A stretch of DNA of 64,000 nt, taken from Henckelia pumila. Its lineage: Eukaryota; Streptophyta; Magnoliopsida; Lamiales; Gesneriaceae. How positions within the stretch are numbered: position 1 is the stretch's first letter; each line of letters opens with the position of its first letter. The notes beneath the pieces were generated by a model that saw only the letters and a list, made by a program, of their open reading frames with translations, was not told the DNA's origin and made no database searches. Made by a program: the position numbers and the translations under genes. The stretch is from assembly GCF_033568475.1 (NCBI RefSeq), contig NC_133121.1, positions 7,626,001 through 7,690,000 of the forward strand, given 5' to 3'. Below, piece by piece: positions 1 to 64,000 of the stretch.

Positions 1-1531
1 ACCTCACAATTTTCTGGAAAAAATCAACTGTGGCTCCGTACTTGGTTAACATATCGATACCAATAATACAATCAAAATCAGATAAACCAAGAACAACACA
101 ATCGATCTCAATCTCATGATCCTCAAACTGTAATGTACAATTTCGTACAGATTTCACTGATATGATACCTCTGCCCAAAGGAGATGAAATAGACACTACA
201 GTAGCTAAGGGTTCAACTGGCAATTCGTGTAATGCAACAAATTGCTCAGAAATAAATGTATGTGATGCACCAGTATCAAATAAGACATAGGCTGGATAAC
301 CATAAATGGAACAGTTACCTGCAATCACATCATCAGGCGCCGCTTGTGGTTGCTCCTCAGTCAATGCAAACACCCTAGCCTGCTGCCTTGGAGGTTGATT
401 CACTGACTGACCTCCTCCTCCTCCTCTACCTTGTGCTGCTGGTTGTGGTTGAAATGAATGCACAGAAGGTCCTGATTGAGCCACTGGTCTCGATGATCCA
501 GTACCCTGTGCACTTCCAGAACCACGCTGTGGGAAAATTCGTGCAAAATGACATGTCTGATTGCAAATGTGACAAGTACCAAAAAATCCTCGGCATTGTT
601 CACTGCTATGGCAACCTCCACACTTGGTACAATACACATCAGATTTTTGTCCAACTTTAAACTATCGGGATCCACTTAAACTAGAATAACTACCACCTGA
701 ACGTTAAAACTGTTTGATTTTGCCTTTAAAGAAATTTTTCTTACCACTACTGCTACCTCCAGCATCAAATCGAGGTGGTGGTGGAATATGTGGTTGCTCT
801 TGCGGTTGTCTTACTGGCTGTGACACAAACTGTGCTCCTCGTTGCCTCAATATTCCTGCTTCAGCTCCCTTTGCACAATTCAGAGCATCGGCAAAGGTAT
901 TCGGTCTTTCCGAATTTACAAGGGTGAACACATCGGGATTCAAGTCATTGATAAATTGATCGGCTTGAGCTTCATCACTGGCAGCAATATGTGGAGCAAA
1001 CTTCAACAGGCTAGTGAACTTTGCAACATATTCTTCGATATTTAAATGTCCCTGTTGCAAACTTGCAAACTCTGCTCCTTTGTCCTTTCGATATGAAACA
1101 GGAAAGAACCTTTGATAAAAATCAGTTCGAAATACTAACCAGGAAATAACAGTACCTTGATTTTCAAACGCTCTCTTCGTCGCTATCCACCAGCTTTTGG
1201 CAAGACCATGTAGTGGATGAATTACCAATCTCACACGACGATCATCTATATAGTCAAGGGATTCAAATAACTGCTCAATATCCTCCAGTCAATTCTCACA
1301 ATCAACAGAGTTCTCAGTTCCCCGTAGCGTCGGTGGTTTGAAGGATTGAAATCGTTTCAACAGTTTTTCCATCGGATTGGCATCACCACTCATCGTATCA
1401 ACAGAAGTACTACCCTGTCATAATTCAGGTGCTATTACTGGTACCTGTGGAAATGTCTGTGCAGCATTAGTCTGTTCTGGCTTATTCACTGCCAAAGTAT
1501 GTCTAGTAGTCGGTGTTGGTCGAGGAGGCAT
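1..1531 (-). pseudogene. Ty3/gypsy (Tekay/Del-like) gag-protease, decayed and cut by the window edge
   Basis: The minus strand reads, from an ATG at 1531, a retrotransposon gag protein, then a CCHC-type knuckle region near 545-640, then an aspartic protease with the active-site motif LFDTGASHTFIS near 250-290. The gag core (704-1234) contains HPLHGLAKSWW and is followed by a Gln/Pro-rich linker. The frame is broken by in-frame TGA codons near 1419 and 1290; the second replaces the conserved Trp in the usual NWLEDIE context. The last knuckle is damaged as well: the usual Gly before His is Cys and the final Cys is Phe. Reverse transcriptase and integrase would lie left of base 1. The Met-tRNA primer site and long LTR immediately upstream support a Tekay/Del lineage, which is inferred by motif only. 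Confidence 0.85.
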
Positions 1532-1809
1532 ATCTGATAATCGAACAGATTAGTGCACAATTCATCAATATATCATATACACAATTCTATCTCAGTCCCT
1601 CCTCTGATTAGCACGATAATGCTTTCTCAAGAGATCGAGTTCTAATTTAGTCTCAGTCCAACATGATTCCAATCATATCAGATAACATATAACATGCAAT
1701 TCTTAAAGGTGTAAATCAAGTCAAATATTAAACATGCTTCAAGAATAAATAAATCAAAATAGAAGACTCGATCTACCCCGCTCATCTATTCTCAGTCCGA
1801 GAAACTTAA

Positions 1810-1821
1810 GCTCTGATACCA
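1810..1821 (-). other. Primer-binding site of the gypsy element
   Basis: The minus strand reads TGGTATCAGAGC, the standard complement to the 3' end of initiator Met tRNA. It lies five bases inside the LTR boundary at 1827, as expected for a minus-strand LTR retrotransposon. Confidence 0.85.
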
Positions 1822-1826
1822 CCTGT

Positions 1827-3781
1827 TGTGAAGCCTCGGGTTGCTAATTTCATTCTTAGGGCAATTAGTAATTAAACATCATTAATTAACAAAGGAAGGA
1901 ATAAGATCAAAAAAAAACATTCAAAGGGGGGTGCGCGGGGTCGGTCAAAAAGAGCAAACCGTTCGCCCCCCTAACCCAACTCTCGGGTTGGGAACAAAAT
2001 AGGCAGCGCTGGGTCCGCTAAAAAGAGCAGACCGAGCACAACACTGGGCAGCCTTTTGCTCTGGGTTTTTAAAGCAAAATTTGATCCTTTAACCCCACCA
2101 ATTCAACATAATGATGTCCCAAAACATGTAGATATATATAGAACAAGATCTAAACATGTTTATAACAAGCTAATACATCAAACTAGAGGTTTGAATCGAA
2201 CCAAAAACATGAAATTATACAAAGTGTTCATCAATTCTTCAAGAACAACAACTAGAGTGTTTTCTAACATGCTTTCTATACTTAATATACATCATTTAAA
2301 CTACAACAACCCGAGTCCACATCTCTAGACTCTCTCATGAGCTACCCTCGTCGACTTTGGCCAGATCATGCCCCATCTGTCGTCATGCACACATACAAAA
2401 CAAGACAACAGCCAAAAACGTCCGGTGAGAATAAAATCTCAGTATAATCAACATATATAAGCGTTAAATAAAAACATATCGACTCTAAACATTTCAACAT
2501 GAGAATAGAGTAAACGCATATATAAAGAATTGATTCCTATCACACTCTTTGCCATCAAGATTCGTATACGATCTTGACATGGATATCCATCTATCGTCGT
2601 CCCTTTGGACTAGAAAATAAGGTCGCCTAAGACCCTGGCATAAGAATCAATTCATATCTCATATCAAATAAGATCCACTACCTGAGATGGATCGACAACA
2701 TCATAACATAATCAAAACAATAAACAAGTATGTGATTTTTGCAGGACAACTCAAGAAGCTTCATTCTCGAGTTTCAAATCTCTGACCTGCGATGTCATCT
2801 TATACCTTCTTGTAGTATTGGTTCTTGAAGTTTCAATTCTGAAACATAATAACAAGAACACATATATCAATTCTAATCAACTTCATAAACCAATCTGCTC
2901 AAGTTCCATCCTCAAGAACAACTTCAAACCTCAACAACTCTTCTTTGGTTCGACAGCTACAATCTCGAGCTCGTCAATTCTTAGAAATCTGAAATAAGGT
3001 GATTATAAGCTCAACATATCACTAAGAACACATATCATATTCAGTTCAAACAACACGATACCAAAACGGCTTAAAATCATAAACCGACGGCGTATCGATT
3101 GAAAATCGATAACCGAAACGAAACCGACTTCGAGCCAACAATCAAATACCACAAATATAAGCAAAGAATCATCATAATCTTCATACCAACAGCTATATAC
3201 ATCGAATACAAGCTGAAAATCATGATTGAGTACAAACAACATGAAATCTTCGTTTCGGTTTCAATATCGCAATGTCTAGAACTTCAAAACGCATACATAA
3301 CATCAATTTCTGATATCTACCAGATTTTGATCTTCAAAATGTGCCGAAATAATTAGATACTTACACTAGATCAAAGCCCTTGTCGCAAGGATTCCAGAAC
3401 ACTTTTCAGAATCGAAATCGGACAATCGAATCAAAAGTTACGGCGATTTGAGAATCGGAATTCAAAAGAAAAGGAAGGTCTCGACTTGCTCTGTTCAAAT
3501 TTCTGAATTGAACCAAGTAATTAAACGCATACATGCTGACAATCAATTATAATCTGATAACTTCAAGTAATATTGCACTTTAGACTCTCAATTCTTTAAT
3601 ATTTGCAATTTGGTTCCCGACCCTTATTTTAATTCAATTTCAATCCTAAATAATTTAAGAATATTAGAATTTAAATCAAGACTCTAAATATTCCCAAATT
3701 AAATATACTCGGATTAAAATTAAATAATCTTGGATTAAATTAAATAATCCTGGATTAAATTAAATAATTCTGGGTCTTACA
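1827..3781 (-). mobile_element. 5' LTR of the Tekay/Del-like element (1955 bp)
   Basis: In the element's sense direction the LTR starts TGTAAGACCCAGA (from 3781) and ends in CA before the primer-binding site. Segments such as the TCCGGTGAGAATAAA block near 2424 and the block near 3645-3720 recur in the solo LTR at 47513-50304, which identifies one LTR family. The flanking pentamer AAGGT (3782-3786) is one half of the expected target duplication; the other half is outside the window. Open frames inside it (2056-2328, 3003-3242, 3099-3356) resemble no known protein. Confidence 0.8.
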
Positions 3782-3949
3782 AAGGTAAATTGATAGCACC
3801 AGTTTATTAGCCGTTTGGTTGAGGTGTGCTAAACTGTTCGGTTGACTTGTCTTCGATCGGTTGATAGAATACGTAAACAGTTTATTGGCTCAGTTTATCT
3901 TTCGAATCCAGTTTCATGACTTGTTAAACACCAAAATTTAATTTCTCAG

Positions 3950-3950
<1 letters not shown>

Positions 3951-3990
<40 letters not shown>
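3951..3990. repeat. (AT)n microsatellite
   Basis: About twenty uninterrupted AT units. Confidence 0.95.
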
Positions 3991-4001
<11 letters not shown>

Positions 4002-4969
4002 TCATTCATTCATTCACAGATAAAATGATTAAGTACAAATATGTACGAAATAACTTCTAAAAAACATAAAAAAATAAATATCGGAATCATATCATTCGTT
4101 AGAAAATAAATATTATTATATGGGTACAATTAAATTCCATCTCACTTTTACAAAAAATGACAATGTCCGGAAGCTGCAACACATAAACATAAAGATAAAT
4201 TAGGATCTCTTAAAAACTCATAATATATGACTTAAATAAAAAAAACTCATAATATATAAATTAGTAAAAAAAATATTGGGTTATTCATGTGCAAATACAA
4301 TATATGCTAATTTACACAATATATTTAATATGCCCTAAATATCTTTTTTTAAAAAAATAAAAAATTTGACTATCACATTATTCGAACTCAAGAAATGTTC
4401 AATTCACTTGCACGAAAATTTGGCATAAATACTATATATACTAATTCACAAACATATACTAGAGTCCATGAAACTAAATTTTATAAAACTCTTGAATTCA
4501 AGAATTTTAATTTTCTTTATATTTTAAAATAAAGATATAAAAATTTTCAAGGAAAACAAATATTGATATAAAATGTATTCAATATAACAATCATTTTAAA
4601 ATCACCGTATATTATATCAAATACATTAACAAAATAGAGAGAGAAACTTTTTTAAAAAATTGTACGTACAGAACCATTCAAATTCAAGAAAGTTCCTATT
4701 CAGTTAGACGAAAAATTTGTACAAATACCATATATAATTATATATAATTCACAAAAAAAAATTAACACATACTAAATTCCATTAAACTAAAAAATTTAAC
4801 CATTAAACTATTCAAATTTTCATATATTTAAAAAGTAACGATATAAAATGTATGCGATATTATAATTTTTTTTTAAAAAAAATCTCCTATATATTTTTTA
4901 AAAAAATTCCAGCATACATATGTATATACAGTATACAATAATAAATTAGAAAAAAAAAATTTTTCTTAC
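3991..4969. other. AT-rich intergenic DNA
   Basis: I see no gene here. Poly-A/T runs and weakly repeated stretches occur: the phrase around 4380-4450 (Ile/Asn-rich when translated, ending in a caaatac-type string) recurs near 4670-4760. If the X8 gene at 4970-5986 has further exons they would lie in this stretch, but I could not place one. Confidence 0.5.
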
Positions 4970-5276
4970 ATGGATCAAAAGACAACAAAATCCCCAATTC
5001 ATTCCAACAATGGCCAGTCAAACGATAGTAGGAATTGAAAACGAACGATAGCGCCCAGGAAAAGTTATCAGCCTTATAGCATGTACCTCCAGGCATAATC
5101 GGTCTACAATCGATAATTGAGAAACATGCGAAATTCATAAATTTCGACACATCATGTTTTTTAGGGGCCAACTTGTACGCAAGGCACCAATATTTTTTTG
5201 GCTGAAATAAAAATTTGAATAATTATTATTATTACTATGATAAACTTTTATACATACATATACGCACGCGCGCGCG

Positions 5277-5321
<45 letters not shown>

Positions 5322-5986
5322 ATTTTGATCCTACGCACCCTAGTATATATCAGTTTTGACCCCACGCACCCTAGGGTGCGGGGGATCCACGTGCACTTGT
5401 GCTCAGAACAACTTTGATTGCCTTGAAATTTTTATGGTAGGGTCGTCTAGAAAATTCGAATCAAAAAATATATCATATGATACAAATTTCAATATTTGTG
5501 GTAAAAAAATGTGAATATGGCCGAAAATTGCACATTTAACCTAATTTCCGGTTAACTTCAAATCTCCGACCACCAAGATTGAAATATATATATCATATGA
5601 TATATCGTTGGATTCACATTTAAAATTTTAAGGCAATCAGAGTTGTTTTGGGCACGGTGCACGTGGGTGTGGGGCATCCAAACTAATATATATACACACA
5701 TTCATATATAATGTATACACACATATATACACTATTATATAAAGAAGCTAATAGCAAAAAGATAGAAAGAAAGGAAATAAAAAAAAAAGACGGGATTAAT
5801 TTTGTTCATGTTTTTCGAGATAAGAAGAATCTTTTGACATATCAACGAGTTTTTGGCTTTGGTGGATTCAACGTAAGAAACCGTCAATAAAAAATAAAAA
5901 CTTACTAGTTCATTGGCATAACATCTATGTCCAATCAATGCGAAAAAGATCAAAACAAAAAGCAAATAAAAATTTTTATTAGTCAT
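4970..5986 (-). CDS. Small secreted X8 (CBM43) carbohydrate-binding protein, 3' exon(s) unplaced
   Basis: Two exons on the minus strand join in phase. Exon 1 (5986-5906) encodes 27 residues that look like a signal peptide: a hydrophobic core, then GHRCYANEL, ending at a strong GTAAGT donor. Exon 2 (5201-4970) follows a TTTCAG acceptor and encodes an X8 domain: YWC, FAC, DCRPIMPGGTCY, FVFNSYY and finally FDP. Five of the six domain cysteines are present. The sixth normally follows DPS(Y/F)G, and exon 2 ends at a GTAAGA donor exactly there, so a short final exon is expected. Known X8 proteins bind beta-1,3-glucan (callose) in the wall or at plasmodesmata. The exon-2 sequence is diverged (GHCWNELG where the family has a Cys-Asp-Phe context), so it may be a pseudogene or a fast-evolving member. 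Confidence 0.6.
5263..5319. repeat. Compound CG/CA/TA microsatellite
   Basis: Consecutive CG, CA and TA dinucleotide runs within the intron of the X8 gene. Confidence 0.9.
5388..5665. mobile_element. Foldback MITE in the X8 intron
   Basis: The left end CACGTGCACTTGTGCTCAGA and the right end, read on the other strand (CACGTGCACCGTGCCCAAAA), start long arms of about 120 bases that pair through the CTGATTGCCTT region and through two ATCATATGAT palindromes (near 5472 and 5592). The central loop is about 60 bases. There is no coding capacity. I could not fix a clean target duplication. Confidence 0.7.
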
Positions 5987-6770
5987 TTTTCTTACACGAG
6001 TGTGTTGTTAAAGAATAGCATGTTATATAGCTAAAAATTATTTTTGAAATTAATGACACAGATCTTTTCAAATCCGTGAATCCGAAATATATAAATGATA
6101 TTATATCTATGAATATCATATTTACTATATCCATGAATATGTTTATAATATTGAAACAATTATATGAAAATATATTCGCAGATTATGCTTGATTACAACA
6201 TCTTTATTCAATAATTTTTTGTAATTAATTAAGCTTTATTACAAAATCTTAAGGGAGGTGTATTCGTTTCAGAGATTAACTAATTTTTTTTAAATGACAG
6301 ACTTTTGTGGAGTTTATGAATTTCTATAGGATTTTATATAATCTCACGTACTTTTAAAGATTTTCATAGAATATTGCAGATTTGTTTTTCATTACTTTTA
6401 TTGACATTTGTAATTTAGAACCCTATAAATTTTGTAATTCATGATTTTGATTTTGATTTATTTCTTAGAATTATTAATCGAATGTCAATAACTTTTATTT
6501 ATATTTCTTTAACATATTTTTATCTATCAATGTAAATAATTTTTACTTATCAATTTGGTTTACAAAAATCAATAAGTAGTATTAAATTTTATTGGAATTA
6601 AGAAATTAATATAACTCTATAAAATTTTAATATATTTAATTCTATGTTATATAATATCCATATATATACACATTCATGTTAATAAATTTTTAAAACTACG
6701 TCAATATATCAAGTAAATATATATCAATTATATACATAATATTATTATTATTATTATTATTATTATTATG

Positions 6771-6812
<42 letters not shown>

Positions 6813-8150
6813 CATATGTATATTAAAATGAATAAAATCACTATGAAAATTTTGAGTTATAATAAAAATTAAGCTATAGATTAAAAAAATTATAGAAAAT
6901 AATTAAAAAATCAAATGTTTTATAATAATCATAAAAAATAATTACTGTTATTTTTATTTATGATCAATAAATATTATAATATTTTGTCGTGTATTATAAT
7001 AAGTTTTATTTAAAAAAATTATAAATATGATTTTAAATCTCATGAGGTTTTTTAAATTCGAAAAATTATGAATGATAAATTTTTTTATTTTATTTTAGAA
7101 ATAGAAAAATATGACTGTATATATATTATTATTAATATAATTAGTATGCATGAAGCTAGTGCTAGTATAGAGACTAGAAATGAAAAAAAGTGTGTGAATT
7201 TGAATTAAATGTAAATTTTTTTAGGTTGAACCAAAAACAATTATTTACATTTTATTATTATACCTTAAGCCTTAATTATTGTACTTAATAGAATTTCATA
7301 GAGTTTTTAAAAGTCTATTGATATTTTGAATACCTCTAAACTTTTATAGAGTTTTTAAAAGTTAAGTTTGAATACTACGTGACATTTTAAAAATCATCTT
7401 GAATATCACTAAACTTTTATGTAGTATGTAAAATTTTATATTGAATATCTCTAAACTTTTAAACTTCATAAAATTCATTAAAAGTCTAGAACTAATACAC
7501 CCCCTTAATTTAGAAGAAAATCGATTTTTTGGTTAATTTGCAACAAATTTATTTCTCTTTCTTGGAATGGAGATTCTTTCCTAAAATGTATTAATTAAAG
7601 ACAAACACTTGTTGACACCGTTTCACATGTCATTTTCGTGATACGGATCTTCCACACACACAATCCGCCTACCATAACCAGACCCGGCCCATGTTCTGAC
7701 CCAAATTGTAATCCAATTTCTCAGCGGAATTTAGCCCTAAATCCATTGCTAAACCCCCGATCCATCGTGAATCGATGCAGCGCCAACTCCATAGCCCTTT
7801 GTTCGATTTCAATAGAGAAGCTCGCCACTCCATCTCGAATCGTAACATATCGATTTCAACATTGAAGCCTAAAGGCGAACGAAAATTTATCGGATGAAGG
7901 CCAAAATTTATCTCTATTTTGACTCTAGCAAATTAGTTGTTTTTATTTCATTCAAGCTCGGGTGTGATTTTTCTTTCTTCCACAGAGATTATAATAAGCT
8001 CTGAACGATAGTGAATTTGATTTGTATACTCAAATCATGAATATATTCGTGATATGGGTTGCAATAGTGTTAGGTTCAAATCCTATACATAATTTGAGAT
8101 TACTCAAATCAAATTCAGTTAATATTTAGCATGTCATGTCACGCTCGATG
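5987..8150. other. AT-rich intergenic DNA
   Basis: I see no gene. The stretch 7260-7500 has several approximate copies of a phrase containing CTAAACTTTTA near the ends of short imperfect repeats, and the 6240-6370 segment looks like its inverted partner (both carry TTTTATAGA or its complement), which suggests an old MITE. The 75-residue open frame at 7638-7865 resembles nothing. Confidence 0.4.
6738..6805. repeat. (ATT)n followed by (AT)n
   Basis: About eleven ATT units to 6770, then about sixteen AT units. Confidence 0.95.
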
Positions 8151-8555
8151 ATACAATCATTTTACTATTTTCTTATTGAATCATATCCAACTATTTTGCT
8201 GGAGTATACACTATTAGTTGTATTATAATATTATCTTTATTAGTGTTTAAAGGTATTTTAGTCTATTTTTTTTCATTGTAATCCATAGTTATAAATACTC
8301 TTTATTGTATTCTGATTCATTATGCAAGTCAATAAGAAATCCCTAGCCTCCTTTTTTTCTCTATGTCATCATAATATCAAAGCCTAGGTTTATGGATTCT
8401 CTTTGTTTGATTGAAGAAGTTATAATCCGCCACAGACTGCTCCATGGTCGTATCGCCCACCTCAGGCCAACAATGCAGTTGCTGCCCCGTCCTTGGATCC
8501 ACATATGTTGGAGCAGTTTCAACAGTTTTTCATAAAATTGTTGTTTTTTCTCATT
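8150..8555 (+). mobile_element. Possible Copia-type relic (LTR end, degenerate primer site, gag scrap)
   Basis: An AT-rich segment ending near 8370 in Copia-LTR style (terminal TATAAATACTC, poly-pyrimidine) is followed by ATATCAAAGCCTAGG, which looks like a mutated TGGTATCAGAGCC primer site. A plus-strand frame at 8428-8535 then reads a Pro/Gln-rich peptide ending LDPHMLEQFQQFF, as in plant Copia gag linkers. All three are weak individually. Confidence 0.35.
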
Positions 8556-8576
8556 TAACAACAGTTTTAACTAAAA

Positions 8577-8628
8577 ATGTTGTCTTTAATAAGAAATTTT
8601 AAGCATTTTTTCTTATTAAAGACAACAT
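8577..8628. repeat. Inverted repeat resembling CACTA subterminal units
   Basis: Arms of 20 bases (8577-8596 and 8609-8628) containing GTTGTCTTTAATAAG and its complement enclose a 12-base loop. Further GTTGTC/GACAAC words follow to 8700. The words match the subterminal repeats of the CACTA element at 13805, but no CACTA terminus is visible here. Confidence 0.6.
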
Positions 8629-8812
8629 ATTTTTAAAAAAATGTTGTCTATGAGCGTTTTTTTGGGAGCAACGACAACAATTTAAAAATAAACTGTTGCC
8701 TTTTATTTTTTTTTAATTTAAAAAAACATTATTCTAAAAAATAAATGTTAGGCTCACTTTCGGTTATTTTCTGTTGGCTGGATGCCCTATTTCATGGGGC
8801 TGTTGCAGGCCA

Positions 8813-9006
8813 TGGCGGAGCCAGAATTCCTAAACTACCCGGGCTAAAATTTTAAACTCTAAAATTATTTAAACTTTTGAATCGAATCACCCGAGATACT
8901 ATCAAATTAATCTAAAATTATCCCAAGATCAATATATATAAAAATTTTAAAAAAAATTCGGGCCACCTGGGCTAAAGCCCGGGTGAAGCTATATGTGGCT
9001 CCGCCA
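8813..9006. mobile_element. MITE with TGGCGGAGCCA terminal inverted repeats
   Basis: TGGCGGAGCCA at the left and its exact complement TGGCTCCGCCA at the right bound a 194-bp AT-rich, non-coding segment. This terminus is common among plant MITEs. Confidence 0.7.
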
Positions 9007-10888
9007 CTGGTTGAAGGTAGTTCTCCCGGGGACAAGAAGGTTAGATGGTGACCAAGGCTGGATAGTAGGGTTGACCACTAGGATTCTCTTACATGGTATT
9101 TGACTTTCTTAAATTCCGTAGTTACTCTTATTAATTTTTTTATTGATTAATTGCATACTTAAGTTTTGATTAGTAGGTGATCTCGGTGCGGGTCACTACA
9201 AATATTTTGTTCAATCTATCTGTTAGGTTATTTTTTGCACATAACCGATCTATTACCTGATATGGACAAATAAAAAATTACAAAGTTCAAGTTGTTAACA
9301 CAACCGAATTATAAGAAAATTTATAGTGTGATTGTTTATTCAACCTAGCTCCTTTTAATCATTCACCCGATATAATTATATTAAAGGTTACGAAGGTTTA
9401 TATTAAATAATTTATTTGTAATTTATCTATAATTATAATATCTTATCTATTTTTTTAAAAATAAATTAATATTATTTTATTTTATCTAAACTTTTGAAGA
9501 TTTCATTTGCCATATATTTGAAATTTATCTATAACTAGTTACCATATCGTAGCTATTTTTATTTTTAAAAAATTACTAAATATTCCTTTTATTTATATAA
9601 ATTTTGAATATTTCATTCATCATATCATATTATCATAAAAGTGAAACAAAAAAAAAATCGAATATTATATGTAACGTTTTGAGTAAAAATTATTTATTAG
9701 AATAATTTTTTCTGCGTGTGAAATTAAACGGTGATCCCTCCCGAATTCTTAAACTTGCACCTAAATAATGAAAATATATTTCCACAATCATAACCACAAT
9801 TAGTAAAATTCTCCTGTTTTCTTTCCCCATTGTTTTGCTTACCATCTTCCTCCTAAGTAATCCGATATTCATTGCGGTGTAATAGATTTTGACACAAAAT
9901 TTATCAAAGAATTCAACATTATCAGTATTACGTATAATCAAGTTTTAATCAATCGACCTTGTTATAATTTTTTGGGATATTACGTAGTCTTTGGAAAGTT
10001 TTCCAATATTTTTTCCATATTTTGGAATATGGTTTATAACTGGTTCTCAAAATCAAAATATAAATAATGAAAGTTGTGATATATATGATATTTTTAGTAG
10101 GCCTCATAGAGAAGATATTTTGGATCTATATATATAAGACGAGTCGATCCGATCCATATTTGAAATTAAAAAGTAATATTTTAGGTATAAAAATAATTTT
10201 TTTATTAAATCGGATCGAATAAGAATTCTCGTCTTAAAAAATTAATGTGTGAGATAGTCTCATAAGAATTTTTGTGTTTTACAGTTTGTTGTTAAACAAA
10301 ATTTGAATCACGTACTGATAGTATCGCTAAAAATATAGACATTAATAAAATCTAAATTATAATGGCAATATCTATCATAGATATTAGCATATCGTGACAC
10401 ACTCGATTTTTTTATTTCGTTGAAAAACTAGTGAGTACAATAGTTTTTTAAAAAAAGTTTAAAATAGAATTTACTGAATTTTGAAATTGAAATTGAAATT
10501 GTAGCAGAGAAACTAATTAAAATGTAAAAAAATAAGGTATTGACGATGTCAAATCCATGCACGTGATATTAATTCCTCGTCATTCCCCATGTACAATCAA
10601 AAGTCAAACTGGAGGTACATACATAGGAAGCGTGGGAAATCTAACTGTAGGTCTATTTTCTATTTAATTAATTATAATTAGATTCCATTATTTTTCATGA
10701 GAATATTTTATATATACTGCTTCAGCTAAAATGAACTTTGGACAGTGGACTGTACAAATGAATATGTGCTTACCATTTTTGGCATGTATGGTAAACGTAC
10801 CTAGAAATATTAGGTGTTCTGATACCAACATATATTTAGAAAAGAAAAAAAATTAAATTTTAGCATAGGTTACAAGTCTTCGAAAATA
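9007..10888. other. Intergenic DNA
   Basis: No supported gene. The 9690-9941 minus-strand open frame resembles nothing. Around 10130-10230, AGACGAGTCGATCCGATC and a near-complement (GATCGAATAAGAATTCTCGTCT) form an inverted pair about 60 bases apart, a probable small MITE; its right side continues into a GAGATAGTCTCATAAG phrase. Confidence 0.4.
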
Positions 10889-10986
10889 GAAACCACTTCG
10901 TTGCCTACTACTACTCGATGCATCCAATGTCAAATCAATCGAATAAATCCCAAAATGAACCGGAGAAACATCATTTGATTCATTTG
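10889..10986. repeat. 98-bp direct repeat, left copy
   Basis: Begins GAAACCACTTCG and ends TTGATTCATTTG. It matches 13177-13274 with two substitutions and no gap. It sits inside a minus-strand open frame of 89 codons (10853-11122) with a protein-like Ser-rich stretch, but the family is not recognised. Confidence 0.9.
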
Positions 10987-11640
10987 AAATTAAATGAACC
11001 GTCGCATCGATTTCAAATTTGATATGAATATTAATGATCATGTTATAAAGTATATGAACGTTGAAGATCTTGATCTGAGTTTTGAGGCTTGAGGAAAGAT
11101 GGCTCAGACCGCCGAGATGCAAGCATAATCTGCTCGCCTAATTTTTTAGTAGTGTTCTTGAAAAAATCATGCCGAAAAATCTAACCGTTGAAATTATTTG
11201 AAATTTTTATCATGAGTTCAAAACATCTTGACGCACATTCTGGACGGTTGAGATCAATTTTCTCTTTCTACATCAAGTCGGTTCTTTGATCAAAGTATAG
11301 AAGATATTATCTTGCTATACATCCAAAGTCATGTCATCGACAACGCATGAACGAGATAAGTATTTCAATTATCTTTATGTTGAAATTAAATTATTATTTA
11401 TTATCATTATTAATAATATTATGAGGCATCTCTTACTATAAAAATTACATGTTTGTTTTCTTGTGATAAAATTTGTTGGACTTCGCTTTCCTTGTATTTT
11501 TGTTTGGGTTATTTTACGTCATTGGACATGCAATCTTGCAGTAAGCCCAATTATATCACATCGGACATGCAATCTCGCAGTAAGACTCAATTATATCATA
11601 TCGGGCATGCAATCTAGCAATAAGGCCCAATCTTTGGTTC
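10987..11640. other. Non-coding stretch leading into the Tat 3' region
   Basis: No gene recognised. From 11520 three diverged copies of a phrase containing GGACATGCAATCT and CAATTATATCA(C/T)ATCGG occur at about 50-base spacing and run into the tandem repeats of the next entry. Confidence 0.45.
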
Positions 11641-12522
11641 AACACTTTATAAAGTCCGGGCAAGTCCGGCATCAAAAGCCCACACCAGTGGCATCAAAAG
11701 TCCACATCAGTGGCATCTTCAAAAATCCACATTAGTGGTCTCAAAAGCCCACATCAGTGGCATCAAAAATCCACATCAGTTGTCTCAAAAGCCCACATCA
11801 GTGGCATCAAAAAGTCCACATCAGTGGCATTATAAATCCACGTCAGTGGTATTCTCCAAATCCCGACCAAGCTCGGCATCATTCCATATGTGGTCAAATC
11901 AAAGCCCGATCAGTTCGGCACCTACCACGCCATTCGTGGTCAAAATCAAAGTCCGATCAGTTCGGCACCCACCACGCCATTCGTGGTCAAATCAAAGCCC
12001 AATGAGTTCGGCACCCACCATGTCATTCAATGTCAAATCAAAGCCCGATCAGTTCGGTATCCATCACGCCATTCGTGGTCAAATCAAAGCCCGACCAGTT
12101 CGGCAACATATAAACTTATGCCACTCGTGGTTATCTCAAAAGCCCGACCAGCTCGACAATATGTAAACCCACGCCACTCGTGGTTATCTCAAAAGCCCGA
12201 CCAGCTCGGCAATATGTAAACCCACGCCACTCGTGGTTATCTCAAAAGCCCGACTAGCTCGGCAATATGTAAACCCACGCACTCGTGGTTATCTCAAAAT
12301 CTCGACCAAGCTCGACACCTACCACGCACTTCTTGGTCAAATTCAAAGCCCAACCAGCTCGGTATCTACCACGCCACTCGTGGCCTCCATAAAAATCCCA
12401 TCCGATTAGAAAATGTTACTTGTACTTGGTTAATACAAAAGTTCTTACATGGGCTCGGGATCCGACCAAACCACATGGTATAAACTTCATACTTATTTTA
12501 GACCAGTAGGGGGAGGTACTAT
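11640..12522 (+). mobile_element. Tandem-repeat 3' region of a plus-strand Tat-lineage gypsy element
   Basis: Three successive tandem families are visible. (a) 11660-11860: about seven copies of a roughly 29-base unit with CACATCAGTGGCATCAAAA. (b) 11890-12090: about five copies of a roughly 48-base unit with GATCAGTTCGGCACCCACCA. (c) 12090-12390: about five copies of a roughly 53-base unit with CCGACCAGCTCGGCAATATG. They end at a polypurine tract and LTR. Tat-lineage elements are known to carry such variable tandem repeats between integrase and 3' LTR. The long overlapping plus-strand open frames at 11735-12219 are products of the repetition, not genes. Confidence 0.75.
12504..12522 (+). other. 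Polypurine tract
   Basis: CAGTAGGGGGAGGTACTAT lies directly before the LTR start TGATGCCCC, the place where plus-strand priming occurs in LTR retrotransposons. Confidence 0.7.
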
Positions 12523-13176
12523 TGATGCCCCTAAAAAATATACTAGTCTAATCCGACCCGAGCCCAATAATCCATATTTTTGGAAATATACTTTGAGGCC
12601 CATCTAGTCTTATTTTATGAGAAGCTCAGTCTGGGATGGCCCTGTTAGGAAATGAGCTCATGATTATAAATTCATGGGCTTGAGCCCGAACTGGTATGGT
12701 TGGAGCCCGACCCAAGCCTAGGAAGAGCTCAATATCTAGAACCTTCCAGTACTCTCGAACACATGAAGATCTGCAATAGATAAGGACAGTATCTTATGAA
12801 TCCAAGATTTGATATGATTTCAGACTCATCAATTAGAGTTCTACTCTAACACATGTTCTACCTTGACAAGGTAATCTACCCCTCCAAACCCCTATAAATC
12901 CAGGTATGGTTCATGGTTTCTTCATTCATCTCTTCTATTCACCTCTTGTTCACACACTCACACACGCATATTCTCTTGTTCTTACTTTTAGTCAAGCTCT
13001 TTCACTTTTGAGCACTGACTTAGGCATCGAAGGGGTCATGCCGAAACACCTTCGGCGCCCCCTAATTTAGCTTCTGTCTGTGCAGAGCTCCGTCGTGCCC
13101 GACCCGACCCGGTTTATTGAAGATTTGGAGATCCGCTCTACCAGACCGAACCCGGAGGAAAAAATCGACATCATCA
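12523..13176 (+). mobile_element. 3' LTR of the plus-strand Tat element (about 650 bp)
   Basis: Starts TGATGCCCCT and ends CGACATCA(TCA). It is a diverged relative, in opposite orientation, of the LTR at 24870-25478: both hold the stretch reading GACTTAG(A/G)CATCG(G/A)A near AGGGTCA(T/C)GCCG and CACCTTCGGCGCCCC. A TATAAATCC box lies at about 12892, the probable start of the R region being just after it. The upstream coding part of this element is missing. Confidence 0.75.
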
Positions 13177-13274
13177 GAAACCACTTCGTTGCCTACTACT
13201 ACTCGATGCATCCAATGTCAAATAAATCGAATAAATCCCAGAATGAACCGGAGAAACATCATTTGATTCATTTG
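13177..13274. repeat. 98-bp direct repeat, right copy
   Basis: Near-identical to 10889-10986 and abutting the LTR end exactly. The sequence after it (13275 on) differs from that after the left copy. Confidence 0.9.
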
Positions 13275-13608
13275 TCTATCGCAAATAATGCGTACAAGAT
13301 CTTCATATCTTTAAAATAGAATAAACATGCATGCAGAAAAATTATTCAACTTGAACGTTCGCTATTATGGTATATGTATATCACGCATGATTATATCTCG
13401 ATTTCGACTATCCATCAAATTATTTCGCTAGCACTATGAAATAAGGAATTTCTTGATCAATCTATATTGTATATTGTAAAAACAATTGACCTTGTTGCAG
13501 AAAATGAAAATGCAATTGAAATAAAATAGGACTGACTGTAACACAAAAAGACTTGGCTGGTTAAGAACCAGCTTAGTAAGATAATATGACGAGACTCGAG
13601 CTGAGCTA
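13275..13608. other. Junction sequence between the two Tat elements
   Basis: No gene or LTR seen. The right part (about 13450-13608) is likely the 3' untranslated region of the minus-strand Tat element. Its own 3' LTR is absent, so the element is 3'-truncated here. Confidence 0.4.
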
Positions 13609-13804
13609 CTAGGGATAGTATTTTTTCAAGTGCTGAGCATTCCATGGCCTTTTACCCTTTTTTCCTTGGGCATCTTCCAAGTAATATGCAGCTATTCCAG
13701 CTTTTCCTATCACTTTGAATGAGCCTTCATACTTGGCCTCTAGCTTTCCTCTTTCCCCTGGATGTTGTATCTTTCGCATAACCAGGTCTCCCTCCTGGAA
13801 AACC
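13609..13804 (-). pseudogene. Integrase C-terminal part of the Tat element
   Basis: The minus-strand frame reads the gypsy integrase tail: EGDLVMRKIQ, then GKLEAKYEGSFKV, then RPWNAQHLKKYYP and stop. The upstream part of the same protein lies beyond the CACTA element at 19933 onward. Confidence 0.85.
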
Positions 13805-14130
13805 CACTACAAGAAAAACGCAAAAAGACAACGGATTTTATCCGTTGTCGTAGAAGGTGAAAAACTATTGTAACTGATGGTGTTGTTAAAAACACGCTCA
13901 ATGACAACGGATAAAATCCGTTGTCTTTTGCCTCAAAGACAACGGATTTTCCCTATGACAACGGATAAAATCTGTTGTCTTTGAGGTCAAAGACAATGGA
14001 TTTTATCTGTTGTCTTTGAAATCAAAGACAATGGATAAAATCCGTTGTCGTTGAGCGTGCTTTTAACAACACCATCAATTACAATATTTTTTCACCCACT
14101 ACGACAATGGATAAAATCCGTTGTCGTTTT
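13805..14130. repeat. Left subterminal repeat array of the CACTA element
   Basis: At least eight copies of the word GACAA(C/T)GGAT(T/A)..., half of them inverted, so that neighbouring copies form short hairpins such as GACAACGGATTTTATCCGTTGTC-like units. A longer inverted pair (GTAACTGATGGTGTTGTTAA near 13871 and its complement near 14062-14083) folds the whole block back on itself. Confidence 0.85.
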
Positions 14131-14313
14131 TCATATAAAAAACAAAAAAAAATTACAAATAATATACAAATTTCAATATTATAAATAAATCAAAATTTAA
14201 AATTTCAAAAATAAAATTTAATATATAATTTTTTAGTATTACAAATCATTCAAAATTAAATTATAATGCAATGCACACTACAGAAAAATACAAAAAAAGT
14301 TCAAATCAAATGA
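14131..14313. other. AT-rich spacer inside the CACTA element
   Basis: Short repeated phrase (TTTCAAATTA-like) between the subterminal array and the first captured exon; no gene seen. Confidence 0.5.
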
Positions 14314-14530
14314 TTAACGGAAGCCGATAACACTTTCTGACTTCAAAATCTGGGAAAAATCGGACAGAGAGACTAGACGAAGATGTCCCTCCAGAAAAAC
14401 CACACTTGTACAGTTTTCACTGGCTACATAATCCACATCCGGTGCCCATGAAATTTTAGAAGAATCGATGTAATTCTTCGTTACACCACATGATAAACTC
14501 AAGAAACCTGTCCCATTGAAAAAACACAAA
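14314..14530 (-). pseudogene. Captured exon of a malectin-like receptor kinase
   Basis: The minus-strand frame contains GFLSLSCG, then DSSKISWAPDVDYV. This matches the start of the malectin-like ectodomain of plant leucine-rich-repeat receptor kinases, where a mature protein begins GFLSL(S/A)CGG followed by ISW..D..YV. Transmembrane and kinase parts are absent; downstream of the fragment the frame is unlike the family. I read it as one exon copied into the transposon. The identity is from motif memory. Confidence 0.6.
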
Positions 14531-15244
14531 TCCTAAATTATAAGAGCACATGACTAAATTATTTCAGGACTTGCAACCAGTTTCTATCTTATCTCTTTCA
14601 TGTTCTCTACTCTGTTCTCTTATACCTGAGTATAATTCAACATATAACGGTAAATTTCAATGGTCAGCAAAAACAAAAGACACGAAATCCCAAAAAAGAA
14701 ACAGTAAAAGCAAAAGATCATATAATTAGGTATCAACTTCCATGAGTGATGAAAGAATGAGCAGTGTCATCATTATATTACAGAGAAGAGAAAAGCAATT
14801 GAATATATGGATGTCCACAGCCAAAAACCATTACAATAGCGGTAAAAAACTATAGATGATATGCATCAAAGTCAATCCTGGGTGCATCCTCCACCCTTCC
14901 TATTATAACAATTATCAAGCAGCCAAAATCATGGCTTTCGTTAGGAGAGGATGAAATATATATAACAACCTACTTGCCAATGCAAGAAAAAAGTAATCAG
15001 ATTCCAGTATTCTACATGGCAAGGGTTTGCAGTTTATCAACATGATAGGGATCCAATGCATCGAGGGTCTATACATAGTTGGGAAAACTATAAAGACCTT
15101 ATTACCTTAGAGAGAGGATAAAAATGAACAAGCAACAGAATCATCTTAAATTATGCAAAATAAACATAGAAGGGAAAAACATGAAAGGAATGATATAGTG
15201 CTGTCACGAGAATCTGTAATCAAACCAAACCAAATACAGGGGAA
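14531..15244. other. CACTA interior, unassigned
   Basis: AT-rich, intron-like sequence with poly-pyrimidine tracts; no coding frame recognised. Confidence 0.4.
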
Positions 15245-15470
15245 AATGATTTACCTGCATCTTTGTAAGCAATCCTTTCTTCTCTTCCTCTTCTAGCTTC
15301 CAGGAAATTAGAGATGAAGGTATAATAGAACAGAATCATGTTAAAAATTTAAAAACAACAATATCAGGCTCAAAAATAAAATATCGATCATTATAGATGT
15401 GCATACCTGTGCAGCTTGATTTTTTGAGAGCTCTTCACCTGAAGTCATGTATCATAGCATGGCGTCTGTC
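15245..15470 (-). pseudogene. Two exon-like coiled-coil fragments in the CACTA element
   Basis: On the minus strand, a frame reading GEELSKNQAAQ ends at a CAG|GTATGC donor near 15415, and a second reading LEEEEKKGLLTKMQ ends at a CAG|GTAAAT donor near 15255. Both are charged and heptad-like, and both sit at plausible splice sites, as in two consecutive exons of a coiled-coil protein. I do not recognise the parent gene. Confidence 0.35.
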
Positions 15471-15633
15471 TCTGACAGCAGTAGCATAGTGGATGTTTGG
15501 ATCTGTTAACTATCCCCCCCCTTTCGTACCATCCCCCAAAAAGGGGGGATAGACTCACTACACTATCACGACCGACTATACCCAACCCTTTAAAGAGCAT
15601 ATTAGAGCATATTCAAAAACTTACTTTATCTTG

Positions 15634-15704
15634 GGCGGATAGCGGGAATCGAACCCGCATCTTCTCCTTGGCAAAGAGAAATTTTACCATTCGACTATAG
15701 CCAC
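15634..15704 (-). tRNA. trnG-GCC: Plastid-type tRNA-Gly(GCC) copy, decayed (nuclear plastid DNA)
   Basis: The minus strand carries the plastid trnG-GCC body: D-arm with AGTCGAATGG, anticodon loop TTTGCCAAG with anticodon GCC, and T-arm GGGTTCGATTCCC. The 3' acceptor side TATCCGCC is normal. The 5' acceptor side reads GTGGCTA where plastids have GCGGATA, leaving one wobble and one mismatch. It is 71 nt without a terminal CCA. The neighbouring bases from about 15500 may also be plastid-derived, but I cannot fix the edges. It is probably not functional and lies within the CACTA interior. Confidence 0.8.
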
Positions 15705-15739
15705 ATATCTTTCCGGCTAAGGAATGGGAAATAAGAACG

Positions 15740-17780
15740 CGAAATTTATTCCGGAAATTTGCAACTTTTAAAAAGCACGATTTGACCCCGTAGTTTCTTG
15801 GAATCAGAACATAATAGATCAGATTTCATGAGATCTTGGGCTAACATCCAGGGAAGTTTCCGGTTTGTTTCCGTCGGATTTAGAGCGGTGATGGCGGCTG
15901 ATTGGCGCTGGTCGGTAGTGAAAAATAATAATAATACAGCAACTATACTAACAAAGATTTTAAACAAAATAAACCTTACTCCTTCAAGTGGACTCGAACT
16001 AAGCTCCATGGCAAGGTCATAGCAACGAAGATTGTTATGAATCTGTCATTGTCAAAATCTATCAGAAGAAGACAATCATAAAACAAAAAAATCAACATTT
16101 AGCTGTTGCTGCAGCAAGCTGAATCACAATTATGAAGTGTCATAGACACCCGTTTCATTCAGAGTATAACCGCGTATACATGTTTGCACGGCCCTAACGA
16201 ATAACTCCAAATACTCACAAAATTATATATGTGTATGCGATGTTCATAAATACCTCGTGGAGGCGATAAAATTGGCAGGAAGAGAATCGAAAAACTCTGG
16301 ACAATACTGAGAGGCCTCAAATCTACCAAGAAGATATAAAGGAACAAAATGATATCACACAAATCATTCATGGAATGAGCTTTCACCAAGTTATTAAAAA
16401 CTTTTGAATATAAATTTCTTGTGAAACACTGAAGAAACATGCTAGCTGAAGTTAAATTTTCAAGAAAACATCAAACACAATCCATAAGAGTTTCCAAAAG
16501 GGCATATCATACAGATTGAATAGTCTTATTATAACTCGTACGATAATAGTCGTATATGACTGAAATTTTAAAAATAAGGAAGTATCTTCAAATCCATTAA
16601 ATGTAATCCCAAAAAGAAAATTATTTGCAAGCTCAAAGCCAGATATTGTCCATCGTACATAACAAATACCCAAACTTGCCAATATTTAATCAAAGTGGTA
16701 AATACGTACATTCGAGATCAACCAAAATAACAACTTTCAAATACAAAAACCGGAAAAGAAGAGAATGAAAACGAAAAAAAATAGAAAAAACAATTGAGAC
16801 CCAAAATCTCGAGCAAAACAATGCATCTGCACATAATCTATTTCAGGTTCGTTCATATGAGGTCTAAGACAGAAGGAAAATTACATACTATATAATATAA
16901 TGAGGTCATAGCTTTAATTGAAGGCTTTGAGCACACAGGAACAGACAAGCAAATCAACCTCGGCACCGCACATGCTGCTCGCCCCTCAGCCACGGCCTGG
17001 AAACCATTCCCGACAACAGCATCACTCATATCCTGCAAGATATATTTTTATTTCCAAACCAGGCATGAGATTTGATATTCATTTTTCCAAGCCCAATGCA
17101 AACTCCCTTGCTGCTTTACTGAATCTTTAACTAAGATTTGACAGATGCATCAGATTCCAACCTGTTCACAAAAGAAAAACACGATTTAACAAAACTACTG
17201 AGGTGCTGTAACATTGGAAACTAGAACCAGAGCTTCACCGGCAAAACAAACAAAATTGCTTGGGTGTCCAGTGTACTCCGCCATTTGATCAAGCCTTACA
17301 TAGAGCAGCTCTTACGTCTTAGCTTAGAACCCAAGATAAACATGGAGGAGTAAAAAAACATGGAAATCAGCTGGAATCAAAGCAATAAAAATGAGGGCAA
17401 ACAGAATATTTATACATATACATTTGCCTCAAGCACTACTTATGGAAAGCCCACATAGCAGCATCCTTCTAAACTAAAACTCGAACAGAATTCATCTGTT
17501 GTCTATTACCATATTTGTTGTAGTGATGCGTATGGATAGACTGACCAATCAAAATATGGTGAAAAGAAAGATGATTTATCACCTGTTGGTTGAAGATGCA
17601 AATATGGGAGATGCTACATGGAGTCCCACCATGGAAGCAGATGATAACTCCATCCTCATAATCAGTCAAGTTAAATTCACCCAGAATAATTCTGGGTAAG
17701 AAAATAAGACATCATAAATATTACATAACGCATAAGAACTTTTCAGTAGGGTTCATTCCAGTTATTGAAACATTGATAAT
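15740..17780. other. CACTA interior, unassigned
   Basis: Mixed composition with short open frames on both strands (15746-16022, 16159-16440, 16452-16682, 16853-17130, 17469-17699). None matches a family I know. Splice-like signals are present, so introns of captured genes are a reasonable guess. The GC-richer block at 16920-17040 has a minus frame reading MSDAVVGNGFQAVAEG, which may be another captured exon. Confidence 0.35.
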
Positions 17781-17880
17781 TTGTTATCTAATAACATGGT
17801 TTATTATTTGGATTTTAGCCACATCAATTCGTGTCGTAAGAACTATTAAAAGGTGTGAATTCTGTATACCTGGACACATA

Positions 17881-18122
17881 ATAGTGCACGTTCCAACTAA
17901 GGTGGGAAACTCTTGAAGGCCACCGTCATCCTTAATGGCATTATTATCCACATTTTCCCATTTGCTAGTGGTTGCTTTTTCGGTAAAGGTATTCCTCGAG
18001 CTATTAGGATTTGGGTGTGAAGTTTTGGAATTTGTAAAGGGTTTGTTGGCAGAATTAGAAAAAGAAGAAGAAAAGTTTTGTGCTTTGACTTGCTGGCGGG
18101 GTTGAGGATTCCTTTCATCCAT
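17881..18122 (-). pseudogene. Captured 5' coding exon of a SAC3/GANP-family gene
   Basis: From an ATG at 18122 the minus strand encodes about 80 residues rich in Ser, Asn, Lys and Pro, ending FPTLVGTCTIMCP and then a splice donor (CCAG|GTATAC). (L/I)VGTC..MCP is the signature opening of the SAC3/GANP domain of mRNA-export and TREX-2 proteins. The rest of that domain is absent. The exon therefore appears copied from its own start codon to its own exon border. Confidence 0.6.
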
Positions 18123-18290
18123 GATCGAAAGCTTGCCTTCTGAATATATTTTTTCAACAACTTGTAGTCGTCTACCTCTGCAACAACCATAGCACAGTCT
18201 TTAGAATCCTGGTTTTCTGTACGAGATGCTCGAGCTGCCATTAGCACGACAGTATCTGCATCAACGCCTTTTGCAAAAACCAGTAAATTA
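18123..18290 (-). pseudogene. Captured fragment of a plasma-membrane H+-ATPase
   Basis: The minus strand around 18190-18272 reads DADTVVLMAARASRTENQD, the conserved nucleotide-binding-domain stretch of plant P-type H+-ATPases (family form: VD.D.VVLMAARA.R.ENQDAID). After this the frame leaves the family (SKDCAMVVAEVDDYKLLKKYIQK) and then runs into the SAC3-like exon. It is a chimeric junction of unrelated genes inside the transposon. Confidence 0.65.
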
Positions 18291-18588
18291 ACAAGAAATG
18301 CTCAACTTTTTTGTCTTGATCTTCACATCAATATTCCAATAAAAATGACTAAAACATGGATAAAAACATGCAAATCATATGATCATAGTTATATTTGACC
18401 GATCTATGTATAATTAATTATTCACATATAGAAACTTAAATATATGTATCTTAGATAAATCTGCACATCACAAAGTAGAAAACAACACATCAGCCAATGT
18501 TCAAGAACGATTCAAAATAATGGAGTAAAAGATACATAGAACCAAAGTATAGCACTAGTTAGCTAGCAACTAATTAACTTACACTTTT
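18291..18588. other. CACTA interior, intron-like
   Basis: AT-rich, no coding frame recognised; separates the H+-ATPase scrap from the TLC-domain fragment. Confidence 0.4.
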
Positions 18589-18990
18589 TTACGGAATGTC
18601 TGAACTCAATTTCTTTGTGTTTTTCTGGGATCTCTCCCTATAGAAGTCAATCCACATATGTAGAACACACAAAATGTTGACCCCAATTCCTGATCCTATG
18701 ACGAAAATCCAAGAAATCCAAGCCCAAGCAGGTAACACGCCATCACCTAAACCACTGGTGAAAAACAATCCTATCTTTTACGCCAGCAGTGGTCCAATAA
18801 TCCCCCTCTCCACACCGTAGTATGCATAAAAAAACGGTGACAAGAACTCAAGCACAGCAGCAGCCTTGGTCGATTTGTTCTTGCGAAATCTAGCTAGGCT
18901 CCATGTGTTCTGGCACATAGTTGTAGCATCAGCAAGAAGCAACATCCCAAGAATCACGTGTAACAACCAGATCAATAAAATCGTACTCAA
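18589..18990 (-). pseudogene. Captured C-terminal part of a TLC-domain membrane protein
   Basis: The minus strand encodes hydrophobic HVILGMLLLAD, then MCQNTWSLARFRKNKST, then FLSPFFYAYYGVERGIIGPLLA, and after one in-frame TAA (18779-18777, replacing a residue before KIGLFF) continues in the same frame through GDGVLPAWAWISWIFV and FYRERSQKN to a natural stop at 18591-18589. This resembles the C-terminal half of plant TLC (TRAM/LAG1/CLN8) domain proteins of the At5g14285 type. The N-terminal transmembrane segments are missing, so it is a fragment. Confidence 0.6.
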
Positions 18991-19135
18991 AAAAAATAAA
19001 AAACTCTAAGTATGAATCAAATAGAGAAATCAAAAAGCTCATTACTCATTTGCTAAATATTAAAAATATTAAAAGACTTTGAAAACAAAATATACTAATT
19101 TTGCAAGGTATCAAGCAAATCTTCAGGAAAACCGT
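18991..19135. other. CACTA interior, intron-like
   Basis: AT-rich sequence between the TLC fragment and the putative first exons. Confidence 0.35.
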
Positions 19136-19470
19136 TCAAACAAAACTTATAATACCAAAACTCAAAGCTAAAGAAGGCTGGAACGGAACAGCAGCCATAC
19201 TCGTCGGATCGTGATTCATACGGGCTGCAAGAACACAACTACAGATTAGATAATTTCTTAAATTTTGAATCCATGCTAGAACATCAAGAATCGACAGAAA
19301 ATCGGCGTTGAAACTCACCGGAGAAGAAGTGCACAGAAGCAAGTCGCAGCAACACTTCGATCGCACGAAAAAAGGGCTCGAATCAGTCGATCTACGGCTC
19401 AAAATGAAGATTATGTTGTGGGGAACAAAACCCCAAAACGGTTTTTTATGATTCAAGAGAAAGGACGGCG
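19136..19470 (-). pseudogene. Captured 5' exons (leader exon, intron, start-codon exon)
   Basis: On the minus strand a GC-richer leader (19460-19319) ends CTCCG at a GTGAGT donor. After about 100 bases a CTTGCAG acceptor (near 19230) precedes a short exon whose ATG opens MNHDPTSMAAVPFQPSL and meets a stop at 19136. Its place upstream of the TLC fragment and its same strand suggest a 5' end, perhaps of that gene. If so, the transposon carries a plant promoter near its right end. The identity is inferred. Confidence 0.4.
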
Positions 19471-19599
19471 ATTCGACGGCAAGAATGGGCGGCTAGGGTT
19501 GAGAGATGAAAAAAGAATCGCGATACAGAGAAGGCTTGAAATGGAATAAGTGGTGCACGTACAAGCAAAGGAAAATAATATCATTTATAAAAAATAAAA

Positions 19600-19929
19600 A
19601 ATAAAAATAAAAATATCAAAGACAACGGATTATTAGATATCGTTGTCGTAGCTTCAAAAAAATCCGCTAAAAGACAACAGTTTTTAAAAACCGTTGTCTT
19701 TGAACTTAAAAAAAATGCACAAAGACAATGTTTGTCAAAAACCGTTGTTGTAGCTCCAAAAAAACCCGCTAATAGACAACGTTTTTTTAAAAACCGTTGT
19801 CTTTGATTAAAAAAAATGCTCAAAAGACAACGATTTTAGTAAAAACCGTTGTTAAAGTGTACAAGACAATGGTTTTGACACAAAACCGTTGTCTTTTGAG
19901 CGTTGTTGAATTAACATTTTCTTGTAGTG
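19600..19929. repeat. Right subterminal repeat array of the CACTA element
   Basis: Alternating GACAACG and CGTTGTC words with AAAACCGTTGTCTTTGA-like spacers, ending with the 13-base terminus. Consecutive units are inverted and spaced about 30-60 bases. Confidence 0.85.
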
Positions 19930-19932
19930 ACC

Positions 19933-20882
19933 TTAGGGTATACTCTTTTGTTGTAGGCTTGGGTCATTCGCTTGCGATAGGCTGCGAGCCTAATTGCAGC
20001 TCGGGACCTGTGCTATTCAAGTAAGTCCAAATTCATTGCTCGCAGTTCTTGATTTTTTGCCCCATATGCCATTATCCTAGCACTCTCTTGTCCAATTTTT
20101 GCTGGGAGAACAGCTTCAGTCCCATACACCATACTGAAAGGAGTTTCACCCGTACCAGATCGAGTTGTAGTTCGGTAAGACCATAGTACGGAAGGGAGTT
20201 CGTCCGCCCACTTGCCCTTGGCTACATCCAGTCGTGTCTTAAGAGCCTGGACTATCGTTCTATTGGTAACTTCGACCTATCCATTCCCTTGCGGGTATGC
20301 TACAAAAGTGAAAACTTGTTCGATCTTCATTTCTTGACACCATGCGCGTACTTTGGATCCACAGAACTGTCTTCCATTGTCTGATGTTAACCTGTGAGGG
20401 ATCCCGAAGCGACACACTATATTTTTCCACAGAAAATTGAGCACTTCATTCTCTGTAATTTTTTCCAGGGGCTCAGCTTCCACCCATTTGGAAAAGTAAT
20501 CGACCGCGACCAACAAAAACTTCCTTTGCCCCATGCTAACAGGGAATGACCCTACAATATCCATCCCCCACTGATCAAAAGGACAAGCAGCCACTACTGC
20601 CTTCATGTATTCTGTCGGTCTCCACTGTAAGTTAGAATGTCTCTGGCAATTATAACACGAATGAACCAGATCTGAAGAGTCTTTCCGCATAGTAGGCCAA
20701 AAGAAACCATCAAGAAGGGCTTTCCGAGCCAGGGCAAGACTACCTAGATGACTTCCGCAAGACCCTTCATGAATTTCCCATAATACATAATTTGCTTTGT
20801 CGGGACCTAAACAATTTAACAAAGGTTGAGAGAAGGATCTTTTGAAAAGAATTTGATCTATCATGACGAAAGGAAGTGCCCT
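19933..20882 (-). pseudogene. Integrase (zinc finger and catalytic core) of the Tat element
   Basis: The frame from 20864 shows the HHCC finger (HEGSCGSHLG ... CYNCQRH) and the catalytic core with Asp in FDQWGMDIVGSFP and Asp in LTSDNGRQF. The third catalytic residue, Glu, follows GNG but lies after a TAG in frame at about 20262; the family has Gln at that codon. Another stop occurs near 20018. A TGA at 20883 separates integrase from RNase H. The reading frame breaks off at the CACTA insertion and resumes at 13804. Confidence 0.85.
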
Positions 20883-22605
20883 TCATTTTATCTCCTTAGC
20901 TTTTTTATTATCAATTGGTAATTCATTCGCGGTTAGATATTTGTGTAGATCATATCTCAAATCCCCTTTTGGTACTTGAGTTAACATATCATCAAGAGTT
21001 TCCAGCTGAGATATGAGCGCCCGACCTGCAACAATGGGGTCAGTCCGATCACTCAAGGCACTGGCTAAGCGAGCCAAATGGTCGGCCTTGATGTTCTCAG
21101 CTCGGGGGATGAGCTCCAAGTTCAGTTCGGTGAATCCTTCCTTGGCTTTGTCTAATGCCTTGGCATATTTCCTCATCTTATCATCTTTGATCTCAAACTT
21201 TCCGTTTCTCTGCTGAATAGCTAATTGGGAATCGGAATATAGAGTAGCCCGAGAAATACCCAGATTTCGTGCTGCCTTGAGTCCAAGTAATAATGCATCA
21301 TATTCTGCTTCGTTGTTAGAAGCTCTGAAGTCCAATATAATTGAGATATTTGTTTCTTCACCCCAAGGTGAGATAATCACGAGTCCAACTCCGCTCCCTG
21401 ATTGACATGATGACCCGTCTACAAAAATCTTCCACAGTTCCTCTTGTTCTAACTGAACTGTCTCTGCTAAAAAATCTGCTAGGGCTTGAGCTTTTATGGC
21501 TGTCCGAGGCTCAAATTTGATGTCGTACTCACTCAAATCTATAATCCACCTGATAAGTCTCCCCGATGCATCTGGATTAGTTGCAATTTTTCCCAGAACG
21601 CTATTGGTAAGCACGGTGATGGGATGTGACAGGAAGTAAGGACGTAATTTTCTTGCGGTGATGACCAAAGCTAAGGCAAGCTTTTCTTGAGTTAGGTAAT
21701 TGAGCTCGGGTCCCATCAAAGAATGACTCACAAAGTAAACAGGCTGATGATTTGTTCCATCTTTCCTAACCAGGACTGAACTTGCTGCTCTAGATCTGAC
21801 CACCAAATATAAGAACAGTTCTTCTCCTTGAGTAGGCTTATTCAGCACAAGCAATTGTTTTAAATAGGCTTTCAAATCCTGGAAGGCTTTCTCACTTTCC
21901 TCATTCCATTCAAAAGTTTTGTTCTTTTTTAATACTTTAAAGAAGGATAGACTTTTATCTGCAGACCTGCTTATAAACCGAGCTAATGTTGTGATTCTTC
22001 CTGTTAACCTTTGTACCTCCTGTATATTCCTGGGCGAGCTCATAGAAATAATGGCTTGAACTTTTTCTGGATTAGCTTCGATTCCCCTTCTTGTAACCAT
22101 GTATCCCAGAAATTTTCCAGCCCGGACTCCAAAGGTGCACTTGCTAGGGTTTAGCTTCAGTTGATAATTTTTCAGCGTTTGGAATGTTTGAGTCAGGTCA
22201 GTAATAAACTGGTCGGCCGTGCGGATCTTGACCAGGATATCATCAACGTAGACTTCAATATTCTTTCCAATTTGTTGCTCGAATACTTTGTCCATTAATA
22301 TTTGGTATGTTGCCCCGACATTTTTTAGTCCAAACGGCATGACCACATAGCAATAAGTTCATGTTGATGTGACAAAACTCACCTTGTCTTTGTCCTCTTT
22401 TGCTAAGGGGATTTGGTGATACCCTTGGTAAGCATCCAAAAAGCTGAGTAATTCATGTCCTGCAGTTGAATCGACAAGCTGATCGATTCTAGGCATGGGG
22501 TAGCAATCTTAGGGCATGCTTTATTCAAATCTCAAAAATCTACACATATACGCCATTTTCCCGTAGATTTCGGGACTAAGACTATGTTAGACAACCAGTC
22601 GGGAA
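20883..22605 (-). pseudogene. Reverse transcriptase with two RNase H domains (Tat)
   Basis: The frame 22346-20883 holds the RT palm motif YVDDI, the thumb and connection, the first RNase H (LTQEKLALALVI ... LADFLAE), then a second RNase H with its own acidic start FVDGSS, NNEAEYDALLLGL and SDSQL. The N-terminal RT blocks (22346-22605) can be followed only by changing frame twice, with additional TGA codons; frameshifts lie near 22605 and 22508. Confidence 0.88.
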
Positions 22606-23589
22606 GTGGATTTCATCAATATGCCCAGCCCTGAGTAACTCGTCCACCTGCTCCTTTATTACTGCATCTTTTTCAGGACCGAAATGCCTTTTCTTCTGAA
22701 TAATAGGGCGACAGCCCTTTATTACATTGAGCTTGTGCTCTGCTACTTCCCGACGGACCCCTACCAGGTCTGAAACTGACCATGCAAAAACATCTTTATT
22801 TTTTTCCAAGCATTCCAATAAGGTTTGCTTTAACTGTGCTTCAAGGGTGCGAGCAATTTTTACCATCCCCGAAGGAGGGGAGATCATGATTTCCTCAATT
22901 TCTTCCTCAGCACTGACAGATGCGTCCTCTATTAGGTTGACCTTTTCCATGCCAGAAAGTCCAGGTCTGTCAACTCTATCAGTCCTGGTCACCTTTTGTT
23001 CTATTCTGACTTCCTCCACATAGCATTTGCGAGCAATAACTTGATCACCTTGTACCTCACCGATCTCATTACCCACTGGGAATTTTATTTTCTGATTCAG
23101 AGCTGATGCGACGGCCATGAAAGTGTTCATGGCAGGTCTACCCAGTATGGCGTTATAGGCAGACGAATCATCTACTATAATAAAGCTCACAATCCTAGTC
23201 TTGCGACTGTTGCCTTTCCCAAGAGTTAGGGGTAGATGTACTAACCCAACAGGCCGGATTGCATGACCCGTGAAACCAAAGAGTGATGTAACGACGTACT
23301 CCATTTTGTACTGCCCCAGGTCCATTTGATCGATAGCTTCTTGGAATAGAAAATTGATAGAACTGCCTGAATCCACAAATATCCGGGCCACATCGTAATT
23401 CGCGACCATGGCCCTTATTACCAGTGCATCATTATGGTTGCTAGAAACCCCTTTTAAATATTTTGGCCCAAAAGAGAGGGTCGGGCCAGTGTTGACAGTC
23501 TGATTGTCAATCTCCATATTTATTAATTTTCGGCTGCTAGTTTTCCTAGCTCGATTAGAATCTCCATCAGTAGGGCCTCCAAAAATCAT
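22582..23589 (-). pseudogene. Aspartic protease and RT N-terminus of the Tat element
   Basis: The protease active site reads FVDSGSSINFLF and the flap side YNAILGRPAMN. It is followed by the RT lead-in (KNKDVFAWSVSDL ... EVDELLRAGHI). The frame ends at 22582 because of a frameshift just before the conserved WLSN block. Confidence 0.85.
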
Positions 23590-24825
23590 ATTGATAATTC
23601 CTCGAGCATGAGGGGCCGGTCTTTCATGATCTCGGTCATCCCTGGGCTGGTCTTAATTTGGATGATTGAATTCTTTGTGGGGAGGAACAGTCCTGGCTCT
23701 TTGTCTTGACCTTTCTCCCTGTCCCCTGTTCGGGCGATACCCCTCTTGACGGGTCAATATATTTTTTAATTCAGAGTGTTGATGTATTATCCTTTCAATC
23801 TCTTGATCTAATTGACGACAGTTCTCCGTAGTGTGCCCATACTCATTATGAAAATGACAATATTTATCTGATTCCCTATTCCAAGGTCCCTTCTCAGTCC
23901 ATGGAGGCCTTTGCGTGAGTTTCCGATCGTCACAAATTTGAAGAGCTCAGACTTTGCTCATGCGCAAAGGAGTGAAAGAGGTTAATTCTCCCAATAGTGC
24001 GGGTCGAAATGGCTGTCCCATCCCGGAATTACTGCTTGGAACCCTATTGTTCTTTGTACTTTTTGGCCGTTCTCTCTTCACAGCTGCTCTCCAGACCTGT
24101 ATTTCTTCCATGTTGACATATTTCTCAGCTCGGGCGAGTAATTCCTCGTATGTCTCTTGCGGCCTCTTTATTAGAGATTTAAAAAAATCTTTTGTATATA
24201 GCCCTTGCATGAAGGCACTGATGAGCAGGTCTGGCGTCACCATGGGTACCTCGAGAGCCAAGGCACTAAACCTGCGGATATAAGATCTTAGATTTTCATG
24301 TTCCTGTTGTTTGATTGCAAAAAAGCTGAAGGTAGTGGTAGGATGCTCTTTGCTGCTAGCAAAGTGATTCAAAAATGATTTGCTAAAATCCTTGAATTCC
24401 TTGATCTCCCCCGGGCGTAGCATATTGAACCATTGCTGGGCTGGTCCTATTAGAGTAGTAAGAAAAGCCCTACACTTGATCTGATCAGAATATTTATGCA
24501 ACAAAGCTGCATTCTCGAAGCATGCCAAATGGTCTTCAGGATCTCCTTTACCATCATACTCCCCGACGTGAGGCAATTTAAACTGTTTAGGGAGGTCGGC
24601 GTCCAATATTTCCCGAGTGAAAGGAACGTTTCTGGTTATGGTGGCTAGGTACCCAGCCTGCTTCTTCCTTAGCTGCTCCATCTCTTCCTTCAACTTTTTG
24701 ATCTCGAGGTGGGCATTATGATCGGGGAGCAGAAGATTGGCCTCACCCCTTTCTGACAAAGCCCTCTGAACAGCCTGAGTTACTAATTCCTCTAAATTTG
24801 GGTGATCTCCATTCTGATTAGCCAT
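23590..24825 (-). pseudogene. Gag of the Tat element
   Basis: From an ATG at 24825, 292 codons encode the gag core (AQQWFNMLRPGEIKEF ... AFMQGLYTKDFF) up to a TGA at 23947. Beyond it the same frame continues through a knuckle-like KYCHFHNEYGHTTENC and then another stop (TAA near 23655) before the protease. Gag and protease belonged to one polyprotein in the ancestor. Confidence 0.85.
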
Positions 24826-24846
24826 CGAAACTCTTTTTTCTTCAAA

Positions 24847-24866
24847 TTCCCACAGACGGCGCCAAT
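24847..24866 (-). other. Primer-binding site of the Tat element
   Basis: The minus strand reads TTGGCGCCGTCTGTGGGAA just after the LTR end. This is the usual sequence at the position of the tRNA primer site in plant Tat elements; I do not assign the tRNA. Confidence 0.65.
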
Positions 24867-24869
24867 TGA

Positions 24870-25478
24870 TGATGTCGAAATTTTACCTCGGGTTCGGTCT
24901 GGTAGAATGGATCATCCAAATCCTTTAGAAAACAGGTCGGGTCAGGCACCACTAAAATCTGCACAAGCAACAGCTAGGTCAAGGGGCGCCGAAGGTGTTT
25001 TCGGCGTGACCCTTCCGATGTCTAAGTCAGTGTCTTGAAGGCAGAGAGTATGATTAATGCGAAAACGAGAGTATGGGTGCGTGAATAATGAGTGAGAGTG
25101 AATGTGTGATGAATAATGAATAGTAAGTAATGAATGACCACAACCATAACAGTACCTGCATTTATAGGAAAAATAGAATAAGTTATATAGTCGAATTATA
25201 ACATGTCCTGGAGTAGGACTCTTCATTCATTGGTCCGCCTTGAGTTTATCCCTATCTCATTCATATCTGTGCAATGGTCAAGCTTATCTTCAATGTATTT
25301 GAGTCCCACTTGAACTAGAAAACATACCAAGTCCATTGGACCCCAGCTCGGATCGGCCCATTAACAGCAGTTCCGGTCTTGACATGCCCTAATAGGTAAA
25401 AAACTGGGCTGGACCTTATATGTACCTCTTAAACCCATAATGAGCGGGTCCGGGTTAAAATAATTTCCCGGGGTATCA
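24870..25478 (-). mobile_element. 5' LTR of the Tat element (609 bp)
   Basis: Sense start TGATACCCCGGG (at 25478) and sense end CGACATCA (at 24870). It contains TATAAATGCAGG near 25165, a probable promoter TATA box, and the CACCTTCGGCGCCCC block also present in the LTR at 12523. Confidence 0.85.
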
Positions 25479-25482
25479 TATA

Positions 25483-25525
<43 letters not shown>
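25478..25525. repeat. (TA)n microsatellite at the LTR border
   Basis: Nearly uninterrupted TA units begin right at the LTR end, which hides the target duplication. Confidence 0.9.
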
Positions 25526-25529
<4 letters not shown>

Positions 25530-27340
25530 ATTATCAAAATTTATTTGTCAAGTTAAACACTTTATTTCTTTATCTCAATTTTGTATTATTTCAATTATGC
25601 ACTTTCTAATTATCATATCCTTCAAACCAAACAAAATAAAAATTTTAAAAAATATATTTACATGAACATAACAAGCTTATTAAAAAACATAAAAGAATGC
25701 GGCTTCAAAAAATTAAAAATAAAAATAAAATAAGAGAATGCCAAAAAATTAACGTTGAGTGCGGAAATTCAAAGCTGGAGTTGTTAGTATGAGTATAGCA
25801 TGTCGGTTCGGTTCATCCCACCTAATATAACTAAACAAATATTTGGGTCTCTTAAGTTGGCTGTCCCACAAAATAAATTAGTTGAGTTAAAAAAATTTCG
25901 ACTCATCTAAATGACAGACCATCCCGACAAATGCTGAACTGTGAGGGTTTGCAAGTCCGCCCACCCGACCGACCTATATTAACATCTCTATTCCGAGTCG
26001 AATTTACAGACACCGTGGCTTACAAAGGAAATGTAATACCCTAGGACACATTAAATTGCAAGGAAATACACAGACATACCAAACAATGAGGTTAGGGCAA
26101 ATTTATCATAAAAAAGGGCTGTCGGCCGATAGAGATTTAAGGATGTGTCACTTCGATTTTTGAAATTCTTAGAGTGGGCCAATTATAATTGCTATCTCCA
26201 GGGTGCTATAAATGTGCGACCAATATAAAATTCCAACTGTGGTACATGAATTAGGTCAAAGCTGTTGTAACCATATTTGAACAAGTAAAATTTAATCACA
26301 ATTTCATCTTAAAATGGCTCCGATTCTCATGCCATTTTTATAGTATTAGATATTTCAAGTCTAAAATTGTTCATTTATTGTGATGAAAGAGACAAAATTT
26401 TTATTCTTAATTAAATCACTTTAGAGAATCATCTCAATTATGGAGGGATATTTGCCTATGAGCATATCATATAGCATGCACGGATGAAATAAAGTTTCAT
26501 TCAAAAATCATCAAATCGAATTTTAGAATCGAAGAGTGTAATAGAAGAATACATGGTTTTTGTCAGTGTCCATGTGCTAGTTTCGACAGAACCAAAAAAT
26601 ACACAGATATTGCATGCTCAAAAACCAAATTTGTGTAATATTTCTTGTTGCAGATGTATAGTATGAAATATACAACTATCAAATAATTATATAATCGGTT
26701 AGTTATAATACTCGTTTAAATCTGTATTTCATAAATGCAACGCAAAATGGAGCAGAGTATTCCATTCGAAATTCTTAGTTTATTTTTAAAGATTATTATA
26801 CATAAAAATTCTAAATTTACAGCCGTCAATTACATGAAAAGCGGCCTAAATTAGATTAGTTTTAACATCTGTTTAAAATAATAACTATAATTATAAAACA
26901 AAATCCAAAAACAATTTAATACACAACTAAGAAATAAATTAAATAACCCCAACATTATTGCCAACGTCTTCATTCTATATTTAATTCTGTCATTAAACTA
27001 AGACACCAACAAATTCCAAGCATGCTTGAACTAAAATCTCCTCAAATGGGGTGGAAAAATACAAGATACTGAAATTACAAGGGCCAAATTGAAATACAAA
27101 GAGGGTCAGTTTTGCAAAACGGGTACGAATTGGTACAGAGACAATGGGGTAACTCAGAGCATTTCCTCAGAAGGAAAACGAGAGAAAGATCCAACGGTCA
27201 AGATATTCTCCTTCGAGAACACGTGGACGAACCAGATTAACCCACACGCTCTTGCATAATACAAGATCAACTTCTGAATAATAAATACATGAAATTTCAC
27301 ACACATTTACACGCACTCTCACACACACATATATAATGGC
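25526..27340. other. Intergenic DNA and LBD upstream region
   Basis: No coding frame supported. The last 200 bases (about 27150-27340) become pyrimidine- and CA-rich with a TATATAATGG box at 27329-27338 and are the likely promoter of the LBD gene. Confidence 0.5.
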
Positions 27341-28443
27341 ATTATCGGGCCTTTGATGTATGATCTCTCCCTCTCTTCAAATTGATCCAAAATCGGAATT
27401 TTCTCATCTCTCTCGAAGATTATTTGTTATATTTCGTCGCTTTGATTCTGAAATTCCTTATATTTTGGGATCGCAAAGGTTGAAGATCGGATCAAAGGTT
27501 CTCTTGCTCGAACCCTCGGCCTCCGGGCTCTCCGTTGGCTTCTCTATATTTTCCTCCGTTTTATGAGGTTTTATTACGACAAAAAACGAATCAGATTGGC
27601 ATTTATTTATTTAAGCCTTGTGCACTGCATATCATGTGTTCATATATTTTGTGTCGTTTGATTTTGCAGGTTCTATGGTTTCTGAGCGCTACGGAGAGAG
27701 TGATTTTAAGTAGGTTTTTGTTCAGAAGGTAGGAAATGGTGAGACTCTTGATTTTGTATATTTTTTCTAGTATTTTTTTTTTTGTATTTATCATCTTGTT
27801 TTTACGGTATTTTTTGGGTGAGTTTGGTTTAAGATTTAGATGAGATTTGGTTACAGATAAGGAAAGATCTCGACGTGTGAATTTAGCGTAGAAAATAAAA
27901 CTGTATCGGTTTTTAAAAAAAATTGGATTTTTTTGATCCTCTTGGATCTGGAAAATTTTCATTTTTTTAAATCCTCATCTTTTTTCTAGTATTCAAAAAG
28001 TTGATGCAGTTATGGAGGACAAGAGAAGAAACCTCCTTATCGTTTTCTCTGGTTACAGTTCATGCAGTTACTACAATTCTCTCTTCTCTTATATTTTATA
28101 TTTTTGTTTCATGAGTTTTGTTTAATTTTTCTCTCCTTCTGACTTTGATTATGCATTAAATCAATGGTTCTAGTTTTAAGTATGGATTAATTGACTTTCC
28201 ATGTCGGCTTCGATATGCTCAATCTTTAATTGCTTCACTTCTCTTTAATCGGTGGGGAAAGAAGAACGAGACTTCGCTGAATACCAAACAATACAATAAT
28301 ATTTGAAAACGCGCTAAATTTTTTTTTCTTAGGTATCATATATTTTTTTAAAATTGTATGCAGAGATTCTTGGGATATGTTAATTGATTGCAAGTGGTTT
28401 TCATGTTTCGTACAGGATAAAAAATCGTTGTAGGCTTAAAGAG
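27340..28443 (+). promoter_or_regulatory. LBD 5' leader with probable intron
   Basis: A CT-rich leader follows a TATATAATGG box. A donor AAG|GTAGGAAA at 27729 and an acceptor TACAG at 28415 would remove a 687-base, T-rich intron just upstream of the start codon. The alternative acceptor at 27669 suggests a second, shorter intron. The exact transcript needs cDNA. Confidence 0.5.
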
Positions 28444-29469
28444 ATGTCTTCCTCGAACTCTCCATGTGCCGCGTGCAAGTGTCTCCGGCGGAAATGCACG
28501 CAGGAATGTGTGTTCGCGCCGTATTTTCCACCGGACAACCCTCAGAAATTCACCAATGTTCATAAGGTATTCGGCGCCAGTAATGTGGCGAAGCTTCTGA
28601 ACGAACTCAACCCAAGCCAGCGTGAGGATGCGGTGAATTCATTAGCGTACGAGGCGGATTACCGCCTTCGAGACCCGGTTTACGGCTGTGTTGGCCTTAT
28701 ATCGATTCTACAGCACAGGCTGAAGCAAGTGCAATGTGATTTGGAGCTTGCAAAAAAGGAATTGTCTACGTATATTGGACCTTCAGCAATGTTGCCTATG
28801 TTCAATCACCCGGGTTTAATGCAGCAGCAGCAGCAACCAAACTACGGGACAGCTTATCAGGTGATGCCGTACAATATGCCCCCGATGATGGGAGTGCCTA
28901 CAGCGGTCCCACATGGGGGGAATTTGATCATTAGGGAGCCCCAGCAACAGCAGCACCACCACCATCAACAGCAACAACAGCAAATGCTTGAAGCGCAGCA
29001 GTTAGCGGCGGCGGCCGTTGCCAGGGAGCAAGAAATGCTGAGAAATTTTGAACAACAGCAGCAACAGCAGCAAAATGATTTAGTGATGTTCAACAATGGG
29101 TTTGACGACACCGGAGTTCAGGTTGCTGCCACCGGATTCAATCAAATGCCTGAACCGGCAGCAGACGCAGCTATGCAGCCTTCCTTGGCTTTGGGATCTT
29201 ATGAAAACCACCAATATCACCATCGTATGCAGCAACAAGCTCAAGATCTTCAGCATTCTCAAACCCATCAACAATCTCATCAGCCTCACCAGCTTCAGCT
29301 CCAGTCAAACGAGCTCCTGCTTCAGCAACAGAGCGCAGCAACAGCTCACCATCAGCAACAGCTGCAGCAGAAACACCAGCAATTAGCTCAACCGCAAGCC
29401 TCGCACTCCCAGCCACAGCCGCAGAAAGAGAAAAGCGATGAGGGCAGAAGCATTGGTTCTTCGTGTTAA
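28444..29469 (+). CDS. LBD36: LOB-domain transcription factor, LBD36/ASL1-like (341 aa)
   Basis: Class I LOB-domain protein acting in the nucleus as a plant-specific DNA-binding regulator of organ boundary and leaf patterning. The chosen ATG at 28444 gives MSSSNSPCAACK; in-frame sequence upstream (from 28384) is leader. The C-x2-C-x6-C-x3-C block has Cys at residues 8, 11, 18 and 22. The GAS block contains FGASNV, and the Leu-zipper-like helix runs VGLISILQHRLKQV. The sentence STYIGPSAMLPMF after the LOB domain points to the LBD36/ASL1 subgroup rather than AS2 itself. The rest is Gln/His-rich with several polyQ runs, typical of that subgroup in which length is about 300-350. It is a single uninterrupted coding exon. 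Subgroup assignment is from motif memory. Confidence 0.9.
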   Translation: MSSSNSPCAACKCLRRKCTQECVFAPYFPPDNPQKFTNVHKVFGASNVAKLLNELNPSQREDAVNSLAYEADYRLRDPVYGCVGLISILQHRLKQVQCDLELAKKELSTYIGPSAMLPMFNHPGLMQQQQQPNYGTAYQVMPYNMPPMMGVPTAVPHGGNLIIREPQQQQHHHHQQQQQQMLEAQQLAAAAVAREQEMLRNFEQQQQQQQNDLVMFNNGFDDTGVQVAATGFNQMPEPAADAAMQPSLALGSYENHQYHHRMQQQAQDLQHSQTHQQSHQPHQLQLQSNELLLQQQSAATAHHQQQLQQKHQQLAQPQASHSQPQPQKEKSDEGRSIGSSC

Positions 29470-30900
29470 TCAAACATCATGTCCAAAAAAAAATTCAAAA
29501 TCAAAATCAAAATCCCAACATGCCCTCTGAGCTTTATTCTTTCAAATAATCCAGCATACAGGTAAACTCCCTTCTCTCTTCTGTGCCCTTTTCTTTACTG
29601 ATTTAATGATACATGGTTCTTGGTTTCGTTCGTGCATTTAAATAATTCTCTCTCTTCCTCTTTAATCCCATTAATGCATCAGAGGTGATGTATGATTAGT
29701 CGCACGCATTAATGGTGGGAGATTTGGAATTGTGTTTCTTTTGCATGAATAGGGTGGTCTTGTAGCTGAGTAAGAGGAAAAGCGTAGCAGAAATTTACTA
29801 TCTGTCGAATAGCAGTAGGGGGGGTTTGGTTATGAGAATTATTGTCTTTTCACTGCCCAGACATGTCACCATTCAGTAATCATGATTCCTACCATAAACC
29901 CTAAGTGCCCTTTTCATATGCTGCCTCATCGGTTTTTGCATTTTATGTGGGGTACAGTGTGGGAGCCAGATTTAGCTAGCATCTTCACTCGACACAATTG
30001 GTAGTACCATAAAGACAAATTTGTATATTTTCCCAGCTGCTCGTAGGGTTTCTTTTCAATCTGTCATGTTATACTCTATTTTTTTTTTTTAATTATGACA
30101 AATTTATGTGCTTAGATTCTTATTATTTTTTCCTACTGACTACTTCATTAATTCTTTCTAAATGTCTGTCTTAAAATGGGTAGGATATATATAAAAATTT
30201 TAGAATCCAACAAAAATTTGGAGGAGAGATGTGGTTTTAATATGAAATAATTAGCCGGAATTGGAATTCCTTAAAAATATAACATCAATACCAATCATCC
30301 AAATCTATTTACATTTTCCCTCAAAATGTTAGAAAAATGTCGCTATAACACTATTGTTGAAAGACCTCGAGTAGTAGTTCTTACATATAACTAACTGCAT
30401 TTGAAGCTATTTGTCAAATCATAGTGTCATGCTCAGAGTATATTTCCTTTTGATTGGTTCATAATTAATTATTGTTCCAAATAATAATAATAATTGATTA
30501 AGAAAAGATCAATCGCCCACTAGGAAATTGACGTGCTATATTTAACGTTCTCACGATGTCAGTGTCACGGCTGGAAAGTCAAAGTAACAATAGCAATAGT
30601 TTTCTTTTGATTGAATTCGACCCAAAAAAAGAATTCCCCCTCTTACTTAATATTATTTCTGATAGGAAATTAGTTGACCATCGAATTTAATATAAAAAAG
30701 AACTAAAAATTCACCAATAAGTTTTTTTTTTTTGGGTTAAAATTTGTATCTTGACGATTTATTTATGTCTGGTTTGACTTTTTTCTTGCAGCAAATTTTA
30801 GGCAGGGAACAAGTGTTGAAAAGTAGAAAGGAGTAGAGTGAGATGAGTCAAGAGAGAATTGTGAGAGTTTGTTCACATTTGAACGTAACTACGTAAGTAA
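29470..30900 (+). other. LBD 3' region with probable 3'-UTR intron
   Basis: After the stop at 29469, ATACAG|GTAAAC (29561/29562) and CTTGCAG at 30791 border a possible 1.2-kb intron in the 3' untranslated region. The sequence after it is AG-rich and non-coding. This is inferred only from splice signals. Confidence 0.35.
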
Positions 30901-32086
30901 TCAGTTTTCTTTCCTCGAACTTTTTGGGGTTTCTGAGGACACCATTTCTTGAAGAAGAGTACATTTCAAATCATATATAGTACTAGTATTTCATTTCCAT
31001 TTCCATTTACATTTCTTCGTGTTGATGTTGATTAATTCTCTTTTGAGGTAGTTAAATAATTAAATCGTCTTTGCCCTTCGGGTTAATTACAACAAAACTT
31101 TTTTTCCCCTTAAATTCAGCAAATTAGATAATATAAAAAGAGTTTTTCCAAATTAATTTATCATCCATATAACTAATTTTTTAGCGTTTTTTTTTTTTTT
31201 TGCGTAGGCAAATTATTTTAATGAGTCTTCAAGTAATTCTAAAAATTTATGTGGGACCAACGTAAAAGCTGTGATGTGAAATACACTCCATACAAGATGG
31301 ATTTATTACGATTAGAAAATAAAATGTCAATTAATGCTCTTATTTAAAAATATAGAGCAGATCCATTGAGAATTGAAATAGTATCACCTCCATTGAGAAT
31401 TGAACTCTAAGGAAGTGTCACATGCACGTGGCCCTAATTACATTACAGCGGAAAAGAATAATAAATTTTACATTGTGTGTGTGTGTGTGTGCAGATTTCA
31501 ACTTAACTTTTTTTATTATATAAAGAAATTCCCGTGTATAAAAAACAAAATGTTTCAAACGTCTCTTTTTGGAAGCTTGCGATTAATCCAACTCTCTAGT
31601 CTAGTTGGTAAAACGTAGATATCACTATTACTTATTCCGCCGTACTTTTAAAAGTCAGATTTAGATATAAATTAATCTTTTGAGATTATTTTTAGGATTT
31701 GTACAAAACATAGTTTACTTTGAAAACATAATCTTGTGTAGAAAATATAGATGATGGCCGGAATTTTCAACTTTACAACTTGTTGGTACCATGGAATGAC
31801 TTGAAATTACTTTGATCGTCAAAACAAAAAAAGAAAATTTTGAATTGTAGAAGTTTTCTGTGTTAGCAGGGACAAAAAGAATTATAGACGAGACTGAGTA
31901 CGTAACAGCATTAATGAATGATTCCTTCTTCTCAATTTAAATGCTCCAATAGTTTCTCGTTCCCCATGTCCTTCCTCTGTCTTGACATATACACTACCTA
32001 TAAATGCATGTTGCGTACAGTTGTGTGTATGTGTTTTTTTTTTCCGAAACTTTTTCTTAGATGATAAAGTGTCGTTTTTTTTTAAA

Positions 32087-32087
<1 letters not shown>

Positions 32088-32131
<44 letters not shown>
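32088..32131. repeat. (AAT)n microsatellite
   Basis: About fourteen AAT units. Confidence 0.95.
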
Positions 32132-32133
<2 letters not shown>

Positions 32134-32357
32134 TGCACTTTATTAGGTGTATTTGTACTTTGTATGTAAAATATATGATTTTCATTAAAAAAATAATGTT
32201 TATATTTGGCAGAGTGGTTATTTTAATTTTAATTAGTTTAACGAGATGGAGGAGATATTTAGAAAAAGGGTCATAACAAAAACGAGTAGAATCTTTATTG
32301 CATAGTATATTATATTGAGTTCAGTCAATGCTAGCATCAAACGGTTCTTTTTTGAAC

Positions 32358-32383
32358 GCGAGATGTTCACACGAACATCTCGC
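32358..32383. repeat. Perfect 11-bp inverted repeat
   Basis: GCGAGATGTTC, a 4-base ACAC loop, then GAACATCTCGC. It is GC-richer than its surroundings. Confidence 0.85.
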
Positions 32384-32932
32384 TTGCAAAAAATCGAGCC
32401 GCTGGATCTCTATTCAAGTAGTGTCCGAATGGAGTAGTATCGACAAATCCAGTATAGTGTGTGTATGTGTTATGTGTATATGTTTGTGTATTGGTCTTCT
32501 AAATAGTTAAATCTTAGTTTTAGTACAAATTTTTTTTCACAATTTCAATCTTTTTTTTTTCCCAGAATGTTGCCATGGCTGATCCAACATCATGTTAGCA
32601 ATGTTCACCTTTACACCAAAAATATCTGATGTCACGTTAATTTCCGATGAAAAAAAGACAAATATTGCAAAAGAAGCAAATTTATATCATATTAAGATGG
32701 AAATGTAACTAATTAAAATACAACATCATGATTAGATCAATTGACATAATCAGATTTGCTATTTTCCATCCCTTTACTATGAAATCTGTACCCACATTGT
32801 CTTGCTATTATGCATACAATTAATTTAGATTTTGTTTCGTTCTCAAATTTTGTCCAACCGGAAACATGATGCAATTACACACTATCATTTACCATTATAC
32901 CCCTTCAATATAATAATAAATAAGGGAAAATT

Positions 32933-33241
32933 ACTTTTTTGGTCATGTATGTTTATCAGTTTGTGATTTCGGTCCTCAATATTTTCAGATTTCAGTTTTA
33001 GTCCGCTATCTTTATTTTTTTTTTTTGGCAATTTTAGTCCTTTTTTCGAAGTGGCGCTGATGTCACACCAATGCAGTGCTGATGTGGAGCTGACGTGTAC
33101 AGTGTCACGTAAGTATTTTCGAAGAAAAATGACTGAAATTGCCAAAATTCAGAACATGCAGGACTAAAACTGAAATGTGAAAACATAAAGGACCGAAATC
33201 GCAAAGTGACAAACATATTGGACCAAAATTGCAGTTTTTCC
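32933..33241. mobile_element. Mutator-like MITE (309 bp) with 9-bp target duplication
   Basis: Arms of about 100 bases are imperfect inverted repeats (left TTTTGGTCATGTATGTTTATC and GATTTCGGTCCT; right GGACCGAAATC and GACAAACATATTGGACC). The element is flanked by TAATAAATA at 32924-32932 and 33242-33250. Nine-base duplications and long arms are typical of Mutator-type MITEs. Confidence 0.75.
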
Positions 33242-33273
33242 TAATAAATAATAAAACCACAGTTCACTTCCAG

Positions 33274-33692
33274 TATGTTTGGATGCCTAAAAAATAGAAT
33301 TTGGAATTGGATTTTGATTTGGAATTGGATTTGGGTTTTAAATTCATAGAATTTAAATTTCATTTTGGTGTTCGAAAAAAAGTTAAAATACATATTAGAA
33401 TTTACTAGCATAAATTTTAAGAAAGTGATGTTTTGTAAAAAAAAAAAAAAAAATTAGGAAAACTCAAATTTATAACTTAAGTTTATAAATTTTTTTATTA
33501 GAAATAATTTCATTGTTTTTATAAACTCAAGTCTCATGAAATCCGACCAATTTTGTATGGATTTTACTTAGTTAAATGAAATCTCATCAAATCCCATCAA
33601 ATATCAATCCCGTTTTAAAATTTCATTTTGCCAAACATTAAAACAGTATTTACAAATCCAAATCCCGCTCAAATTCAGTCCACCAAACACAA
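33274..33692. mobile_element. Probable MITE next to the JAZ fragment
   Basis: The left side GTTTGGATGCC ... GAATTTGGAATTGGATTT and the right side AAATCCAAATCCCGC ... CCACCAAACAC are inverted. It is AT-rich with no coding frame, and its borders are approximate. Confidence 0.5.
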
Positions 33693-33793
33693 TGTTCGTG
33701 CATAAACCTAACTCTTCCTTCTTCCTTCTTGTTCTACCGGCGCCGAGGAGTACTTGCCCCATCTCGAAATAAATTACCGGATGCGAAGGAGTG

Positions 33794-34522
33794 GGTTCAT
33801 CGAAGATCGTGGATTCCCGTAAGCTGACCAGCGAGAGGTCCAATTTCTCCAAGACTTGCAGTCAGTTGAGCCAGTACCTCAAGGAGAATGGCAGTTTCGG
33901 AGATCTTTGATACGTGCACAGATAAATGCACAAGAAAATATAGAATTTAGAGGAAGTTTAATGGAATTTCATTGATTAATCCAAACATACTCGCATGAAA
34001 GTTCAACAACAACCCAACCAAAGCTTGAAAAACAAGGAAGAATGAAAAATAACGATAGAAAAATAAAACAACAATTGAAATAACAAAAGTCTCTTTCTGC
34101 CTCCATGTGTCTGTCACTTGTGCTCTGATATATTCTCCACTTCCACTGCTAGCTCTAACAAACAAAGTCTCCTAGGTGTTTGGGTGGACCACGTAGACGG
34201 TTACTCACACGTGGGATTGATTCTTGAAGTTTTGGTTCGGTATCTCCATTTAAATTCATATCAATCTTCCCAGATGATGATATTCTACGAAGGACAAGTG
34301 CTTGTGTTTGATGATTTCCCGGCGGAAATGGTCGGTGAAATCATGCTGTTAGCTAACAACCCCAGCGGCACCCAAAGGCCAAAACTACCATCATCCAACT
34401 GCCTTCACTCCCCAGAGCCCTTCGGAGTCCACCACTGGAATCCCGAACCTGATTCGCAAGACGGGAAAAATGAAAGTTGCTACAATTATCTTTTCTTTTT
34501 CATTTGGCTTCGAAGAAGATGA
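33794..34522 (+). pseudogene. JAZ: Broken JAZ/TIFY gene, no Jas motif
   Basis: A plus-strand frame at 33794-33910 reads the JAZ N-terminal block [16 protein letters not shown], then a stop at 33908 where the family continues with SLG. A second segment around 34262-34360 carries the TIFY/ZIM domain: MIFYEGQVLVFDDFPAEM, with TIFYGG altered to MIFYEG. The frame then runs into SEPFGVHHWN-like and Phe-rich sequence and stops at 34522; a reading shift would give a Pro/Ser linker. The Jas motif (binding COI1 and MYC factors) is missing. No clean exon borders connect the two parts. JAZ proteins repress jasmonate responses; this copy lacks the degron, so a pseudogene is the best call. A MITE abuts it upstream. 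Confidence 0.7.
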
Positions 34523-34678
34523 AATGGAAATATGGTTGTTTATTGAAGTGGTGGATGAGAGAATTGAGGGAAGTAAGATATTAAAGTCATGACATAAAAT
34601 ATACTTTAATTAATCTCACTAATATACTACAGACCAAACATAATATTAACTATTAAATACAAATATAATTTTTTTTTG

Positions 34679-34887
34679 GGCCCGTTTGGTATTGGTATTG
34701 ATTTTTTTTTAAAAAAAAAACGCTTTTTTAAGCTCTAATTTTGAGCTTTTGAAAAAGCTCAAAATTTAGCTTTAAAAGTGTTTTTTTAAGCACTAAAATG
34801 TTCAACCAAACACATTATAAACCAAAAAATCACTTTTTATTAAAAAAAAAAGTTTTTTTTTCTTTGGCTTTTGATACCAAGCGGTCT
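34679..34887. mobile_element. Probable MITE with CCGTTTGGTAT ends
   Basis: CCCGTTTGGTATTGGTAT at the left and TTGATACCAAGCGG at the right are inverted. In between, AAGCTC/GAGCTT words fold further. Confidence 0.55.
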
Positions 34888-34919
34888 CTTTATCAACCAA
34901 TTATCAATCAATTTATTAA

Positions 34920-35285
34920 TAATTTCAGTCCTGTAACTTGCATATTTTTTTATTACATTTTTGGTCATGTTACGGTGAATTTTCATTTCTAGTTCTCTAA
35001 CTTGTGCATTGTTTTCATTTTTTTATCATTTAACTTGTAGTTTCTTTTAATTTCGGTCCTTTTATGATTGATTAAAAACATCTCAAAAATGAAAATAAAT
35101 ATAAGTTAAAGGACCAAAATGCAAAAAATATACATGTTACATGATTAAAAATGAAAATTCACCATAAAATGATCAAAAATTAAAAAAACATGCAAATTAC
35201 AGGACTAAAAATACAAATTCACTGTTAATAAAATTAAAAGTGAAAAAAATATAAATTACTTGACTAAAAATGTAGCTCTCCCGGA
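34920..35285. mobile_element. Foldback element
   Basis: TTTCAGTCCTGTAACTTGCA (left) pairs with TGCAAATTACAGGACTAAAA (right half), and several TAAAGGACCAAAAT or complementary words are repeated. The borders are approximate. Confidence 0.5.
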
Positions 35286-37207
35286 CAAAAAAAGAAAGAG
35301 ATGCGATAACATGAGCGGGATCGCTACATCTTTGTGTTGGGCAAATTTTTCTGGATTAAACCTTGGCCTCATTTATTTGCCATTAACATAATTTCTCTTT
35401 TTTTGGCATTTAGTGTTGGATTTATTGTGTTTATGCATTATTTAATTTAATTAATTCATTATTTGCTTTGATGTAGTTTAAATTATATTCGAAATTAAAT
35501 TATTTAACTTGATTCTTCAATATGCTTAGTGCGTTTTAGAACCGAAACCAGAAATGAAATGGTCTCACGCACTTCGGCCCAAACCTACCCATTTTGAGTG
35601 GCCCAGGCCCAGAAATTGGTGGACAAAATATCGAAAGAACCAGATTGAAACATAAACGTATTATATATCTTTATTGTTATTATTTATATTATTAGATAAA
35701 GGTCCAGATCCTTTAAAAACTATTTTGATATATCTGATTATTACATTACACCAATATAAAAATACAAATATAACCCTCAAATATACACTATACTAGTATA
35801 CTTCATATGAGTTATTAAAAAAATGATAGAAAAACGCAATTGTATTCATCACTTACTATCAGTGTTTTAAATAGCGCGTTATAGCGTATTTTTATGGTGT
35901 GGCACTATATAGCATTACTACTTTAGTGTTTTGCACGAATAGCGCAAGCTATTGTCAGGAAAAGCGCGCTATTTGCTGAATAGCGTGAGCTATTTGGACA
36001 AAAACTAAAGGACCATAATTGACATATTTTGACCAAAATTAAATGCTCAAACAATTAAGATTGGGTTTTGTTAATGTGAAAAATGACTATATGGATGTTG
36101 AAACTATATTTTGACATCTAATGATCAATTATTATGGTTTCATGGACAAAAATGATACGGGTCAACACTATGCTTTTTAAAACATTGCTTACTATACGAA
36201 ACCATCAACTATCTCATGTTGTTAACTTTCATTTCATAGTAATTTTATTTAATTTTCAACATATTATTTGCAAATAATTAAAATTTCATATTCATTGTAA
36301 TTTTAATAAAAAAAATTAAATTATTTACATACACGTAAAACGTGTACATCAATGGCTAGTTATTATAATTTGTTTTGTCTAACAAATACAACCTAACACA
36401 ATATTAAATATCTACTTTTTCTCAATATCAAATTATTTAGATTCTAATTTATCTCATTTTAACATCCTTGTCTTTTCCTGATGAATATGTTGTGTGGTGA
36501 ACGAGGGATTTTGAATTTGCAAACATACATAAGAAAGAATGATTTACATGATCCGATCACTCCATGGACGACAGCAGCTTCCGAGATTATTCAATCTTCT
36601 ATATTGATTAATGTTTTGTATTTATTTTCTATTTAAAATCACATTTTTCAGTCGGGAGGGAAATTATATATACGATGGAAGCAAAAATTTAGATTCAAGT
36701 AATGAAAATATACATTGCCATCTAATTGAAACAGGATCATGATATATTATATAGACCAAATTTGGTATTTTTAAATAAACTCATGAAGCAGATCGACTCA
36801 ATTCAATATATTAAGTAAAAAATAATGTTTTTTCATAGTTTGGATCGATTAATAAATCCATCTCACAAATTGAATATTATTTTAAGAGTTGGTCTTGTGA
36901 GAGTCAAACTCAGGTACTCACTCATATTTACAATAAAAAATTATAATTTTAATATAAAAAATTATACATTATCACGAGTGAATCAATAGAAGATCCATCT
37001 TACAAGAATTTAAGGTTAACGTCTGGATCATAAATAAAAAATATTTTTAAAAAAAATGTATGGGCGCATAGGTACGTCGTCCTAGGTTGCTTACATACAT
37101 TAAAGATTTATCCAGATTTTTTTAATACCTTGAAGATCTGAATCCCTTGGTTACATATATATATATATATGTGTGTGTGCTGATTCGTGAACCAGAAAGA
37201 AACAAAA
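35286..37207. other. Intergenic DNA and MES upstream region
   Basis: No gene recognised. TACATATATATATATATATG at 37152-37171, about 40 bases before the MES start codon, may act as TATA region. Around 36780-37010 are phrases (GTGAGAGTCAAACTCA, ATCCATCT) recurring elsewhere in the window and likely MITE-derived. Confidence 0.4.
35869..36187. mobile_element. Probable hAT-type MITE
   Basis: CAGTGTTTTAAATAGCG at the left and GCTTTTTAAAACATTG at the right form imperfect terminal inverted repeats around a segment with repeated TAGCG(C/T)G words. Confidence 0.45.
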
Positions 37208-38831
37208 ATGGGAGATGATAAGAAACAGAGGCACATAGTGCTGATTCATGGTGCAGGGCATGGTGCCTGGTGCTGGTACAAAGTGGCCACGCAGCTGCGA
37301 TCCCAACGCCACCGGGTGACCGCCCTGGACATGGCGGCTGCCGGGGTCAATACCCAGCCTCTGTCGGAGTTGGATAATTATTCCGACTACTCGCGGCCGC
37401 TGATGGATTTCTTGGAGGCGCTGCGGCCGGAGGAGTCGGTGATCCTAGTCGGGCACAGCATGGGTGGGGTTTGCATATCCCTCGCCATGGAAAACTTTCC
37501 CAAGAAAATTAGCGCCGCCGTGTTCGTGACTGCCCCCATGCCAGGACCCAACCTCAGATTGCAGGAGTGTCATGACCAGGTTATTTGGAATATGCATATT
37601 TTATAATTTTTATCCATTATATATAAATTGATTAGAATTACTTTTCAATTTTGCTTTTACAAAAGTTTCGAGGAAACAAATCATTGTGTAACTATAAATA
37701 TTCGCACAAGCTTTTATCTAGGTCGTCAAAACATAGGCATATCTAAAACAAAATTATCACAATGGATTAAGGTAGTGTTTGGAAGAGTTTCTTAAAAGCA
37801 ATTCTCAATTTTTCCGTACAAATGCTTCATAAAAGGCTCTCCCAAACATTACATAAATTATGTTTCACTATAACAACGTTACAAATTGCAAATTGAATAT
37901 CAAAAAGATAAATAATATGATCTTATATTTGAATTTGAATTATAATATCTGGTGCCGCAGTACGAAAAGCAAGTGGGCTGTGTCATGGATTCTCAATTGG
38001 CTCCAACTTCTTTCCTTTTCGGGCCCGAATTCTTAGCCACTCGATTGTACCAACTTTCTCCTCTTGAGGTAATTAATTAGCAATCTAAGAGAGTGTTTGC
38101 AATCACTAAAAAAAATTATTGTTAGCTTTTGGCTAAAAAAATCATTTTTGTGTGTTTGTTAAACCTAGATTATGTGTTAGCTTATGCTTAACTTAATTGA
38201 AATTCAAAAGTTAGTCATGTGGTGATTATAATTCTCCAAAAGTGATTCTAATAAGAAGGTAATTGTTAAAATCACTCTAATCACTTATTTATCAAACACT
38301 ACCCAACTTTGATTTTTAGATTTTCACATTTGTTTCCAAGCACTACCAACTTTTGATTTTTCTTTAACTTTTTTATAATTTATAAATTAATCACTTCTAC
38401 AAAATCACAATCTATTGCAAACACTCCCTAATTCCTTTACCTATTGGATTATGGTACAATAAATCCGACATTCAAATAATTGAATGAATTTAAAATTTTG
38501 AATAACATTTTGATTTCAAATCTATTTTACAATTCGTATTTGTTAATTTCTCCTATCATAGGATTTGACTCTTGCAACCTTGCTGGTGAGGCCGGTGGGT
38601 TTATTTAGAAAAGATGTAGAGTTTTCGGAAGAAAATTATGGTTCGGTTCGCCGGGTTTACGTGATCGCCGAAAAAGATGATTTATCGAAGAAAGAATTCC
38701 AAGAATGGACGATCCGAAACAATCCGCCGGACGAAGTGAAAATGATTTGTGGATCAGATCACATGTTCATGTTTTCAAAACCCCAAGAATTTTGTACTTG
38801 TCTCCAAGAAATTGTCGACAAATATTGCTGA
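37208..38831 (+). CDS. MES: Methylesterase (MES / SABP2-like alpha/beta hydrolase), 249 aa, three exons
   Basis: Exons 37208-37579, 37961-38068 and 38562-38831 join in phase with GT-AG borders to 249 aa. Family members are about 260 aa. The start MGDDKK is the first ATG; a longer frame from a GTG is unlikely. HIVLIHGAGHGAWCW is the oxyanion-hole loop; the nucleophile Ser is in VGHSMGG. The catalytic Asp is in VIAEKDD and the His in CGSDHMFM, so the triad is complete. This plant family hydrolyses methyl esters of salicylate, jasmonate or indole-acetate, or acts as hydroxynitrile lyase or polyneuridine aldehyde esterase; substrate cannot be told here. Both introns carry MITEs. It is followed by a broken copy at 40190, so the locus was duplicated in tandem. 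It is probably cytosolic: no signal peptide is seen. Confidence 0.9.
37772..37852. mobile_element. Tiny MITE in MES intron 1
   Basis: GTAGTGTTTGGAAGAG and CTCTCCCAAACATTAC are inverted terminal repeats around 81 bases. Confidence 0.55.
38089..38428. mobile_element. Tourist-like MITE in MES intron 2 (340 bp)
   Basis: Termini GAGAGTGTTTGCAAT and ATTGCAAACACTCC are inverted. The element is flanked by TAA (38086-38088 and 38429-38431), the 3-bp duplication typical of PIF/Harbinger MITEs. Confidence 0.7.
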
Positions 38832-38992
38832 AATGTGTGAAAATATATATATATATATCGAGTAGGGTGTACTAGCTAGAATATTGTTTGCCACATGATT
38901 CATATATATTTGCGTTGTGTATTCTTTGGAATTTTGCTTAGACAAACGTGCATTAATTGGAGTTCCTATATATGTTGAGCTTATATACTAAT
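38832..38992. other. MES 3' region
   Basis: AT-rich, with a microsatellite of AT units near 38845; likely 3' untranslated and intergenic sequence. Confidence 0.4.
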
Positions 38993-39278
38993 AATTATAC
39001 GTTGCATCGCATAGGCGAGTTGGTAAGGCCTGAGGTGACGTGGAAAGAAATTTCCAGCATTGCGGGCTCGGTTCTCATGTGAAATATATTTCATGCTGAA
39101 ATATTATGGAGTATGCTCTGGGGGTTGGTCATGTGGCTCCCTCCCTCAGGTCCCTGTCGCTCATGCACATCCCTTGATTTAACTTTTGCATGAGCCAATA
39201 GGTCTCTGACTCATGTGGGATGTGGTCCCCTTAAGAGTCAATCCTTTTTTTTAAAAAAAAAAAATTATACATTGCATC
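38993..39278 (+). mobile_element. tRNA-derived SINE with about 16-bp target duplication
   Basis: The body (39009-39262) starts with a Pol III box A, TAGGCGAGTTGG, and has a box-B-like GGGCTCGGTTCTC near 39064. It ends in a T/A-rich tail after AGAGTCAATCC. It is flanked by AATTATACGTTGCATC (38993-39008) and AATTATACATTGCATC (39263-39278), differing at one base. These are the marks of a LINE-mobilised SINE. Confidence 0.75.
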
Positions 39279-40189
39279 CTATACATCAAATGAGGTTAAG
39301 CTCAACGAAAAGCGATTTGTTAAGGTTTTTAGTGTTTGAGTTTTAATGTTTTTGATAGGGTATTCTTGTAAGTATTTTCAATTTATATATATGCAAGGTT
39401 TAATAAGAAATTAAATATAACTTTTTTTGTCTTCTATTTTGGGTTTGTGCTCATTAATAATCAAAGCGACTTTCAGTTCTATTTCGTTGGAGTACTGACG
39501 TGACATCATAAAAATATTGACATGATATGGATACCGGAGTCATGAATTTGTCAAAAATAACCAAAAATATCAATCATATATATCTATTCAAATATTTGTA
39601 TGAAATTCCATAAAACAAGATTGCATCTTTATCTAATTAAATTCGAATAGTGATATTATAAGTGTTAGATAGAAATATGTTATTAATTCTTTATAGCTGT
39701 GTAATTTGAACAAGTTTTAGATGTGATTAATATTTTTATACATGAGAGTACGAGACACTGATACATATAGTTGGGTACCTCTCTGTGTTTTGGTTATTTC
39801 TTGAATTTGAAATTCTTCTCTCAATCTATACCTAATTTTATTTTATAATTAATTTGTTTTGATTAATTATATACCTTATTATTTACACTAGTACTCTCGT
39901 GCACGCATTGTGTACTTGTAAAATCCGTGTTTTTTTAAGAAAAAAAAAACAAAAAAATAAATTGTAAAACACAAAAAATATAATGTTTTCATAAATAAAT
40001 AGTCAATAAAATACAACGAATACATCAATTTTACAGGTAGTGTGTGGTATTTTGTAAAAAAAAAGACATCATCACAAAGTTAATATCATTTTGATAAATT
40101 AAAAAACATCTAATAGCTAAGAAAAACTAAGGTCGTATAAAATGATTAATTTGTTCAATAATTTTGTGTTAAATTAGGAAATATTCCCC
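39279..40189. other. Intergenic DNA between MES copies
   Basis: AT-rich; no gene recognised. Confidence 0.5.
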
Positions 40190-40870
40190 AAAAAAACTGA
40201 CGGTAGTGTGGCATAGCATGGGCGGGGGCGGGGTTTGTCTATCCCTCGTCATGGAAAAATTCCCCAAGAAAATTGACGATCGTTACTGCTTCTATGCCTG
40301 GACCAACACTCACTCCTAAAGAGATCGATGACCAGGTTAATTTCGAATATTGCATATTTTTACAAACTTTAAATAATATATTTATGATTTACGCAGTTGA
40401 GAAAGAAATCGGGCTCTGAAATGGATATCAAATGGTGTTACGGAAATGGAGAAGATAAGCCTCCCACTTCCTTAATTTACTGGGCCCGAGTACTTAAGCC
40501 ACTCGTTTTTACCAACTCTCTCCCCTTGAGGATAACATTTCTGACTCTTTACCTATCTCCTCCCCGTGATTTGTCTTACTTCCTGATGGTTAGTTTATTT
40601 TCACAGGATTTGACTCTTGCCACCTTGTTGGTGAGGCCCGTATGTTTCTTCAAAGGCAATGTAGAATTTTCTGAAGAAAATTACGGTTCGGTTCCTCGAG
40701 TTTTCGTGATTGCCGAGAGTGACAAAAACAGAGAGTTCCAAGAATGGGTGATTCAAAATAATCCACCGGATGAGGTGAAAACGATCTATGGATCAAACCA
40801 CATGTCTATGTTGTCGAAACCCCGAGATTTTTGTGTTTGTCTCCAAGAAATTGTTGACAAGTACTGCTGA
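40190..40870 (+). pseudogene. MES: Truncated tandem copy of the methylesterase gene
   Basis: The sequence starts mid-exon 1 at the Ser-nucleophile region (HSMGG with an inserted GCGGGG stretch) and loses frame. An exon-2-like piece follows a GCAG at about 40395 and runs to CTTGAG near 40530. Exon 3 (40607-40870) is well kept: DLTLATLLVRPV, FSEENYGSV, VFVIAESDK, GSNHMSML. The Asp-bearing motif has ESDK for EKDD and the His motif is GSNHM. The first roughly 85 codons with the oxyanion loop are missing, and the exon-2 donor is GAGGATAAC, not GT. Hence non-functional, although the long open frame 40397-40870 could mislead. Confidence 0.85.
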
Positions 40871-41142
40871 ATTGTGTGCCATGTGTGGGTGCATTGTACA
40901 ATGAATCCCCGTTTCTTGTGTTTGATAAGTTCTAATATCTTAACAAAAATTTGAAAGCATCTATAAGAGACGAGCTATAGAGTTGGGAACCTCAAAAGTG
41001 AATGCCAATCTTGAAAGCTTCTAAGACTAGTCGCTCGATGCACAAAGCTTCTCAAACTGCAACAAACTGAAATAAGACTGAAACATCACACCAGAGTAGA
41101 AGTATTAAACCAAGAACTATAGATAATACAGATGAAAACATC

Positions 41143-44100
41143 TTACCGCCGGAGTAGTACTTGTGGATTATACGGAAATAAATTCTTTTGGTTCAAGCTT
41201 TCGATGGATATTCTCAATGCAATCAAACAATCCCTAGCAGCCAAAAACGGTAGTCTATGTTTGTTAGGCTCTTGCTTGATTGAACAAGATATTCGAACGT
41301 TAACGACTGTAGGAGATTCTGCTTCCTGAAGTGCCAAATTGTCCACCAAAACCTTCTGCCTTTTAGAATTTGATCTGCTTGAGCCTTCTTCCACGCCCGG
41401 AAACTCAAGAAATAAGTCCCAGGAATTGCATACGAGGCGTAACGATCTGACACCATATGTAAAGTACAAACAGAGAGACTGATATAAGAGATATATAGGC
41501 ATGAAGCTTACTAGAGAACAAGCCATGAAAAAATTATTCTCGTTCTAGCACACAAGGGAAGATAGAGAAAAAAATAAAGATATTACATACCTCAAAAGGT
41601 ATTCAGCACATCTGGATCCAGAGTCCCCCGAGATGAGGTAGTCAAGAAGTACTTGGTGGTCATAGAGTATCTAACTTAAGAGGTAAAAACAGATAAAAAG
41701 ACAAAAGAATAAGTATTTAGTTTCCATCACTTCTCGTTTATTTTTTACCATCAAACTTACCTCTCCAAGAAATAAATGAAATAGGTGAAGAGGATTAAAT
41801 AAGAGTGAAGCCAAAAAGAACTGATGGTTCTTCACTGTAAAAAGGGCCTCTCTCTCGGTAAACCTGCAAGGAGTTGCAGAATATTTATTAGAAACTCTTA
41901 GCCACGACAACCCCAAAAGTGACATTTGACTCACTTACTGATGCTTTGGATAAAATGGCAGACAGAAAAATTGCAAGAGCATTTCAAACAGGATGTCATC
42001 CTACAATGCAACGGAACAAAAGGAGTCAGAATAGTAAGTGTTTGGCGTGCTTGAGATATGTCTGCTCACAATGAACAGCATCCAGAAGGTGAGACTATCA
42101 TGATTTATATTTTACTGAAAGAGCACAAGTGACACACAAAAAAGGAGGAAATAGTAGGAAAAACCACAGGACACCAAAAAACAAGACACCAGATGACATA
42201 GTTTGTTATCAAATAAGCAGCGGGCTTCCTGACACAAACAAAAAACGTGATTGTCCTACTACTGTCCAAAACCTGCAATACGCCAATAAAATCCTAAAAC
42301 AAGTTTCATTCTTGACAACTGGAATTGAAAAACATGATACAACAAATAGCAAAACTAACCATTGTATTGTAGATATGCAACGAAATGGTTTTTTTTTTAA
42401 GGAAAATAAAAGACGATGTTGGGATTATGAATAGAAACTGAAAGAAGCATGTATTGGAGCAATGACACATCATAAAGAATCGCCAACAGATTAAGACAAA
42501 CCTCATGCATATACAGCTGAAGAAAAGACCGTGTAAATCTCACGCAAAATTCAAAAAGAAATTTGTTGTTCATGAAAGTATCAGCAGGAACATGCACTTG
42601 CAGCCACTTCTGAAGCTCGGATAAACCTTGACATTTAGCACACAGCTCGGAATCCAAACTCGCATCAGACTTCAAACAAAGCCTCAGATCTTCATAGGCG
42701 CATTGTTTATCACCAGTTTCTTTTGAGCTAACCAAATTCAGGGATAATTTAAGGAAAATAAAAACTGCAAGTCTTTGCAGATGGTGAGACATCATATCCA
42801 GTTTTCCTGGTTCGCCAATTCTACTACAGAAAGGAGTCTCTTCCACAGAAGAATTCTCATAAGGCTTTCCTTCAGATAAAGGTTGTAACAGTAGATCTTC
42901 AAAGTACTTGTGGATAAGACGAATCCATATGGTATCCTTAACATACTTTTGGGAACTAAGCTTGACCATTAGCATCTGTTTTTATAAAATCAACCAGAAT
43001 CAGTTATCAATGCATGCAAATAACTAAAATGAAGAAGGTTTCCAGTATCACTTCACAGGATAAAACGCAGGATTTAGGCAACTATTCACCAGTATCTTGT
43101 GTCTGGAGTATTGAAAAATGGAGACACAATTAAGATTTTGTAGCTGGACATGGCACAGGTCTACAATTTTAAGCACAACATCATTGATTTGGCAGATATA
43201 TGTAGAAGGCCTCACTCCATCTTCCAGACGGTCTATTTGATCCACAAAGGAGCAGAGAAACTGAAGAAGATTGCCACATAACATTTCCATTTCTCTCGGA
43301 TGTACAAGCTTCGAGTGTGAAACATCTTTATAAGAGCCTCTCACAGCTTCAGCATTACAATCAACAACGATCTCACTCAAAAAATCCCATGAAATATTTA
43401 ATAACATTGAGCCAACACAATCTAGGTATGTTTTCATGGTTCTGCCAGCACAATCTTGTTTTAGATATTTGAGTATGTTACGTAAAACCCGAAATATAGC
43501 CGTCACAACATACCATTGAGCACTTTCAGGTTCCGACATCAATAACCAATTTGGTATAGACGAGCCATAATTTGAAATTTTTTTTGCCAATGCACTGGCT
43601 TTATGTGAAGATGGAATAGTGCTATTGATTGTCAATTCCAAGAAAAGACACAACATATGCATGAAGGTTTCCCAACTGCTCCCCTGCAAAGAAAACACAA
43701 TACTAGAATAGGGAACAAAACTAGAGACGCCACACTTGACAAAAACCATATCGTGCCACAGATTAAACATACTGACGCAATCAAAAACTTGGAAATGGCT
43801 AGAAGAGTGTTCCCCACTGAGTGTTGAGCATATGGATTGTTGATGGCAAACAAGAACACCTAGAACAGATAGATATTGAAGAGAGTAAGTATTAACTATA
43901 CACACACAAAATCAAGCAGAGAAAAATTAGAAGCATGTCATCAGAATGACTGCGTACACAACAAAGTGTCTGTCTCTGCTAGCTGCCTAATGATCCAAGC
44001 AAATTTCAGACAGAAAATTTCTATTTCAATCTTTCGAGAGAACATTTGGTATGCTAGTTATTGCAAGATTGCTAAATTATAATATGCCAACACTGATCTG

Positions 44101-44841
44101 GAACACATTCAAAAAAGTAAAATAAAGAACATTGTAACAACAATGTAACTAATACATGATTAATTAAAAAAATTTATCGTATTGTAGCTCATTATTAAGC
44201 CTGGGAAGCAAGAATTACCAGGTCCCCAATGATCTTGGCCAAACAATGGCAATTGTCCGAATATGAAGTAGTGGGAACTATGGATTCCCCGCTATTACAA
44301 AGCTCCAATTCCTGGGAACAATTTTTCTTCTTCAGGAAGGAAATTAAAGTTTCGAAACGTATTGAATTCCATTTTGTGCATAAAGATAAACAGAGAGTGC
44401 AAACCTCATCAATATCAAATCCTGACTGGGAACGGAATTGGTGCGTCCACTTCTTAACTTGTGTGAACACCTGAAATTAAGCAATTAAAATAAAGACACC
44501 TTGTTCGAGAAAAAAAAATGATTCAAGAAATGGAATCAAAATCCCAAGTACAGTTCAACATAATCTGTATCCATAAGCTGAACCTGAGATAGAACAATTA
44601 AAAGTTCCTTTTCCAATTCTTGGGTTAAAGATCCAGCTCCAATATTCTGCAGATTATCCAAATTATAACAATAAAATTTCGAGAACGAAAAACAAATACG
44701 GATTTAATACAGAGTTTTTTTTTTTTTTTGGGGAACAAATAGACTAGACAAAAAAAAAGTGAAGAGGCTCGTTACTGAGAAAGGGCGAAGAGCGCCGTCG
44801 AGCAGGCGGCAGAGAAGTATGCATTCAGGCTGAGGACTCAT
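41143..44841 (-). CDS. Probable LINES-family protein, ten exons, 694 aa
   Basis: Exons (minus strand): 44841-44776, 44646-44584, 44470-44219, 43859-43773, 43683-43090, 42975-42502, 42000-41939, 41863-41761, 41670-41591, 41446-41143. All borders are GT-AG and all junctions keep phase: 695 codons including the stop, from MSPQPEC to QVLLRR. No transmembrane segments or enzyme motifs are apparent; the protein is helical and Cys/Leu-rich. The C-terminal part (LYMHE then DDILFEMLLQF; YLISGDSGSRCAEYLLR; NLFPYNPQVLLRR) resembles the C-terminal domain of LINES proteins as I remember it. Their biochemical role is unclear. The gene is likely single copy and active: no stop or frameshift is seen. The name is tentative; the gene model is strong. 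Confidence 0.88.
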
Positions 44842-45174
44842 TCTCCGGTGATAGTTCCGGCACCGAATTGCCCCTCAGTGAGGCTGATCATGAAAATCCG
44901 TCCCAAGTGACTGAATTGAACATCACCACAACGACCAAAACGGCGATTGAAAAAATAAACAAACAAACAGCACCACATAATATGGTTTTGTGGTAATTTT
45001 AGTAAAAAAATTGCATTGGCCGCATCGCATAAATAAATAAATATTTTTAAAATTATTTATGATATATTAATATGATCATGTATATGGTTTATATAATTTG
45101 TTTTAAATTCAACAGAGTGATTCAATTAAACGATACAATGTCTATATCTAATTATAATATTATAATAATTATAG

Positions 45175-45409
45175 GCATTGTTTGGTTTGGTGTATTATTA
45201 ATCTATGTATAACTTATCTCATCCAATCTCGCGTTATTCTCGTCGTATTATTTATCCATCTATTAATTATTAATTTTATATCAATCAAATCAAATAAACT
45301 ATAATTTATCCATCAAATCAAATAATATATTAACTATTATTTCTTATTTATTTTTAATTACATTATATTACTTATCCATGTATTACTTATCTCATCACTC
45401 AAATTCTAT
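45175..45409. mobile_element. Insertion private to unit 0
   Basis: A 235-base AT-rich segment starting GGCATTGTTTGGTTTGG is absent from the corresponding place of units 1-3 (e.g. 50945). GGCATTGTTTGGTTTG is a frequent MITE terminus, but I could not find its partner clearly. Confidence 0.5.
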
Positions 45410-45853
45410 CGAAATTTATGTACAAAAAAACACTATATAATATATCATAGGATTAAAATTTAACTTTATTTCATCCAATATGTTATCCCCAAATTAAATC
45501 ATGCACATTTAGGGAAGTTTTAGACAAAAAAATCATCCTTTATAAATTCTTTCTATAGGTTTAAAATAAATATTTAACCTAATTAATTAACTACGGTATA
45601 AAATCATAAAATCTAATTTCATTGTATCCTCTCAGTCACCGGTGGTCTCTTAATTTCATCAGTTAATTTTATTCCCTTGTCTCAATTTTTTTCTTAATTC
45701 TCAATCTTTAATTTAAATACTCTTGTAAAATTTGTCAAGACTTCAAATCTATTGGAAAATAGGTACGTAATTCAATGTATTGATTAATATTCTAAATATG
45801 ACTTTTTTAAAAAAAATTCTCTACAATTTTCTTTAAAACAGTTTTTTTTTTTG

Positions 45854-46489
45854 GAAAATTGCATGTATCACCCCTGTGAAATTTTGGATTTGCTGATGAC
45901 CCCCTATGAAAGTTTTTTGAGCTAATAACCCCCTGTAATTTAATATATGTAGCATACACACCCCTTCCAGCTAAAAAATAAAAAAAATACCCTTGTTTAA
46001 TTAAATAGTTAAATTGATTTTATTTTATAATTATATATATATATTTAAGAGGATTTATAATTCTATATTTAAATGAATAAATTAATCAAATTTTAGTTTA
46101 ATAACTTTAAAAATTATATATAAATATTTTATCTTTATATTTGTTATACGCTAAATATATTTTAATAGTAATTTTATTATTACATTAAATTAAGTAATAA
46201 TTTTAATTATTTTTAAATAAAATTTAATATTTAAATTAATTAAAGTGATTTTATAAATAAAATTAATTGAAAATATAAGTTAAAGCATTGATGTTTTAAT
46301 TTAAATTTTCAATAAAATGTGATAAAATAGTTCATAAAAGTCATTTAAGGGCAATTTCGTCATTTTTTTAGCCGAAAAGGGTGTGTGCGCTACAGATCTT
46401 GAATCACAGGGGGTTATTAGCTCAAAAAACTTTCATAGAGGGTTATCAGCAAACCCGAGATTTCACAGGGGTGATACATGCAATTTCTC
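45854..46489. mobile_element. Long-armed foldback MITE (about 636 bp) in unit 0
   Basis: Arms of about 170 bases are near-perfect inverted repeats, beginning AAATTGCATGTATCACCCCT on both strands and containing GAGCTAATAACCCCCTGT. The centre is AT-rich. Units 1-3 lack it at the equivalent T-rich site. No coding capacity. Confidence 0.8.
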
Positions 46490-47512
46490 TTTTTTTTTTG
46501 CCTTTTTTATATTGTTTTTAGTCTTGCATGTTGAAAAATATATGTGGAGATTTTTTACATTTTTTTGAGAATTTCTTTTTGTCTTTGCACGTATAATACC
46601 TTAAAACTCAAAAGTAATATTCAATGGAGCATTCAATTTGAATTATAAGATTCCATGATTAAAAACTTGACTATTGTTTTATGTCATTTATTTTTTAAAG
46701 ATTTGGAATTTTCGTTTGTATTTTTTATTTGAAAAACAACTTTTTATGATTTCATTCCGCAGTGAACAAAAAATATTCTAATCATTAAATATTTTTTTAT
46801 AAAATTATATTTTTTTGATGTTATTGTATTCATAATATATTCTTGTCTACTCGATGATCTTTCTTATTTATTAAAAAACCGCTAAACCGTCCAAAACCAT
46901 CCCAAAACGCATATCTACATTTATATGAAAAACCGCAATTTGAAACTATCTTTGAAACCGAACCGTGGATAGCAATTCGGTTTGAATTTTATGAAAATAC
47001 CGCCTAAACCGCATCGTGATCACCCCCAAATTGCAGATGGTGGTTATGATTGCAAAAGTGCTCAGCCGGCATTTCTAGCTTTCTTCTCAAATAGGGAGTA
47101 TGGGATGAGAAATATCCCCAAAATAACTCTTCTCTGTGATTTAAGCTACTAAACCAAATTAATATAGATGTTTTTTTTCTGAAATTTTTTGCAAGTCTAA
47201 GACTAGTTAAATGTGATTTTTTTTTACTTTTGTAGCTTGATTTAAACCAGTGTTTATTGCACGTGTATATAAATTTATTTTCTGTTAATAATAATATTAT
47301 TATTATTTATTTTTAAGTTTTCATAAAGATTCAAGAGTGTATTTACATTATGGTTATGAAATTTCGCGGATTCGACCCCAAATTCAACCCAAAGGAAGTT
47401 AGCCTCGAACGCAATATTCGTAGACTCTTCTCTCACTAAATCTATGTCTATTTTTTTGTTTGAGGAGTAAAACTATGCCTATTTATTAACTTCAAAATTT
47501 CAAATGGCTAGG

Positions 47513-50304
47513 TGTGGGGATCCGGGTTGCTAATCTCATCGTAGGGCAATTAACGATTAATAGACAATTAATCGAACAATAAAAGAATATTCAAACCAAG
47601 AGCAAACAAAATTTTTTTTTTTAAAGAAGACCCCTCGCTCGATCGGGTAAACTTTACCGATCGAGCGAGCACAAAGTAAAAACTCTCGGGTCTGCATCCA
47701 TATTGGCCTCGCTCGATCGGTGAAATCTTACCGATCGAGCGAGCCCAAAATTTCAACCTTCTGTTGAGCAACAAAAAAGCCTCGCTCGATCGGTGAAATC
47801 CTACCGATCGAGCGAGCTGTATTTCCAGAAAATCTGCAGGAAACACTCTTATTGTCAACCATGGAACATGCATAAATATACTCTTTGATAAGCTACCAAA
47901 TAATATACATGCATTGACAAATAAATCCTAATATTCAAATACATCCATTCTTAAATATAAACTAGGATTCACATAAACATGTACAAGATTCCTTGTCTTC
48001 TAACATGTTTGTATACAATACATATCAGCTGCTTAAAACCCGAATCTCCACTTCTAATCTTTCAATCTCGTGCTATCCAAGTCACATCTGACTCGCTCAT
48101 GCCCCCCAACCTGATGCAATGCACACATACAAACAAAGCAACAGCCGGATAACTCCGGTGAGAATAAATCTCAGTATGAAAGACATGCATATACATCATG
48201 AAAGCATATGAAATCTATATGCTATAAAACTCTAAAATCATAAAACATGTAATAACATGTAAATCATAGAATCATCATCGATGCCTAAACTCTTAACACA
48301 TAATGATTCATCTAAAGCAATAGCACACATTCATATCTAGAATAGTGTATCACAACATGCTATCATTTATAACTGCATAATCTAAACCATAGAAAACTTT
48401 AGGTTAATGCATAAATTCAATGCATGTGCCAAGGAATAGACTATCAAATCTGATATCAATAAAGCTTAGTTCTTTGGGATCCCGAGAAATAAAATAACTA
48501 TCAAACCGCCGACACTCCCAATCGAGGCGGCATCAAGTATTTTAATCCTCTGACTTTGGTGCAATTATAGAGAGTCTTCTGGCTCTGAAAGCGAAGGCTG
48601 CAATCCATGCCACTCAACTATAATTCTCCAAACGTCATTTCGCAATCTAGGCTAATCTGCCCTTATGCTTTACAGGCTGGAGTTCAAGATGAATGCAACA
48701 TAAGCTGTATGCATTAAAGACTGTAAAACATCTTGAACATATAATCACATAATCAATCAAAGCATCAAAACTCATATAAATCACATAAGAGCACTGGAAC
48801 AACTAAGTATGTGATTTCAGGATAACTCGAAAACCACCACGTTCTCGAGTTGTTCTACCTGGCAGGAATAATGTCGATTCATACCTTTCATCGCGATTCA
48901 AACCTCTTGAATCTGTTGCAAATGCTCATCATCTCAATGCTAGCCAAATCGGTCATCAAAATCTGCTCATTTCAATCAGTGCTACTTGAAGGTATTCTTG
49001 ATTCAACTTCAAACACTTCAAGTCATTCGAACTCGAACTCGTCGATTCGACTTCGATAATCTTCAATTCAAATCTGAAATAGATTATAACATATCTAAAC
49101 ATCAATTCCAATCTGAATCGATGATTCTTTAAAGCTTATTCAATTCAAATCTTGCTAATACAATCGGAATTCAAACCGACGTCGCAACTATTCGAGTTCG
49201 ATAAATCTTTCGATTCAAATATCATTATATCTTCATTCTAAACATAATCTCATATTCAATTCATCCACAATAAACTTGAAGATGAGCTTTAGACATTTAG
49301 AATGCATAACAATTCAAAATCTTGAACTGGCGGCGTAACGGTATGATTTCGGTCAGTCCAAAAGCTTAAACATCAATATCATCACCACCTTAACATAATA
49401 ACATCAACAATTCAGCAGCTATATCTCGAAAATGGAAGCCTTAAAAATTCAGATTTCTGAAAAGTCTTACAAAAATCGTAATCATGTTCAAACGACGATC
49501 TTTTATCGATCCGTCTTAGATATGCTATCGTCGTATATGCTAGAACATGTTTATACAATCAAATATGAATTATAACAACAACTTAAAATTCAAACATGGT
49601 AGAAATTCTTAAAACTTACGTCAAAACGTAGCACTTGGAGCTGTGATCGCAAATATATGTTCAATCAAAAATTCTACCGGGCAGATCGATTTTTATCGGA
49701 GCTTGAAATGATGAAAATGGCGTTGGATTGGTTTTTCAGACTTCTCTGCCTTGTTTCTGCTCAATCCCATGTGAATTGCTAAGAAAAGAGTGAAATTTAG
49801 ATATATATTGGCCTATTTGCAGTTTAGTCCCTGAAGTTTGGCTTAATTGCAATTCAGTCCCCGGACAAGCGATTTAATTCAATTTCAATCCTAAATAATT
49901 TAAGAATATTAGAATTTCATTCTAAACTCTAAATATTCTCAAATTAAATATTCTCGGATTAAAATTAAATCATTTCGGACCTTATCGCATTTTAGTCCTT
50001 GAACTACTCAATATTTGCAAATGGTTCCTTGCTCGGATTTTATCCTCAAATTAAATACTTGATATTTATCATCTTGGAATTCACATCTTAAATTCCATAA
50101 ATATCAATTCAAATATTTTTAATCTTTTAATTTAAGAATTCCGGATATTAAAATCTTAAAATCCGAAAATCCTCAAATTAAATATTTCTGACCCGAAATT
50201 GAAATCTCTAATTTTCATAAATTCCTAAATTCATATTTTCTCTCTTATTCGGAATTTAAATCTTAAATCCCGTAATTAAGAACTTAATATTTTCGGGCCT
50301 TACA
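47513..50304 (-). mobile_element. Solo LTR, Tekay/Del-like (2792 bp)
   Basis: Plus-strand ends TGTGGGGATCCGGG and GGGCCTTACA bound a segment flanked by CTAGG at 47508-47512 and 50305-50309. Internal blocks match the LTR at 1827-3781. No internal gag-pol or primer site follows either end, so it is a solo LTR produced by LTR-LTR recombination. Sense is minus, beginning TGTAAGGCCC. Open frames inside it are not genes. Confidence 0.9.
47634..47816. repeat. Three spaced GC-rich palindromes inside the solo LTR
   Basis: CTCGCTCGATCGG ... CCGATCGAGCGAG occurs at 47634-47669, 47708-47743 and 47781-47816. Each is a 36-base hairpin with a 10-base centre, spaced 73-74 bases. The left unit is slightly different in its centre. 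Confidence 0.9.
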
Positions 50305-51488
50305 CTAGGCGTCAACATAATATATACGGCAAACAAATAATATATAAAAAAGTATACAAATAATAAATAATACAATTAAAATAAATAAAAAAATCGATGG
50401 CTCAGAATTTTATTAATCAGTGTTGTCACCATCCATTACATCGTAGACGATCAAAGTTGTGTACGTAGGGTTTTTTCCCCCCTGTCTCCTTAAGGAAATT
50501 AGTAAATTTCTTTGGTAAGTTAGTATGTATAGGGTTTTGAATATTTGATCTTGCTTCAAAAAAAAAAAAAAAAAGATCTTCAAAAAAAAATGATCTCATG
50601 AAGATATGATGTTATGTCATTTCTTAATTACAGGGCTGATCAAATATAATGAAAACCCGCCCAAACCGACATAATTGAACCGCACCACACCGCTATGTTC
50701 AATTTTATGACCAAAAGTACCGCGGTTGGAAAAAAAAACAAATTGCACCGCATAATATGGTTTGGTGGCAATTTTAGTAGAATTTCGCACCGGTCGCACC
50801 GCATAAATAAATAAACACTTTTCAAATTATTTATGATATATTAATATGATCATGTATATCGATTATATAATTTGTTTTAAATTCAATAGAGTGATTCAAT
50901 TAAACAATACAATGTCTATATCTAATTATAATATTATAATAATTACAGTTCTATCGAAATTTATGTACAAAAACACACTATATAATATATCATAGGATTA
51001 AAAATTAACTTTATTTCATCCAATATGTTATCCCCAAATTAAATCATGCACATTTAGGGAAGTTCTAAACAAAAAAATCATCCTTTGTAAAGTATTTATA
51101 TAGGTTTAAAATAAATATTTAACCTAATTAATTAACTATTGTATAAAATCATAAAATCTAATTTCATTGTATTCTCTCAGTCACCGGTCGTCTCTTAATT
51201 TCGTCAGTTAATTTTATTTTCTTGTATCAATTTTTTCTTAATTCTCAATCTTTAGTTTATATTCTCTTGAAAATTTGTCAAGACTTCAAATCTATTGGAA
51301 AATAGGTACGTAATTCAATGTATTGATTAATATTCTAAATATGACTTTTTTAAAAAAAATTCTACACAATTTTCTTTTTTAAAATAGATTTTTTTATCTT
51401 TTTTTATATAATTTTTAGTCTTGCATGTTGAAAAAATATGAGGAGATGTTTTTACATTTTTTTGAGAATTTTTTTCTTTCTTTGCACG

Positions 51489-52103
51489 TAGGGATGTCAA
51501 TGGGTCGGGTCTAAACCTGACCCCGCATTGAACCCGGCCTAGCGGGGCGGGTTTACACCCGGCCAAGCGGGTCCAGATGCGGGTCCGAGGCGGGTCACGG
51601 ATTTTGCCGGACCTGCCCCCCCAAAAAATATATATATTAAATATAAATATAAATTATATATGTATATATATTAATAATATATAATTATATTATTTATATT
51701 ACGTAATCAATACTTTATTCCTAATTTGAGTTTATAATATTTTTGGATTTAAATAATTTAATATATTATGATTTTTTTAATATGAAAATATATTATTATG
51801 ATTTTTTCTTAGTTTATTAATTATTATGTAAATTAAAAAGATATATTTTAACTTGTAAAAATATTTTTTTATCTTAAATATTATTAATATAAATTTGAAA
51901 AATAAATTTAATAGTGATTTGTTAATTTTTTAACTTATTTAACATTTTTATTTAATATAATTTAAATTATATTTAATTTGGCGGGTCTAACCCGAATTGG
52001 ACTCGCCGAGTCCACAGGGCAAGACGGGTAGGGTCCACGGGGAGGTGGGGCGGGTCATGGGTTTGCCCAAACCCGCCCCGAACCCGCCCCGTTGTCATCC
52101 CTA
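51489..52103. mobile_element. hAT-type non-autonomous element A, unit 1 copy (615 bp)
   Basis: Termini TAGGGATGTCAATGGG and CCCGTTGTCATCCCTA; 8-bp target duplication TTTGCACG at 51481-51488 and 52104-52111. GC-rich ends surround an AT-rich centre. Unit 0 has the empty site near 46583 (CTTTGCACGTATAATACC). Confidence 0.85.
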
Positions 52104-52415
52104 TTTGCACGTATTATACCTTGAAACTCGAAAGTAATATTCAATGGAGCATTGAATTTGAATTATGATTTTCCATGATTAAAAACTTGACAATTGTTTT
52201 ATGTCATTTATTTTTTAAAGATTTGAAATTTTGGTTTGTGTTTTTTATTTGAAAAATAACTTTTTATGATTTCATGTCGCAGTGAACAAAAAATATTCTA
52301 ATCATTATATATTTTTATATCAACTTATATTTTTGGATGTTATTGTATTCATAATTTGTTAAATTTGATTTTTTCAACATATATATATATATATATATTA
52401 TGTAATGTAATGTAA

Positions 52416-53635
52416 GAGAATGATCGAGATGCAAAGCAGAATGCAATCGACGTTTGGCTTCCAATCCCTTCTGCGAGAACTGCAAAATGGTGGTACTCTA
52501 CTTTCCACAATATCACAGCTATAGTTGGAGCTGGAGTTCATGGCCTCCCTTACGCCATGTCCAAACTAGGATGGTATGTAAGCATACTGTATTCCCTTCA
52601 AAATACCAAAGTGAACTTGATTATGAATATAATTTTAATCCCATCCTTAGAACTGCATGTACCGAGAACAAGAAAGTGTTTAATTTCCTCATATCCCATT
52701 GGTTTTTTCAGGGGTCCTGGAATAACTGTGCTGGTCTTATCTTGGATTGTCACTCTGTACTTAGGGATGTAAATGAGACGAACAGTTCGCGAACTGTTCG
52801 GGTCTCGGCTCGTTAAAAGCTCGTTCGGGCTCGTTTAATGAGGCTCGTTAAGGCAAACGAACGAAGCTCGAGCTTTACAATATTCAGCTTGTTAGCTCGT
52901 GAACATGCTCGTTAACAGGCTCGTTAACAAGCTCGTAAGTCATCTCTTAGACGAAAAAATAATAGTATTGATATTTAATTTATAAATTTACTCTTTAATT
53001 ATGAAAAATATTGAAAAATCTATAAAAATTAATTTATTAGAATAAAATTACAAATTTTAATAATAATATTATATTTTTTTAAATATATAATTTAGTTTTT
53101 AATTAATTTAATGAATATTTAAATTTATAATTTAAATATATTAAGCTCGTTTAGGCTCGATAAAAGCTCGAATAAGCTCGTGAGCCATGAATATATTCGT
53201 TAAATAAGCTCGGGCTCGGCTCGTTTATAAATGAACCGAGCTTGAACATTCAAAAGCTCGGCTCGGCTCAGCTCGTTTACATCCCTATCTGTACTCTTTA
53301 TGGAAAATGGTAGAAATGCATGAAACGGATAGAGGGGAACGTTTTGACAGGTATCATGAGCTTGGATAGCAGGCTTTTGGTAAAAAATAACGAGGTCTTT
53401 GAATCGTCATTCACATGCAGTTATTTGTCCAAGTTGGAGTAGACTTAGTATATATGGTTACAGGAAGTCAATCCCTCAAGAAAGTCCACGAATTACTCTG
53501 CCACCAACCTTGAAAGAATATCAAGCTTTCCTATTTTATCATGATCTTCGCCTCAGCTCTCTTCCTACTCTCCCAACTCCCCAGTTTCAACTCAATCTCT
53601 GGCATATCTTTGGCAGCAGCTGTCATGTCCGTTAG
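52416..53635 (+). pseudogene. LHT: LHT-type amino-acid transporter fragment, copy 1
   Basis: Exon a (52416-52573) reads [20 protein letters not shown] and VGAG ... [10 protein letters not shown], the N-terminus and first membrane segment of lysine/histidine transporters (AAAP family). Exon b (52712-53635) reads [16 protein letters not shown], then a 526-base hAT insertion, then KMVEMHET, HELG, VQVGVDLVYMVTG and [14 protein letters not shown]. Stop codons occur after HELG, in the following 20 codons, and at HQP*. A donor TTAG|GTACG ends exon b, but later exons are not here because the next repeat unit starts. Real LHT proteins are about 440 aa; this covers about the first 170. Confidence 0.85.
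52762..53287. mobile_element. hAT-type non-autonomous element B (526 bp)
   Basis: Termini TAGGGATGTAAATGAG and CTCGTTTACATCCCTA, 8-bp target duplication TCTGTACT (52754-52761 and 53288-53295). It splits the transporter exon b of copy 1. Copies 2 and 3 have the intact site CACTCTGTACTCTTTATGG. Confidence 0.9.
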
Positions 53636-54519
53636 GTACGTTCTTATTTCTTGCTTAGTAATTTGATGGAATTTAATGTTAGATTTTCATGAATTTTAAC
53701 TCAATCTATTTTTGCATTTAATAACAAATGTGTTACCTTGTGAAGTTATTCTATGCCTATTTTTTTCTTTTTTTGAGGATTAAAACTATGCCTATTTATT
53801 CACTTCAAAATTTCAAATGGCTAGGCGTCAACATAATTTATAAGGCAAACAAATAATATATAAAAAAGTATACAAATAATAAATAAAAAAATTAAAATAA
53901 ATAAAAAAATAGATGGCTGAGAATTTTATTCATCAGTGTTTGTCACCATCCATTACATCGTAGACGTCAAAATCCTGTACGTAGGATTTTTTCCCCCTGT
54001 CTCCTTAAAGAAATTAGTGAATTTCTTTGGTTAGTATATATAGGGTTTTGAATATTTGATCTTGCTTCAAAAAAAAAAATATTAATCTCATTTTTTTAAT
54101 TGTTTTTTCTACCTTTTATAGTACATGAAGATATGATGTTATGCAACTTCTTAAACAGGGCTGATCAAATATAATGAAAACCCGCCCAAACCGACCAAAT
54201 TGAACCGCACCACACCGCTATGTTCAATTTTATAATCAAAACCGCCGTTGAAAAAAAAAAGAGCAGAATGCACCGCATAATATGGTTTGGTGGCAATTTT
54301 AGTAGAAAACCGCACCGGCCGCACAACATAAATAAATAAATACTTTTAAAATTATTTATGATAGATTAATATGATCATGTATATCGTTTATATAATTTGT
54401 TTTAAATTCAATAGAGTGATTAAATTAAACAATACAATGTCTATATCTAATTATAATATTATAATGATTATAGTTCTATCGAAATTTATGTACAAAAACA
54501 CACTATATAATATATCATA

Positions 54520-56399
54520 TGTTGGGTTGTGAAACACAAGCAATCTTGATTTTGATGTTAACAAAACTTGTTATTGTGTTTTTAATATATTTCATCAAGT
54601 GTTGTAGTTAGTAGATCAAAGATGGAAGGTTTGAGCTGGAAATCAAAGTTCATCAAGCTGGCGCAGTTCAGTAAATCAATCATATCTCATAGCTCGGTAA
54701 TCCAAATGAATTGAGGCCAAAACGGTTGGAAAGCTTACTCCAATATCTACAAGTCATATCTCAGGCCAGATGAGTTAATTCGGACGTTATCAAGGTGCAA
54801 AAGTGGTCGCAACATCGAGCTGGATGCGAATCGGATCAAAGCTACAGCAACCAGATCAAACAGACCAGATCTGGTATTTTAGCCATAACTTACAGCTCGC
54901 TTATCCAAACGGGATGATTCTGTATGCGTTACAAATCTAAGACAATTATCTACAAATCATCTTCAATAAGCTCAATCTGAATCGGAGTGTAAGAAGCAGA
55001 TAAAGCATGATGAAGTTTTGAGATCTGCACAGAAATTCTGCATAACAAAATTTCTGACATAGCTTAGTATTTCGAGTATATCTTTCACATACAAACTCGA
55101 AATCAAGAGATTCTTGATTCCGTGGAAAGCCAAGACAAAGGGCTACAACTTTTATGTTCATCACCTTGCCCAAAAATCAGTGAATCAAGAGCTATAAGCA
55201 AGTGAAAAGATCAGATCGAATCATGAACGAAGCAGATCAATTGGAATGATGCAGATCAACTAAGAGACTAGATCAACTATGAACCAGAGCATATCAAAGC
55301 TCGACCAGATCAAAGTTGGACCAGACCAGATCAAAGCTTGACCATACCAGATGAGTTTGACCAGATTGAATCGGTCAAACCAGTCCGATGAACAGTAAAA
55401 TCAGCTCAACTTCAGAAAATGGACAGCAACTCAAATATGACCGTTGCAACTTCAGAAAGTGTCCAGAAATATCTCAAACGGTCATATTATTGAATCTAAC
55501 GTTCAAATAATTCTTGGAGCTTATAAATACAACACTTTGAAGATCAAACACAAGCTTTTGATGGGGATTAAAAGTATGGGCAGATTATAGAAGAAAAATA
55601 AGCTAGAATGAGAGCAAGCCCAAGGTGTGAGGAAGAAGATGAAAAGATGAGCTTTCAACGTTAAATCCTCAACACCAAACCCACTTTATAGAACACTCTT
55701 CCATGTTCAATATCTTTGTATATGAGTTGAAGAGAGCTCACTCACACACATACAAGAGGCATGCTTTGAAAGATTAGTTGAGTGAAAGTCTTAGCACAAA
55801 GACATTAAACATTGTGTTTGTAGTCTTGGCATAAGAGACGTTAAACAATATGCGGATTGTGAGATTGAGGCCTACGATCGAGAGTGACTAGGAGTTCTTG
55901 TTTAGACATTGGATAAGTCCTAAATTGGATTGGATTTGTACAAATGAGTTTGTATAAATCAAAATCTTCTAGTGGATCCTTCCGAGGTGGAAGAAGGGGT
56001 GACGTAGGAGATTGAGCTCCGAACATCCATAAACAAATTCGTGTCTATTTGTTTATCGCATTTACATTATTATTGCCACTGTTTTTAGAAAGCATCGTTG
56101 AAGCATTTTAAGTGTTCTTCATAGATCAAAATATTACACACAAAGTGTTTGATAAAATGTTTCAACCAAACTGTTTTTATTATTTCAACTTGCATTCTTT
56201 CAAATGATTTATAAAATGTTTATTCGGTTTCTACGAAGGATTATTTCGAGTGTATTCCGCTTGGTTTGAAAACCAAACTCGATATAATTCATCGATGCTC
56301 GGTTTATTTTTTAACATTTCAAGAACGAGCTATTGTAGCTCTAAAATATTTTTAAGTATGTATTCACCCCCCCTCTACACACGTATTTCGATCCTAACA
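54520..56399 (+). mobile_element. 5' LTR of the non-autonomous element (1880 bp)
   Basis: Contains TATAAATACAAC near 55521, the probable promoter box. Carries TGTATATGAGT near 55716, the segment deleted in the 3' LTR. Contains many AGATCA words (GACCAGATCAAAG ...) between 55200 and 55400. Confidence 0.85.
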
Positions 56400-57297
56400 A
56401 TTGGTATCAGAGCGGTTGTTCTTGAAATAGCATTTTGAAACTGATTTTATCTTCAAAATTTCGTTTTTGAGATTTTTTAACACATATATGCATAGTTGAT
56501 AATTTTTGACAGCTTGCAGCGACTTTGGGAAAAATGGCGTAACTCCTTGCTCGAGTGTCCAAACGACAAACCGCTTTTTGATTTGCAAACTAGACTCGTA
56601 GAGGATCGCAGCGGTATAAAATTTGAAGCCTGTTCATGCGCGAAAAAATGCAGTTTATTCGTTGAAGACAGACCATGTGCGCTGCGGCAGAAACTGGAAA
56701 TGGACATAGAGTTGGTGTTTTTGTCAAAAAGCTCAAAGATGTTGCACTCATCAATAGAAGGGACAAAGAAGCTCAAATTTCAGTCACACATCATCAAGAA
56801 AACTTGGTACACTCATTCTAAATTAGCTTTAGAAGAGCTTTTGAGTTTGATTGTCATCTTGATATTCTACTTGTGCTAGCATGTCTCTTGAATTAAGAAT
56901 GTCTAGTCATTTCCCTTACAATTGTGGTTGTGCTTAGTGACTAAAGGGACGCTTAAATGCTTCATGAATATTTCAGTTGGCATATCAATCTTGATTTTGT
57001 GATGCTTGCTAGTTTGAGTTAATTTGCTTCGATTTGATGAAGCTTGCTAATTGTCAACTTGCTTATTTGTTGTGCATTGCATATTTTTTTTAAAATATCG
57101 TTTAGTTATCCCTCTACTTTTATCAATTTTAAAGTTTCAAAAATATAGGGGGAGAGCTAATTATAATCTTAAGGGGGAGAATTTTTTTTGCTTAAAATAC
57201 ACCTTTTTGATTCACACAAAAAAGGAGAGAAATATGTTAGATAAAAATAATGTTCGTATTTTTATCCAAGTTTTGTGATCATCAAAAAGAGGGAGAT

Positions 57298-59166
57298 TGT
57301 TGGGTTGTGAAACACAAGCAATCTTGATTTTGATGTTAACAAAACTTGTTATTGTGTTTCTAATATATTTCATCAAGTGTTGTAGTTAGTAGATCAAAGA
57401 TGGAATGTTTGAGCTGGAAATCAAAGTTCATCAAGCTGGCGCAGTTCAGTAAATCAATCATATCTCATAGCTCGGTAATCCAAATGAATTGAGGCCAAAA
57501 CGGTTGGAAAGATTACTCCAATATCTACAAGTCATATCTCAGGACAGATGAGTTAATTCGGACGTTATCAAGGTGCAAAAGTGGTCGCAACATCGAGCTG
57601 GATGCGAATCGGATCAAAGCTACAGCAACCAGATCAAACAGACCAGATCTGGTATTTTAGCCATAACATACAGCTCGCTTATCCAAACGGGATGATTCTG
57701 TATGCGTTACGAAGCTAAGACAATGATCTACAAATCATCTTCAAGAAGCTCAATCTGAATCGGAGTGTAAGAAGCAGATAAAGCATGATGAAGTTTTGAG
57801 ATCTGCACAGAAATTCTGCATAACAGAATTTCTGACATAGCTTAGTATTTCGAGTATATCTTTCACATACAAACTCGAAATCAAGCGATTCTTGATTCCG
57901 TGGAAAGCCAAGACAAAGGGCTACAACTTTTATGTTCATCACCTTGCCCAGAAATCAGTGAATCAAGAGCTATAAGCAATTGAAAAGATCATATCGAATC
58001 ATGAATGAAGCAGATCAATTGGAATGATGCAGATCAACTAAGAGACTAGATCAACTATGAACCAGAGCATATCAAAGCTTGACCAGATCAAAGTTGGACC
58101 AGACCAGATCAAAGCTTGACCATACCAGATGAGTTTGACCAAATTGAATCGATCAAACCAGTCCTATGAACAGTAAAATCAGCTTAACTTCAGAAAATGG
58201 ACAGCAACTCAAATATGACCGTTGCAACTTCAGAAAGTGTCCAGAAACATCTCAAACGGTCATATTATTGAATCTAACGTTCAAATAATTCTTGGAGCTT
58301 ATAAATACAACACTTTGAAGATCAAACACAAGTTTTTTATGGGGATTAAAAGCATGGGCAGATTATAGAAGAAAAATAAGCTAGAATGAGAGCAAGCCCA
58401 AGGTGTGAGGAAGAAGATGAAAAGATGAGCTTTCAACGTTAAATCCTCTACACCAAACTCACTTTATAGAACACTCTTCCATGTTCAATATCTTTGAAGA
58501 GAGCTCACTCACACACATACGAGAGGCATGCTTTGAAAGATTAGTTGAGTGAATGTCTTAGCACAAAGACATTAAATATTGTGTTTGTAGTCTTGGCATA
58601 AGAGACGTTAAACAATATGCGGATTATGAGATTGAGGCCTACGATCGAGAGTGACTAGGAGTTCTTGTTTAGGCATTGGATAAGTCCTAAATTGGATTGG
58701 ATTTGTACAAATGAGTTTGTATAAATCAAAGTCTTCTAGTGGATCCTTCCGAGATGGAAGAAGGGGTGACGTAGGAGATTGAGCTCCGAACATCCATAAA
58801 CAAATTCGTGTCTATTTGTTTATCGCATTTACATTATTATTGCCACTGTTTTTAGAAAGCATCGTTGAAGCATTTTAAGTGTTCTTCATAGACCAAAATA
58901 TTACACACAAAGTGTTTGATAAAATGTTTCAACCAAACTGTTTTTATTATTTCAACTTGCATTCTTTCAAATGATTTATAAAATGTTTATTCGGTTTCTA
59001 CGAAGGATTATTTCGAGTGTATTCCGCTTGATTTGAAAATCAAACTCGATATAATTCATCGATGCTCGGTTTATTTTTTAACATTTCAAGAACTAGCTAT
59101 TGTAGCTCTAAAATATTTTTAAGTGTGTATTCACCTCCCCTCTACACACGTATTTCGATCCTAACA
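57298..59166 (+). mobile_element. 3' LTR of the non-autonomous element (1869 bp)
   Basis: Collinear with the 5' LTR; the length difference of 11 equals the single deletion near 58494. Confidence 0.85.
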
Positions 59167-59667
59167 TCATATGATTAAAAATTAACTTTATTTCATACAA
59201 TATGTTATCCCCAAATTAAATCATGCACATTTAGGGATGTTCTAAACAAAAAAATCATCCTTTGTAAAATATTTCTATAGGTTTAAAATAAATATTTAAC
59301 CTAATTAATTAACTATTGTATAAAATCATAAAATCTAATTTCATTGTATTCTCTCAATCACCGGTCGTCTCTTAATTTCGTCAGTTAATTTTATTCTCTT
59401 GTCTCAATTTTTTCTTAATTCTCAATCTTTATTTTATATTCTCTTGTAAAATTTGTCAAGACTTCAAATCTATTGGAAAATAGGTACGTAATTCAATGAT
59501 TGATTAATATTCTAAATATTACTTTTTTAAAAAAAAATTCTCCACAATTTTCTTTTTAAAATAGTTTTTTCTTTTGCCTTTTTTATATAATTTTTAGTCT
59601 TGCATGTTGAAAAAATATGAGGAGATTTTTTTACATTTTTTAGAGAATTTTTTTCTTTCTTTGCATG

Positions 59668-60080
59668 TAGGGATGACAATGGGTCGGGTTCCGCATTGAA
59701 CTCGGCTTGGCGGGGCGGTTTTACACCCGAACAAGCGGGTCTAGATGCGGGTTCGGGGCGGGTCCCGGGTTTGGCCGGACCCTCCCCGCCAAAAAATATA
59801 TATATTAAATATAAATATAAATTATATATGTATATATATTAATAATATATAATTATATTATTAATATTACATAATCAATACTTTATTCCTAACTTGAGTT
59901 TATAATATATTTGGATTTAAAAAATATTTAATATATTATGATATTTTTAATATGAAAATATATTATTATGATTTTTTCTTAGTTTATTAATTATTATGTA
60001 AATTAAAATGATATATTTTAACTTGTAAAAACATTTTTTTATCTTAAATATTATAAATATAAGTTTAAAAAATAAATTTA
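59668..60080. mobile_element. hAT element A, unit 2 copy, right end deleted
   Basis: Starts TAGGGATGACAATGGG at the same site as the unit-1 copy, and breaks off near 60080 where sequence downstream of the element follows directly. The right terminus is gone. Confidence 0.75.
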
Positions 60081-60311
60081 TACCTTGAAACTCGAAAGTA
60101 ATATTCAATGGAGCATTGAATTTGAATTATGATTTTCCATGATTAAAAACTTGACTATTGTTTTATGTCATTTATTTTTTAAAGATTTGGAATTTCGATT
60201 TGTGTTTTTTATTTGAAAAAAAAAATTTTATGATTTCATGCCGCAGTGAACAAAAAATATTCTAATCATTAAATATTTTTATATCAACTTATATTATGTA
60301 ATGTAATGTAG

Positions 60312-61001
60312 GAGAATGATCGAGATGAAAAGCAGAAGGCAATCGACGTTTGGCTTCCAATCCCTTCTGCGAGAACTGCAAAATGGTGGTACTCTGCTTT
60401 CCACAATATCACAGCTATAGTTGGAGCTGGAGTTCTTGGCCTCCCTTATGCCATGTCCGAACTAGGATGGTATGTAAGCATATTGTATTCTCTTAAAAAT
60501 ACCAAAGTGAACTTGATTATGAATCTAATTTTAATCCCATCCTAAGAACTGCATGTACCGAGAACAAGAAAGCATTTAATTTCCTCATATCCCTTTGGTT
60601 TTTTCAAGGGTCCTGGAATAATTGTGCTGGTCTTATCTTGGATTGTCACTCTGTACTCTTTATGGCAAATGGTAGAAATGCATGAAACGGATAGCGGGGA
60701 ATGTTTTGACAGGTATCATGAGCTTGGACAGCAGACTTTTGGTATAAAAAAAAAAACGAGGCCTTTGGATCGTCATTCCCATGCAGTCAGTTGTCCAAGT
60801 TGGAGAAGACATAGTATATATGGTTACAGGAGGTCAATCCCTCAATAAAGTCCACGAATTACTCTACCACCAACCTTGCAAGAATATCAAGCTTTCCTAT
60901 TTTATCATAATCTTCGCCTCAGCTCACTTCCTACTCTCCCAACTCTCCAGTTTCAACTCAATCTCTGGCATATCTTTGGCAGCAGTTGTCATGTTCGTTA
61001 G
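60312..61001 (+). pseudogene. LHT: LHT-type amino-acid transporter fragment, copy 2
   Basis: Exon a (60312-60469) is open: [30 protein letters not shown]. Exon b (about 60609-61001) reads [40 protein letters not shown], then loses frame in a run of A at 60745-60755 and resumes with IVIPMQSVVQVGEDIVYM. The exon-b acceptor is CAAG rather than CAG, and the terminal donor is GGCACG, a GC instead of the GT kept in copies 1 and 3. No later exons follow. Confidence 0.85.
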
Positions 61002-62365
61002 GCACGTTCTTATTTCTTGCTTAGTAATTTGATGGAATTTAATGTTAGATTTTCAGGAATTTTAACTCAATCTGTTTTTGCATTTAATAAAAAATGTGTT
61101 ACATTGTGAACTTATTCTATGCCTATTTTTTTCTTTTTTTGAGGATTAAAACTATGCCTATTTATTCACTTCAAAATTTCAAATGGCTAGGCGTCAACAT
61201 AATATATACGACAAACAAATAATATATAAAAAAGTATACAAATAATAAATAAATAAAATTAAAATAAATAAAAAAATCGATGGCTGAGAATTTTATTCAT
61301 CAGTGTTGTCACCATCCATTACATCGTACACAATCAAAATCGTGTACGTAGGGTTTTTTCTCGCTGTCTCCTTAAGGAAATTAGTGAATTTCTTTGGTAA
61401 GTTAGTATACATAGGGTTTTGAATATTTAATCTTGCTTCAAAAAAAAATTTGATCTCATTTGTTTTAATTGTTTTTTCTACATTTTCTATGTCATGAAGA
61501 TATGATGCTATGTTATTTCTTAAATAGGGCTGATCAAATATAATGAAAACCCGACTAAACCGACCGAATTGAACCGCACCACACCGGTATGTTCAATTTT
61601 ATGACCAAAACCGCGGTTGAAAAAAAAAGAGCAGACTTCACCGCATAATATGGTTTGGTGGCAATTTTAGTAGAAAACCGCACCGGCCGCACCGCATAAA
61701 TAAATAAATACTTTTAAAATTATTTATGATATATTAATATGATCATGTATATCGTTTATTTAATTTGTTTTAAATTCAATAGAGTAATTCAATTAAACAA
61801 GACAATGTTTATATCTAATTATAATATTATAATAATTATAGTTCTATCAAAATTTTTGTACAAAAACACACTATATAATATATCATAGGATTAAAAATTA
61901 ACTTTATTTCATCAAATATGTTATCCCCAAATTAAATCATGCACATTTAGGGAAGTTCTAAACAAAAAACTTTGTAAAATATTTCTATAGGTTTAAAATA
62001 AATAATTAACTTAATTAATTAACTATTGTATAAAATCATAAAATCTAATTTCATTGTATTCTCTCAGTCACCGGTCGTCTCTTAATTTAGTCAGTTAATT
62101 TTATTCCCTTGTCTCAATTTTTTCTTAATTCTCAATCTTTAGTTTATATTCTCTTGTAAAATTTGTCAAGACTTCAAACTATTGGAAAATAGGTAAGTAA
62201 TTCAATGTATTGATTAATATTCTAAATCTGACTTTTTTAAAAAAAAAATTCTCCACAAATTTTATTTTTTTTAGCCTTTTTTATATAATTCTTAGTCTTA
62301 CATGTTGAAAAAATATGAGGAGATTTTTTTACATTTTTTTGAGAATTTTTTTCTTTCCTTGCACG

Positions 62366-62952
62366 TAGGGATGGCAATGGGTCGGGTCTAAACCCGACAC
62401 CGCATTGAACTCGGCCTGGAGGTGCGGGTTTACACCCGGCCAAACGGGTCCAGATGCGGGTCCGGGGCGGGTCCCATTTGGCCGGACCCGTCCCGCCAAA
62501 AAATATATATATTAAATATAAATATAAATTATATATGTATATATATTAATAATATATAATTATATTATTTATATTACGTAATCAATACTTTATTCCTAAT
62601 TTGAGTTTATAATATTTTTGGATTTAAATTATTTTAATATATTATGATATTTTTAATATGAAAATATATTATTATGATTTTATCTTAGTTTATTAATTAT
62701 TATGTAAATTAAAATGATATATTTAACTTGTAAAAACATTTTTTATCTTAAATATTATTAATATAAATTTGAAAAATAAATTTAATAATGATTTATTAAT
62801 TTTTTAACTTATTTAAAATTTTTATTTAATATAATTTAAATTATATTTAATTTGGTCGGTCTAACCCGGATTGGACCCGTCGAATCCAAGGGAGGGGGGC
62901 GGGTCTCGGGTTTTCCCAAACCCGCCCCGAACCCGCCCCGTTGCCATCCCTA
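62366..62952. mobile_element. hAT element A, unit 3 copy (587 bp)
   Basis: Termini TAGGGATGGCAATGGG and CCCGTTGCCATCCCTA; flanks CTTGCACG and TTTGCACG at the same site as in unit 1. Confidence 0.85.
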
Positions 62953-63266
62953 TTTGCACGTATTATACTTTGAAACTCGAAAGTAATTTCAATGGAGCAT
63001 TGAATTTGAATTATTTTTCATGATTAAAAACTTGACTATTGTTTTATGTCATTTATTTTTTAAAGATTTGGAATTTCGATTTGTGTTTTTTATTTGAAAA
63101 ACAACTTTTTATGATTTCATGCCGCAGTGAACAAAAAATATTCTAATCATTAAATATTTTTATATCAACTTATATTTTTTGATGTTATTGTATTCATAAT
63201 TTGGTAAATTTTATTTCTTACAGACACACACACACATATATATATATATTATGTAATGTAATGTAG

Positions 63267-63948
63267 GAGAATGATCGAGATGCAAAGCAGAAGGCAATCG
63301 ATGTTTGTCTTCCAATCCCTTTTGCGAGAACTGCAAAATGGTGGTACTCTGCTTTCCAAAATATCACAGCTATAGTTGGAGCTGGAGTTCTTGGCCTCCC
63401 TTACGCCATGTCCGAACTAGGATGGTATGTAAGCATATTGTATTCCCTTCAAAATACCAAAGTGAACTTGATTATGAATCTAATTTTAATCTCATCCTTA
63501 GAACTGCATGTACCGAGAACAAGAAAGCGTTAAATTTCCTCATATCCCTTTTGTTTTTTCAGGGGTCCTGGAATAATTGTGCTAGTCTTATCTTGGATTG
63601 TCACTCTGTACTCTTTATGGAAAATGGTAGAAATGCATGAAACGGATACGGGGAACGTTTTGACATGTATCATGAGCTTGGACAGCAGGTTTTTGGTTAA
63701 AAACGAGGCCTTTGGATCATCATTCCCATGCAGTTAGTTGTCCAAGTTGGAGTAGACATAGTATATATGGTTACAAGAGGTCAATCCCTCAAGAAAGTCC
63801 ACGAATTACTCTGCCACCAACCTTGCAAGAATATCAAGCTTTCCTATTTTATCATGATCTTCGCCTCAGCTCACTTCCTACTCTCCCAAATCCCCAGTTT
63901 CAGCTCAATCTCTGGCATATCTTTGGCAGCAGCTGTCATGTCCGTTAG
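63267..63948 (+). pseudogene. LHT: LHT-type amino-acid transporter fragment, copy 3
   Basis: Exon a (63267-63424): Trp of VWLPI is Cys (VCLPIPFAR), otherwise open to [10 protein letters not shown]. Exon b (63563-63948): a one-base deletion in GATACGGGGAACG shifts the frame, with the original frame seen again in HELGQQ-equivalent and in VQVGVDIVYMVTRGQSLKK to AAAVMSVR before a TTAG|GTACAT donor. The window ends 50 bases later, so it cannot be told whether further exons exist. Confidence 0.8.
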
Positions 63949-64000
63949 GTACATTCTTATTTCTTGCTTAGTAATTTGATGGAATTTATTGTTAGATTTT

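Follow-up and report, generated by a model that had tools for sequence, protein, structure and literature searches.

Tgm-Express1, in the soybean wp allele, is described as a 5.7-kb CACTA element in which exonic and intronic parts of five host genes, unrelated to one another, are contained, and alternatively spliced chimeric transcripts starting from the host F3H promoter were shown for it (PMC1947982). One member of the Tpn1 family of Ipomoea nil is reported to yield chimeric transcripts (PMC5105172). For Pack-TYPE elements, descriptions propose that capture proceeds by neighbouring insertions with terminal deletions and switched ends (PMC8903248, PMC13317346).

Pack-CACTA is an already known kind of element, and the Henckelia pumila element analysed here is a further member of it. 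It lies in a 64,000-nucleotide stretch of DNA (the window), and all positions given are those of the window. What is new here is a fossil CACTA right end inside the element, with host DNA starting exactly where this end stops.

Results

Ends, insertion site and class of the element

The element is 6,125 bp long (13805-19929). Its terminal repeats (CACTACAAGAAAA; 13805-13817 on the plus strand and 19917-19929 on the minus strand) begin with CACTA and agree at 13/13 positions, with zero mismatches. They are flanked by the target site duplication ACC, on the left at 13802-13804 and on the right at 19930-19932. The left TIR and a subterminal array of GACAACGG/CCGTTGTC units occupy 13805-14140 (plus strand), while the right subterminal array and TIR occupy 19586-19929 (minus strand); short subterminal repeats are present in both orientations. 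The perfect 13-base ends, the ACC duplication and the subterminal arrays reported in the preliminary description were all recovered on re-examination. The element interrupts a Ty3/gypsy-type pol. The empty-site test gave at least 39 left-flank and at least 39 right-flank matches besides the window, 24 of which were pairable. The two flanks overlapped by exactly 3 bp in 20 of these 24 copies (by 2 bp in one, with a 1-bp gap in three), supporting a 3-bp target site duplication.

The element had been described as transposase-free, and a six-frame Pfam scan of 14140-19600 (stops read as X) detected no transposase family at E ≤0.1; six-frame scans of this interval gave a single weak match, to SWIM (E 0.051). 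No transposase was recognised by eye among the ORFs ≥150 aa of 20 regions (L009-L028), and scoring 150 of 570 TNP2 candidates revealed no autonomous element that shares the TIR. The right end of one TNP2 carrier, L051, is 75% alike, but its TIR is different. TIRs, target site duplication, arrays and the donors located below support the classification, proposed before, as a complete Pack-CACTA element that carries fragments of several host genes, that is, a non-autonomous CACTA (En/Spm superfamily) element with multi-gene host cargo.

Sister copies

A search for sister elements, suggested previously, revealed the same cargo in at least four sister copies; there are therefore at least five copies in total, representing four independent insertions, and the cargo moved as a unit. 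The identical four sisters were recovered wherever every candidate was scored, and sister target site duplications are TGG, TAA and ATG. Independent copies differ by 1.7-2.8%. Assuming a substitution rate of about 1.3e-8 per site and year, the copies would be roughly 0.7-1.1 million years old.

Fossil right end and cargo of the right half

The fossil internal CACTA right end (17497-17525, minus strand) is identical at 29/29 positions to ends in L015 and L016, and is retained in all four sisters covering this interval. Its last 16 bases match at 16/16 positions, versus at most 13/16 in 300 Markov sequences. L024 (AAT/AAT) and L026 (AAA/AAA) resemble the element at their left end, finish on the right in these same 16 bp and are flanked by matching target site duplications; in L015 (TGT/CCG) and L016 (TCG/TTC), which carry the identical 29 bp, the duplications are unmatched as paired. 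Another locus, C4:213852050-213852937, holds 17320-17487 and, at a distance of about 690 bp, the end corresponding to 17497-17527, as expected of an older form of the element.

The alignment with L049 (donor or relative, 80%) begins at 17525, with none beyond, so that host DNA starts exactly where the fossil end stops. This piece (17525-17851, minus strand) is an exon with flanking intron sequence, which we take, like L049, to be of a spinster-like MFS gene; PDB and Pfam searches with the L049 exon gave no useful match. In the element, the piece has lost its acceptor AG and contains a 2-bp gap. It is followed by the 5' region and first exon, splice donor included, of a SAC3/GANP-like gene (17850-18173, minus strand; donor or relative L045, 83%). 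The next exon in L045 matches SAC3_GANP with an E of 0.004, below the curated cut-off. Then comes a piece of a plasma-membrane H+-ATPase exon with non-coding sequence 5' of it (18184-18460, minus strand; relative L046, 89%), which matched PDB 5ksd (E 5.7e-5); the same search gave FANCD2 (E 5e-4) over a stretch largely in SAC3-derived DNA. The fourth piece is the C-terminus and 3' flank of a TLC-domain gene (18488-18955, minus strand; donor or close relative L053, 92.7%). The L053 ORF is intact and contains the TLC domain (PF03798, E 3.4e-15), while the piece in the element has a TAC-to-TAA stop and a Pfam E of 0.011. Apart from TLC, Pfam found nothing meaningful in the gene pieces. The H+-ATPase and TLC pieces occur together in L046, suggesting that some cargo may have arrived as a ready-made chimera.

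The last tile is a leader with a GT-AG intron (18954-19560, minus strand). It consists of family backbone and a dispersed repeat occurring in 31 other loci; the captured host promoter postulated near 19460 is thus not supported. The five tiles from 17525 to 19560 overlap by 2 bp or are separated by gaps of 10-27 bp.

Cargo of the left half

The segment at 14280-14530 (minus strand) is common to the family (17 other loci, 87-91%) and includes a malectin-like exon scrap (ORF 14314-14532). Its four PDB matches (E up to 5) were all ANXUR1/2, weak even at best (E 0.15), and neither a Pfam match nor a donor in the genome was found. The coiled-coil piece with intron sequence (14578-15462, minus strand) has its donor or relative in L038 (84%), presumably a TMF/golgin-like gene; the piece itself has a stop and a 1-bp gap. 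The coiled-coil exons named before thus stand, whereas the malectin-like exon remains a weak assignment.

The interval 15730-17033 is a patchwork of many short matches, partly assigned. Within it, 16247-16601 is common to another CACTA-like mosaic (L048, 91-94%), which is colinear with this piece, the element having 381 extra bp (16602-16982). An exon-1/intron-1 piece of a putative gene (16412-16968, minus strand from an apparent splice site) matches L047 at 16412-16839 and 16927-16968 (86-88%), and the Pfam search with it gave no match. Farther right, 17145-17487 is a family segment common to other elements (e.g. L040, 93%).

The parent-gene search proposed in the preliminary description located donors or relatives for six gene pieces (TLC, SAC3, H+-ATPase, coiled-coil, spinster-like and L047), and its TLC, SAC3 and H+-ATPase identities were borne out by L053, L045 and 5ksd respectively. 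Two pieces had been missed, namely the spinster-like exon and the exon-1/intron-1 piece.

A 239-bp insertion with trnG-GCC and spacer (15491-15729, minus strand) is peculiar to this copy of the element. It is absent from all four sisters, which share one junction at the place where this copy has the block; L021, L023 and L040 also join both sides directly, as does C4:216937299-216937630, judged by coordinates. We take the trnG-GCC block to be plastid-type and of plastid origin; L050, which we read as containing trnfM, leaves 15703-15729 unmatched. The tRNA noted earlier is present, but its description as captured cargo is not supported.

Strand, splice sites and reading frames

All seven assigned gene pieces, the weak malectin-like scrap included, are on the minus strand (two-sided 0.016; 0.031 for six), a count that covers assignable pieces, with 15730-17033 only partly assigned and Pfam mostly blind, so that there may be plus-strand pieces as well. 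The shared strand claimed before is consequently upheld for the assigned pieces, none of which lies on the opposite strand. Retention of splice sites, claimed with it, was confirmed in part: the SAC3 exon-1 GT and the leader GT and AG are kept in the sisters covering them, but the spinster-like acceptor is lost. In four of the five copies the SAC3 frame shows 0 synonymous and 0-4 replacement changes and the exon stays open; these changes are too few for a selection test, and purifying selection left no sign in them. Across the cargo, reading frames are neither all intact nor visibly under selection, three pieces (spinster-like, coiled-coil and TLC) being broken, which makes a protein product or role of the element unlikely.

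Discussion

We consider it likely that this non-autonomous Pack-type CACTA mosaic was built stepwise and took up cargo by switching to a farther right end. With transposase supplied in trans from elsewhere, an older element with the present left end would formerly have ended at 17525 and lost its right subterminal array. Transposase would then have paired the old left end with a right end lying farther away, turning the intervening DNA into cargo. The finished mosaic was copied to at least four sites. To the right of the fossil end the order is spinster-like, SAC3, H+-ATPase, TLC, backbone common to many elements and a different right end at 19929. The fossil end at the host-DNA boundary, the nearly abutting tiles and the second backbone together support capture via a farther right end. 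The order of events is deduced from tile overlaps; neither the left end of the second element nor a mosaic-building intermediate was found, which leaves the two-element step incomplete. The patchwork at 15730-17033 lies outside what end switching explains. It is there, with its many short matches and the 381 extra bp in the L048-shared piece, and in the 10- and 27-bp gaps between tiles, that filler DNA finds its support: cargo stitched in by gap repair after excision, with template switching between unrelated loci and no second right end. As an account of the whole element this is possible but rather unlikely, because the spinster-like piece begins exactly at a complete fossil TIR and a long backbone common to other elements lies to the right of TLC, as end switching predicts; filler DNA may have contributed to part of the element alongside end switching. 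The 239-bp plastid-type piece was probably gained later by this copy alone, most simply through break repair. Its location within the element and the orientation of its tRNA, which runs on the cargo strand, would also suit joint capture followed by loss from the sisters, a history we regard as highly improbable, because deletion must then have recreated an identical junction repeatedly, in four of four sisters, and the same sides are joined in more distant loci.

Leftward transcription from the right-end leader is possible. The TNP2 gene of L051 also runs leftwards from the right end, like the seven assigned pieces. A chimeric gene that is expressed leftwards from the leader, with its sense exons spliced, and that owes its retention to its RNA or protein product would fit this strand bias and the leader GT-AG and SAC3 donor retained in sisters; it appears improbable given the stops, gaps and lost acceptor in three pieces and the SAC3 comparison among sisters. 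Also improbable is strand-filtered capture into this family, in which pieces survive mainly with exons in the direction of right-end transcription. If true, read-through RNA would splice normally, making the element less harmful or letting it escape silencing. We found no study visibly devoted to strand bias of CACTA cargo in literature judged by titles and abstract openings.

Copies retaining the old end at the host-DNA boundary, with sisters and donors in one assembly, constitute a datable natural record of capture, and the retained end suggests a route by which the element acquired host DNA. The 239-bp piece peculiar to this copy is a warning that element content is not all element-captured.

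As far as the published descriptions allow comparison, Tgm-Express1 resembles the Henckelia element in being a CACTA element with pieces of several unrelated host genes, but it sits in F3H, whereas the Henckelia element sits in a retrotransposon and any chimeric transcript from it is putative. Tpn1 members are likewise described as relatives of En/Spm that are non-autonomous, have conserved ends and contain host sequence (PMC5105172). Pack-CACTA and other Pack-TYPE elements, as described, share the lack of transposase, CACTACAA-type ends and cargo from more than one locus (PMC8903248, PMC13317346). The fossil end is in keeping with the capture proposed for them, in which neighbouring insertions undergo terminal deletions; set beside those descriptions, the inner TIR exactly at the host-DNA boundary is a feature of the present copies.

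Element ends, insertion site and sister copies

The Pack-CACTA element spans 13805-19929 (6,125 bp). Its terminal repeats, CACTACAAGAAAA, matched at 13/13 positions on both sides, ACC is duplicated at the target site, and both ends carry arrays of GACAACGG/CCGTTGTC units, confirming the perfect 13-base ends, duplication and subterminal arrays of the preliminary description. The element interrupts a minus-strand Ty3/gypsy-type pol; an SH3_Tf2-1 match in the left flank (E 4.7e-5) was under the curated cut-off. In the genome searched (885 Mb, 133 contigs), the empty site was present in other copies of the interrupted retroelement. Besides the window, at least 39 left-flank matches (40 of 251 candidates scored) and at least 39 right-flank matches (40 of 217) were obtained. 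These formed 24 left/right pairs, with an exact 3-bp overlap in 20/24, a 2-bp overlap in one and a 1-bp gap in three.

The anticipated sister elements were found: at least four further copies harbour the same cargo, and the same four recurred in three element-segment searches in which all candidates were scored. The sisters at C3:82.1M and C3:201.7M are complete (target site duplications TGG and TAA respectively), the C4:93.3M sister (ATG) is split near 17993, and the match at C1:2.8M ends at 18479. The left flanks of the C1:2.8M and C3:82.1M copies are identical at 446/447 bases and the copies diverge by 0.36%, indicating that both trace to a single insertion. Independent insertions thus number four, mutually 1.7-2.8% apart. 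The approximately 7-kb insert splitting the C4:93.3M sister (L011 and L030) contains retroelement-like ORFs. Two family elements, L017 (C3:68.9M) and L018 (C3:69.0M), lie approximately 84 kb apart and show the same matches with the same identities.

Captured host-gene pieces

Donors or relatives were found for six host-gene fragments (80-93% identity), totalling approximately 2.75 kb of the 6.1-kb element: a coiled-coil gene (14578-15462, 84%), an unnamed gene (16412-16839 and 16927-16968, 86-88%), a spinster-like gene (17525-17851, 80%), SAC3 (17850-18173, 83%), an H+-ATPase (18184-18460, 89%) and TLC (18488-18955, 93%). The shared strand also stood, as these six and a weak malectin-like exon are all on the minus strand, the strand being less sure for the unnamed and malectin-like pieces. 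For 7/7 assigned pieces the two-sided probability is 0.016 (a small sample, assigned stretches only), or 0.031 if the ATPase and TLC pieces arrived jointly, as L046 suggests. Intron sequence within both the coiled-coil and the spinster-like piece indicates capture from DNA.

L046 (C1:121442900-121444200) contains H+-ATPase exons with in-frame stops and an adjoining TLC scrap, ordered as in the window element; it is perhaps an older H+-ATPase/TLC chimera. Segment 15775-15912 is common to at least eight other loci (76-88%). A piece of approximately 57 bp (16266-16325) recurs in at least 16 other loci (40 of 61 candidates scored). Since 7/16 of these relatives lie approximately 3.5-4.1 kb from an opposite-strand TNP2 domain (among 150 TNP2 candidates scored), the piece may represent the leader, on the transposase side, of another CACTA lineage.

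A fossil right end

Positions 17497-17525 match the right ends in two other loci, L015 and L016, at 29/29 bases. They also match the terminal 29 bp at the right of the TNP2-bearing L051, with 86% identity. This fossil end is kept in the four sisters that cover it. L015 and L016, as paired, had no matching target site duplications; L024 and L026 combine a left end of the window element's kind with a right end that agrees with the fossil end over its final 16 bp, and their duplications are perfect. The alignment to L049, the spinster-like donor or relative, stops at the fossil end, with nothing past that point. To the right of TLC, 18954-19560 is full-length in at least six other loci (86-89%) and partial in at least 25 more (40 of 87 candidates scored); 20/31 of these loci were also matched in the right-end search, although its query has 19400-19560 in common with this segment and two of these 20 matches fall short of the end. 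We propose that an older element would have ended at 17525, would then have lost its right subterminal array, and would next have been mobilised with a farther right end, carrying the intervening DNA along.

Leader, trnG block and coding capacity

A captured promoter had been placed near 19460. Parts of the leader (19146-19560) were found again at 73-90% in at least 31 loci, including L052 and L054 (40 of 87 candidates scored), and inspection by eye revealed no coding parent in these two. The leader is a dispersed repeat, and the claim that it holds a captured host promoter was not sustained. Some of the kept splice sites were borne out: the leader GT and AG are intact in all three sisters whose sequence extends over the leader. 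The TNP2 gene of L051 runs leftwards from the right end, the direction of the window element's gene pieces. In L052 (C3:201928400-201929600) the leader relative adjoins an ORF in which a zinc-knuckle-like motif, seen by eye, suggests a nearby reverse-transcribing element.

The trnG, previously listed among the captured fragments, is a later insertion and not cargo, because its 239-bp block (15491-15729) is absent from 4/4 sisters, all with one junction, and 15488/15489 is joined to 15728/15730 in L021, L023 and L040 too. Its tRNA was called tRNA-Gly GCC (Rfam, 52.5 bits); from the tRNA and spacer, we take the block to be of plastid origin. Another region, L050, is 97.7% identical to 15488-15702 and extends beyond on both sides; 15703-15729 had no match in L050, and 15697-15732 was matched by three other loci, two of them at 97% identity and the third at 92%.

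The SAC3 exon keeps an open reading frame. Pairwise comparison of four copies (all but the split C4 copy) gave 0 synonymous differences and 0-4 replacement differences; against the donor the ratio was 0.48-0.54, a blend of donor constraint and drift. In the spinster-like piece the acceptor AG is gone and there is a 2-bp gap; a stop and a 1-bp gap interrupt the coiled-coil piece, and a stop interrupts the TLC piece. A protein product of the element seems unlikely from these features.

Comparison with known elements

The rival explanations are compatible with the best one. The element is a genuine Pack-CACTA mosaic in which the scar of capture is unusually clear. Its kind is already known, with precedents in soybean (PMC1947982) and in Arabidopsis, rice and maize (PMC8903248).
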